From Candidatus Woesearchaeota archaeon (lineage in GTDB: Archaea; Nanobdellota; Nanobdellia; Woesearchaeales; UBA10216), in NCBI GenBank assembly GCA_016185705.1, contig JACPMZ010000014.1, forward strand, positions 1 through 39,420: a DNA stretch of 39,420 nucleotides, in the 5' to 3' direction. Both the position numbers and the translations under genes were made by a program. Below, in pieces: positions 1-39,420 of the stretch (within the stretch, counting starts at the first letter, position 1; each line of letters starts with the position of its first letter). The notes under the pieces are model-generated. The model made no database searches, was not told where the DNA came from, and saw only the letters and a list, made by a program, of their open reading frames with translations.

Positions 1-129
1 CATATACCTTGTAAAAAATCCTGACTCAAGCGGATATATCCTGAACGCATGAACAATAAGAATGACCAGAAGCAGCGCCAGCAGCCCAAGGTACAGGGCA
101 ATAGCCGCCCTGCCCGCCCTTTTTGCCAT
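1..129 (-). CDS. N-terminus of a membrane protein, cut by the window edge
   Basis: The reading frame starts with ATG at 129 and is open to base 1 (43 codons). It begins with a basic stretch (MAKRAGRA), followed by a strongly hydrophobic segment of about 20 residues (roughly residues 8-27, rich in L, I and V), then HAFRIYPLESGFF and the edge. This is the look of an N-terminal signal anchor with the bulk of the protein outside the membrane. A TATA-like box (GTTTAAATAC read on this strand) sits about 25 nt upstream of the ATG, which supports a leaderless start. Function cannot be told from 43 residues. The gene diverges from the glycosyltransferase at 361, with a palindromic repeat between them. 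Confidence 0.6.
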   Translation of the reverse strand, partial: MAKRAGRAAIALYLGLLALLLVILIVHAFRIYPLESGFFTRYM

Positions 130-149
130 GCGTTTGAACTGCTGCCGTA

Positions 150-159
150 TGTATTTAAA
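150..159 (-). promoter_or_regulatory. TATA-like box for the edge gene
   Basis: On the minus strand this reads GTTTAAATAC. It is centred about 25 nt before the ATG at 129, the usual distance between an archaeal TATA box and a leaderless start. Confidence 0.5.
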
Positions 160-210
160 CCTTTTGCTGTTGTCAGTATCTCCGATTGCATCCGGGGCGG
201 TTCGTGCTGC

Positions 211-264
211 TGCGCTCTATTTCCTCCTCCCTTCGAAATTTAAGGGAGGAGGAAATAGGGCGCA
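211..264. repeat. Palindromic element, copy 1
   Basis: Perfect 16-nt arms TATTTCCTCCTCCCTT (219-234) and AAGGGAGGAGGAAATA (242-257) surround a 7-nt spacer. TGCGC/GCGCA flanks extend the symmetry. It lies in a divergent gap between the edge gene (-) and the GT2 (+). It belongs to a family of about eleven such elements in the window. Confidence 0.85.
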
Positions 265-327
265 GTGGATGGAACTAAGGCAGTTTCGGAGATACTGGTT
301 GTAAAGTAAACCATAACAGGCAGGAAA

Positions 328-337
328 ACTTTAAAAA
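328..337 (+). promoter_or_regulatory. TATA-like box for the GT2 gene
   Basis: The sequence ACTTTAAAAA ends about 24 nt before ATG 361. This spacing favours ATG 361 as a leaderless start over the TTG at 346. Confidence 0.5.
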
Positions 338-360
338 CATCCCGTTTGCGCTTTACGCTG

Positions 361-1506
361 ATGGACTTCCAGTCTTTTCTGAATGGCAGCGGTGTTGATG
401 CCAGCGAAAAATCTGCTGTGAATGCGCCGCATTTCTACAGGGTTCCTGGCAATTATTATTCCTTGAAAGAGTTTGCTCCTGCAGAGTCGCTTGACTTTGT
501 TTTCAGCGAAAACTTAATCAATGCAACAAAATATTACAAAATCCTTTTGAAAGAATGGTTTCTGGCATTGAAAGTTGGCAGTTATTTAGTCATCCGCTTC
601 AGTTCAAACAGTATTCTCAGCGCTGAAAAGCTCCGGAAAGAAGTAAAGCTGCTGTTCAGGGGCAATGCCGAGATAATTCAATCAGACTCCGCAACTTTTA
701 TTGTTAAAAAAACCAATTCAGTCTTAATCCCTAATGATTCCATTGACAAGTGGACCTTCGGCATAATTACCAACGGCAAGCGCAACGGGGACATGGAAAA
801 CCTCATTGCTTCCGTCAGGAAGCAGAACATTCCCAACTACGAAATTATTGTGTGCGGCACTTATTTTGAGCGCAACGAGCCGTTTTTCCGCTACATCCCT
901 TTTTCCGAGCAGGATGACCGCGGGTGGATTACTAAGAAGAAAAACATTATTTGCGAAGCTGCTAAGTATGAAAACATAATGGTTTTGCACGACCGCTTAT
1001 CCCTTAACGACGGCTGGTTTGAGGGCATGCAGCGGTACGGCAACAATTTTGAAGTGCTGTCATGCGTTCAGCATGCAGCAGGCAATGTCAGGGCAGCTGA
1101 CTGGGTTACGTCATGCTGCTCGCAGCTTCCTGGCATAATTGCGTTGCTGGATTACCGCGACTGGGACAGCTGGATATACCCCAACGGCGGCTTAATCATG
1201 CTCAAAAAATCTGTCTGGAAAAACGTTAAGTGGAACGAATCCTTGTTCTGGAACCAGTGCGAGGACGTTGAGCTTGGCCATCGCTTTACTGCCCGCGGCT
1301 ATGTTTTCCGTTTTAACCCGTATGCCAGCTGCTTCACCGAGCACTGGCGCCATGGCGCAATACCTGCCGTCAGTTTTAACCAGAAAAAGTTCGGCGGGCT
1401 ACAGGCCACTTTGAAGGAACGGCTGGCATGCGCTTGGGTAAGGTTGAAGGACCGCTTGCATGGCAGTGTTGAGCCTGAAGCTGACGCCAAATCAAAAAAT
1501 TTTTAA
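361..1506 (+). CDS. GT2-type glycosyltransferase with methyltransferase-like N-terminal half
   Basis: The protein is 381 aa from ATG 361, chosen over TTG 346 because of the TATA spacing. Residues 1 to about 115 resemble the second half of a class I SAM methyltransferase (LDFVFSENLINAT, then a LLKEWFLALKVGSYLVI strand) but lack the SAM-binding glycine loop. From about residue 125 (WTFGIITNGKRNGDMENLI) comes a GT-A fold. VLHDRLSLNDGWF sits where the DxD metal motif is expected, and CEDVELGHR matches the acidic/ED motif that carries the catalytic base in GT2 enzymes. No membrane segment is seen, so it is probably cytoplasmic and transfers a nucleotide-activated sugar. It heads a run of genes for sugar activation. 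Donor and acceptor cannot be read from the sequence. Confidence 0.75.
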   Translation: MDFQSFLNGSGVDASEKSAVNAPHFYRVPGNYYSLKEFAPAESLDFVFSENLINATKYYKILLKEWFLALKVGSYLVIRFSSNSILSAEKLRKEVKLLFRGNAEIIQSDSATFIVKKTNSVLIPNDSIDKWTFGIITNGKRNGDMENLIASVRKQNIPNYEIIVCGTYFERNEPFFRYIPFSEQDDRGWITKKKNIICEAAKYENIMVLHDRLSLNDGWFEGMQRYGNNFEVLSCVQHAAGNVRAADWVTSCCSQLPGIIALLDYRDWDSWIYPNGGLIMLKKSVWKNVKWNESLFWNQCEDVELGHRFTARGYVFRFNPYASCFTEHWRHGAIPAVSFNQKKFGGLQATLKERLACAWVRLKDRLHGSVEPEADAKSKNF

Positions 1507-1529
1507 TCATCCGCACCACCTCGAAATCC

Positions 1530-3053
1530 ATGTACATTCTCATCCTGAACCTGGGGCTGAAGAGTGTCCGCTCGGTTGTTTTTGATGAGGCAGGCAGGGC
1601 GATTGCCAAGCACTGGCTGCCTGTCAAAACTTTCATTGACGGCCAGGTAGTTGAGCAGGATGCTGATGAGTGGTTCGACCAGGCAAAATTGGTTATCGCT
1701 GCTTTGGATTCTGAAATCAGGAAGCAGATTACGCACATCTCAGTTACGTCCTCTTCTTCCTGCCTTGTTATGCTTGACAGCAATGGCGCTGTTGCGCATA
1801 ATGTTATCATGGTGAGCGACAAGCGCAGCATCCAGCAGGCGCGCACTCTGCGGAAGGACTTTGCTTATCTGTTCGCAAACCAGAATCATCTGGCTGAGCC
1901 AAACTACATGTTTCCGAAGATTATGTGGCTGAAGGAAAACAAGCCCGGTGTTTTCGCTAAAATAGCTAAGTTCATGGCTTCTGATGACTTTCTTATTTAC
2001 AGGCTGACTGGCCAGTTTGTTACAGATTACCTCAATGCGGAAAAATTTTACTTTGACAATGAAACGAAGTCATATCCCCGGCAGCTTCTGAAGCATTTGA
2101 ATCTTACGGAGGATGTGCTGCCGAGGGTAGTCGGCATAGGCACTGCTGCAGGCCCTGTCAGGGAAGAGCTGAAGCAGGAGCTTGGATTGGGGGATGTTGA
2201 AGTGATAGTATCTACTTACGATGCCATATGCGCTTTTTGGGGCGCTGGCGCAGTGGAGGAAGGAGAGGTTTCCCATGTCTGCGGCACGTGCAGCAGCTTC
2301 CGCGTCTATTCAGCGATTAAAACTCCGCCTGGCAGCGGCATTCTGGCTCAGCCTTTCAGCAATCCGAAAATGCACATTGTCGGCGGCTCCAACAACATTG
2401 AAGGCGGCATAATAGAGTGGGCCAAGGACTGCTTCTACGGCGACAGCTATCCGATTCGTGACAACCTCATTTATGAGATAATGGAGAACGAGGCCAGGGC
2501 AAGCTCCCTTGGAGCGCGCGGCCTTATCTTTTTGCCTTATCTGCTCGGTGAGCGGGTTCCTGTCGCTGACCCGCATGTCCGCGGCATGTTCTTCGGCCTT
2601 GAGCGCATCCATAACCGCAAGGACATTATGCGAAGCATTTTTGAGGCAGCCGGCTTCAACACCCTTCATATGCTGCGCGCAGTTGAGGCAAAAGGTGTGA
2701 AAGTCAATCGTATCAGAATCTCAGGCGGACTGGCGCGCATTGACTACATATGCAAGCTGAAAGCTGACATTTCAGGCAAGGAAGTCGCTGTTCTGGAGGA
2801 GTTTGAAACCACATCTCTCGGAGCTTTCATGATTGCTGCGGTCGCAGCCGGCATATTTCCTGACCTGAAGTCTGCTGCTGCTGTTGCCAAAATAAAAAAA
2901 ATCATTCAGCCGGACATGGAAGCTCACCAAAAATATTTGAAGCTTTATGATTTGTTTACCCATCTTTACAGGCAGACGGCAGATATTTTTCAGAGGCGCA
3001 CGCAAACAATGTCTGAATTAAAGGAGTCGTATTCAGCTGTTACAAACCTATAG
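1530..3053 (+). CDS. FGGY-family carbohydrate kinase
   Basis: The 507-aa length and domain order fit the FGGY family (xylulokinase, glycerol kinase, ribulokinase), which phosphorylates a sugar or polyol with ATP. Visible motifs are an N-terminal phosphate-loop region (residues 4-18), VEQDADEWF, the catalytic-base segment STYDAICAFWGAG that keeps its Asp, GGIIEWAKD, and the C-terminal nucleotide site ISGGLARIDYICKLKADI. The first motif is odd: the usual DxGT is NLGL, so the first Asp is Asn and the Thr is gone. The enzyme may belong to a divergent subfamily or have altered activity. An AT-rich stretch at 1495-1508 could be a promoter for ATG 1530. It is followed directly by two nucleotidyltransferases, so its phosphorylated product is probably next activated to an NDP-sugar or polyol; the substrate is unknown. 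Confidence 0.85.
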   Translation: MYILILNLGLKSVRSVVFDEAGRAIAKHWLPVKTFIDGQVVEQDADEWFDQAKLVIAALDSEIRKQITHISVTSSSSCLVMLDSNGAVAHNVIMVSDKRSIQQARTLRKDFAYLFANQNHLAEPNYMFPKIMWLKENKPGVFAKIAKFMASDDFLIYRLTGQFVTDYLNAEKFYFDNETKSYPRQLLKHLNLTEDVLPRVVGIGTAAGPVREELKQELGLGDVEVIVSTYDAICAFWGAGAVEEGEVSHVCGTCSSFRVYSAIKTPPGSGILAQPFSNPKMHIVGGSNNIEGGIIEWAKDCFYGDSYPIRDNLIYEIMENEARASSLGARGLIFLPYLLGERVPVADPHVRGMFFGLERIHNRKDIMRSIFEAAGFNTLHMLRAVEAKGVKVNRIRISGGLARIDYICKLKADISGKEVAVLEEFETTSLGAFMIAAVAAGIFPDLKSAAAVAKIKKIIQPDMEAHQKYLKLYDLFTHLYRQTADIFQRRTQTMSELKESYSAVTNL

Positions 3054-3062
3054 GTGATGCAA

Positions 3063-3782
3063 ATGAACGTAGTTATTCCGATGGCAGGACGCGGCTCAAG
3101 GTTTAAGGAAGCAGGTTATGCTCTGCCCAAGCCGCTGATACAGATAAGGGGCAAGCCCATGGTGAAGTGGGCTACAGACTCAATTCCGTACGCTGATGAA
3201 AGCTTTATCTTTATTGTTCTGAAAGAGCACGTTGACAATTTCCAGCTTGACCGGAAGCTGAAAGAAATTTACTCAGACAAAATACGGATAATTGTTACAG
3301 ATGGCATTACAGAAGGTGCTGCCTGCACTGTGCTTTTGGCGGAAAAGCTTATCAATAACGACGATGAGCTGATTGTCTACAACGCTGACCAGTATTTCAT
3401 GGCAGATATTGAATCTGCTTTGGAAAATTTGCCGGAAGAAGTATCTGGCTTAATCCCTGTATTTTCAGCGACCAACCCAAGATGGAGCTTTGCCAAAGCT
3501 GACCCTGAAGGGTATGTCGTGCAGGTGGCTGAAAAAGTGCCTATTTCGTCAAACGCCACTGTTGGCTTGTATTATTTCCGCCACGGAAAGGATTTTGTGT
3601 GGGCAGCAAAGGAAATGATTCGCAAGGACATCCGCAGAAACAACGAGTTTTACGTCTGCCCTGTTTTCAATGAATTGATTGCAAGAGGGGATAAAATTCA
3701 AATACTTGCTGTTGATTCCATGTGGGGATTGGGCACTCCGGAAGACGTGGAGTACTTCAACAAATACTATAAGGAAAAATGA
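3063..3782 (+). CDS. Sugar/polyol-phosphate nucleotidyltransferase (first of a tandem pair)
   Basis: The 239-aa protein has the NTP-transferase (Rossmann-like GT-A) fold. VVIPMAGRGSRF is the nucleotide-binding signature and PKPLIQIRGKPMVKW follows it. YNADQY carries the metal-binding Asp, AEKVP the sugar-phosphate-contacting Lys, and WGLGTPEDVEYF closes the domain. I chose ATG 3063 because it matches the start of the downstream paralogue and follows GGTGATG at Shine-Dalgarno distance; GTG 3054 and ATG 3057 are alternatives. It would couple NTP and a phosphorylated sugar, polyol or amino-alcohol to an NDP product plus pyrophosphate. It lies 9 nt after the FGGY kinase and its stop overlaps the next start (ATGA). 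It lacks the long C-terminal beta-helix of RmlA/GlmU-type enzymes, which suggests a cytidylyltransferase-like short form. Confidence 0.8.
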   Translation: MNVVIPMAGRGSRFKEAGYALPKPLIQIRGKPMVKWATDSIPYADESFIFIVLKEHVDNFQLDRKLKEIYSDKIRIIVTDGITEGAACTVLLAEKLINNDDELIVYNADQYFMADIESALENLPEEVSGLIPVFSATNPRWSFAKADPEGYVVQVAEKVPISSNATVGLYYFRHGKDFVWAAKEMIRKDIRRNNEFYVCPVFNELIARGDKIQILAVDSMWGLGTPEDVEYFNKYYKEK

Positions 3783-4510
3783 ACATCGTTATTCCGGCAG
3801 CAGGTCTTGGCTCAAGGTTTACCAAAGCAGGCATTGATACTCCTAAGCCGCTTATAGAAATCAGGGGCAAGCCCATGGTGAAGTGGGCTGTGGAATCGCT
3901 GCCGTTTTCAAAAAATTCTGACTTAATCTTCATTATCCGCAAAGAGCATGTTGACCGCTTTCAGCTTGACGCTAAACTGAAAGAAATTTTCTCGCCTGAA
4001 ATAAGGGTTATAGTGATTGATTATGTTACCGAAGGCGCTGCCTGCACTGTGCTATTGGCAAAAGAGTTTATCAACAATGACGAACCGTTGATAGTCAGCG
4101 ACTGCGACCACTTTTTCAGGAACGACGAATATAACAATCTTGTTGCAAGCATCCCCGAAGGAGTTGCAGGAGCGATTCCTGTTTTCAAGGCTGAAGGCGA
4201 AAAGTGGAGCTTCACGAAGTTTGACGGTTCCCATACAGTTTCGCAGGTTGCTGAGAAAGTCAGAATTTCAGACTACGCAAACATCGGCGGCTATTTCTTC
4301 AGCAGGGGCAGCGACTTTGTTTCTGCTGCCGAGGAAATGATTGCAAAAGGCATGAAGATAAAGAACGAGTACTACGTTGCTCCGGTGTACGAGCGCCTCC
4401 TTGTCCGAGGCAAAACCATTAAGGCAGCAATCTGCAACGAAGTCTGGGGCTTGGGCACGCCTGAGGACGTCAAGAACTTTGAGGAGAATTTTAAGGCTGC
4501 AAAAGTATAG
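3779..4510 (+). CDS. Sugar/polyol-phosphate nucleotidyltransferase (second of a tandem pair)
   Basis: This 243-aa protein is clearly a paralogue of the preceding gene. IVIPAAGLGSRF, the shared PKPLIEIRGKPMVKWAV block, TEGAACTVLLA, AEKVRIS and WGLGTPEDVKNF line up along the whole length. The metal site reads SDCDHF instead of NADQY, so the two copies differ exactly at the Asp-containing loop that positions substrate and Mg2+. The start overlaps the previous stop as ATGA, indicating translational coupling. Two copies could act on different phosphorylated substrates or form a hetero-oligomer. The gene ends the tightly spaced part of the cluster; the next gene has its own promoter. The function class is firm, the substrate unknown. 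Confidence 0.8.
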   Translation: MNIVIPAAGLGSRFTKAGIDTPKPLIEIRGKPMVKWAVESLPFSKNSDLIFIIRKEHVDRFQLDAKLKEIFSPEIRVIVIDYVTEGAACTVLLAKEFINNDEPLIVSDCDHFFRNDEYNNLVASIPEGVAGAIPVFKAEGEKWSFTKFDGSHTVSQVAEKVRISDYANIGGYFFSRGSDFVSAAEEMIAKGMKIKNEYYVAPVYERLLVRGKTIKAAICNEVWGLGTPEDVKNFEENFKAAKV

Positions 4511-4628
4511 TTCTTCCGAGTGAAAATAATTTGGCTTAACAGGATGGTATCTGCTAATGGCAAAATTCACGACTCTTTGATTTCTGTTGTAAGAAGACAT
4601 TATGCCGGGTATCAGGGCCACAAATAGA

Positions 4629-4640
4629 AAATAATATATG
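4629..4640 (+). promoter_or_regulatory. TATA-like box for the GDPD gene
   Basis: AAATAATATATG lies about 25 nt before ATG 4663, giving a leaderless-type promoter separate from the upstream operon. Confidence 0.45.
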
Positions 4641-4662
4641 TCATAGCTAATCTTCTGCTCAA

Positions 4663-5478
4663 ATGCAAATCCTCGCTCACCGCGGATTGATTGCTTTTCC
4701 TGAAAACAGCCCTGAAGCTTTGAAGAGTGCTTTGCAGGGCGGTTTCGGCATTGAGCTTGACGTTCATAGAACGCAGGACAGGCATGTTGTGGTTACTCAT
4801 GACAGGAATCTTAGCCGCTTGTACGGCGTTAATTTAGACGTTACTGAGCAAACCCTCCAAAAGATTGCTGAATTAGGTTTAGTGAAAAATCATCCAATCG
4901 CTGCTCTGAAAGAGGTTTTGGAATTATTTAAACAGCACGCAAAGCCCGAAACATTATTGGCTGTTCAAATTAAGGATTCAACTGAGGAAAAAATCGCTGA
5001 GCTTGTTGTTCAGGCTTTTGAGTCTTTCAGCAGGGCAAATCCCGGCTTCAATATTTACAGCCGCGCACTTGTTTTTGATCCGACAAAGGAAGTTGCCCGG
5101 CAGCTCAGGCAGCTTCAGCCAAAGCTGAAAATTGCGATGTCAGTTGGCGAGGATGAATTGTTCACGCAGCATGAATGCCGGTCAAAGTATCCGAGCGTTT
5201 ACGCGATGGCAGACCTCGCAGACTTTCCTCATTACGATTTTGTCTGGGCTGATGAGTGGCAGGGCAGCTTGCTTTCAGCAGGATTTGTTAAAAAGTGCCA
5301 TGACCTCGGCAAAAAAGTGTTTGTCGTTTCTCCTGAGCTGCATGTTTCCACCAGTCCTGCGCATCCGCTGGCAAACGATATGAAAGCAAAGAAGCAGCTG
5401 TGGAAAAATCTCAAAGAGTGGAGCGCTGACGGCATCTGCACCGACCATCCGAATGAGTGTAAAGAAGCAATTTCATAG
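4663..5478 (+). CDS. Glycerophosphodiester phosphodiesterase family protein
   Basis: The 271-aa protein has the GDPD TIM-barrel signatures. It starts ILAHRGLIAFPENS, with the catalytic His-Arg and the PENS loop. FGIELDVHRTQDRHVVVTHD carries the Glu and Asp metal ligands and the second His. LLAVQIK corresponds to the strand with the Lys-containing motif, and the barrel ends with ADGICTDHPNE. Members hydrolyse glycerophosphodiesters to an alcohol and glycerol phosphate. No signal peptide or membrane segment is present, so it is cytosolic. It follows a kinase and two nucleotidyltransferases, which fits turnover or processing of a glycerol-phosphate-type building block, but this is inference. It converges with the histidine phosphatase, with a palindromic repeat in the gap. 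Confidence 0.85.
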   Translation: MQILAHRGLIAFPENSPEALKSALQGGFGIELDVHRTQDRHVVVTHDRNLSRLYGVNLDVTEQTLQKIAELGLVKNHPIAALKEVLELFKQHAKPETLLAVQIKDSTEEKIAELVVQAFESFSRANPGFNIYSRALVFDPTKEVARQLRQLQPKLKIAMSVGEDELFTQHECRSKYPSVYAMADLADFPHYDFVWADEWQGSLLSAGFVKKCHDLGKKVFVVSPELHVSTSPAHPLANDMKAKKQLWKNLKEWSADGICTDHPNECKEAIS

Positions 5479-5512
5479 AATTCTCGGCGTTTAATGTCCA
5501 TTTTACAGCCAT

Positions 5513-5559
5513 TTTCCTTTTTCTCCCCCCTAAAAGTTAAGGGAGGGAGAAAAAGGAAA
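5513..5559. repeat. Palindromic element, copy 2
   Basis: The left arm TTTCCTTTTTCTCCC runs into CCCT, and the right arm AGGGAGGGAGAAAAAGGAAA mirrors it around AAAAGTTA. GTAGCGCAG follows. It sits in the convergent gap between the GDPD gene and the phosphatase, where it could also act as a two-way terminator. Confidence 0.85.
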
Positions 5560-5585
5560 CGTAGCGCAGACCGAGAGGCAAAGTG

Positions 5586-6185
5586 TTACCTGAACTTAAC
5601 TACTTCTGCTTTAGCGTCCCCATTCAATTTAACATTGTATATTTCATCAGCGGTTATCCAGAAATCTGCAGCGTCTTTTTCAGGGATGTTTTCAAAAATT
5701 CTGCGTGCCACTCTTATTATTCCGATATGGCACACCACAACTGCTGTGCCGCCTTCTTTTTTTATTTCTTCAAATGCCAGCTTAGCTCTTTTCTCTGCGC
5801 TGCCGTAGCTTTCGCCTTCATGCCCTTCAGAGTTTTTGCCGGGGTGGATGTAGTTGTATTTGTCATTCTGCCTTTCTTTCCATTCTTGGCTGCCTTCCAC
5901 TTCGCTTTTTGCTTTTCCTTCCCAGCTGCCGTAGCATATTTCCCTGAGCCGTTCATCAGTCTTGACTGGTATGCCTGCAGTATCTGAAATTATATCTGCA
6001 GTTTGCTTTGCCCTTGCCAGCGGGCTGGAGTATATTGCAGTTACTCCGCGGCTTTTCAAATAATTGCCAGCGTCTTTCGCATACTTTACGCCTTCATCTG
6101 TAAGCGGATTCACGCTTGAGCAGCCTTCAAACCTGTTCTCGTCGGCAAAAATTGTCTTTCCATGCCGCACCATTATTATTTCCAT
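5586..6185 (-). CDS. Histidine phosphatase superfamily protein (phosphoglycerate-mutase-like)
   Basis: The 199-aa protein begins MEIIMVRHGKT, the RHG motif whose His forms the phosphohistidine. Later come SSPLARAKQTADII, with the conserved Arg, a Glu-containing LREICYGSWEGK segment, and VVCHIGIIR with the second catalytic His. Length and motifs match the broad-specificity phosphatase / RNase-HI-associated / cobalamin-phosphatase group rather than true glycolytic mutases. Its ATG overlaps the 3' end of the upstream GT4 by 10 nt, so the two are cotranscribed. In this glycan neighbourhood it may dephosphorylate a sugar-phosphate intermediate, which is a guess from context. Confidence 0.85.
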   Translation of the reverse strand: MEIIMVRHGKTIFADENRFEGCSSVNPLTDEGVKYAKDAGNYLKSRGVTAIYSSPLARAKQTADIISDTAGIPVKTDERLREICYGSWEGKAKSEVEGSQEWKERQNDKYNYIHPGKNSEGHEGESYGSAEKRAKLAFEEIKKEGGTAVVVCHIGIIRVARRIFENIPEKDAADFWITADEIYNVKLNGDAKAEVVKFR

Positions 6186-7297
6186 CTGAGCAGCTCCTCG
6201 TATATTTTCATGTAGCCGTCAATGTTTTCCTTTGGCAAAAATTTCTTCAGGGGCGATTTATCATATTTTTTGCGGTATATCTTCTCAACCGCCGCAGCTA
6301 TTTCTTGGCTGTTTTTTGGTGCAACCAGCAGATGCTTTCCTGAAACTACCTCAGGCAGAGAAGTTGTATTAGTCGCAATGACAGGCACTCCCAGCGCGCA
6401 TGCCTCTGCTGCCGTATACCCGAATCCTTCTGATAAACTGGGAACTACTACGCAGTCTGCTGCTTTTATGTGCTGCGGCAGCTCATTGTACGGAACAGGC
6501 TCAAGAAACAGCGCTTTGTCCGCAATGCTTAACCTGCTGACAAGCGCCTTGAGTTTTCTCAGTTTGGAAAAGTATTGCCTGTCCCTGCTTAATATGAACA
6601 CAAATTTCAGGCTGGGAATACTGATTTTGGGGATTGCTTTGACTGCGTACTCTATCCCCTTGCTTGGCCCCGGCCTTCCGTAAGTCAGGCAAACAAATTT
6701 TTTTTGCAGCCCGTATTTTTTTCTTACGCTGCCGCCGTTGTTCTTTTTTGGATTAAAATGATTGTAGTCAACTGAGTTGTATACTGCTGCTGTTTTCTCA
6801 GCCCTTTTTCCTATCCCGAGCAGCTGCTGCTTTGTTGAATTTGACACCCCGACGTATTTGTCAAACGGCAGCAGGTAAATCAGCTTTTCAAGGAATTCGT
6901 GCGCCGCTGCCTGCATGAAATTCATGTCTGTGTACTCTTTCCATTTTCCTATCCATGCCTCATGCACTGTTATTGCGCATTTTTTCCCGGCAATCTTTGA
7001 TGCAATCCACGCCGGCAAAGCTCCGTTGAACGTGGTGGTGTGAATTATGTCTGCTTTTTTTGCTTCCCTTAAAGCAGAGGGTATTGCTAAAAAGCTGAAC
7101 AAATACCTGCTCTGCATGCAGCTTATGCGCTTTATCCTGACGCCATTCAGGACTTCATTTTTTTTGGCGCCTTTCAGAAGGTGCGTTATTACGGTAACTT
7201 CGTGCTTTTTTGCCAGCCCTTCAGCAAGGTTCCTGAAAACAGTCTCAACCCCGCCGATGTGCGGATAATAGTTTTCCAGCACAAAAAGTATTTTCAT
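6176..7297 (-). CDS. GT4-family glycosyltransferase (GT-B fold)
   Basis: The 373-aa protein begins ILFVLENYYPHIGGVETVFRNLA, the typical GT4 N-terminal glycine-rich acceptor loop (GGVE). The donor half contains FVCLTYGRPGPSKGIEYAVKA and the E-x7-E motif in LSEGFGYTAAEACALGVPVIATN. It has no signal peptide; GT4 enzymes of this type work on the cytoplasmic membrane face and add sugars to a lipid-linked glycan. A TATA-like box about 25 nt upstream gives it its own promoter, and the phosphatase gene is coupled to its 3' end. It is probably one step in assembling the glycan transferred by the AglB encoded upstream on the same strand. Confidence 0.88.
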   Translation of the reverse strand: MKILFVLENYYPHIGGVETVFRNLAEGLAKKHEVTVITHLLKGAKKNEVLNGVRIKRISCMQSRYLFSFLAIPSALREAKKADIIHTTTFNGALPAWIASKIAGKKCAITVHEAWIGKWKEYTDMNFMQAAAHEFLEKLIYLLPFDKYVGVSNSTKQQLLGIGKRAEKTAAVYNSVDYNHFNPKKNNGGSVRKKYGLQKKFVCLTYGRPGPSKGIEYAVKAIPKISIPSLKFVFILSRDRQYFSKLRKLKALVSRLSIADKALFLEPVPYNELPQHIKAADCVVVPSLSEGFGYTAAEACALGVPVIATNTTSLPEVVSGKHLLVAPKNSQEIAAAVEKIYRKKYDKSPLKKFLPKENIDGYMKIYEELLRWK

Positions 7298-7320
7298 TGT
7301 AGACAGGCAAGCGATGAATA

Positions 7321-7330
7321 ATTTTTAAGG
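7321..7330 (-). promoter_or_regulatory. TATA-like box for the GT4/phosphatase pair
   Basis: On the minus strand this reads CCTTAAAAAT. It lies about 25 nt upstream of ATG 7297. Confidence 0.45.
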
Positions 7331-7410
7331 TTTGTGTTTTGTGGATGCCCCAGCTTCATCATCGCAATGGAGAAAAAATTCAAAAGAGATTGGCTGGGTT
7401 TTGGCAGGTG

Positions 7411-7752
7411 TCAATTCCTCTTCTTCCCGTTCCTTTCCAGCGCCATGTTTCTGACTAAGGTTTCCATGCGCTTGTCTGTGTGCCTTGTTACCCTGTATGT
7501 GTAGAACGTCGCTGCTATCAGGAACATGAAGCCCAGTATAATCAGCAGGTCCAGTTTTCTTCCTAAATTCAGGCTTTTTACAATCGGGTCAAGTATCTCA
7601 GGAAAGACTGATATCGCCGCAAAAAAAAGCGCAAACACCGCCCAGAAGCTCCATTCGGTCAGCGTGAATTCCTTTTTTTTGTAGTACAGGAACGACATGT
7701 ACAGCATGAGAGCGCTGAATGCGAGCCCGAATACCTGGATTCCAAGTGCCAT
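7411..7752 (-). CDS. DUF2304-type small membrane protein
   Basis: The 113-aa protein has three predicted membrane helices: about residues 5-24 (IQVFGLAFSALMLYMSFLYY), 34-52 (FWAVFALFFAAISVF) and 68-86 (LDLLIILGFMFLIAATFY). A basic C-tail ends ERNGKKRN. Size, helix pattern and the position beside a Dol-P-sugar-synthase-like GT2 match DUF2304 (PF10066), a family commonly found next to such enzymes and thought to be a membrane partner. It has its own TATA-like box (AACTTTAAAAAAAC on the minus strand, about 7775-7790). It is separated from the GT2 by a palindromic repeat. The biochemical role is unknown. Confidence 0.7.
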   Translation of the reverse strand: MALGIQVFGLAFSALMLYMSFLYYKKKEFTLTEWSFWAVFALFFAAISVFPEILDPIVKSLNLGRKLDLLIILGFMFLIAATFYTYRVTRHTDKRMETLVRNMALERNGKKRN

Positions 7753-7830
7753 TTTGTTTGTGCAACTGCTGTTGTTTTTTTAAAGTTAATTATTTGCTCA
7801 TTGTTTTTCGACAGGGCTTCCTGCATCAGA

Positions 7831-7879
7831 CCCGCTCATTCCCCCCCTAAAATTTAAGGGCAGGGAATTAATAAGCGGG
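7831..7879. repeat. Palindromic element, copy 3
   Basis: Outer CCCGCT (7831-7836) pairs with AGCGGG (7874-7879), and inner ATTCCC/GGGAAT surrounds CCCCTAAAATTTAAGGG. The arms are imperfect but outer and inner blocks are both complementary. It lies between the Dol-P-sugar synthase gene and the DUF2304 gene, both on the minus strand. Confidence 0.75.
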
Positions 7880-7900
7880 TTTTGGCAAGGAGGAAGTATG

Positions 7901-8557
7901 CTACCTGCTGATCTTCCACCAGATCATGTTCATGGCTATCTGAATTCCGTGGAACACTGTTGTGCCTTTGTACGCATCCGTATAGATGGTTTCTATGGGC
8001 AGCTGCCTGAACCGCAGCTTGTTTTTGCCTGTTTTGGCTGCGATTTCTGATTCTATGTTGTAGTCGCTTGATATCAGGTGCAGCTTTCGGTAGGCATCAG
8101 CAGTCATTATTTTCATGCCGCATTGTGTGTCTGTTATTTTTATCCTGAACAGTTTGCTTAGCATCGCGTTAAGCACAAAGTTTCCGAACTTCTTAATCGC
8201 AGGCATGCTGGCGCTTCTCAGGTTTCTGTAGGTGAACACTACATCCGCTCCGTCAAGCTCTTTTTCAAGCCGGGGAATGTCTTCTGCCGAGTGCTGGCCG
8301 TCGCTGTCAATGAAAAGGATTGCTTCTGCGCCGTTTTTTAATGCAAATTCGCTTCCTGTGCGCATCGCAGCTCCTTTGCCGAGGTTGATGATGTGCCTTA
8401 GCACAGTAACGCCTGCTTTTTTTGCTTCCTCATATGTTCTGTCCTGCGAGCCGTCGTCCACTGCAACTATGTTTTTTGAGTGTTTTTTTACGGATTTGAC
8501 TACCGCAGCTATGTTTTTTTCTTCGTTGAATGCAGGAATAACTGCAAATGTTTTCAT
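7901..8557 (-). CDS. Dolichol-phosphate-sugar-synthase-like GT2 glycosyltransferase
   Basis: The 218-aa protein has GT2 hallmarks: FAVIPAFNEEKNIAAVV, IVAVDDGSQDRT (nucleotide-binding Asp), LFIDSDGQH (DxD metal site) and TDTQCGMKIM, the conserved box of Dol-P-mannose/glucose synthases (DPM1, AglJ/AglD-like). It has no C-terminal membrane helices. It lies 26 nt after AglB on the same strand and upstream of a DUF2304 protein. The likely reaction is transfer of a sugar from an NDP-sugar to dolichol phosphate at the cytoplasmic membrane face, giving a charged lipid for N-glycosylation. Which sugar is used cannot be told. Confidence 0.88.
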   Translation of the reverse strand: MKTFAVIPAFNEEKNIAAVVKSVKKHSKNIVAVDDGSQDRTYEEAKKAGVTVLRHIINLGKGAAMRTGSEFALKNGAEAILFIDSDGQHSAEDIPRLEKELDGADVVFTYRNLRSASMPAIKKFGNFVLNAMLSKLFRIKITDTQCGMKIMTADAYRKLHLISSDYNIESEIAAKTGKNKLRFRQLPIETIYTDAYKGTTVFHGIQIAMNMIWWKISR

Positions 8558-8583
8558 TTGTTATGCTACCTGCGCTTGTGTTT

Positions 8584-11500
8584 TTATTTTATGTTCGTAA
8601 TTTTGATTTTGAAGTAAATTGTCCGGTTGTACAGCGGATGCCCCGGCTCTGTGTATCCTTTTTCAGGCGGCACTTCTATTATTTTCTCTTCTTCCAGCTT
8701 TGCGCCGATAAGCCCTTCTTCAAATCCCGCGATGACTGCGCCCTGCCCAAGTCTGAACGTGAACGGCCTGTAGGAAAAGCTTTCGTTAAACGCTGTTTCA
8801 GAGGTAACGTTTTCTTCCTGTATTGACGTGTCAAACACTGTGCCGTCATCAAAGTAGCCGATGTAGTTCAGCGTTACTTCGTCTCCTGAAGCAGCAGCAG
8901 TCTTGACTTCAACTGGTTTCAGTTCATCCACAATGTTCGTCTGCTTTCCTTCCCAGTCCACTTCCCATACCCATACGTTTGTTCCTGTGAATCCGTATTG
9001 CTGTGTAAGAAGCTTGAAGTGCTTGAGCCCGTGCCCTTTCAGGTAGTACAGCCGCGAGAATATGCCGTCAACAATGTCAGGGCTTCCGGCTATTCTTACA
9101 AAGCCGCTTCCTGACGGCGCAAGCACAATTCCGAGATTCTGGGGGATGGTGTTGTTCGTGTACTCTTTTCTTACAATTCCTTCTGCTGTCAGGTAGCTGA
9201 AGGATAGCGGGTGCAAATTGCCCTCAGGAGTTGGATACCACGCATCATAGCTGTTTGTGTCTATCCTCAGCCCGTCTCCGCATGTTATAATCTCTCCGGC
9301 ATTGCATCCTTCCACTCCTGCAAACCCGTTCCAGGGCCCTATCCATGCGTCTGCTGCCCCGTCGTCATCTCCAATTGATTGCACCTGCTCATAAATGCCA
9401 ATTGCTTCCTGCTCGCTTATCCCGAATTTGTCCTTCATGTACTGCACTGCCTCTCCTTCTGTGCTGTCCATTGTTGCCTTGAATATGTCTGCTTTTGTGA
9501 AGTTCCATGATCCGAAGTGGCCCCATACGCCTGATTTTCCCACCATGTCTTCTGATGCTATAACGAATGCCTGCGGCGGACTGCAATGGGTTCTTTCAAG
9601 AATATCATCTGCCTGCTCGTCTGTCAGTCCCTCATTAAGCAGCTGCTGCCTTGCCTCTTCCCTGCCCATGAGTATTATTTTTTTCACCAGCAGTATTCCC
9701 CTCACGTCATTCGGGTCATCCTCCACGATTTTTGACAGGTTTTCCTGTGCTGTTACTGCGCCGCAGTCAAGCATCCTGAGTATGCCTATTGCCTCCGTTT
9801 CATCGTGTGTGCTCAGCATGCGGCCTACCCAGTGCGCCTGCATTGTCAGCTGTGTTGTGCCATCGAAAGTAACAGGCCTGTCAGCAAGCGCTTTGAAATG
9901 GTGCCCGAAGTCCCACCACGAGGTTATTACAGCGTTTTCTTCAGAATTGTCTCTGATTGCGGTTAGGGAGCTATACCATGCGTCATTGACCAACGGAATA
10001 TCGTTTTGGACTACTGTTTTTGATTCCTTTACAATATCTCCGTTGAACGTCAGTCCGGGAAACACCAGTATGAGGAAGGGAAATATTGCTGCCATAAATA
10101 CTATCTTGGGCACTTTGAATTCTCTGGCTGCAAAGCTGCTTATCCACCCTGAAGCCAGCCCGAATGCCACTCCGAATGCTATGCTGAATGCCGGCACCAC
10201 CAGCAGCACGAATCTTATTCCTTTTGTTACTGAGTACAGCGTGGCAATGAGCCACGTACTTAGTATTGCTACATAAAATATGTCCTTCATTATTTTTTCT
10301 GTGTCGCTTTTTTTTCTGAATGCTGCATAAGCTGCACGGGCTATGAGGAGCATTATGCCGAGCAGGGCTATGTAGAACAGCGAGTTTCCAAGCTGCTGTA
10401 TTGCAGTCTGCACTGTTCCTTCATTCAGCTCTGCCACTGTTCTAAGCACATTTGGTGCTGCGCTCGCAACGACAGGCTCTTTTATGCTTCTGAAGCCCAG
10501 AGATGCAAACGGCGTTAGCGCAAATCGCGAAATGCTTGAAAAAAGCCCAAAGAAAACAATTCCTGCAATGTAGTATGCTGCTATTGCGGTTGCAGCCCTC
10601 CTGATTGCTTTGTCCTGCAGCGCTTTTAAGTTTCCTGCCAGAGCAATCTTGTACAGTGCAAAAAGGCCCAGTGTGCCAAGCGATGCTGCCAGCAGAAAGT
10701 CAAGTATCCACCACCAGCCGCCCCATGTAAGGCTGTAAAGGAGGGTTGCAAACGCGCTTGACGCTGCAAGTATGATTCTCAGCCAGGTTTTTTGTGCTGA
10801 GAATGCCTCTATGAACAGCCACAGTATAAGTACAGAAAAGAATATCGCTATCGCATCTGAGTCTGCATGCCCGAACTGTGTCCTGCTGAGGAGGGATGCG
10901 TGCACGCTAACCATGGTTGCCGCAAAAAAAGCTGCTATGTTTCCGGCAATTCTCTTCGCAATCATGAACACTACGATTGTTGTCAGCGCTGAAATGAATA
11001 CCGGAAAGAACATCACAGCCCTGGCCAGCTCTAAATCATTGTTGAATATTTTTCCGGCTTTGTAAAACCATGCTATCAGTTTTGGGTAGAACGTGTCTTC
11101 AGGCGATATGCCGCGGCCTTGCGGAGCAAGCTGGTAGCTGTCCCACACATATCCGTTGACTATTTTGTCTTCCTGGCTGCCTGTTTCAACAATGTTCCTT
11201 GCGTACCGCCACCAGTAGTAGGGGTCAATGTCCGGCATGTAGCCCCTCCCCTGCTCGTCCTGGAAAAACGCCTTTAATTGCGCAGATGTCACTTCCACCT
11301 GCTGCTCAATGTTGGCTGTCTGCCCTGCAAACTGCCCTGTCCTGAAAGTGTAGAGTCCGGATTCGTGCGCTTTTTGCAGCTCCTCAGCTATGCGTGTTTC
11401 CCTGTTCTTTTCAGGCAGGTTGGGATACTGCTGGCTTACAAAAGTTGAAATGTCGTTCCTTATTGTAACGTCTATGCTGTTCCTGGCCCATCCTTCCGTG

Positions 11501-12015
11501 AATGCGAGGTCTCCTGCCTGCATCCTTATGCTGAATCCAAGCCAGACGCTGACAATTATCCCGATTGCCAAAAAAAGCGTAACGTAGTGTTTCTGCAGAA
11601 ACTTCATTGCAGCTTTGACATCAACCGCATCCTCGCCGCTGCTGCTTTTCCCGCCTTTGAACACGCCTTTTAAGCCGGTTACTGCTTTGCCTGCAATTTC
11701 GCTGCTCTTAACGCCTTTATTCTGGCTGAATATTCCCTTGATTTTTCCAAAGTCTATCTGTATGCTGTCGTCCTTGTCAGCATCATTGGTTTTTGCAGCA
11801 TCTGCAGTTTTTTCGCTGCCGCTTTCTCTGTTGTCGCTTCCAATTTTTTTGGTTTCATTATCGCTTCCGGTATTTTTGGTTTCAGATGGGGAGGCAGCTG
11901 CCTTCTGTCTCCTGAACAGATTTGTGATTTTGCTCAGGTCAATCTCAATGTCATCGTCCTTTTTGTCTTCAACAGCCTTGATTTTGTCTCCGTAATCCTT
12001 ATCCGGTTCAGCCAT
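8584..12015 (-). CDS. aglB: STT3/AglB oligosaccharyltransferase with C-terminal FKBP domain
   Basis: The 1143-aa protein transfers lipid-linked glycans to Asn of N-X-S/T sequons on the outer membrane face. Residues 1-140 are a charged cytoplasmic extension with a repeated motif (DDDIEIDLSKITNLF near 20-34, DDSIQIDFGKIKGIF near 82-96). The first TM helix is about 144-162. IDPYYWWRYARN (263-274) is in the first external loop, and a second acidic motif, GHADSD, is at 382-387. Multi-pass TMs run to about 655. The external catalytic domain has WWDFG (700-704) and a DK-type motif EDMVGK (822-827). Residues about 1042-1143 form an FKBP-type peptidyl-prolyl isomerase: LNYIGYFDDGTVFDTS, FRLGQGAVIAGFEEGL and PEKGYTEPG keep the Tyr, Phe-Asp, Val-Ile and Tyr of the active pocket. 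A TATA box lies about 26 nt upstream of ATG 12015. It probably forms an operon with the downstream GT2. Confidence 0.93.
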   Translation of the reverse strand: MAEPDKDYGDKIKAVEDKKDDDIEIDLSKITNLFRRQKAAASPSETKNTGSDNETKKIGSDNRESGSEKTADAAKTNDADKDDSIQIDFGKIKGIFSQNKGVKSSEIAGKAVTGLKGVFKGGKSSSGEDAVDVKAAMKFLQKHYVTLFLAIGIIVSVWLGFSIRMQAGDLAFTEGWARNSIDVTIRNDISTFVSQQYPNLPEKNRETRIAEELQKAHESGLYTFRTGQFAGQTANIEQQVEVTSAQLKAFFQDEQGRGYMPDIDPYYWWRYARNIVETGSQEDKIVNGYVWDSYQLAPQGRGISPEDTFYPKLIAWFYKAGKIFNNDLELARAVMFFPVFISALTTIVVFMIAKRIAGNIAAFFAATMVSVHASLLSRTQFGHADSDAIAIFFSVLILWLFIEAFSAQKTWLRIILAASSAFATLLYSLTWGGWWWILDFLLAASLGTLGLFALYKIALAGNLKALQDKAIRRAATAIAAYYIAGIVFFGLFSSISRFALTPFASLGFRSIKEPVVASAAPNVLRTVAELNEGTVQTAIQQLGNSLFYIALLGIMLLIARAAYAAFRKKSDTEKIMKDIFYVAILSTWLIATLYSVTKGIRFVLLVVPAFSIAFGVAFGLASGWISSFAAREFKVPKIVFMAAIFPFLILVFPGLTFNGDIVKESKTVVQNDIPLVNDAWYSSLTAIRDNSEENAVITSWWDFGHHFKALADRPVTFDGTTQLTMQAHWVGRMLSTHDETEAIGILRMLDCGAVTAQENLSKIVEDDPNDVRGILLVKKIILMGREEARQQLLNEGLTDEQADDILERTHCSPPQAFVIASEDMVGKSGVWGHFGSWNFTKADIFKATMDSTEGEAVQYMKDKFGISEQEAIGIYEQVQSIGDDDGAADAWIGPWNGFAGVEGCNAGEIITCGDGLRIDTNSYDAWYPTPEGNLHPLSFSYLTAEGIVRKEYTNNTIPQNLGIVLAPSGSGFVRIAGSPDIVDGIFSRLYYLKGHGLKHFKLLTQQYGFTGTNVWVWEVDWEGKQTNIVDELKPVEVKTAAASGDEVTLNYIGYFDDGTVFDTSIQEENVTSETAFNESFSYRPFTFRLGQGAVIAGFEEGLIGAKLEEEKIIEVPPEKGYTEPGHPLYNRTIYFKIKITNIK

Positions 12016-12033
12016 TATTTTGAGGACATGCAG

Positions 12034-12046
12034 ATTATTTATAAAG
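12034..12046 (-). promoter_or_regulatory. TATA-like box for aglB
   Basis: On the minus strand this reads CTTTATAAATAAT, about 25 nt before the ATG at 12015. It lies in the 42-nt gap after the reductase gene, so aglB is not only read through from upstream. Confidence 0.5.
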
Positions 12047-12057
12047 TTATTGGAGAA

Positions 12058-13164
12058 TCAAAACAACAGCTTTCCCGACATCAGCAATAATCTCGGCTCC
12101 TGCACCAGCAGTTTGAATGCAAACTTCCTCGGCTCATCCCTGTCAAAGGATTCCAGAATTTTTTTGTTTTTGTAGCTGCCGAATATTTTTATTAGTTTGT
12201 TGTAGTCCTTGTCTGAAAACCTGTTCATTATTTTCCTCATAATAAGCGAGAGCCACAAATCCCTTCCCATTTTTGCCTTCCATAATTTCTCGTAATCTTT
12301 GCCGGTTGCCGCTGCCTCGGCTACAGCTGTTGCAGCAATAAGGCTCTGGTTTATGCCGCCGAGCGTAGGCGCTTTGACCATTGCTGCTGCATCCCCTGCC
12401 AGTAAAACTTTTCCTTTCTGCGTCTGCAATTTCGGGTTGTACAATGGTATGGGCCCTGCCTGGTGCCCGATTATCCTTTCTTTGTAATCCTTTCCGACTG
12501 CTGCTGTCATGAACTCGTCAAAGTAGATGTTTGCGTGCTTTTCAGCTGCAATTCCCGCCCTTACAACGTTTTTGCTTTCCGGAACAGTCCACGCTATGCC
12601 TTTCTCAGACGGGTAAAACCTTATTGCATTGTCATTCTCCATCTTCGCAGTAACCTGCAATCCAATGTAGAATTTGCGCTCGCCGAAAATTCCGGCTGCT
12701 TTCGCAACTTCGCTCCTCGGCCCGTCTGCTCCCAAGAGCCAGTCGCTTTCCACTTTGACTTCGCTGCCCAAATTTTTGTTTCTTATGGTTGCTGTAACTT
12801 TCCCATTCTGCTGAAGCGAAATGAAGCGGTGATTAACATAGTACCTGGCGCCTGCCCCCTTGGCCATGGAGGCAATGTGCTGGTCCATCGCTGCTCTGTT
12901 GACAACGATGTCGTTTTTCAGCTTAACCTCAACCTCGCTTTTGTCAGGGGCAATGATGTGCGCTTTCTCAATGCGAGTGGCAACTATCTCATCAGGCAAC
13001 CTGAACTGCCGCGAAAAGACATCCTCGGTAATCACGCCTGTGCATGCCCACGGTATTCCTATTACTGGCTGCTCCTCATACACAGAAACGTCATGCCCCT
13101 GCTTGGCAAGCAGGTATGCGCTGTAATTGCCTGCAGGCCCTGCTCCGATGACAGTTATTTTCAT
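12058..13164 (-). CDS. Geranylgeranyl reductase-family FAD oxidoreductase
   Basis: The 368-aa protein starts ITVIGAGPAGNYSAYLLAKQG, the dinucleotide-binding GxGxxG fold of FAD enzymes, followed by VSVYEE ending in the ribose-binding Glu. IPWACTGVI, LLGADGPRSEVAKAAG (the GD motif region) and VLLAGDAAAMVKAPTLGGI, the FAD-diphosphate site, match the geranylgeranyl/digeranylgeranylglycerophospholipid reductase family. In archaea these saturate isoprenoid chains of membrane lipids or of dolichol. Next to aglB and a Dol-P-sugar synthase, a role in reducing the polyprenol carrier is attractive but inferred. A TATA box lies 25 nt upstream of the ATG (GTTTATATTGG on the plus strand at 13187). Confidence 0.85.
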   Translation of the reverse strand: MKITVIGAGPAGNYSAYLLAKQGHDVSVYEEQPVIGIPWACTGVITEDVFSRQFRLPDEIVATRIEKAHIIAPDKSEVEVKLKNDIVVNRAAMDQHIASMAKGAGARYYVNHRFISLQQNGKVTATIRNKNLGSEVKVESDWLLGADGPRSEVAKAAGIFGERKFYIGLQVTAKMENDNAIRFYPSEKGIAWTVPESKNVVRAGIAAEKHANIYFDEFMTAAVGKDYKERIIGHQAGPIPLYNPKLQTQKGKVLLAGDAAAMVKAPTLGGINQSLIAATAVAEAAATGKDYEKLWKAKMGRDLWLSLIMRKIMNRFSDKDYNKLIKIFGSYKNKKILESFDRDEPRKFAFKLLVQEPRLLLMSGKLLF

Positions 13165-13186
13165 ACTGCTTGGAAAACAGCGGGCT

Positions 13187-13197
13187 GTTTATATTGG
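13187..13197 (-). promoter_or_regulatory. TATA-like box for the reductase gene
   Basis: On the minus strand this reads CCAATATAAAC, with the TATA portion about 25 nt upstream of ATG 13164. Confidence 0.5.
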
Positions 13198-13251
13198 TTT
13201 TGGATGGCCAAAAAGTTCACTGATTTTATCCGTTGCATATCACCCTTCACA

Positions 13252-13290
13252 ATTTTCACCCTCCCTGTCAGGTTAAGAGAGAGTGAAAAT
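13252..13290. repeat. Palindromic element, copy 4 (degenerate core)
   Basis: The arms ATTTTCACCCTCCCT and AGAGAGAGTGAAAAT pair with two mismatches around GTCAGGTTA. GAGCGCAGC follows about 20 nt later. It lies in the divergent gap between the reductase (-) and the collagen-like gene (+), where a simple terminator role makes little sense. Confidence 0.7.
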
Positions 13291-13396
13291 CGGGAAGGTC
13301 TGAAATTGGCAGAGCGCAGCTTCCAATGGCGCCTGACTAAAGAAATTATTATGACGCGCCACTTTACCTATTTTTTAATGGTAACAAAAAGAAAAA

Positions 13397-13406
13397 TTTT
13401 ATATAT
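13397..13406 (+). promoter_or_regulatory. TATA-like box for the collagen-like gene
   Basis: TTTTATATAT lies about 47 nt before ATG 13453. Transcription would start near 13430, giving a short leader that contains GGTGGTGT. Confidence 0.5.
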
Positions 13407-13452
13407 GGCACTATATTCCCGCATGGTTTATGCTTATGCCTGGTGGTGTCTA

Positions 13453-15186
13453 ATGACAAATGATGATAAAATTCAAGCCATAGCAGCTCGCTTGGAGGCT
13501 AAGCGGGCTCGTCTTATTTTTGCTTCAATACCCAACTTGCTTCTGAATACGGAAGAGCATACAGCTTATAGTTTTGCCTCTCCTGCCGCTGACGGTGCGT
13601 ATGATGCTGTAAGCGATAAGGAAAGGGAGATTAGAGCTGCAGCCGGCACAGCAGAAGAAGCGCAAAGGAAAGCAGAACTGCAGCCGCTGCTTGAAACGTT
13701 GGCAACAGCGCAGCAGGACTTCAATGATGCGCATGATAACTTTTCTGAATCCCTTGGGCTTTACAAGGACCTCGCATCATCAGTTCCGTCATTTGTTCAG
13801 GATTATATTACAGAAAGGGATGTGCAGGAATTGGAAGGTCTCGAAGCAAAGATTAGCGCCCTTAGTGAAAGACATGCCTATCTTAAAGCGCAGCGGTCAG
13901 GTATTGAGAATGCCTACAAGGATCAAATTAAAGACTTAGAAAGCAGAATGAGTAAGGCACCGGACAATGAATTTTATCTGGTTCAGCTTAGTAAAGATGC
14001 AGCAGATCTGAATAATGAGAAGGACTCTGCAACTGGCAAGTTTGATTCAGAAATGGCGGTAATTGACTCAGAGCTTGTGATTGTTGAATCTGCCTATAAA
14101 TCCCGAATGGCAGGTGTTCTGAAGGCGGAAAGTGATTATGTCAGATTGCTGGAGGACCTTACGCCTTTGCGTGACAAATTGGGCCTGCTGAATTTGCGTA
14201 TGACAGCTGAGCAGGCTGAATCGCTGGGGCAGCACATGAGGCAACACAGGGCTGAATTGACACCGGCCCCTGATACGCAGCAGCAAGACGGTTCACCTAA
14301 TCAGCAACCGCGCGTAAATCCAAGAAACATGCTGCCTGGTGTCTACGACAGAATCCGGCAGTTCTATGACAGGCACAGCGCTTCCATAAAGCTTGCTGCA
14401 GCTGTACTTGCAGTTGGGGGCATCGCAACTCTTGCGGTTTATGCGGCTAGGCCGAGAGAGCGGGAGCTGTCTGAAGCTCAGCTAAGGCAGATTGCAGAAA
14501 TGGTTACTCCTGTTCCAGGTCCTCAAGGTGCTCAGGGCTCACGAGGTTATGTAGGTCCTGTAGGTTCTGTAGGCCCTCAGGGTCCTGCCGGTAATCCCGG
14601 TAATGTTTATCAGCTTACTCCTAGAGATATAGAACGTATTGCAATTGAAGCTGCTGGCCATGTTACTCCTGTTGCCGGTCTCCAAGGTCCTCAAGGCGTT
14701 GCTGGTGCGCAAGGTCCTGTTGGTCCTCAAGGCGTTGCTGGTGCGCAAGGTCCTGTTGGTCCTCAAGGCGCTGCTGGCAAGACTCCTGATTTGGGCGATT
14801 ATGTTACCCGCGCTCAAGCAGATGCAATCGCTAAGGAAGCTGTTGATGATTACATTGCCGAGCACGGCCTGCCAAGCAGGACTCCGGTTGCTACTGCAAC
14901 TCTTGTTCCTGAAACAAGATACATTTTAAGTTATGGGGACGCTGAGGTAATGTATGCTGCCGACCGAGCAGGATTCAGCGAGGCGATTGGCTTGGCTCAG
15001 TCTACATTGGACAAACTCTTTGATAAAGACCAGGCATTGGAATTGGTCAGCATAGTTGGCGATGCCACCAGCCCAGTAGTTACAGTCAATCTTGTGAGAG
15101 CTGGTAGTGAAGACCATGTAACTCGCCAAACTGGTGAGGGCTTCAGGACTTATGTGGCTGCGCATGGTGGCCCATCCGAAAATTAA
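13453..15186 (+). CDS. Coiled-coil membrane protein with collagen-like Gly-X-Y tracts
   Basis: The protein is 577 aa from ATG 13453, chosen because GGTGGTGT precedes it by 3 nt and a TATA box lies further upstream. The frame is open for another 330 codons, but that part runs antisense through the reductase gene. Residues about 55-265 are long charged helices typical of coiled coil. A Pro/Gln-rich linker follows, then one TM helix at about 309-331 (SIKLAAAVLAVGGIATLAVYAA). Two Gly-X-Y tracts follow, of about 10 triplets (residues 356-385) and 12 triplets (409-444). The second is built on an exact 36-nt tandem repeat. The C-terminal 130 residues are an unrecognised, probably globular head. With no N-terminal signal, the coiled coil may lie inside and the collagen-like stalk and head outside. 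No known family was recognised. Confidence 0.8.
   Translation: MTNDDKIQAIAARLEAKRARLIFASIPNLLLNTEEHTAYSFASPAADGAYDAVSDKEREIRAAAGTAEEAQRKAELQPLLETLATAQQDFNDAHDNFSESLGLYKDLASSVPSFVQDYITERDVQELEGLEAKISALSERHAYLKAQRSGIENAYKDQIKDLESRMSKAPDNEFYLVQLSKDAADLNNEKDSATGKFDSEMAVIDSELVIVESAYKSRMAGVLKAESDYVRLLEDLTPLRDKLGLLNLRMTAEQAESLGQHMRQHRAELTPAPDTQQQDGSPNQQPRVNPRNMLPGVYDRIRQFYDRHSASIKLAAAVLAVGGIATLAVYAARPRERELSEAQLRQIAEMVTPVPGPQGAQGSRGYVGPVGSVGPQGPAGNPGNVYQLTPRDIERIAIEAAGHVTPVAGLQGPQGVAGAQGPVGPQGVAGAQGPVGPQGAAGKTPDLGDYVTRAQADAIAKEAVDDYIAEHGLPSRTPVATATLVPETRYILSYGDAEVMYAADRAGFSEAIGLAQSTLDKLFDKDQALELVSIVGDATSPVVTVNLVRAGSEDHVTRQTGEGFRTYVAAHGGPSEN
14686..14757 (+). repeat. Tandem 36-nt repeat encoding collagen-like triplets
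   Basis: Two identical 36-nt units (14686-14721 and 14722-14757), each starting GGTCCTCAAGGCGTTGCTGG, are followed by a partial third copy. They encode G-P-Q/G-V-A/G-A-Q/G-P-V. The exact identity points to recent expansion or contraction. Confidence 0.9.
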
Positions 15187-15217
15187 GAACTTGAGGTTCT
15201 CTCGGGGTCCAACAAAA

Positions 15218-17368
15218 ATGAGCAACACTATGAAATTCCAAACACTTTTGGCGGCGCTTGTAATTCTAGTCGCATTTTCAGTTAACACCTCAGCCCAATC
15301 CGACTGCACAGTGGAGGATGCAGATGTATTTTTTTCAGAATGCAAAAATGTGGACTGTTCCATTGAGGATGCTGATGTATTTTATGGGGATTTGTGCCCG
15401 ATAGATTGTTCAAAACCTGGTGCTGATGCTTTTTACAATGCGTGCATAAATGTTGATTGTTCAAATCCGGATGCTGATGTATTTTATGGTGATTTGTGCC
15501 CGATAGATTGTTCAAAACCTGGTGCTGATGCTTTTTACAATGCGTGCATAAATGTGGACTGTTCCATTGAGGATGCTGATGTATTTTATGGTGATTTGTG
15601 CCCTGCTAAGCCCACAGCACCTCCGGAAGTAACCCCGCCAGGCCTCCCAAACCTTGCCTTCGTCACCAGGTCAGTTCAGGTTAGCGGCGACATGAACAGT
15701 AACAATTTAATCAATTTCGATGTATCAGTTACCAACACAGGAAGTGTTCCTGTTGGCAAATCCTTCAGGGTTGAATGGCAGCTTGATGGTGTTCCTGTTG
15801 CTGCCCCTGAAATTGATGGGTTGAGGGTGGGTGAGGAAAAGTTTGTTTATTCCAATGCTGTGGAAAAAAAGCTTGGAACCCACAAGATTGAGGTTATGCT
15901 TGACTCAGGCAATTTTGTTGCAGAGAGCAATGAAAACGACAATTCCCTGACTTTTAGGTTCGAAGTGGTGAACAAGTTCGGGCAGCTGAGAGTGGTGAAT
16001 TATCCGTTTGTCAATAAATTGCCTGTAGTGGGCAGTGTCAGCGGCTTTATTGCTGATGCAGAGCCAAATCAGAAGATTGCAATAAGCGTTGATGCATCTG
16101 ATGAGGACACAGGCATTTCAAGTATTAAGCTTTATCTTTTATCAGCAGGCAGTGAAACTTTGTTGCATTCAGTAGGCTGCGGTGACAAGGACAAGTGCAG
16201 CGCAGTGCTGAACGGCGTGGCTCCTGCAGCCCCAAATACTGAGTTTGAGTTCAGAATTGACGTGCTTGACACTCACAGCGGAATTGCAAAAGCCAGCACA
16301 GGCATGGGCAGGACCAGGGAAGAGCGCAAGACTCAGTACAGGTGCAGCGGCAGTCAGATACAGAAGTGCGAAGTAAGGGGAGATGCTGCATGCACTGACT
16401 TCCGAACAGTTGATACTTGCTCCTCAGACCAGCTCTGCACTGAGAATGATGATAGCGCAGCAGTTCCTCAATGTGTTGACAGGCAGGTTGCAGCGCCTCC
16501 GGTAACTCCCCCGCCTACAGCTTGCGTTTGGGCTCCTAAGCAGTCTGAAGTTTGCGCAGGCGTTTCTTTCACCCAGAGCTGCGGCAATGTCAGGATTACT
16601 GCGGTTGGCACAGCTCCTGCTGGCAGCAGCTTCTGCCCTGCAGCCCCAATTCCGCCTGGAGCAAATATTGCTCCGCAAATCACATCTTTTACGATTCCAG
16701 CCACTGCTGATGCCGGCTCAACTGTCACAGCAACGGTTACAGCCACTGACGCTGATGGGGTCAGCACAATTGGCACAGTTCAGATTCTGCAGGACTCAAC
16801 TGTTATCGGCAGCGGTTCATGCGGCGACATCCCTGCAGGGCTCGCATGCATAAAAAGTTTCTTCCTGAGTGTTCCCGGCACATTCAGCACTGTTTACACT
16901 TTCATAGCAAAGGTTATTGACTCTGATGGAGCAGTTGCTGCTGCAACCGCTTCCGGAATTACAAATCCTGCGCCTGCTGAGCAGGAACCTGAGCCGGAAC
17001 CTGAGCCAGCAGAAGTTTTGGATAAAATTGACGTTAAGGTGAAGCCGGATGCGTTGTTTGTTTCCACTGTTGTTCCGGAGACAAGCTGCATTTCTCCGGG
17101 CGGCGAAACTTACCTTTACGCTTCTGTGCAGAACCGCGGCAACAGCAGATTGAAGGACGTGAAGATTGCTGCCACAGTGCAGGAGCTGGGCATTCGCGCA
17201 GTTTCAGGCCCTTTCAGTCTGAGTGCAGGCAAGTCTGCTGCGAGATTCCTTTACTTTTCTGTTCCCCCGGATGCAGAGGAAGGGCTCTATTATATAAGAG
17301 TCCACACCAGCTCTCAGAAGGATTCTGATGTCAAGCACAGGATGTTTGAAGTGAACAGCCGCTGCTGA
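15218..17368 (+). CDS. Secreted Cys-repeat protein with CARDB-like and Ig-like domains
   Basis: The protein is 716 aa from ATG 15218; ATG 15230 is an alternative. A signal peptide (MKFQTLLAALVILVAFSVNTSA) precedes six head-to-tail 17-residue units of the form DCSxxxADxFYxxxCxx, each with two Cys. A Pro-rich linker follows, then a CARDB-like beta-sandwich (about residues 145-250, NTGSVPVGKSFRVEWQLDG and ESNENDNS). Further Ig-like segments follow with several Cys (GCGDKDKCS, CSGSQIQKCEVRGDAAC), then an EPEPEPEP linker. The C-terminal beta-rich domain of about 110 aa resembles domains in the next two genes. There is no C-terminal TM. It follows the collagen-like gene by 31 nt and is probably cotranscribed. 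It is likely an extracellular, disulfide-stabilised surface component; its function is unknown. Confidence 0.8.
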   Translation: MSNTMKFQTLLAALVILVAFSVNTSAQSDCTVEDADVFFSECKNVDCSIEDADVFYGDLCPIDCSKPGADAFYNACINVDCSNPDADVFYGDLCPIDCSKPGADAFYNACINVDCSIEDADVFYGDLCPAKPTAPPEVTPPGLPNLAFVTRSVQVSGDMNSNNLINFDVSVTNTGSVPVGKSFRVEWQLDGVPVAAPEIDGLRVGEEKFVYSNAVEKKLGTHKIEVMLDSGNFVAESNENDNSLTFRFEVVNKFGQLRVVNYPFVNKLPVVGSVSGFIADAEPNQKIAISVDASDEDTGISSIKLYLLSAGSETLLHSVGCGDKDKCSAVLNGVAPAAPNTEFEFRIDVLDTHSGIAKASTGMGRTREERKTQYRCSGSQIQKCEVRGDAACTDFRTVDTCSSDQLCTENDDSAAVPQCVDRQVAAPPVTPPPTACVWAPKQSEVCAGVSFTQSCGNVRITAVGTAPAGSSFCPAAPIPPGANIAPQITSFTIPATADAGSTVTATVTATDADGVSTIGTVQILQDSTVIGSGSCGDIPAGLACIKSFFLSVPGTFSTVYTFIAKVIDSDGAVAAATASGITNPAPAEQEPEPEPEPAEVLDKIDVKVKPDALFVSTVVPETSCISPGGETYLYASVQNRGNSRLKDVKIAATVQELGIRAVSGPFSLSAGKSAARFLYFSVPPDAEEGLYYIRVHTSSQKDSDVKHRMFEVNSRC
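15302..15607 (+). repeat. Six tandem 51-nt units encoding 17-aa Cys repeats
   Basis: The units encode DCTVEDADVFFSECKNV-type sequences. Copies 3 and 5 encode identical residues, and the even copies are also nearly identical. Units 2-3, 4-5 and 6 alternate between YGDLC and YNACI types, giving a 102-nt higher-order repeat. Confidence 0.9.
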
Positions 17369-17403
17369 ATTGTATCTATTTTAAAATAGCAACAAATAAT
17401 AAC

Positions 17404-17413
17404 CTTTATATAA
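17404..17413 (+). promoter_or_regulatory. TATA-like box for the 128-aa secreted protein
   Basis: CTTTATATAA ends 23 nt before ATG 17437, indicating a leaderless promoter. Confidence 0.55.
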
Positions 17414-17436
17414 TCAAGCCCCTGCCCGCATTCATT

Positions 17437-17823
17437 ATGGGAAAGATTCTGGCTTTTGCGCTTTTTGTTATGCTCCTGCTGTCCTTTTCATCCTCAGCTT
17501 TGGCTGAGAAGCAGCACAAAAACATTCTTCTCAACAGGATAGTGATTCTTGATGACAATCCGCTTGCAGCTTCAGTGTCTGTCAAAAACATTAATGAGCG
17601 CAGCGCAGACAGGCTTTTTGACTTTGACGGCGGAAAAGTCATTGTCTCTGTTCCTGAGCTTGCTCTGAGGTCTTCAGGGAGAATTGAAGTTGGCGAGGAC
17701 AAGCGCAGCTCCAGGAAGGTTTTGCTTGATTTTCCCGAAGGCATTAAAGGCGATTATTACCTTAGAATAGTTGTCATCAATGACGACGTCAGGCGCGTTC
17801 GCCATAGATTAATTACAATATAA
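17437..17823 (+). CDS. Small secreted beta-domain protein
   Basis: The 128-aa protein has a clear signal peptide (MGKILAFALFVMLLLSFSSSALA) and one compact, charged beta-rich domain of about 100 residues ending DYYLRIVVINDDVRRVRHRLITI. That ending resembles the C-terminal domain of the preceding gene (LYYIRVHTSSQ...VKHRMFEV) and the N-terminal domain of the following one (DRYLIRVVVSDRSSDSVV). No Cys, no TM and no sequons are seen. It has its own leaderless-type promoter. It may be a free copy of a surface-layer building domain. I do not recognise a named family. Confidence 0.75.
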   Translation: MGKILAFALFVMLLLSFSSSALAEKQHKNILLNRIVILDDNPLAASVSVKNINERSADRLFDFDGGKVIVSVPELALRSSGRIEVGEDKRSSRKVLLDFPEGIKGDYYLRIVVINDDVRRVRHRLITI

Positions 17824-17867
17824 TAGCTACTATACGTTACCACTATAATATACTAAATGATAGAAAA

Positions 17868-17877
17868 CTTTATATAT
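17868..17877 (+). promoter_or_regulatory. Strong TATA-like box for the S-layer-like gene
   Basis: ACTTTATATA lies about 60 nt before ATG 17938. The leader of about 35 nt then carries GGGGTGG (17924-17930), 7 nt before the ATG. A leadered, SD-containing mRNA differs from most neighbours and suggests high expression. Confidence 0.55.
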
Positions 17878-17937
17878 GAGGGCGTTTTAACGCATCAGAA
17901 TTCAATAACAAATATTTCAACTTGGGGTGGTTACAAA

Positions 17938-19209
17938 ATGAGAGCTTTGATGTTTGGTTTGATATTTGCTGTTTTGATGGCAGTTTCTGCCATTGCAGCT
18001 CCTTTGCCGGTGACTGTGGATTCTGTTAAGATTGATTCTGAAACGCTTGATGCAGGATTAACTACTGTCAGGCAGCTTGAGCGCGGCGAGGATTTTACAG
18101 TTAGTGTTAAGCTTTCAGCCACCGCAAATGCCAAGGACGTTCAGATAAACGCTTTCGTTTCCGGCTTTGAGCACAGCAGGTCCCAGCCTATCTCAGATTC
18201 GGTAAGGCCTTTTGACCTGGCTGCTGGCGAAAACGTTGTTAAGAAACTCAAATTATCATTGCCTGAAAGGGCTGATGAGGACCGCTACCTGATTAGGGTT
18301 GTTGTTTCAGACAGAAGCAGCGATTCGGTTGTGCGTGAGTACGGCATAAAGATTGAGCCTTCCGATGCTCAGGTTGTTATAAGCGATTTTGAAATAAGTC
18401 CTGAGGATGAGGTTCAGGCCGGCAGCGCTGTTTTGGCTACTGTTCGCGTTAAGAACCTCGGTGATTCCAGGGAAAATGATTTGAAGGTAAAGGTTAGCAT
18501 TCCTGACTTAGGTGTTTCAGCCAATGCAGACTTCATTGATGAGCTTGATGAGGACGAGTCTGCAACCTCGGAAGAGTTTTTCCTGAGGATTAACAGGTGC
18601 ACAAAGCCCGGCATTTACGAAGTGCTTGCTGAGGTTGAATTTGATGAGGGCGATGAAAAGGTTACTGCTGCAAAGGTATTGACAGTTACAGAAGGCATAT
18701 GCGAAGCTGTTGCAGAGCCAGGCCGTGCTGAGGTTACAGGCAAGACAACAATTGCTTACAGTACAGAAGCTCAGTCACTGGTTGCCGGCGGCTCATCTGC
18801 CTCATACCCGATTACTATAACAAACTCAGGCACATCTGCAAGGGCATTTGTGCTTTCAGTTGACTCAGGCGCCGAGTGGGCTGACTTCAGGTTAAGCCCA
18901 GGCAACCTGGTTACAGTTAAGCCGGGAACAACCCAGACAGTTTATGTGGTTGCTTCTGCCAAGCAGGGCGTTGCTGCCGGAGAAAGGGTTTTCACTGTTA
19001 GCGTGAAGAACTCGGCTGGCGAAGTTCTGCAGACTCTTGCCCTGAAGGCTGACGTTGCCGCAGGCGCAGGCGTAGCAGGCGTTTCTGCAAACCTGAGAAA
19101 TGCTCTTACAGCCGGGCTGGTTGTTGTTTTGGCAGTCTTGGTTGTTGTTGGCTTGGTTCTTGCCTTCCGCCGAAAGGGCGGCGAGGAGGAGAGCCAGACT
19201 TACTACTAA
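17938..19209 (+). CDS. S-layer-like surface protein with C-terminal membrane anchor
   Basis: The protein is 423 aa from ATG 17938, chosen for the GGGGTGG Shine-Dalgarno 7 nt upstream; the open frame continues further 5' to 17857. It begins with a signal peptide (MRALMFGLIFAVLMAVSAIAA). Three beta-sandwich segments follow: about 22-140, 145-255 (a CARDB/COG1361-like domain, VRVKNLGDSRENDLKVKVSIP) and 275-385 (another COG1361-like domain, YPITITNSGTSARAFVLSV). An Ala/Gly/Val TM helix lies near residues 390-412, followed by a short basic then acidic tail (FRRKGGEEESQTYY). This layout is common for putative S-layer or envelope-lining proteins of small archaea. Strong promoter signals and a poly-T terminator bracket it as a single-gene unit. 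Confidence 0.8.
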   Translation: MRALMFGLIFAVLMAVSAIAAPLPVTVDSVKIDSETLDAGLTTVRQLERGEDFTVSVKLSATANAKDVQINAFVSGFEHSRSQPISDSVRPFDLAAGENVVKKLKLSLPERADEDRYLIRVVVSDRSSDSVVREYGIKIEPSDAQVVISDFEISPEDEVQAGSAVLATVRVKNLGDSRENDLKVKVSIPDLGVSANADFIDELDEDESATSEEFFLRINRCTKPGIYEVLAEVEFDEGDEKVTAAKVLTVTEGICEAVAEPGRAEVTGKTTIAYSTEAQSLVAGGSSASYPITITNSGTSARAFVLSVDSGAEWADFRLSPGNLVTVKPGTTQTVYVVASAKQGVAAGERVFTVSVKNSAGEVLQTLALKADVAAGAGVAGVSANLRNALTAGLVVVLAVLVVVGLVLAFRRKGGEEESQTYY

Positions 19210-19210
19210 G

Positions 19211-19250
19211 CTTTTTTTTTTATCTTAACTTTTTTTCTTTGTATTTTTTT
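19211..19250 (+). terminator. Poly-T transcription terminator
   Basis: Three T tracts follow the S-layer-like stop codon directly (CTTTTTTTTTT, CTTTTTTTC, ATTTTTTTGG). Repeated oligo-T on the coding strand is the usual archaeal termination signal. Confidence 0.7.
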
Positions 19251-19329
19251 GGTATTGGCTTTGTTTTCTTTGCAGCCGGTATTCCCCGCATAAAAGTATT
19301 TAAAAATATGCAAAGCACAGCACCATAAC

Positions 19330-19338
19330 CTTTAAATA
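19330..19338 (+). promoter_or_regulatory. TATA-like box for the membrane protein gene
   Basis: CTTTAAATA lies about 38 nt before ATG 19376, and GGGGG (19366-19370) lies 5 nt before the ATG. Confidence 0.45.
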
Positions 19339-19375
19339 AAAGAATCTATTTTTGAGTAGTAAATAGGGGGTTTTA

Positions 19376-20302
19376 ATGGCAGATATTGTCTTAATCGCTA
19401 TCATTGGCCTGTTGCTTCTCATTCCTGTTGAGATACTGTTCCTCTTGGTCATTGCTGCCTCGCGCAGGCAGGAGCCCTCTAAAATCACTATAGCTGAGCA
19501 AACGCCGCCTGAGAGGTATGGCTGGGAGGATTACCTTAAGCTGCCGGCTGAGAAAAAGCGCGCTCCCGGCAGGGCTGCTGCGCTGGTTGTTTTGATAGTG
19601 TTTGCAGCATTGGCTTTGCTGCCGCTTGCATTCTTCACTAAGCTTGCTTTGCCGGCTGATGTGTTCAACATAACTGATAAAAACATTTCTGACAGCATTC
19701 AGCCCGGGCTAAATGTTTCCGGGCAGCAGCTGAACGCGTCTGTGCTGCCGTCATTGAACATTACGCTGCCTGCTCTTAACCTCTCAGTTGTTCCGCGGCT
19801 GGCTTCTTTGAAGCAAAAGGCGGTTGGGTATAAGGATTATTCCCTGGCTGTTGTGGCTGCAGTCATTGTCATTGCCATGCTCCTGGCAGCTTTTATGTAT
19901 TTTGTGCGCAGGCGCAGGCATGCTGTAATTGCCAAGGCAGGGAAGACTGCTGACAAGCTGATAAGGAAAGAATATGGCGAAAAGGCTGAGCTGATGAAGA
20001 AGCCAGCTAAAGAAAAGGCCGCCGATAATCAGGTTCGCGGAGAAATGCCCATAGCCAAAAGCAGCGCGCTTTCCCGCCTCAGGCACTACTTTGCACCGCT
20101 GGCTACTTTGATTGTTCTCGTGTTATTGGCTGCGCTGATATACATTTTCCGCGAAAAAATTACCGCAGAGCTTGCAGGAATCGCAGCCGGGTATCTTGCT
20201 AAGATTAAAAGCTTCGGCCTTCGCTACCGCTGGTATGTGGTTGGCGGCGTGGCAGCTGCTGCTGCAGTCATAGCAGCGCTTCAGCGTTTTAAGAAGAAAT
20301 AA
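19376..20302 (+). CDS. Multi-pass membrane protein of unknown function
   Basis: The 308-aa protein has TM helices at about residues 4-28, 67-90, 157-178, 243-262 and 284-302. Between the second and third lies a short loop of about 65 residues with five N-X-S/T sequons (NITDKNIS, NVS, NAS, NIT, NLS), which marks it as external. Basic stretches (RRRRH, KKPAKEKAAD) mark the next loop as cytoplasmic. The start follows GGGGG at SD distance. It sits downstream of the S-layer-like gene but has its own promoter after the terminator. No family was recognised. Confidence 0.7.
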   Translation: MADIVLIAIIGLLLLIPVEILFLLVIAASRRQEPSKITIAEQTPPERYGWEDYLKLPAEKKRAPGRAAALVVLIVFAALALLPLAFFTKLALPADVFNITDKNISDSIQPGLNVSGQQLNASVLPSLNITLPALNLSVVPRLASLKQKAVGYKDYSLAVVAAVIVIAMLLAAFMYFVRRRRHAVIAKAGKTADKLIRKEYGEKAELMKKPAKEKAADNQVRGEMPIAKSSALSRLRHYFAPLATLIVLVLLAALIYIFREKITAELAGIAAGYLAKIKSFGLRYRWYVVGGVAAAAAVIAALQRFKKK

Positions 20303-20364
20303 CTGCAGTCCATAACTGGTAAGCTTTCCAATGGCAGCCCTGCTCTGTTCCTGAGCGCATAAAA

Positions 20365-21291
20365 ATGAAAACATTGACTGTTGGCAAATGCCCGCTGTGT
20401 TCCGGTTCTGACAGGGCTGCAATCAGGGTGTCCCGCGTCCAAAATTTTGAGAGCGCTGTCGTGGAATGCGCTGGCTGCAAGCTAAGGTATCTTGACCGGG
20501 TTTATCCTCCTGAAAAGCTGTATGCTGAGCACTCTGCTGCTGATAAGGATTTGATTGAAACAATGAGGCCCGAGGACCGTGATTATGCCCGTTATCTCAG
20601 GGAGCTGGAGAAGGGCAGGATGCTTGAAGTCGGCTTTGGCTCCGGCAGGCTTTTGCGGCAGGCCAGGCAGCTTGGCTTTGATGTTGCTGGCAACGAGATA
20701 TCGGATTCTGAGGCAGCAAGGCAGCTCAGGAAAGAGGGCTTTAAAATCACCATCGGTGATGTCAGGCAGACTAAGTTCAGGGGCAGGTTTGATATTATTT
20801 TCCTGTCCCATGTCATAGAGCATCTTCATGATATCGGTTCTTATCTGAATGCATTTCACGCCCTGCTCGCAGACAAAGGCAGGCTTGTCCTGCTCACCCC
20901 CAATTACAAAAACGCATTCAGGTTCTTGTTGAGATTCCAGAACGACCCCTACCGCAGGTTCATAAGGCGCAGCGGCGTAACATACGTTTATCCGAGGCAG
21001 CACGATTCGGAAAGCAGGCAGTGGTTCAGTACGCTGGAGTTCGGCCACACTTTTCAGTTTGAAAAGCGCACTTTGCAGATGCTTGTTGAAAAATCCGGAT
21101 TTAAGCTTGCAAAGCATGGCCGCGGCCGCGGCCCGGATTTGGGGAAAGGAACCGGGAGCGGATTCAGGGGCAGGGTGCAGAAACTCCTGTTTAACCGGTA
21201 CTCGGATAAGCTGCTTGAACTGGCAGATAATTATGCGTTGCAGCCGTTTAACCTGCAGTATGAGCTGTTCATGATATTTGAAAAGACTTAA
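20365..21291 (+). CDS. Class I SAM methyltransferase with N-terminal zinc-ribbon
   Basis: The 308-aa protein begins with a CPLC ... CAGC pair (residues about 9-12 and 35-38), which would bind one zinc ion. The SAM core follows: GRMLEVGFGSGRLLRQARQLG (motif I), GNEIS, IIFLSHVIEHLHD (motif IV) and KGRLVLLTPNY. This arrangement is common in methyltransferases of polysaccharide and surface-glycan clusters. It precedes an FkbM-like methyltransferase whose start overlaps its end by 14 nt. The target is probably a sugar in the cell-surface glycan, by context only. Start ATG 20365 is the first Met before the zinc ribbon; no clear TATA box is seen. Confidence 0.8.
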   Translation: MKTLTVGKCPLCSGSDRAAIRVSRVQNFESAVVECAGCKLRYLDRVYPPEKLYAEHSAADKDLIETMRPEDRDYARYLRELEKGRMLEVGFGSGRLLRQARQLGFDVAGNEISDSEAARQLRKEGFKITIGDVRQTKFRGRFDIIFLSHVIEHLHDIGSYLNAFHALLADKGRLVLLTPNYKNAFRFLLRFQNDPYRRFIRRSGVTYVYPRQHDSESRQWFSTLEFGHTFQFEKRTLQMLVEKSGFKLAKHGRGRGPDLGKGTGSGFRGRVQKLLFNRYSDKLLELADNYALQPFNLQYELFMIFEKT

Positions 21292-22141
21292 AAAGCTTCC
21301 CAGGACTCCTGTTGCTATGTCTCAATTAACCTGTTCAGCCGAGCGCTACCTTCGCAGCACTGGCTTTGTTGGCAGCGCTGTTTTCTCTGCTTATAAAAGG
21401 GCAAGGTTCCTCTGCGACCTTTTGCGGTTTGAGCTGTCATGGATTCTGAAAGGTAGTGCAATAAGCAATGTTAATTCTTTTGAGCGCTGGATTTATTCGC
21501 AGAACGGCGAGGACGGAATAATTGAAGCCATATTCAGGCAGATAAAAGCTGCAAACAGATTCTTCGTTGAGTTTGGAGTAGAGGACGGCAGCCAGTGCAA
21601 CACCCGGCTTCTGAAAGAAAAGGGCTGGCGCGGCCTGATGATGGACGCTGCTAATAACCCTGAGGAACGCGGAATTAAAAAGGAATTTATTACTGCTGAA
21701 AACATAAACAACCTGTTCAAAAAATACAGGGTTCCAGCGGAATTTGATTTGCTCGGCATTGACCTTGACGGCAATGATTACTGGGTGTGGAAGGCAGTAA
21801 AGGGATATTCTCCAAGGGTTGTGGTTATAGAATACAACGCCGGCTTTAAGTTAAATGAAAGCAAAACAATCAAATACGATTCAAAATACGTTTGGGATGG
21901 CAGCCATTATTTTGGCGCCAGTCTGCTGGCACTCGCCAGGTTGGGAAAGGAAAAGGGCTATGCATTGGTTGGCTGCGACAGCAACGGCGTGAACGCATTT
22001 TTTGTAAGAGATGATTTGCTGGCAGGCAATTTCAGGCCGCAGCCGCTGCATAAGCTTTACAGGCCTTTCCGCCACGGAAAAATCATCAATGGCGTAAGGA
22101 TTGCGCAGCCGCTGAGCAACAAGGAGTTTGTTGAGGTTTGA
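21278..22141 (+). CDS. FkbM-like methyltransferase
   Basis: The protein is 287 aa from ATG 21278, which overlaps the previous gene by 14 nt; ATG 21317 is an alternative start. The core has YSQNGEDGIIEAIFRQI, FFVEFGVEDGSQCNTRLLKEKGW (SAM motif I region) and LLGIDLDGNDYWVWKA, then VVVIEYN. This is the pattern of the FkbM-type/SQNGED methyltransferases seen in exopolysaccharide and glycan clusters. The N-terminal 70 residues are basic and may be helical. It is translationally coupled to the upstream methyltransferase, so the two probably modify the same glycan. Confidence 0.75.
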   Translation: MKRLKKLPRTPVAMSQLTCSAERYLRSTGFVGSAVFSAYKRARFLCDLLRFELSWILKGSAISNVNSFERWIYSQNGEDGIIEAIFRQIKAANRFFVEFGVEDGSQCNTRLLKEKGWRGLMMDAANNPEERGIKKEFITAENINNLFKKYRVPAEFDLLGIDLDGNDYWVWKAVKGYSPRVVVIEYNAGFKLNESKTIKYDSKYVWDGSHYFGASLLALARLGKEKGYALVGCDSNGVNAFFVRDDLLAGNFRPQPLHKLYRPFRHGKIINGVRIAQPLSNKEFVEV

Positions 22142-22175
22142 AGCACTGCTCATCTCCGTTTTCAACTCGCTTCCA

Positions 22176-22230
22176 GCGCCTATTTTTTCCCTCCCCTTAA
22201 ATTTTAGGGGAGGGAAAAATTAGGCGGCGC
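22176..22230. repeat. Palindromic element, copy 5
   Basis: Left arm: GCGCCTA, T-run, CCCTCCCC. Spacer: TTAAATTTTA. Right arm: GGGGAGGG, A-run, TTAGGCG, then GCGC. This is close to the consensus core. It lies in a codirectional gap between the FkbM-like gene and the next methyltransferase. Confidence 0.85.
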
Positions 22231-22276
22231 AAAATAACAGGAGCACGGCAGCATAAGCGTGTGATATGCAGTAAAA

Positions 22277-23017
22277 ATGTCCATCAAAAACTTGCAGCGG
22301 AACTGGGAAGGGTTTGCCAGGAAGGACCCGCTCTGGGCTATTTGTTCTGAGCCGGGCAAAATGCAGAACCGCTGGAATAAGGAGGAATTCTTTCTGACTG
22401 GCAGGAAGGAAATTGACGCTGTCATGAGCAATCTCGCTGCCCTTAAGCTGCGGGTTGGCAAAGGCGCTGCGCTTGACTTTGGCTGCGGCGTTGGCAGGCT
22501 GACGCAGGCGCTTTCCGGTTACTTCAGGTCGTGCTGCGGCGTGGACATATCTCCGACCATGGTTAAGCTCGCAAATGAATTCAACAAATATCCGAAAAAG
22601 TGCAGCTACCGCCTGAATGCTTCCGGCGAACTTTCAATATTTGAAGACAGCTGTTTTTCCTTTATTTATTCCAGCATTGTTTTCCAGCACATGCATCCCT
22701 CGCTTACCGCAGGATATCTTAAGGAATTTTTGCGCATTGCCAGTCCCGGCGCTGTCATGGTGTTCCAGGTTCCTGAAAGGAAAAAGGGCAGTTCCTTTAC
22801 TTTGCATCCGCGCACCCTTGCCGGCAAATTTCTTGCTGCTGTCGGCTTTGGCTTGAGGATGGAGATGCATTACGTCTCTGAAGAAAAAGTTCGGAAGATG
22901 CTTGAGCCTGCTGAGATTGTTGATGTTAAGCTGATTGATGCAGCAAATTTCCGTTTTCTGGAAAAGGAGCCGGGCGCAGGCTACGTTATTAAGCAGTATT
23001 ACGCCAGGGTTTCATAA
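22277..23017 (+). CDS. Class I SAM-dependent methyltransferase
   Basis: The 246-aa protein has motif I ALDFGCGVGRLTQALSGYF, the acidic ribose-binding GVDIS, SFIYSSIVFQHMHP (motif IV region) and GAVMVFQVPE, so it is a Methyltransf_11/25-type enzyme. The N-terminal NWEGFARKDPLWAI resembles a recurrent opening of small-molecule and glycan methyltransferases. It overlaps the convergent GT4 gene by 19 nt at the 3' ends. Its substrate is unknown; the neighbourhood (two more methyltransferases, a GT4) points to surface glycans. Confidence 0.82.
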   Translation: MSIKNLQRNWEGFARKDPLWAICSEPGKMQNRWNKEEFFLTGRKEIDAVMSNLAALKLRVGKGAALDFGCGVGRLTQALSGYFRSCCGVDISPTMVKLANEFNKYPKKCSYRLNASGELSIFEDSCFSFIYSSIVFQHMHPSLTAGYLKEFLRIASPGAVMVFQVPERKKGSSFTLHPRTLAGKFLAAVGFGLRMEMHYVSEEKVRKMLEPAEIVDVKLIDAANFRFLEKEPGAGYVIKQYYARVS

Positions 23018-24114
23018 ACCTCAATTATTTTTTCGGCGCTTTTTTCCCAGCTGTACTTTTTCGCGTTTACCAGCCCTTTCTTTTTCATTGACGCTGCTGT
23101 TTTTTTGCTGTCAATGATTTCTTTCATTGCCGCTGCATATCCCTGCACGTCATTAACCTGAACCAATCTTGCAGCGCCTCCTGTTACTTCAGGCAGCGCG
23201 CCCGCGTTTGAGCATACTACAGGGCATCCGCATCTCATCGCCTCCAGCGCCGGTATCCCGAATCCTTCATACAATGACGGCAGAATGAAAGCATCTGCTG
23301 CGTTGTAAAACTTTGGCAAATCTTCCAGCGGAACGTAGCCGGGCATGATTGTTTCTTTTTGCAGCTGTAATTTACTAATTGCAGAAACTATTTTTTCATA
23401 TCCGTACCCCTTCTTCCCAACCAGCACAAATTTGTGCGGGTAGCCTTTTTTCTTCAGCAAGGCAAACGCTTCCAGCGCTGCCGGCACGTTTTTCTTTGCT
23501 TCCAGAGTGCTGACGAACAGGATAAACGGCCCGGTTATTCCGTATTTCCGCAGCGATTCTTTGCATTTTGCTTTGTCCATAGCTTTAAACATTGGGCCAA
23601 CTGCATCATAAGCCACTTCTATTTTTTCAGCTTTGACGCCCAAGCGCTTAATAATGTCGTTTTTGGTGTGCTCGCTCACCGCAAGTATTTTGTCAGCGTT
23701 CCTGACAATCCTCGGCAGCAGGTGCTTGAACGCAAACCTGACCTGCCACTCAAAGCTTTCAGGATGCGCCAGCGGTATTATGTCATGCACTGTCTCAACT
23801 GCTTTTCCCTTTATCAGCTTCTTGAACGCAAATGGGCCTATGCTGCTGGTATGGTGAACAACATCCAAATCATACCTGCGCAGCTTCATTGGCATGGTTA
23901 TGAAGTTGCGGATTGCAGACAGGGGAAAAGCGGCTGAAGGCAGAATAATCTCTTTGGCTTCCCTGTAAATGTCCAGCTCCCCTTTTTTGCGGTGAATCAG
24001 GAAGTACTCGTTTTTCCTGTCAGTTTTCAGAATGTGCTTCACTATGTTATATGTGTATGTGCCCAGCCCTGCAAGCTGCGAGTCTGTTTCGTCCGTTATT
24101 ATGCCTATGCGCAT
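22999..24114 (-). CDS. GT4-family glycosyltransferase (GT-B fold)
   Basis: The protein is 371 aa from ATG 24114, chosen because a TATA-like box (ATTTTAAACG on this strand) lies 25 nt upstream and the protein then starts with the typical MRIGIITDETDSQLAGLGTY. An upstream in-frame ATG at 24174 would add 20 residues. The donor domain has PFILFVSTLEAKKNVPAAL and the E-x7-E motif in LYEGFGIPALEAMRCGCPVV. It resembles the mannosyltransferase-type GT4 group (VHDIIPL, VSEHTKNDI). It has no membrane segment and would act at the cytoplasmic membrane face. It is a single-gene unit, convergent with the methyltransferase. Confidence 0.87.
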   Translation of the reverse strand: MRIGIITDETDSQLAGLGTYTYNIVKHILKTDRKNEYFLIHRKKGELDIYREAKEIILPSAAFPLSAIRNFITMPMKLRRYDLDVVHHTSSIGPFAFKKLIKGKAVETVHDIIPLAHPESFEWQVRFAFKHLLPRIVRNADKILAVSEHTKNDIIKRLGVKAEKIEVAYDAVGPMFKAMDKAKCKESLRKYGITGPFILFVSTLEAKKNVPAALEAFALLKKKGYPHKFVLVGKKGYGYEKIVSAISKLQLQKETIMPGYVPLEDLPKFYNAADAFILPSLYEGFGIPALEAMRCGCPVVCSNAGALPEVTGGAARLVQVNDVQGYAAAMKEIIDSKKTAASMKKKGLVNAKKYSWEKSAEKIIEVYETLA

Positions 24115-24134
24115 GTGCCTGGCAATTCTCTGCG

Positions 24135-24144
24135 CGTTTAAAAT
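24135..24144 (-). promoter_or_regulatory. TATA-like box for the GT4 gene
   Basis: On the minus strand this reads ATTTTAAACG, about 25 nt before ATG 24114. It decides the shorter start. Confidence 0.45.
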
Positions 24145-24184
24145 TGTTTTGTCAATGTCATGTATGTTTTCCAATGAACCCGTC

Positions 24185-24236
24185 AGCGCTTTATTTTTCC
24201 CTCCCTTAACTTCAGGGGAGGGGAAAATAAAGCGCT
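24185..24236. repeat. Palindromic element, copy 6
   Basis: AGCGCTTTATTTTTCCCTCC and GGAGGGGAAAATAAAGCGCT form near-perfect arms of about 21 nt around a short TTAACTTCA-type spacer. The outer AGCGCTTTATTTT block is shared with copy 9 only. It lies in a divergent gap. Confidence 0.9.
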
Positions 24237-24278
24237 AGGGCAGGCAGGCATCGGAATGTACTTTACAGTTAGGGTTGT

Positions 24279-24316
24279 GTTGCAGAAGCTGAACAGGCGA
24301 ATCAAGGAATGCAACG
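24279..24316 (+). repeat. 38-nt direct repeat, left copy, bounding the AbiE operon
   Basis: It matches 26218-26255 at 35 of 38 positions, the three differences all being A/G. It is part of a short frame (LQKLNRRIKECNDVVLI, stop) that looks like a gene end. The toxin-antitoxin operon lies between the two copies. Confidence 0.75.
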
Positions 24317-24329
24317 ACGTAGTGTTAAT

Positions 24330-24376
24330 ATAGCAAATCGCATAAATACTTGAACTTTTAAATTGCGATTTGCTAT
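24330..24376. promoter_or_regulatory. Inverted repeat upstream of the AbiEi gene (candidate operator 1)
   Basis: ATAGCAAATCGCA (24330-24342) and TGCGATTTGCTAT (24364-24376) are perfect 13-nt arms around 21 nt of AT-rich sequence. Confidence 0.55.
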
Positions 24377-24377
24377 T

Positions 24378-24420
24378 TAGTAAATCTCACGCTTTATTCA
24401 TAAATTAATGAGATTTACTA
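24378..24420. promoter_or_regulatory. Inverted repeat upstream of the AbiEi gene (candidate operator 2)
   Basis: TAGTAAATCTCA (24378-24389) and TGAGATTTACTA (24409-24420) are perfect 12-nt arms. Together with the neighbouring repeat this gives four half-sites of the type TAGYAAATC. Confidence 0.55.
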
Positions 24421-24451
24421 TTATATACGTTTATGGTTATCAAATTTGTCT

Positions 24452-24500
24452 ACTTTAAGCAAGCAAAATACTAAAATGGGCATTTTATATTGCTTAAGTT
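24452..24500. promoter_or_regulatory. Imperfect inverted repeat in the AbiE upstream region
   Basis: ACTTTAAGCAA (24452-24462) pairs with TTGCTTAAGTT (24490-24500) except for one bulged T. A direct repeat GTTATCAAA flanks it on both sides. Confidence 0.35.
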
Positions 24501-24580
24501 ATCAAAAATAGTAACTTTAATGATACAAAAGTTGTTTTAAGATATGCTGTAAAGTCAAGACACATATTTGATTGTATTAG

Positions 24581-24598
24581 GTAATCATTTACGATTAC
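24581..24598. promoter_or_regulatory. Small inverted repeat just upstream of the AbiE TATA box
   Basis: GTAATC (24581-24586) and GATTAC (24593-24598) flank 6 nt, about 17 nt before the TATA-like box. This is a position where a bound repressor would block TBP/TFB. Confidence 0.35.
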
Positions 24599-24614
24599 TT
24601 TGTTAAAACAAAAG

Positions 24615-24624
24615 TTTTAAATAC
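24615..24624 (+). promoter_or_regulatory. TATA-like box for the AbiE operon
   Basis: TTTTAAATAC is followed by GTGGTGG (24627-24633), 4 nt before GTG 24638. Confidence 0.5.
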
Positions 24625-24637
24625 TTGTGGTGGAATA

Positions 24638-25357
24638 GTGAATGATATGCAAGCAATAACGTTCCTAAGGGAAGTGGAGCGTCTGCAGAAGCCTGTGGTG
24701 CTGCTGAGCGACGTGGCTCGCATCATAGGGAAAGGCAGGAGTTATGCGAAAGTGTACGTTCACCGGCTTGTGAGAAGAAAGCTGCTGCATGAGGTTGAGC
24801 GCGGCAAATACGCCATTTCAGACGACCCTCTTGAAATCGGCTCAAACCTTATTTTTCCATCATATGTTTCGTTCCTTAGCGCTTACAGCGTTTATAATAT
24901 GACAACGCAGATACCGCAGGCAGTGCAGGTTGTATCTCCGCGTTCAAAAAAAGCTGTTTCAGCTGCAGGCACAAAGATAATATTTGTGAAGTTTAAGAAA
25001 GAGAATATCTTTGGCTACGGAAAGCAGAAGCTGAAGCAGAAGTATGTTTTCATTGCAGAGCCTGAGAAGGCTGTTGTGGATTCCCTTTACCTTCCTGAGC
25101 AGTGTCCTTTGAGCGAAAGCTACCGGGCACTGGGCGAAAAGCTTGATGTGGAAAAGCTGCGCAGCTATGCCTTGTGCATGGGCTCGGGCACAGTTGTAAA
25201 GCGCCTGGGATACCTTCTGGAGCTGCATGGCACAGACATCCACCCGCTGCTAAAGGGAAGCATTACAAAAAAATATGATGCGCTCAACCCGCTGCTGCCG
25301 AAATCAAAAGAGCGTTCCAGGAAATGGCGGCTGGGCATAAATGAGGTGCTGGAATGA
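24638..25357 (+). CDS. AbiEi-family antitoxin / transcriptional regulator
   Basis: The protein is 239 aa from GTG 24638; ATG 24647 is an alternative, but GGTGG is better spaced for GTG. Residues about 1-65 form a winged helix (VVLLSDVARIIGKGRSYAKVYVHRLVRRKLLHEVERGKYAI). The rest matches the AbiEi antitoxin C-terminal domain (SFLSAYSVYNMTTQIPQAVQVVSP, EPEKAVVDSLYLPE). In type IV AbiE systems the antitoxin counteracts the nucleotidyltransferase toxin without direct binding and represses its own operon through inverted repeats. Inverted repeats are indeed present upstream here. Its stop overlaps the toxin start (ATGA). It is probably a defence or maintenance module. Confidence 0.88.
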   Translation: MNDMQAITFLREVERLQKPVVLLSDVARIIGKGRSYAKVYVHRLVRRKLLHEVERGKYAISDDPLEIGSNLIFPSYVSFLSAYSVYNMTTQIPQAVQVVSPRSKKAVSAAGTKIIFVKFKKENIFGYGKQKLKQKYVFIAEPEKAVVDSLYLPEQCPLSESYRALGEKLDVEKLRSYALCMGSGTVVKRLGYLLELHGTDIHPLLKGSITKKYDALNPLLPKSKERSRKWRLGINEVLE

Positions 25358-26121
25358 TAGGGCGAAAGGAATTGGCGGAGTACGGGAAGGCAGCTGGCTT
25401 TGACCTTGGCCAGGCAGAAAAGGACTATCTTCAGCACCTGTTCCTTATCTTCCTCACTGAACAGACTCAGCAGCAGCTCGTCTTCAAGGGCGGGACAGCG
25501 CTCCAGAAAGCATACGGCCTGAACCGCTACAGCATAGACCTTGACTTCACTGCTGCAGAAAAGGCAGAGTTCGGGGCAGTTATGGAAAAAATTGCTGCAG
25601 CCATCACTAGGTTCGGCTACCCTGCAGAAGTTAAGGAAAGGAAAACGCTTGGCAGGACATTCCTTCTAAAAATAAAAGGGCCCCTCTACAATGAAGGCAA
25701 ACCAGCCAGCATATGCACGCTGAGGATAGAAATAAGCTTCCGGGAAAATGTGCTGCTTGCCCCTGAGCTCAGGGAAATAGTTCCTGTCTATCCTGACTTA
25801 AGGCCTTACTCTGTCCACGTCATGAGCGCGCGGGAAATCCTTGCTGAAAAGGTTCGCGCTGTAATGGGCAGGAATGAGCCAAGAGACGCCTTTGACCTCT
25901 ATTTCTTGCTCAGGAAACAAACACCTGTCGATATACGCTTCATTAACAGTAAGCTTGCATACTATGGCGAGAGCTATGATGAAAAAAAATTTGCCGATCA
26001 GCTGAACAAATTCCGGCAGAGCTGGGAAAGTGAGCTTAAAACCTATACAAAAAACATCCCTCCATTTGCATCGGTATTGGAAACTATCATCCGGGGTCTT
26101 AAGGCTCATGCAGCAAAATAA
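25354..26121 (+). CDS. AbiEii/AbiGii-family nucleotidyltransferase toxin
   Basis: The 255-aa protein carries the DNA-polymerase-beta-like NTase motif typical of AbiEii: LVFKGGTALQKAYGLNRYSIDLDF, with the GG-T-A-L loop and the two metal-binding Asp of DLDF. SAREILAEKVRAVMGRNEPRDAFDLYFLL, near residue 155, is the second conserved block (K and R-D-xx-D). AbiEii-type toxins add nucleotides to RNA targets, reported for tRNA in related systems. Expression is coupled to the antitoxin by the ATGA overlap. All key residues are present, so it is probably active. Confidence 0.9.
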   Translation: MIGRKELAEYGKAAGFDLGQAEKDYLQHLFLIFLTEQTQQQLVFKGGTALQKAYGLNRYSIDLDFTAAEKAEFGAVMEKIAAAITRFGYPAEVKERKTLGRTFLLKIKGPLYNEGKPASICTLRIEISFRENVLLAPELREIVPVYPDLRPYSVHVMSAREILAEKVRAVMGRNEPRDAFDLYFLLRKQTPVDIRFINSKLAYYGESYDEKKFADQLNKFRQSWESELKTYTKNIPPFASVLETIIRGLKAHAAK

Positions 26122-26290
26122 TGAACTCGCCATAACCGGCACACAGGTTTCCTGCCGCTTCATTTTCCATCGCAGGCTGTGGCTGTTCTCCCGCCGCAAT
26201 CAGGATTCTGATTTTCAGTTGCAGAAGCTGGACAGGCGAATCAGGGAATGCAGCGCTACTGAAGTATGCTGTAAATTATGCCAAAGATGA
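26108..26290 (+). pseudogene. Internally deleted Cas4-like nuclease remnant
   Basis: The 60-codon frame starts inside the toxin gene (ATG 26108). Its N-terminus, ELAITGTQVSCRFIFHRRLWLFSR, strongly recalls the Cas4/RecB-type opening (ITGT-x-yy-x-C-x-RKLWLF), except that the iron-sulfur Cys position is Phe. It then jumps to LQKLDRRIRECSATEVCCKLCQR, which recalls the end of Cas4 just before the C-terminal Cys cluster. The roughly 100 residues of the nuclease core (GxxxH, PD-(D/E)xK) are missing. The 3' end overlaps the permease stop. It cannot be an active nuclease; it could still be translated through coupling to the toxin. The assignment rests on motif resemblance only. Confidence 0.5.
26218..26255 (+). 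repeat. 38-nt direct repeat, right copy, bounding the AbiE operon
   Basis: It matches 24279-24316 at 35 of 38 positions and lies within the Cas4-like remnant. The spacing between copies is 1939 nt and the segment between them holds only the AbiE operon and its regulatory region. Confidence 0.75.
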
Positions 26291-27377
26291 ACATGAGGAT
26301 TATTAAGCTGCTTACTGCCCTGATGTTTGCTATGCTGTACTCCGGTTTTCTGTTGCCAAGCTGCTTTGCTTTGGCATGCATCAGCACTATCATTATGCCC
26401 TGAAGCCCTCCGGCTATTGCGCCTGCTATCCCTATGACAAGAATAAATTCCTTGACTCCAAGCAAAAATGCTGCTATGGGTATTCCGCATGCCAGCAGCC
26501 AGGCATGCTTGCTGTTGAGCTTATAGTCGTAAGAGTACATTTCCTTCATGGCCAGCCCTATTGTGAGGAATGATGTTGACATTGCAAAGATGGCAAACAG
26601 GTTTCCGGCTATCAGCACGTTTCTTCCGAGCGCTTCTCCGAGCTTGACTGTTGCTATCTGGCTGGTTTCGCTTCCTGTTACTCCTACTACTGCTATGGCA
26701 AACAGCGTGTAGATTATGAGCGGCGCCAGTCCGCCAAGAATTATGGCTTTTTTCAGCCACTTTTTTTTCTTTCCCAGCTCCTCGCTCATTTCGGGTATGG
26801 CTATTGCTCCTGCGAACGCAAACAGCACAACGCCGAAAGGCAAAGCTATTTTGCTCAGGTCAATTGCGGCAAGTTTTTCCGGCTGAAAACTTTCTGAAAT
26901 TAGCGCAATTGCGCTGATTGACACTACCAGAACTATTACAGCTGATGTCAGCACTGATTCTGACTCTGCAACTGCCTTTAATCCGAGGTAAACTATCGCA
27001 GCAGCTGGTATGAAAAACAGCATGCTTCCGGTAAGTGAGCTTATCGGCAGTATGCTGGACAGGGCTACGCCCACCCCTATTATATAGGCGGTTAATGCGC
27101 CGTAATTCAGGAGAATCATGGACAAAGCCATAAGTCTTTTGCCGTTGCGGCCAAGGTATTGCCCGGCATACCCGGTTAATTGGTGTTTTTCTTTCGTGCG
27201 CAGAACAATCTCCCCCACGTACAGGTTCAGCAGAATGACAGCCAGCCCTATTATGATAATGTGGCCCACTCCAATGGCAGCGCCTGACTTCGCTACCACA
27301 TACGGCAGCCCAAGAACGCCGGCCCCGATAGTGGTGCCAACAAGCATTGCCGCAGCAATCAGCACCTTTTTGTCCAT
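26256..27377 (-). CDS. Aromatic amino acid / Trp-Tyr permease family transporter
   Basis: The 373-aa protein has about 10-11 hydrophobic helices. The opening VLIAAAMLVGTTIGAGVLGLPYVVAKSG is the signature first helix of the HAAAP/tryptophan-tyrosine permease family (PF03222, APC superfamily), with the unwound GTTIGAG substrate and ion-binding stretch. GVVLFAFAGAIAIPEMSEEL corresponds to TM6 (FAFAG...PE). It would import an aromatic or related amino acid by proton or sodium symport. The start ATG 27377 gives the motif at the expected residue about 10. It diverges from the tRNA gene, which reads as tRNA-Trp. That neighbourhood is suggestive but may be chance. Confidence 0.82.
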   Translation of the reverse strand: MDKKVLIAAAMLVGTTIGAGVLGLPYVVAKSGAAIGVGHIIIIGLAVILLNLYVGEIVLRTKEKHQLTGYAGQYLGRNGKRLMALSMILLNYGALTAYIIGVGVALSSILPISSLTGSMLFFIPAAAIVYLGLKAVAESESVLTSAVIVLVVSISAIALISESFQPEKLAAIDLSKIALPFGVVLFAFAGAIAIPEMSEELGKKKKWLKKAIILGGLAPLIIYTLFAIAVVGVTGSETSQIATVKLGEALGRNVLIAGNLFAIFAMSTSFLTIGLAMKEMYSYDYKLNSKHAWLLACGIPIAAFLLGVKEFILVIGIAGAIAGGLQGIMIVLMHAKAKQLGNRKPEYSIANIRAVSSLIILMFIFGIIYSILQ

Positions 27378-27450
27378 GCACCTGCTTCTGGAGTGCTGAG
27401 TATATTAAATTTGCTCTGCTGCAGTACCTGCGCTCGATATCCTCTGAGTT

Positions 27451-27551
27451 CTATTTCCTCCGCAGCATTGCTTTGCGCTGCTTTTTTCCCTCCCCCTTAA
27501 ATTTTAGGGTGCGTGAACAGCAGCAGGGTTCTTTAGTGGAATAGGAAATAG
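27451..27551. repeat. Palindromic element, copy 7 (nested or disrupted)
   Basis: Outer CTATTTCCT (27451-27459) pairs with AGGAAATAG (27543-27551), the same outer sequence as copy 1. Inside lies a second, truncated core: TTTTTTCCCTCCCCC, TTAAATTTT, AGGG, after which the right arm is lost. GCGCTGC precedes it. It looks like one element inserted in, or rearranged within, another. Confidence 0.65.
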
Positions 27552-27601
27552 GGTGAAGTTACGAGGGCAGATTGGCTGCTTGCGGGATGCCCCCATCAAA
27601 A

Positions 27602-27611
27602 TCTTTATATA
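27602..27611 (+). promoter_or_regulatory. TATA-like box for the tRNA gene
   Basis: TCTTTATATA ends about 25 nt before the mature tRNA 5' end. Confidence 0.55.
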
Positions 27612-27636
27612 GACTTCTGGAGTTTTTAAGGGCTGC

Positions 27637-27747
27637 GGGGACGTAGTACAACTTGGCTAGTATAGGGGCCTCCAGCAATTGGAGGGAAGAGCTGAAAGCT
27701 ATGACTGAGGAAAGCCCTAGATCTGAGTTCAAATCTCAGCGTCCCCA
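27637..27747 (+). tRNA. tRNA-Trp (CCA) with an intron
   Basis: Acceptor GGGGACG (27637-27643) pairs with CGTCCCC (27740-27746), and the discriminator is A. The D stem is GTAC/GTAT. The anticodon stem GGGGC (27665-27669) pairs with GCCCT (27714-27718). The T arm is CTGAG-TTCAAAT-CTCAG (27723-27739). The loop starts C-T-CCA-G, so position 33 is T and the anticodon reads CCA. A 37-nt intron (about 27676-27712) after position 37 restores a 7-nt loop and a 74-nt tRNA. A bulge-helix-bulge is only partly recognisable (CCTC with GAGG), so the exact splice sites are tentative. The 3' CCA is not encoded. Confidence 0.75.
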
Positions 27748-27784
27748 TTTCTATCATCAATTATTGTCCTGATTTGGTCTCTGA

Positions 27785-27830
27785 TTTTCTTTTTCCCCTC
27801 CCTTAAAGTTATGGAGGGAGAAAAAGAAAA
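27785..27830. repeat. Palindromic element, copy 8
   Basis: TTTTCTTTTTCCCCTCC and GGAGGGAGAAAAAGAAAA pair around CTTAAAGTTAT. GCGCAGCAGG follows immediately, as at several other copies. It lies between the tRNA and the small Cys-rich gene. Confidence 0.85.
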
Positions 27831-27866
27831 GCGCAGCAGGCCGCAATGCATCTGTTGGCATCAAAA

Positions 27867-27877
27867 GGTATTTATAG
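27867..27877 (+). promoter_or_regulatory. TATA-like box for the small Cys-rich gene
   Basis: GGTATTTATAG ends 21 nt before ATG 27899, compatible with a leaderless start. Confidence 0.45.
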
Positions 27878-27898
27878 TGCTGAGTCTGTTACTGGCTG

Positions 27899-28186
27899 AT
27901 GGCTTCAAATACTATCATGTATGTTGCGCTTGCCGGCATTGTCATTGGCTTTGTCATTGCCACTTTTTTCGTTCATAAGGAGATTGTTGAGCCGCTCACC
28001 GGAGAATTCTGCGATGCCAACAATCCCTGCCGGGGCGGTGAGACCTGCTACAAGTTCCCGACTGAGGCGCAGGCAATCTGCTTAGGCGTGGACCCCTGCC
28101 AGAAATGCGCGTCAAAGCAGTGCACAGTCAGCGAGGCAATTCAGGGCGATTTTTATCCGAAGATTGTTATTTGCAGGATTGCTTAA
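27899..28186 (+). CDS. Small Cys-rich single-pass membrane protein
   Basis: The 95-aa protein has an N-terminal hydrophobic helix (about residues 6-26, IMYVALAGIVIGFVIATFFVH). A domain of about 65 residues follows with eight Cys (CDANNPC, GGETC, AIC, DPCQKC, KQC, VIC), probably external and disulfide-bonded; CxxC-type metal binding is possible but the spacing is irregular. It has a leaderless-type promoter and stands alone between the tRNA and a nucleotidyltransferase-like gene. No family was recognised. Confidence 0.65.
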   Translation: MASNTIMYVALAGIVIGFVIATFFVHKEIVEPLTGEFCDANNPCRGGETCYKFPTEAQAICLGVDPCQKCASKQCTVSEAIQGDFYPKIVICRIA

Positions 28187-28270
28187 GTCCTTGGCATTCT
28201 CCCGCGCTTCTTTTTTCATCCCTTGGCATCGCTAAAGGAGTGCGCAGCAGCAAGCTGGCAGCGAATAGCT

Positions 28271-28280
28271 TTTTATAACT
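28271..28280 (+). promoter_or_regulatory. TATA-like box for the NTase-fold gene
   Basis: TTTTATAACT lies about 21-28 nt before ATG 28301. It favours that start over the upstream in-frame codons. Confidence 0.5.
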
Positions 28281-28300
28281 GCTCCTTGCACTATTATTAT

Positions 28301-28882
28301 ATGGAGTTCGTTGATTCCCGCACTATTAAAATGGACAAGCTCGTTAACGATTTGGACAGGGCTGTCATTGAATTCGTGCGTGTGCTGGAAAAGCATTGCG
28401 ATTACGTTATCATCAGCGGATATGTTGCCGTTCTTCTTGGCAGGTCAAGGAGCACTGAAGATGTTGACATATTTCTTAAACACATGGGCAATTACGCTTT
28501 TAAAAAGCTTTTTTTGGATCTGGCTGCCAACGGGTTTGAATGTATGCAGACTGGCTCTCCCGAAGAAGCGTATTCCGGGTATCTGATGAGAAGAATTCCA
28601 ATCAGGTTTTTTAAGGACAGCCCTGTGCCGAATTTTGAAATTAAGTTCGCTGTCAAGCCGCTTGATTTGGCATCTTTCAGCGATGTATTGACTGTTTATC
28701 TTGGCGAGCACAAAATTCTCATATCCCCCCTTGAGCTGCAGATAGCTTATAAGAGGCTTGTTTTGAAGTCAGATAAGGATATTGAAGATGCAACGCACCT
28801 TGAGGAGGCCTGCAGCAAAATTATAGACAGCAAAAAGCTTAAAAAGTACGAAGATTTAATCCTTCATTATGAAAAAGACTGA
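28301..28882 (+). CDS. Nucleotidyltransferase-fold protein (AbiEii/MNT-like), possible toxin or RNA modifier
   Basis: The protein is 193 aa from ATG 28301, placed by the TATA spacing. The frame extends 5' to 28223, but that stretch (KECAAASWQ...) overlaps the promoter. Near residue 38, YVIISGYVAVLLGRSRSTEDVDIFL matches the NTase G-x-A-x-x-x-x-G-R-x-R-x-T-x-D-h-D motif with both metal-binding Asp. LISPLELQIAYKRLVLKSDKDIEDATHL resembles the C-terminal block of such proteins (K-R and D-x-x-D). Its end overlaps the next gene by 14 nt, so they are made together. This pairing of NTase plus small protein is typical of toxin-antitoxin loci, but activity is not shown. Confidence 0.7.
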   Translation: MEFVDSRTIKMDKLVNDLDRAVIEFVRVLEKHCDYVIISGYVAVLLGRSRSTEDVDIFLKHMGNYAFKKLFLDLAANGFECMQTGSPEEAYSGYLMRRIPIRFFKDSPVPNFEIKFAVKPLDLASFSDVLTVYLGEHKILISPLELQIAYKRLVLKSDKDIEDATHLEEACSKIIDSKKLKKYEDLILHYEKD

Positions 28883-29060
28883 TTTGGAAATCAACCGCGA
28901 ACAGCGCTTGGAATTTGTAAAGTTTTGGGCTGACTATATTAAAACACATCCCGACAGGGACTGGTCTGCCCAGCAAGCACTTCTGATAAATTCCCAGATT
29001 AGCAGCAGCAGGCAGCTTATGACTACAGAAATGTTTCTAAAAATGAAGGAACGCAAGTAA
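28869..29060 (+). CDS. Small partner of the NTase-fold protein
   Basis: The 63-aa soluble, charged, probably all-helical protein (REQRLEFVKFWADYIKTH, DWSAQQALLINSQI, TTEMFLKMKERK) starts inside the end of the NTase-fold gene, so it is translationally coupled. I do not recognise a named domain. Size, overlap and order fit an antitoxin or regulatory partner, which is inference from arrangement only. It has no Cys, TM or DNA-binding motif that I can name. Confidence 0.6.
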   Translation: MKKTDLEINREQRLEFVKFWADYIKTHPDRDWSAQQALLINSQISSSRQLMTTEMFLKMKERK

Positions 29061-29063
29061 TAA

Positions 29064-29468
29064 TCATCTGATTTTCGTTATCGTAATGCTTCTTCCGTTC
29101 ATTACGGTTTTCTCCTTTACAGCAAGAAATTCTATCCTGTGCCCTACTTTTGTCCGCGATTCCCTTACAGTGCCTGAAGGAACCTCTATTGCGTATAATG
29201 CGTTTTTTCTCGACGCAAACCTTTCAAACGGCCTGAAATTTTCCTTGATGTCAACCACTTCCCTGTTTCTGCTGACAAACAGCACGTCTATCGGGTAAAA
29301 GACAAACATCATGTGCAGGCTTATCCGCTTCTCAGCCCTGAATTTGATTATCAGGGCTGAATTTGAAGGCTTGGAGAACATCAGCCCGATGCTCCTGGAA
29401 AGCAGGGAATAAGCTGCTTTTGATTTTGCAGCTATGACCTTGTTTGTTGTTGCATTAATTATGGGCAT
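29064..29468 (-). CDS. DUF192 family protein
   Basis: The 134-aa protein shows the DUF192 (COG1430) pattern in order: SRSIGLMFSKPSNSALIIKF, LHMMFVFYPIDVLFVSRNREVVDIKENFRPFERF, NALYAIEVPSGTV and KVGHRIEF. Many DUF192 proteins are exported; this one lacks an obvious signal peptide, so it is probably cytoplasmic. Family function is not established. It converges with the small helical gene, only 3 nt apart. A purine-rich AAGGAGGG upstream on this strand lies too far from the start to be a standard Shine-Dalgarno. Confidence 0.8.
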   Translation of the reverse strand: MPIINATTNKVIAAKSKAAYSLLSRSIGLMFSKPSNSALIIKFRAEKRISLHMMFVFYPIDVLFVSRNREVVDIKENFRPFERFASRKNALYAIEVPSGTVRESRTKVGHRIEFLAVKEKTVMNGRSITITKIR

Positions 29469-29543
29469 AATCTATCACAGAAAATGTTTTTTTGATGCTT
29501 ATGATTCCCTCCTTAATAAACTTTTAGATTGTTTTCCTTCTAT

Positions 29544-29605
29544 CTCCGCGCTTTATTTTCCCTCCCTTATCTCCGGGGAGGGTAAAATAAAGCGCTCGGG
29601 CGGAG
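29544..29605. repeat. Palindromic element, copy 9
   Basis: CGCTTTATTTTCCCTCCC pairs with GGGAGGGTAAAATAAAGCG around a short TTATCTCCG-type spacer. CTCCG/CGGAG adds outer symmetry. It shares the GCGCTTTATTTT arm with copy 6. It lies in a divergent gap between DUF192 (-) and the giant surface protein (+). Confidence 0.9.
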
Positions 29606-29722
29606 CATGCGGACGTTGGAAAGTTTACTTTGCACATTTCTCACAACTATTTCTTAGTTGTTACAATGATTTAAATAGTAATTATATTTCGGGATTATTT
29701 CAAGTGGTTACGGGGATGGTTT

Positions 29723-29760
29723 GCAGAAACATTTAATGGTGCATAGAAACATTTAAATAC
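29723..29760 (+). promoter_or_regulatory. Duplicated TATA-like promoter element
   Basis: AGAAACATTTAA occurs at 29725-29736 and again at 29745-29756, where it continues as ATAC. Starts 20 nt apart mean two TATA-like boxes in tandem for the downstream surface protein. Confidence 0.45.
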
Positions 29761-29777
29761 CAGCAAACTCAAGAACC

Positions 29778-29793
29778 ACTGCATATATGCAGT
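29778..29793. promoter_or_regulatory. 16-nt perfect palindrome at the expected transcription start
   Basis: ACTGCATATATGCAGT is fully self-complementary. It lies about 25 nt downstream of the second TATA-like box, where transcription would begin. It is a candidate operator. Confidence 0.45.
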
Positions 29794-29848
29794 TATAGCG
29801 TTGTGTTTGTCAGCGTTTCCCCCAAAAGGGCAAGAGGTGTTCATAATA

Positions 29849-32800
29849 ATGTTGCATCAAAAGAGGAGTGAGCTTTTACGATTGTTTGCAATTGCTGCCT
29901 TACTTGCTGTGAGTGTAGGCGTAATTCTCGTCTATTCAGCGCAGGTTGACACCAGCGGGAAGCAGGGTTCTCCCATATTTGTCAATTCAAGCATTAACAC
30001 TTCTGTTAACTTCACCATAACAGTTTCTGCAGGAAGCAACACTGTAAGGTATATAGGCATTAACAAGCCCGCCAGTTATTCTGACATAAACTGTGCAGAC
30101 CGTCTGCCTGTTGACAGCGCAGGCAACGCTTTTACCTGCACCGAGGTCAGTGACACGCTTGTGAAGTACACGAGCAATGACGGCGTGACAGCAGGCAACA
30201 GCGTTGATGTAAAAATCAATGCCACCGCAGGAGCTGGTTCAGGCAACGTCAGCTTCACAATCAACACTTTTGAGGACGCTTCCGGAACAGCTGCGCAGAA
30301 CAACACCATAGTCAATGTTACTGTTGACGATGAAGCTCCTGTTGTAAAATCAATAAATGTAACGTCAGGCACGCTTGTCCTCACGAATGACACCATTGCA
30401 AACGGCACCGGCCGCACATTTGTTGCGAAAAACGCGCTTGTGATTAACGCAACTGTCACGAGCAACCTCGCTCCTGTTCGTTCTGTAGCAGGCGGCGTAA
30501 AGCTCTTCTATAACGTAAGCAATACCACTGTAAGTTGGGATAATCAGTCCCTCGCTCTGCACCCGACCGGCACAGCATCTTCTATTAGCATGAGCAACAA
30601 AACAGTTATTGACGAGTCAAACGGGCTCTTTAATGCAACTATTCCTGTTTCAGACATTAGCAACGGCAGCGTTGTATTCTTCACAATATATGCGAGCGAT
30701 ACAATCGGCAATGAAAACGTAACAAACAGCTCAAGCTATGAGGGCGTTCCGATATACACCTTCAACCTTACGGTTGACGATGCTGCTCCGACAGCTTCTG
30801 CTCCGACTGTGGGGTTGCTTAACAATATTATTGACGATATTTTTGATGCTTCGCAGGATAATATAACAACTTCCTCGCAGGTTCACAACTTCAGCATTGA
30901 CGTGATAGACCACGGCGGCTCCGGAATTCATGCAGTATGGATAAATGTTTCAGGAACCCACACCCTGATGAGTCTGGTGAATGGAAACAGGTATAATGCC
31001 AGCGGCAGCGTAGACGAGCTGGGCGGAGAAGCAGGCGATGCCAACCTGACAATTTACTTCATTACCAATGACAGCGTTGGAAACCAGGACAATGCCCTTT
31101 CGTTGAGTCTCCTTGTTGACGATAACAACTTTACCTTCACGGTAACTACAACCAACCTCACCAACAATTATACTGTCCGCAACACCACCATGGTTAACAT
31201 CACTGCTGACATCTTCGCTAATCTTAATATCAGCGGAGGCAACGCAACCATTCACGGTCCCAACAACAGAAAGTTAAATATGACTTTGCTTGAAACAACC
31301 ACAAGCTGGGGAACAGTTGGCAACACAACCGGCTTCCAGAACATTTACAGAAGCAGATGGTACTCTTCAGGACAGCTGCCCCTGCCGAATGTTGATAACA
31401 GCACCTCATCAAACACCTCTCTGGCTGAACTTGGCTGCGAGCTGCAGGGCATAGGAGACCAGGCAGGCGATGACGGCGATACCTGCTCTATTCAGATTAC
31501 GTGGAGCGACATATTCGGCAGGACAAACTCGTCAAACATTACTATCACAGTGGACAATGTTGCCCCTATTGTAGTAAACACCACTGTCATGAACATCACT
31601 GACCTTACGCCAGGCAGTTTTGTTACGCGCTCAACAGCTTTCCTCAACTTTTCAGTGAATGCCTACAACAATATAGAGAATGTATCGCTTCACAACAGCA
31701 CCCGGCAGGCAGAGTTCCTCAATGTATCCCTGATGAATGCCGGCGGCGCTACCAACTTCAGCGTTCAGGTGCAGCCGAGAGTTCACTGCCTTGGTGAAGG
31801 TGTCTGCGATATCAACATTACAGCTACTGACCAGGCATTGCAGCAGAATGTTTCTGTTGCAAAGCTCACTCTTATAGTTGACGACACGCCTCCTGGCATT
31901 TCTGATGCGGCAAACTTCCTATTTGGCATAAGAATCGGCAACAGGTCTGCTGCCAACATCAACAGCAGCACGCCTGGCGACGGCATTGCCAGGAACATTA
32001 CCGGCTATGAGGACGCTGTTTTCAGGGGCTTAACGCTTATTGATGGCGGCGCGGTTGTGCATACAGCAGCAATACTCAACCTTACCATTAACGCTACAGA
32101 CACTACTTCCAACATTACATTGCTGTATGCTGGCAATTCGTCAAGCACAAACTTCACGAGGATAGCAGAGACAGCTACTGAAGGCAATTTCTGGAGGGCC
32201 CAGAACAGCTCTTACGAGCTTTGCGGCCTTGCCTCAACCGATACTGTGGAAGTTGAATGCATACTCACCTTTACTGCGAAGGACAATGTATCGCTTGTCA
32301 ATGCATCCACCACGCTTACTTTGCGGCTTGACAGCCTTCCTCCGAGGGTTGCGAACTTGACTACAGACCTCTCGCTAAAGCACCGCGTAGGCGGCATCAG
32401 CAACTACATCAACTTTTCAGTAAACATTACTGACGCCAACCTGGCAGCGTTCAACGTGTCCATAGCCAACAGCAGCTCAATGCAGATGAACAGGTCCCAG
32501 AACCTTAATTCCAACGCAACGTCTGTAACTTACTGGGTCGTTACTACTTTGAATGACCTTGGCTGCTCGGAGAATTCCAACTGCACTGTAAGGGTAGTTG
32601 CCAACGATTCAATCAATAACGTCAATGATTCAGTTGCAATAGTGCTTCTTTCCGATGCTTCAGGAATGGCTATCAGCAACCGCACCTTTGGAGCTGTGTT
32701 CAACACAGCCAGCCCGCTTATAACTGTTAACACAAGCGCTTCAGCCCAGTGCAGGTATTCCAGCAGCGGTGTTACCAATTACTCGCAGATGGCCACTCAG

Positions 32801-33304
32801 TTTGACTCTGAAGGAACAAGGCACAACTCGTTCACAGTATCCAACCTGCTTGACGATGACAACTATGAGTATGATGTGTCCTGCGTTGACCTTGACGGCG
32901 AAAACGCGGTGAGCAGCACTGCCAAGTGGGATGTGGACACGACTTCATTGTGGAACATAACGATAGGCGCAACCGGCTCAAACGGCGTTAAGTACGACTA
33001 CTTCACCTCTGCCAACAAGTTTTACACGTTCACGCTGCCGAACACGAACGTGCTGACATCAACATCGCACAACAACGCAGCAGACACCTATAATGTTACA
33101 AATGTGCTTGAGTCTGTCATATCAGCTAACTCAGCAGGCGCTAACAATAACCTGAGCGTGCTGTTCGCTTACGACAGAAGTGCGAACACTTGGACATCCT
33201 ACATTCCGGGCAGGGCCAGCAACGACTTCACGAATTTCACTGCCGACACAAATGACTACTACGTAAACCTGACTGTTGCAAATGAAAGGATAGAGATCGG
33301 CTAA
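29849..33304 (+). CDS. Giant N-glycosylated secreted surface protein
   Basis: The protein is 1151 aa from ATG 29849, preceded by GAGGTGTT at SD distance; the frame is open 5' to 29801. An N-terminal hydrophobic segment (LLRLFAIAALLAVSVGVILVYSA) is a signal peptide or anchor. The rest is very rich in Asn, Ser and Thr, with several dozen N-X-S/T sequons. It is built of repeated Ig-like beta-sandwich modules, marked by recurring VDDxAP/VDNVAP/VDDTPP junctions near the starts of modules. There is no C-terminal TM and no PGF domain. It is probably a main substrate of the AglB in this window and a surface-layer or adhesin component. Duplicated TATA boxes and a palindrome at the start site suggest regulated, strong expression. 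Confidence 0.8.
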   Translation: MLHQKRSELLRLFAIAALLAVSVGVILVYSAQVDTSGKQGSPIFVNSSINTSVNFTITVSAGSNTVRYIGINKPASYSDINCADRLPVDSAGNAFTCTEVSDTLVKYTSNDGVTAGNSVDVKINATAGAGSGNVSFTINTFEDASGTAAQNNTIVNVTVDDEAPVVKSINVTSGTLVLTNDTIANGTGRTFVAKNALVINATVTSNLAPVRSVAGGVKLFYNVSNTTVSWDNQSLALHPTGTASSISMSNKTVIDESNGLFNATIPVSDISNGSVVFFTIYASDTIGNENVTNSSSYEGVPIYTFNLTVDDAAPTASAPTVGLLNNIIDDIFDASQDNITTSSQVHNFSIDVIDHGGSGIHAVWINVSGTHTLMSLVNGNRYNASGSVDELGGEAGDANLTIYFITNDSVGNQDNALSLSLLVDDNNFTFTVTTTNLTNNYTVRNTTMVNITADIFANLNISGGNATIHGPNNRKLNMTLLETTTSWGTVGNTTGFQNIYRSRWYSSGQLPLPNVDNSTSSNTSLAELGCELQGIGDQAGDDGDTCSIQITWSDIFGRTNSSNITITVDNVAPIVVNTTVMNITDLTPGSFVTRSTAFLNFSVNAYNNIENVSLHNSTRQAEFLNVSLMNAGGATNFSVQVQPRVHCLGEGVCDINITATDQALQQNVSVAKLTLIVDDTPPGISDAANFLFGIRIGNRSAANINSSTPGDGIARNITGYEDAVFRGLTLIDGGAVVHTAAILNLTINATDTTSNITLLYAGNSSSTNFTRIAETATEGNFWRAQNSSYELCGLASTDTVEVECILTFTAKDNVSLVNASTTLTLRLDSLPPRVANLTTDLSLKHRVGGISNYINFSVNITDANLAAFNVSIANSSSMQMNRSQNLNSNATSVTYWVVTTLNDLGCSENSNCTVRVVANDSINNVNDSVAIVLLSDASGMAISNRTFGAVFNTASPLITVNTSASAQCRYSSSGVTNYSQMATQFDSEGTRHNSFTVSNLLDDDNYEYDVSCVDLDGENAVSSTAKWDVDTTSLWNITIGATGSNGVKYDYFTSANKFYTFTLPNTNVLTSTSHNNAADTYNVTNVLESVISANSAGANNNLSVLFAYDRSANTWTSYIPGRASNDFTNFTADTNDYYVNLTVANERIEIG

Positions 33305-33343
33305 AGCAAAAACTTTTTATTTCGCATATCTTGGGGGATATTC

Positions 33344-34477
33344 ATGGTTTCAGCAAGCGTGATTAGCAAAAAAAGCAGCATTATTCCTTTCCTGTTTCTG
33401 TTTGCTTTGCTCTTTGCAGCCGCGGTTCACGCTCAGGGTGCAGCAACGTGGAGCGGCAATGTTACCATAGGCACCAATACTTCTACAGACGGCGCTGTTG
33501 TGGGCGCTTATATCAATAATGTCGCCCAGCCGAATATAACCAAAACAACCGGGGCCCAGGGCTTTGCCTCCAGCGGCTACGCTATTACTCCTGCCTGCAC
33601 TGGCGGGCAGACCGTTTTCCTGAAGGTTTGGGGCATTAACGCCACAACTGCCAATTTCAGTTGTGTTCCGGGTTCTTTTGACACTTTCAACCTCTCAGTA
33701 TCTCTGGTGGCAAACGACGGCGCATGCACTTACAGTTCAGCATGCTCCACAGCAGGCAACAAATGCTGCTCAGGCACCACTGAAATCAATGACGGCACAA
33801 CCACAGGCGCAACATGCAAGTCTACATGCGCTGCAGCTGCTGCAAGCACTGACACAGCGCAGGGCGGTGGCGGTGGGGGCGGTGGCGGTGGCGGCGGCGC
33901 TGCTCAGGTGAGCGAGAGCGCTGACGTGGGCACTGTTTCAGGTTCAGCTACTACGTCAATCTCCTATACCAAAACAGCTGACATAGCTGTTCAGAACATT
34001 GAATTGACAACAACTTCCACAGCTTCAATCAAGAACGGCAAGGTTACTGTGGCAGAAACTACGCCGGGCAGCGATGTTTCTGCTAAGATTGCTCAGGGCA
34101 GCACAAAGGTTTACAAGTACCTGTCTTTGACAAAGGTTAACATCAAGCCAGAGGACATTGACAAGGCAACGATTAAGTTTGAGGTTACTGTTCAGTGGCT
34201 TAAGGACAATAAGGTTGACCCTGCCACTGTCAAGCTCAACAGGTATATCAGCGACCAGTGGATTGCATTGCCTACCAAGAAAGTTTCTTCTGATGCTGAT
34301 AAGTATGTTTATGAGGCGGAAACTGCCGGCTTTTCCACCTTTGCCATTTCAGGCGAGCAGCTTCCTGAAAAGCTGGATGCTTTCCAGCTTATTGACGTTA
34401 TCCGGGACTTTTACGCAGGCACGTCTTCATACTCAGCGTTTGAAATCATTGATTTGGTAAGGAACTTTTACAGTTAG
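33344..34477 (+). CDS. Secreted protein with poly-Gly linker and PGF-pre-PGF-type domain
   Basis: The protein is 377 aa from ATG 33344, with GGGGGAT upstream. A signal peptide (IIPFLFLFALLFAAAVHA) is followed by an Ig-like domain with sequons (about 30-130) and a Cys-rich stretch (CTYSSACSTAGNKCCSGT ... CKSTC). A run of 12 Gly comes next, then a PGF-pre-PGF-type domain (about 195-335: YKYLSLTKVNI, IKFEVTVQWLKDN, VKLNRY, ETAGFSTFAISG). The C-terminus has no TM. It ends in a duplicated motif, AFQLIDVIRDFY (346-357) and AFEIIDLVRNFY (365-376), which may replace the usual anchor. The next gene follows after 9 nt, so they are likely cotranscribed. Confidence 0.8.
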   Translation: MVSASVISKKSSIIPFLFLFALLFAAAVHAQGAATWSGNVTIGTNTSTDGAVVGAYINNVAQPNITKTTGAQGFASSGYAITPACTGGQTVFLKVWGINATTANFSCVPGSFDTFNLSVSLVANDGACTYSSACSTAGNKCCSGTTEINDGTTTGATCKSTCAAAAASTDTAQGGGGGGGGGGGGAAQVSESADVGTVSGSATTSISYTKTADIAVQNIELTTTSTASIKNGKVTVAETTPGSDVSAKIAQGSTKVYKYLSLTKVNIKPEDIDKATIKFEVTVQWLKDNKVDPATVKLNRYISDQWIALPTKKVSSDADKYVYEAETAGFSTFAISGEQLPEKLDAFQLIDVIRDFYAGTSSYSAFEIIDLVRNFYS

Positions 34478-34486
34478 GAGGAAAAA

Positions 34487-35134
34487 ATGAGAAAATTACC
34501 GCTTTTGGTGCTGCTGATGCTTGTATTGTCCACGTCTGTTTATGCTGCCTCCGTCAGCAGAAGCATGGAGCCAAGAGTTGGCGCAGGAGACAAATTCACA
34601 GTTACTCTTACGGCAGCCGGCGTTCCTGTAGGCGAGCTGTTCACTATTGAAGACGATGTTCCTGACGGCTGGCTCGTAAGCAACTGGCAGGTCTCAGGCG
34701 CTGAAGGAGGAAGGGAAGCTGTCAAGTACAGGTTTGTTGCTGCAGACAACAGGGCTGGCTGGAGCTTTACTGCTTCTGCATCCACAGTTGCAGTTACTTA
34801 CGATGTCAGGGTTCCGGCCGATGCTGCCAGGCAAAGCTACAATTTTGACGCTGTTTACTTTGATTCCTCAGGCCAGGGCAGAAGCCAGGCATCTGTTGCT
34901 GTTCGCGATATAACCTGCGGAGACAGCATATGCGAGGGAAGCGAAAATTCAGATACCTGCCTGCAGGACTGCCCGGTTGCCCCTCCACCAGCCCCGGTTC
35001 GTGGAGCTGGAGCTGAAGGCAGGGCAGCTGGTTTAGGCGCAGGCACGATTGTGCTTATAGTGGTTGTCATAGCGCTTGCTGCCGGCTACTTCATCTACAC
35101 CAGCATGAAGAAGAAGCAGGTAAAAGGCAAGTAA
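34487..35134 (+). CDS. Small membrane-anchored surface protein with Cys motif
   Basis: The 215-aa protein is preceded by AGGAGG at 5 nt, the clearest Shine-Dalgarno in the window. It has a signal peptide (LPLLVLLMLVLSTSVYA), then a cohesin/DUF11-like beta domain (about 20-138, VGAGDKFTVTLTAAGVPVGE, VTYDVRVPADA). A CGDSICEGSENSDTCLQDC motif follows, of the CGDGxC...ExxxxCxxDC type frequent in archaeal surface proteins and likely to bind Ca2+ or form disulfides. A Pro/Ala/Gly linker leads to a C-terminal TM helix (about 185-205) and a basic tail KKKQVKGK. It is cotranscribed with the upstream PGF-type gene and probably a surface partner of it. Confidence 0.8.
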   Translation: MRKLPLLVLLMLVLSTSVYAASVSRSMEPRVGAGDKFTVTLTAAGVPVGELFTIEDDVPDGWLVSNWQVSGAEGGREAVKYRFVAADNRAGWSFTASASTVAVTYDVRVPADAARQSYNFDAVYFDSSGQGRSQASVAVRDITCGDSICEGSENSDTCLQDCPVAPPPAPVRGAGAEGRAAGLGAGTIVLIVVVIALAAGYFIYTSMKKKQVKGK

Positions 35135-35229
35135 CTGTTCTCTGGGCGTTTCAGCTCTGCATTCCATTCAGCAGGCAGGTTCATTAAGCCACCCCTGTCA
35201 ATTCCCTGCATAAGCGTCAAAAACCTCCC

Positions 35230-35270
35230 CCTTTTCTCCCTCCAGCTTTTTGGGAGGGAAAAAAAAAAGC
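35230..35270. repeat. Palindromic element, copy 10
   Basis: TCCCTCC (35237-35243) pairs with GGGAGGGA around AGCTTTTT, with a weaker T-rich/A-run extension. It lies in a codirectional gap before the subtilase gene. The spacer departs from the TTAAATTT consensus. Confidence 0.75.
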
Positions 35271-35320
35271 ATCGGCGATTGCTAAAGATGCAGGGGGAAC
35301 TGTGTTTATCCCAAAGCAAA

Positions 35321-35330
35321 ATAATTTAAA
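35321..35330 (+). promoter_or_regulatory. TATA-like box for the subtilase gene
   Basis: ATAATTTAAA ends 22 nt before ATG 35353. It supports that leaderless start over upstream in-frame codons. Confidence 0.5.
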
Positions 35331-35352
35331 CACGTCCTCCATACAAGTCTGC

Positions 35353-38300
35353 ATGAAAAGGGTGTTCCTTGTTTTTCTATTGGTTCTGCTGCTGGCTGTT
35401 TCAGCTGCTCCAAAAACTGATGAGAAGCAGACTGTAATAATCTATTTCAATGATGCTCCGCAGCTTATATCTGCGCAGCATGTTTCCGCTGCAACAGCGT
35501 CTACTGCGCAGCAGTTGGCTTATGCTGGTGCTGTTGACATTAAGCGCAGCTTTCTGACCATGAACGGAATGGTTGCAGAGGTGGATTCAAAAACACTGAA
35601 GCTGCTGAAATCAAATCCTAACATAGAATTGTACGAAGACGCCCTGGTGCGCACTTTTCTCTCAGATACGAAGGACATAGTGAATGCATCGCGCGCATGG
35701 GCTCTGGCGCATAACGAAACCAATCTCACAGGCAACACAGAGACTGTGTGCGTAATAGACTCAGGCGTGAATGAGACCCATGACGACCTTTCAGTAATTG
35801 ATGAGTACTGTTTCTGCAATCTTGCCAACCTCGATGCCTCAAAATGCTGTCCAGGCGGCAATGCTGAGGAAGCTGACGGTTCTGACGACTACGGCCACGG
35901 CACCCATGTTGCAGGCATTGTGGCATCATCCAACCTGACTTTTCGCGGAGTAGCGCCTGATGCGCACATAATTTCAGTTAAGGTAACTAATTCTTCAGGA
36001 ACAGGCACAAGGGCAGATATTGTTTCTGCGATTGACTGGTGCGTTAACATCTCCTCAGCGCATAATGTTTCTGTAATAACTATGAGTCTTGGCGAGGGCC
36101 TGTACTCAGGTTACTGCGATTCCGAGAGCGGCGTATCTTCGTATGCACGCCCGATAAACAACGCCACTGAGCTTAACATTACAGTGGTGGCTGCTACAGC
36201 CAACTCAGCTGAGACTACAAAAATTTCTGCCCCTGCCTGCATCCAGAACGTGACCGCTGTTGGCTCTTCCACAAAAGCAGACGCTGTCTCCAGTTTCAGC
36301 AACCGCAACAGCATAACTGATTTGTTTGCTCCAGGCAGCAGCATTCGCTCGTTAAGGTGGTCTCCTGACACCTGCCTGGCAGGGTGCAGCTGCAATGACG
36401 CAAACACAATGACATGCTCCGGCACTTCAATGTCCGCTCCGCATGCTGCAGGCGCAGCTGCCCTGCTGCATCAGTTCATGAAAGTTTCCAAGAACATTAC
36501 TGCCAATTCTACTTTGATAATTGACCACCTCAACAGAACAGGCGTTGACATTGACGATTCAGGCGGCAGCGGCTTTACGTTTAAGCGCATCAGCATTTAC
36601 GATGCAATCATAGAGCTTGACAATGACCTTCCGAACATCACTTTTGTCGCTCCCACTCCGGATAATGGCTCCACCACTGCAGACAACAGCAGCATCTTCA
36701 TAAATATCACAAGCTCGGAAGTGCTTGCAGTTGCTTCCCTTGAGTGGAGCAACGGCTCAACTGCCAACTACTCCATGGACGGCTCAGGCCAGCACTGGTC
36801 TGTTAATTTCTCAACCCCTGTTTTCGGCAACGTTACATACAGGATATTCGCAAATGACACCGCAGGCAACATAGCTGTTACTGACGTTCGCTCGCTGAAC
36901 ATTGAGGTGCTTGGGCCGAATGCATCTGTTGTAATCCCTGCTGCCGGCACCAACATCTCAGGCAGCTTGCTAATTAATGCTTCTGTCAACAGCTCAAACA
37001 CCGTAGCAGACGTTAACCTGACTGTTTTCAGCAGCACTGGCAATGCTTCAGGGTTCATCCAGATGTCCAGAAACTCAGGCAGCAGCGCTCAGGGATACTA
37101 CAACGCAACGCTTGACACCTCCGCTTTTGTAGACGGAAGCTACAATTTAAGCGTTAACGCAACCGACGCAGGCGGAAACATTACAATCTCCTCCAACGTG
37201 TCAGTGGTTTTTGACAACACCCCTCCTAACGCATCAATTGACATTCCGCTCAACGGCTCCGCGGTAACTGATTTGTTCCTCATAAATGGCTCAGCCAACG
37301 ACACCACTGCAGGCATTCTTAACGTTAGCTTCAGAATAATTAATTCAATTGCAGATTCCGGCTGGCTTTATGCAGACTTAAGCTCCGGCTCAACTGCTGA
37401 AGGGTACTGGAACGCTTCTTTCAACGCATCAACGCTGCCCATCGGAACTTACAACATTACTCTGAACGCAACCGACTTTGCTTACAACCAGAACCTTTCA
37501 AACGCTTCATTCATAGAAATCAACGGCACGTTTGAGGGCGTTAATTCCTGCGCTTCTTTGACTGTTTCCAACGCAACTTACAGGCTGTTGCAGAATGTTT
37601 CAGCAGCCGCTACTTGCTTAACAGTTGCTGCGCATAACATAACATTGGATTGCGATGCTTATCAGGTGGAATACGGCTCCTCGGCTTCCGGCTTTGGAAT
37701 TGACGTAAGCGCAGTAAACGACACAAAAATACAAAATTGCATTGTAGCCAAGTCAGGATTTTCCGGCTCTGACAACTACGGAATTTACGTTGCCAAGGAC
37801 GCTAACGGCACGATTGTAAGCAACAACACGATTGCTACAAACGGCAGCTCCAGAAATTTCGGCATTTTTCTCAACAGCAGCCATTACAGCAATGTTACAG
37901 GCAATAACATTACTGTCAGGGGCAGCGCTGACTCCAACTTTGCCATTTACCTGAAGGATTCGCTTTACGCTAATCTTTCATCCAACCTGATTTTCACTTA
38001 TGCAAACCTTTCCTCTGCAATTCAGATTCAGAACAGCAACTCATCAGCCATAGCTGGAAACACCATTACAGTTACTGGGAATGATAGCTATGCGGTCAGC
38101 ATAGTCAACATAGACAGCGTTCCCTCCAATAACACAATTTATAACAATATCTTTAATACTACTGCTGCAGCAGTCAACATTACTTCTCCGCTTCAGGCCA
38201 ACAACTTCAGCATTGCCTTAACTGCTGCAGCAAACATTGTTGGCAAATCAAAAATTGGAGGCAACTATTATGATAACTCCACTGTTGGCGGCCAGGCAGC

Positions 38301-38517
38301 TTATTCTCTGTCATGCGCTGATTCTGACGAGGACAGCATTTGCGACTCTGCATTGAATCATGCCGGCAACAGCACTGACTTTTATCCGCTTACGCTGACA
38401 ACTCCTTCATCAGGCGGGGGCTCTCCAACAACTGCTGCGTCTTCAGGAGGCGGTGGAGGAGGAGGCGGCGGCGGCAGCCAAACAGCAGCTGACAGCAGCT
38501 TTTCGCAGGCGCGCTAA
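35353..38517 (+). CDS. Secreted subtilisin-like (S8) protease with Ig-like and beta-helix domains
   Basis: The protein is 1054 aa from ATG 35353. It has a signal peptide (VFLVFLLVLLLAVSAA), an I9-type propeptide (about 26-100, VIIYFND...MNGMVAEVD) and an S8 catalytic domain with Asp136 in VIDSGVN, His182 in GHGTHVAG, oxyanion Asn near 284 (VAATANSA) and Ser359 in GTSMSAPH. It carries many Cys and several sequons. Ig-like, Asn-rich repeats follow (about 430-740, with FVAPTPDNGS and FDNTPPNASI junctions). A NosD-type right-handed beta-helix comes next (about 770-960, IVSNNTI, VTGNNITV, IAGNTITV), then a poly-Gly linker. It ends at TAA 38515-38517 without an anchor. The same frame continues after this stop as a PGF-pre-PGF plus TM domain, so the intended product was probably longer. 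Confidence 0.85.
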   Translation: MKRVFLVFLLVLLLAVSAAPKTDEKQTVIIYFNDAPQLISAQHVSAATASTAQQLAYAGAVDIKRSFLTMNGMVAEVDSKTLKLLKSNPNIELYEDALVRTFLSDTKDIVNASRAWALAHNETNLTGNTETVCVIDSGVNETHDDLSVIDEYCFCNLANLDASKCCPGGNAEEADGSDDYGHGTHVAGIVASSNLTFRGVAPDAHIISVKVTNSSGTGTRADIVSAIDWCVNISSAHNVSVITMSLGEGLYSGYCDSESGVSSYARPINNATELNITVVAATANSAETTKISAPACIQNVTAVGSSTKADAVSSFSNRNSITDLFAPGSSIRSLRWSPDTCLAGCSCNDANTMTCSGTSMSAPHAAGAAALLHQFMKVSKNITANSTLIIDHLNRTGVDIDDSGGSGFTFKRISIYDAIIELDNDLPNITFVAPTPDNGSTTADNSSIFINITSSEVLAVASLEWSNGSTANYSMDGSGQHWSVNFSTPVFGNVTYRIFANDTAGNIAVTDVRSLNIEVLGPNASVVIPAAGTNISGSLLINASVNSSNTVADVNLTVFSSTGNASGFIQMSRNSGSSAQGYYNATLDTSAFVDGSYNLSVNATDAGGNITISSNVSVVFDNTPPNASIDIPLNGSAVTDLFLINGSANDTTAGILNVSFRIINSIADSGWLYADLSSGSTAEGYWNASFNASTLPIGTYNITLNATDFAYNQNLSNASFIEINGTFEGVNSCASLTVSNATYRLLQNVSAAATCLTVAAHNITLDCDAYQVEYGSSASGFGIDVSAVNDTKIQNCIVAKSGFSGSDNYGIYVAKDANGTIVSNNTIATNGSSRNFGIFLNSSHYSNVTGNNITVRGSADSNFAIYLKDSLYANLSSNLIFTYANLSSAIQIQNSNSSAIAGNTITVTGNDSYAVSIVNIDSVPSNNTIYNNIFNTTAAAVNITSPLQANNFSIALTAAANIVGKSKIGGNYYDNSTVGGQAAYSLSCADSDEDSICDSALNHAGNSTDFYPLTLTTPSSGGGSPTTAASSGGGGGGGGGGSQTAADSSFSQAR
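38515..38517 (+). other. In-frame TAA separating protease from its anchor domain
   Basis: The stop lies between the poly-Gly linker (ending SFSQAR) and a tract WDVVEAGVPATFSV that begins a PGF-pre-PGF-type domain in the same frame with no other interruption for 204 codons. One sense codon here would join them into a protein of 1259 aa. Confidence 0.9.
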
Positions 38518-39132
38518 TGGGACGTCGTGGAAGCAGGCGTTCCAGCTACTTTCTCTGTCACCAGGCCGGAAATTCCTGTTACAGAGATTGACTTTACGCT
38601 GAAGGAAGGCGCTGCGAATGTTGAGGTCAGGATAGCCAAGCTGTCTGAGAAGCCGGCTGAGGCATCGCAGCAGTATGAAGGAAAAATTCACAGCTACCTT
38701 TCAGTTGCCAAAACAAACCTTGATGACTCCATCGTAGCTGCTGTCCGCATAGCCTTCAGGGTTGAAAAGGAGTGGTTCGCTGACAATGATGTTCTGCCTT
38801 CCAGCATTGTGCTGCTCCGCTATGTCAACGGCTGGAACGAATTGAACACTGCCGTTTCCTCATCAGACGGGCAGTATTTCCATTACACAGCTGATTCGCC
38901 GGGATTAAGCATTTACGCCATAGCTGCCCGGAAGCTCGCTGAGCCGGCAGAATTTAATCTTACGGCTGATAAGCCGCAGGAATTGAATGAGACAGGCAAA
39001 ACTGGAGTGAAGCCCTCAGAAGATGCTGAAACTCCATTGAAGCTTATTTATCAGGTTATCGGAATAACCGCTCTTGCAGCTGTAATAATGCTGATTGCTG
39101 CGCTTTTCTTATTCAGGAAAAGGCAGCGGTGA
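38518..39132 (+). pseudogene. Detached PGF-pre-PGF domain and membrane anchor of the subtilase
   Basis: These 204 codons in frame with the protease gene encode a PGF-pre-PGF-type domain (VPATFSVTRPEIPVTEIDFTL, IHSYLSVAKTNL, RIAFRVEKEWFADN, IVLLRYVNGWNEL, ADSPGLSIYAIAA). A linker with two sequons, a TM helix (VIGITALAAVIMLIAALFLF) and the tail RKRQR follow. It aligns along its length with the intact domain of the gene at 33344. A GTG at 38527 could restart translation, but the product would lack a signal peptide and could not be exported in the normal way. It is therefore either reached by stop-codon readthrough, or a nonsense mutation or sequencing error has cut it off. Confidence 0.75.
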
Positions 39133-39155
39133 AGCGCTCAGGCCGAGTTGAAATG

Positions 39156-39314
39156 TCAGAAACGCTGATGCGCAATCTCCTTACTTCAGTGCGGAGTAAG
39201 CATACAGCGTTTCTGAGTCTCAGAAACCTTCGGTTTCTGATGATGCTCAGAAGCTGCGGCTTCTGACACATGCTCAAGAACTGCACGCTGTGGACTTTAG
39301 TCCGCAGTTCTTGA
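39156..39314. repeat. Cluster of four related stem-loops
   Basis: Four back-to-back hairpins have arms that begin TCAGAA or TCAAGAA and end TTCTGA or TTCTTGA. They are 39156-39167/39205-39216 (12-nt perfect arms), 39220-39228/39232-39240 (9 nt, TTC loop), 39247-39254/39259-39266 (8 nt) and 39274-39284/39304-39314 (11 nt). The first and last also contain inner hairpins (CTTAC/GTAAG; GGACT/AGTCC). No gene covers the region. Confidence 0.85.
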
Positions 39315-39348
39315 CAATCTGGCATTTCGCTTTCATGCTTTGCCTCAA

Positions 39349-39400
39349 CCGCTTGCTTTTCATCCCCCTAAATATTAAGGGGGAGATGAAAAGCAAGCGG
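39349..39400. repeat. Palindromic element, copy 11
   Basis: CCGCTTGCTTTTCATCCCCC and GGGGGAGATGAAAAGCAAGC (then GG) form arms of about 22 nt around TAAATATTAA with a single extra base. The outer arm sequence is unlike any other copy. It lies downstream of the hairpin cluster. Confidence 0.9.
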
Positions 39401-39420
39401 ATTTGTGGTTGGAGGTGAGA

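What the first reader, a model, noticed from the sequence alone, without database searches (positions are those of the whole stretch)
8584..12015. AglB oligosaccharyltransferase fused to an FKBP prolyl isomerase
After a full STT3 domain (WWDFG, EDMVGK) the last ~100 residues are an FKBP domain with the main pocket residues kept (LNYIGYFDDGTVFD, VIAGFEEGL, KGYTEPG). It would sit on the outer face beside the catalytic site. Eukaryotic OST uses separate oxidoreductase subunits to slow folding near sequons; a built-in isomerase/chaperone would be an archaeal counterpart that couples glycosylation to folding.
Basis: partly seen in the sequence, partly recalled or inferred. Interest (0 to 1): 0.7.

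Follow-up and report, generated by a model that had tools for sequence, protein, structure and literature searches.

The report
Glycosylation enzyme fused to prolyl isomerase
In a lineage of tiny uncultured archaea (Woesearchaeota), the enzyme that attaches sugars to exported proteins carries a built-in FKBP-type domain, with its proline-flipping pocket preserved, so sugar attachment and protein folding may be handled by one machine.

Summary
The ORF at 8584-12015 (minus strand, 1143 aa) is a full archaeal oligosaccharyltransferase (OST; STT3/AglB) followed, after a linker of about 17 residues, by an FKBP domain (PF00254, E=1.1e-16; 4.4e-19 for the isolated tail). It is not an assembly error. 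The same fusion occurs in 26 further loci from other genomes and in 22 of 166 sampled genomes of the order, but in 0 of 113 from the rest of the class. The fused FKBP domains form one clade (SH-aLRT 99), are as conserved as the OST core, and keep the PPIase pocket. The STT3 tree needs four changes, which fits an old fusion lost several times; relatives end bluntly or in a sequon-rich linear tail. The locus is a conserved N-glycosylation cluster. Fused FKBPs carry 3.3 times the expected N-X-S/T sequons, whereas free cytoplasmic FKBPs show no excess, so the domain looks extracytoplasmic. The best reading is an outward-facing prolyl isomerase tethered to the OST, without the chaperone (IF) domain of other archaeal FKBPs. 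Catalysis and pocket orientation are untested. The eukaryotic parallel, FKBP11 beside OST-A, has a buried active site, so a docking role remains open. Papers searched do not describe this fusion.

The parts
8584..12015 (-). AglB/STT3-FKBP fusion ORF, 1143 aa (P0001)
   Evidence: no internal stop
11626..12015 (-). Residues 1-130: disordered, presumably cytoplasmic N-terminal extension with two I-D-[FL]-x-K-I motifs (residues 25-33, 87-95)
   Evidence: pLDDT <40; motif count
10063..11283 (-). STT3 membrane domain (PF02516, residues 245-651) with DXD motifs D262/D264 and D385/D387 and TIXE-type TVAE 526-529
8956..10023 (-). STT3 C-terminal globular domain (residues 665-1020), WWDFG 700-704, DK/MI-position segment 824-831
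   Evidence: foldseek to PglB and AglB
8902..8952 (-). Linker, residues 1022-1038
   Evidence: all-pairs identity 0.30 against 0.42-0.46 in the flanking domains
8599..8901 (-). FKBP domain (PF00254, residues 1039-1139), no insert-in-flap domain
8620..8628 (-). Conserved sequon N1130-R-T before the last strand of the FKBP domain (24 of 27 fused tails)
8803..8811 (-). Second recurrent sequon N1069-V-T in the FKBP insert loop (18 of 27 fused tails)
12058..13164 (-). Geranylgeranyl-reductase-family flavoprotein, upstream neighbour (polyprenol/dolichol reduction inferred)
   Evidence: TIGR02032 E=1.7e-46, just above cut-off; synteny
7901..8557 (-). GT2 glycosyltransferase, polyprenyl-phosphate sugar synthase/AglJ-like, 26 bp downstream
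   Evidence: PF00535; NF058614 and TIGR04182 below cut-off; synteny
7411..7752 (-). DUF2304 small protein
   Evidence: PF10066 E=1.5e-20; synteny
6176..7297 (-). GT4 glycosyltransferase
   Evidence: PF00534 E=1.1e-29; synteny

Best explanation
The gene encodes a single-subunit archaeal oligosaccharyltransferase whose extracytoplasmic end is extended by a compact FKBP-type prolyl isomerase domain. The fusion most likely arose once in the Woesearchaeal lineage, was inherited with the OST, and was lost in several branches. As acceptor chains emerge outside the cell and are held by the OST, the tethered FKBP most likely binds and isomerises Xaa-Pro bonds in the same chains, keeping them unfolded or helping them fold around new glycans. 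The OST itself would supply the substrate holding that free archaeal FKBPs get from their insert-in-flap domain. Shown here: the fusion, its clustering by descent, the conserved pocket, the fold prediction and the glycosylation-gene context. Inferred: outward topology (family knowledge plus the sequon pattern), PPIase activity, action on OST substrates, and substitution for the IF domain.
For: Domain hits. Fusion in 26 further loci and in 22 of 166 order genomes. One FKBP clade, SH-aLRT 99; FKBP identity tracks OST-core identity (r=0.72) at equal level (0.45 against 0.42). Pocket positions counting the window: Y26, D37, F99 in 27/27; Y82 26/27; H87 25/27; F36 and I56 24/27; W59 is F/L, as F is in the archaeal FKBP 1ix5. 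Confident FKBP fold, pLDDT 80-95, FKBP13 TM 0.81. N-glycosylation gene cluster in fused and unfused relatives. Sequons 69 against 21.2+-3.9 expected in fused FKBPs, 14 against 18.3 in free ones. In the window's genome the only other FKBP is a cytoplasmic-looking 228-aa protein, so the fused domain is its only predicted outer FKBP.
Against: No activity or structure data. The orientation of FKBP relative to the OST is not resolved (pTM 0.75 for the C-terminal half). There is no IF chaperone domain, and FKBP12-like domains without one fold proteins poorly (PMC11013033). Close relatives lack the domain. One fused domain (L052) has lost the pocket. Prolines are not enriched near sequons in two exported proteins. 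Eukaryotic FKBP11 at OST-A has a buried active site (PMC12804085).
Confidence: 0.58

Rival explanations
1. The FKBP domain is a non-catalytic docking module that recruits a partner (translocase, chaperone or S-layer assembly factor) to the OST, as FKBP11 does at the eukaryotic translocon.
For: FKBP11 beside OST-A acts as an adaptor with a buried nominal active site (PMC12804085); L052 keeps the domain with a lost pocket; no IF domain.
Against: Seven pocket positions are kept in 24-27 of 27 divergent sequences, which a pure docking role need not preserve, though peptide binding without catalysis could.
Confidence: 0.22
2. The C-terminal appendage is mainly a glycan-bearing cap of the OST; FKBP is one of several interchangeable scaffolds, the linear sequon-rich tails of relatives being another.
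For: Sequons exceed shuffles 3.3-fold in fused FKBPs and 3.2-fold in the linear tails, but only 1.4-fold in the OST globular domain, and are depleted in loop 1 and the membrane part of the OST.
Against: It does not explain conservation of the PPIase pocket; one clade has no appendage at all; the main sequon position (HPLGNKT) may be partly structural.
Confidence: 0.13
3. The domain is a near-neutral passenger kept by descent.
For: Lost in several branches without apparent replacement.
Against: As conserved as the OST core over deep divergence.
Confidence: 0.06
4. Assembly error or frameshift joining two genes.
For: None in this window; L057 and L058 show that frame breaks occur in assemblies of relatives.
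Against: 26 further loci with the same junction.
Confidence: 0.01

Closest known systems
Archaeal AglB / bacterial PglB / eukaryotic STT3 single-subunit OSTs
   Same: STT3 domain, two DXD motifs, TIXE-type TVAE, WWDFG, globular C-terminal domain; foldseek to PglB 6gxc (E 1.1e-18) and AfAglB 7e9s
   Different: Extra FKBP domain after the globular domain; M-xx-K-xxx-W at the DK/MI site; long N-terminal extension
Archaeal FKBPs (1ix5, 3pr9/3prb) and SlyD
   Same: Best sequence hit 1ix5; conserved pocket; 'HPL' motif before the last strand
   Different: No insert-in-flap domain; fused to an OST; sequon Asn in place of the usual Gly of HPLAGK
FKBP13/FKBP2 (ER-lumenal, single FKBP domain)
   Same: Compact FKBP12-like fold, TM 0.81 to 4nnr; non-cytosolic (own knowledge)
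   Different: Free soluble protein, not part of an OST
FKBP11 at the eukaryotic secretory translocon
   Same: An FKBP placed beside OST-A on the lumenal side (PMC12804085)
   Different: Separate recruited protein that helps dock CCDC134, with a buried nominal active site; not fused
Ost3/Ost6 (TUSC3/MAGT1) OST subunits
   Same: A folding-related module next to the OST active site (established knowledge)
   Different: Thioredoxin-fold oxidoreductases; the FKBP tail has no cysteine

Membership tests
STT3/AglB/PglB oligosaccharyltransferase | STT3 domain profile above the curated cut-off | tested here: met
   PF02516 158.5 bits against 24.5
STT3/AglB/PglB oligosaccharyltransferase | Two DXD motifs, TIXE/SVSE and WWDYG motifs | tested here: met
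   D262/D264, D385/D387, TVAE 526-529 and WWDFG 700-704, essentially invariant in 61 sequences
STT3/AglB/PglB oligosaccharyltransferase | DK or MI motif | tested here: inconclusive
   M824-xx-K827-xxx-W831 is invariant but fits neither canonical form exactly
STT3/AglB/PglB oligosaccharyltransferase | 13 membrane helices plus a globular domain with the OST fold | tested here: inconclusive
   AF2 model matches PglB and AglB with prob 1.00; membrane helices were not counted
STT3/AglB/PglB oligosaccharyltransferase | Glycan transfer to N-X-S/T | not testable with these tools
   needs an assay
FKBP prolyl isomerase | FKBP_C profile above cut-off and FKBP fold | tested here: met
   61.4 bits against 21.1; FKBP13 TM 0.81
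FKBP prolyl isomerase | Pocket residues equivalent to Y26, F36, D37, I56, Y82, H87, F99 | tested here: met
   All present in the window; W59 is F
FKBP prolyl isomerase | PPIase activity and FK506 binding | not testable with these tools
   needs an assay
Archaeal/SlyD FKBP with insert-in-flap chaperone domain | IF domain inserted in the flap | tested here: not met
   No IF-sized insert in the fused FKBPs; free FKBPs of related genomes have it
Ost3/Ost6-type OST subunit | Thioredoxin fold with CxxC | tested here: not met
   No cysteine in residues 1022-1143; the fold is FKBP

The most novel reading that the evidence does not exclude
Woesearchaeal OSTs form a built-in glycosylation-and-folding unit: the C-terminus is a swappable, self-glycosylated appendage, and in the ancestral form it is an FKBP that isomerises prolines of the very chain being glycosylated, a prokaryotic one-protein version of the OST-FKBP neighbourhood at the eukaryotic translocon.
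Probability: 0.28. Interest if true: 0.78.

Novelty: new variant of a known kind. Interest (0 to 1): 0.62.

Why it matters
How N-glycosylation is coordinated with folding outside the cell is largely unknown in archaea, whose OSTs are single-subunit enzymes. A conserved covalent OST-PPIase fusion is gene-architecture evidence that the two processes are linked, and because it is one polypeptide the link can be tested by deleting or mutating one domain. It gives a prokaryotic counterpart to FKBP11 beside OST-A. The repeated loss of the domain, with linear sequon-rich tails in some relatives, provides natural comparisons.

Tried and rejected
Assembly error or frameshift: rejected (26 further loci). 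Fusion as a replacement of a secreted free FKBP: not supported; free FKBPs of fused and unfused genomes are mostly cytoplasmic-looking, only L121 and L123 have an obvious membrane or lipoprotein signal (judged from hydropathy and by eye). Proline enrichment around sequons in two sequon-dense exported proteins: not found. Conserved N1130 sequon as proof of self-glycosylation: not accepted, since Asn at this turn also occurs in many FKBP12-type domains (own knowledge). Third FKBP_C hit of the genome (C8): lies in a histidyl-tRNA-synthetase-like ORF (recognised by eye) and is below cut-off, treated as spurious. Pocket orientation: not obtainable; no coordinates are returned and pTM is 0.75-0.77. 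Literature searches for an OST-FKBP fusion found none, but only open-licence papers are held.

Full report
CHECK OF THE OBSERVATION. The gene is the minus-strand ORF 8584..12015, 1143 aa. Pfam finds STT3 (PF02516) at residues 245-651, E=4.8e-46, and FKBP_C (PF00254) at 1039-1139, E=1.1e-16 (4.4e-19 for the isolated tail), far above the curated cut-offs. The best solved relatives by sequence are human STT3A for the OST part and the archaeal FKBP 1ix5 for the tail. The genome (1.23 Mb, 95.6% complete) has one detected STT3 gene, this one.

NOT AN ARTEFACT. A scan of one genome per species returned 65 related loci, nearly all Woesearchaeota. After the OST core ends (...W1021), their tails fall into three kinds: 26 have an FKBP tail of about 120 aa in the same register (27 with the window; in L057 the OST frame is broken further upstream); about 24 have a 30-75 aa linear Asn/Ser/Thr-rich tail; about a dozen stop within a few residues. 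A phylum sample of 279 genomes shows a contiguous OST-C-domain plus FKBP match in 22 of 166 genomes of the window's order (8 of 11 in its own family, 9 of 13 in a second family, the rest in four more) and in 0 of 113 genomes from the rest of the class (counted by hand from the table; the phylum sample held only this class).

HISTORY. On a tree of the OST part (61 sequences, FKBP columns left out), FKBP presence needs four changes and is strongly clustered (0 of 500 shuffles as low). The fused FKBP domains form one clade against free FKBPs of the same order (SH-aLRT 99; few columns, quick tree), and several of their sub-clades recur in the OST tree. FKBP identity between pairs tracks OST-core identity (r=0.72) at the same level (0.45 against 0.42). 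The simplest reading is one fusion, co-inheritance, and repeated loss; horizontal spread of the whole fused gene is not excluded.

ANATOMY. OST: D262/D264, D385/D387, TVAE 526-529 and WWDFG 700-704 are invariant or nearly so in 61 sequences, so the catalytic and sequon-binding machinery described for AfAglB (PMC8342417) looks intact; the DK/MI position reads M-xx-K-xxx-W. FKBP: the positions equivalent to FKBP12 Y26, F36, D37, I56, Y82, H87 and F99 are all present in the window and kept in 24-27 of 27 domains, with W59 replaced by F or L; one relative, L052, has a degraded pocket. There is no insert-in-flap domain, unlike the free FKBPs of these genomes. AlphaFold2 gives pLDDT 83.6 and pTM 0.77 for the whole protein, with the FKBP part at 80-95, and 87.8/0.75 for the C-terminal half: well-formed domains, orientation not fixed. 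Foldseek on the whole model finds both PglB/AglB/STT3 and FKBP13 (TM 0.81).

CONTEXT. Downstream in the same orientation lie a GT2 (polyprenyl-phosphate sugar synthase/AglJ-like), DUF2304 and a GT4; upstream is a geranylgeranyl-reductase-family flavoprotein that may saturate the polyprenol carrier. This order recurs in many relatives, with and without the FKBP tail, so the tail was gained or lost at one orthologous N-glycosylation locus.

TOPOLOGY AND SEQUONS. The STT3 globular domain faces outward in this family (established knowledge), which puts the FKBP outside. The sequon pattern agrees: N-X-S/T is depleted in the OST loop 1 and membrane regions, 1.4-fold over shuffles in the globular domain, 3.3-fold in fused FKBPs (69 against 21.2+-3.9) and 3.2-fold in the linear tails (81 against 25.5+-4.3), with no excess in free cytoplasmic FKBPs (14 against 18.3). 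Two positions recur, N1130 (24 of 27) and N1069 (18 of 27). Two exported proteins in the window show a comparable excess (2.5- and 2.8-fold). Related sequences are not independent, so these excesses are weaker than their standard deviations suggest. Whether the tails are glycosylated is not known.

FKBP INVENTORY. In the window's genome the other FKBP above cut-off is a 228-aa protein without an obvious signal sequence. In 21 other fused genomes the fused domain is the only detected FKBP in three (G023, G037, G122). Free FKBPs in fused and unfused genomes mostly look cytoplasmic.

MECHANISM. Most likely the FKBP is a tethered extracytoplasmic prolyl isomerase acting on chains held by the OST. 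FKBP12-type domains without a chaperone domain are poor folding catalysts (PMC11013033), so the tether to the OST may replace that function (inference). The main rival is docking: FKBP11, an FKBP beside human OST-A, helps recruit CCDC134 and has its nominal active site buried (PMC12804085). A second rival is a glycan-bearing cap. Prolines are not enriched near sequons in the window's two sequon-dense exported proteins, which gives no support to a direct sequon-proline link.

NOVELTY AND LIMITS. The held papers do not mention such a fusion, but most subscription journals are absent, and database annotations may already list the architecture. Both parts are known families, so this is a new variant of a known kind. 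Other phyla were not surveyed. The related genomes are almost all metagenome assemblies, and no member is known here to have been studied experimentally.

Noticed in passing
window 11626-12015 (residues 1-130 of the fusion): Disordered N-terminal extension with a repeated motif I-D-[FL]-x-K-I; 33 of 61 relatives have one to three copies, with or without FKBP. Possibly a docking motif.
   Followed up: partly
L019-L021, L023, L024, L026, L028-L034, L040 and others, C-terminus of AglB: Unfused relatives end in a 30-75 aa linear tail with 3.2 times the expected N-X-S/T sequons (81 against 25.5), a possible self-glycosylated OST tail.
   Followed up: partly
window 29801-33304 and 35302-38517: Two large exported-looking proteins, the second a subtilase (S8), with 77 and 67 sequons, 2.5-2.8 times shuffles: likely heavily N-glycosylated.
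   Followed up: partly
L057 around 7346-7386 and L058 around 8296-8370: In both loci the AglB frame is broken at about the same point (near residue 790 of the window protein): a frame change in L057, a short duplicated stretch in L058. Probably sequence errors or decay.
   Followed up: partly
L025 and L035: Closely related AglB-FKBP genes in genomes labelled Aenigmatarchaeota and Woesearchaeota: mislabelled bin, contamination or transfer.
   Followed up: no
L036 5902-9090 and 9193-12321: Two AglB genes in tandem, both without FKBP.
   Followed up: no
L052 1642-4752: Fused FKBP domain with a degraded pocket (Y82 to P, F36 to L): a natural pocket-less variant.
   Followed up: partly
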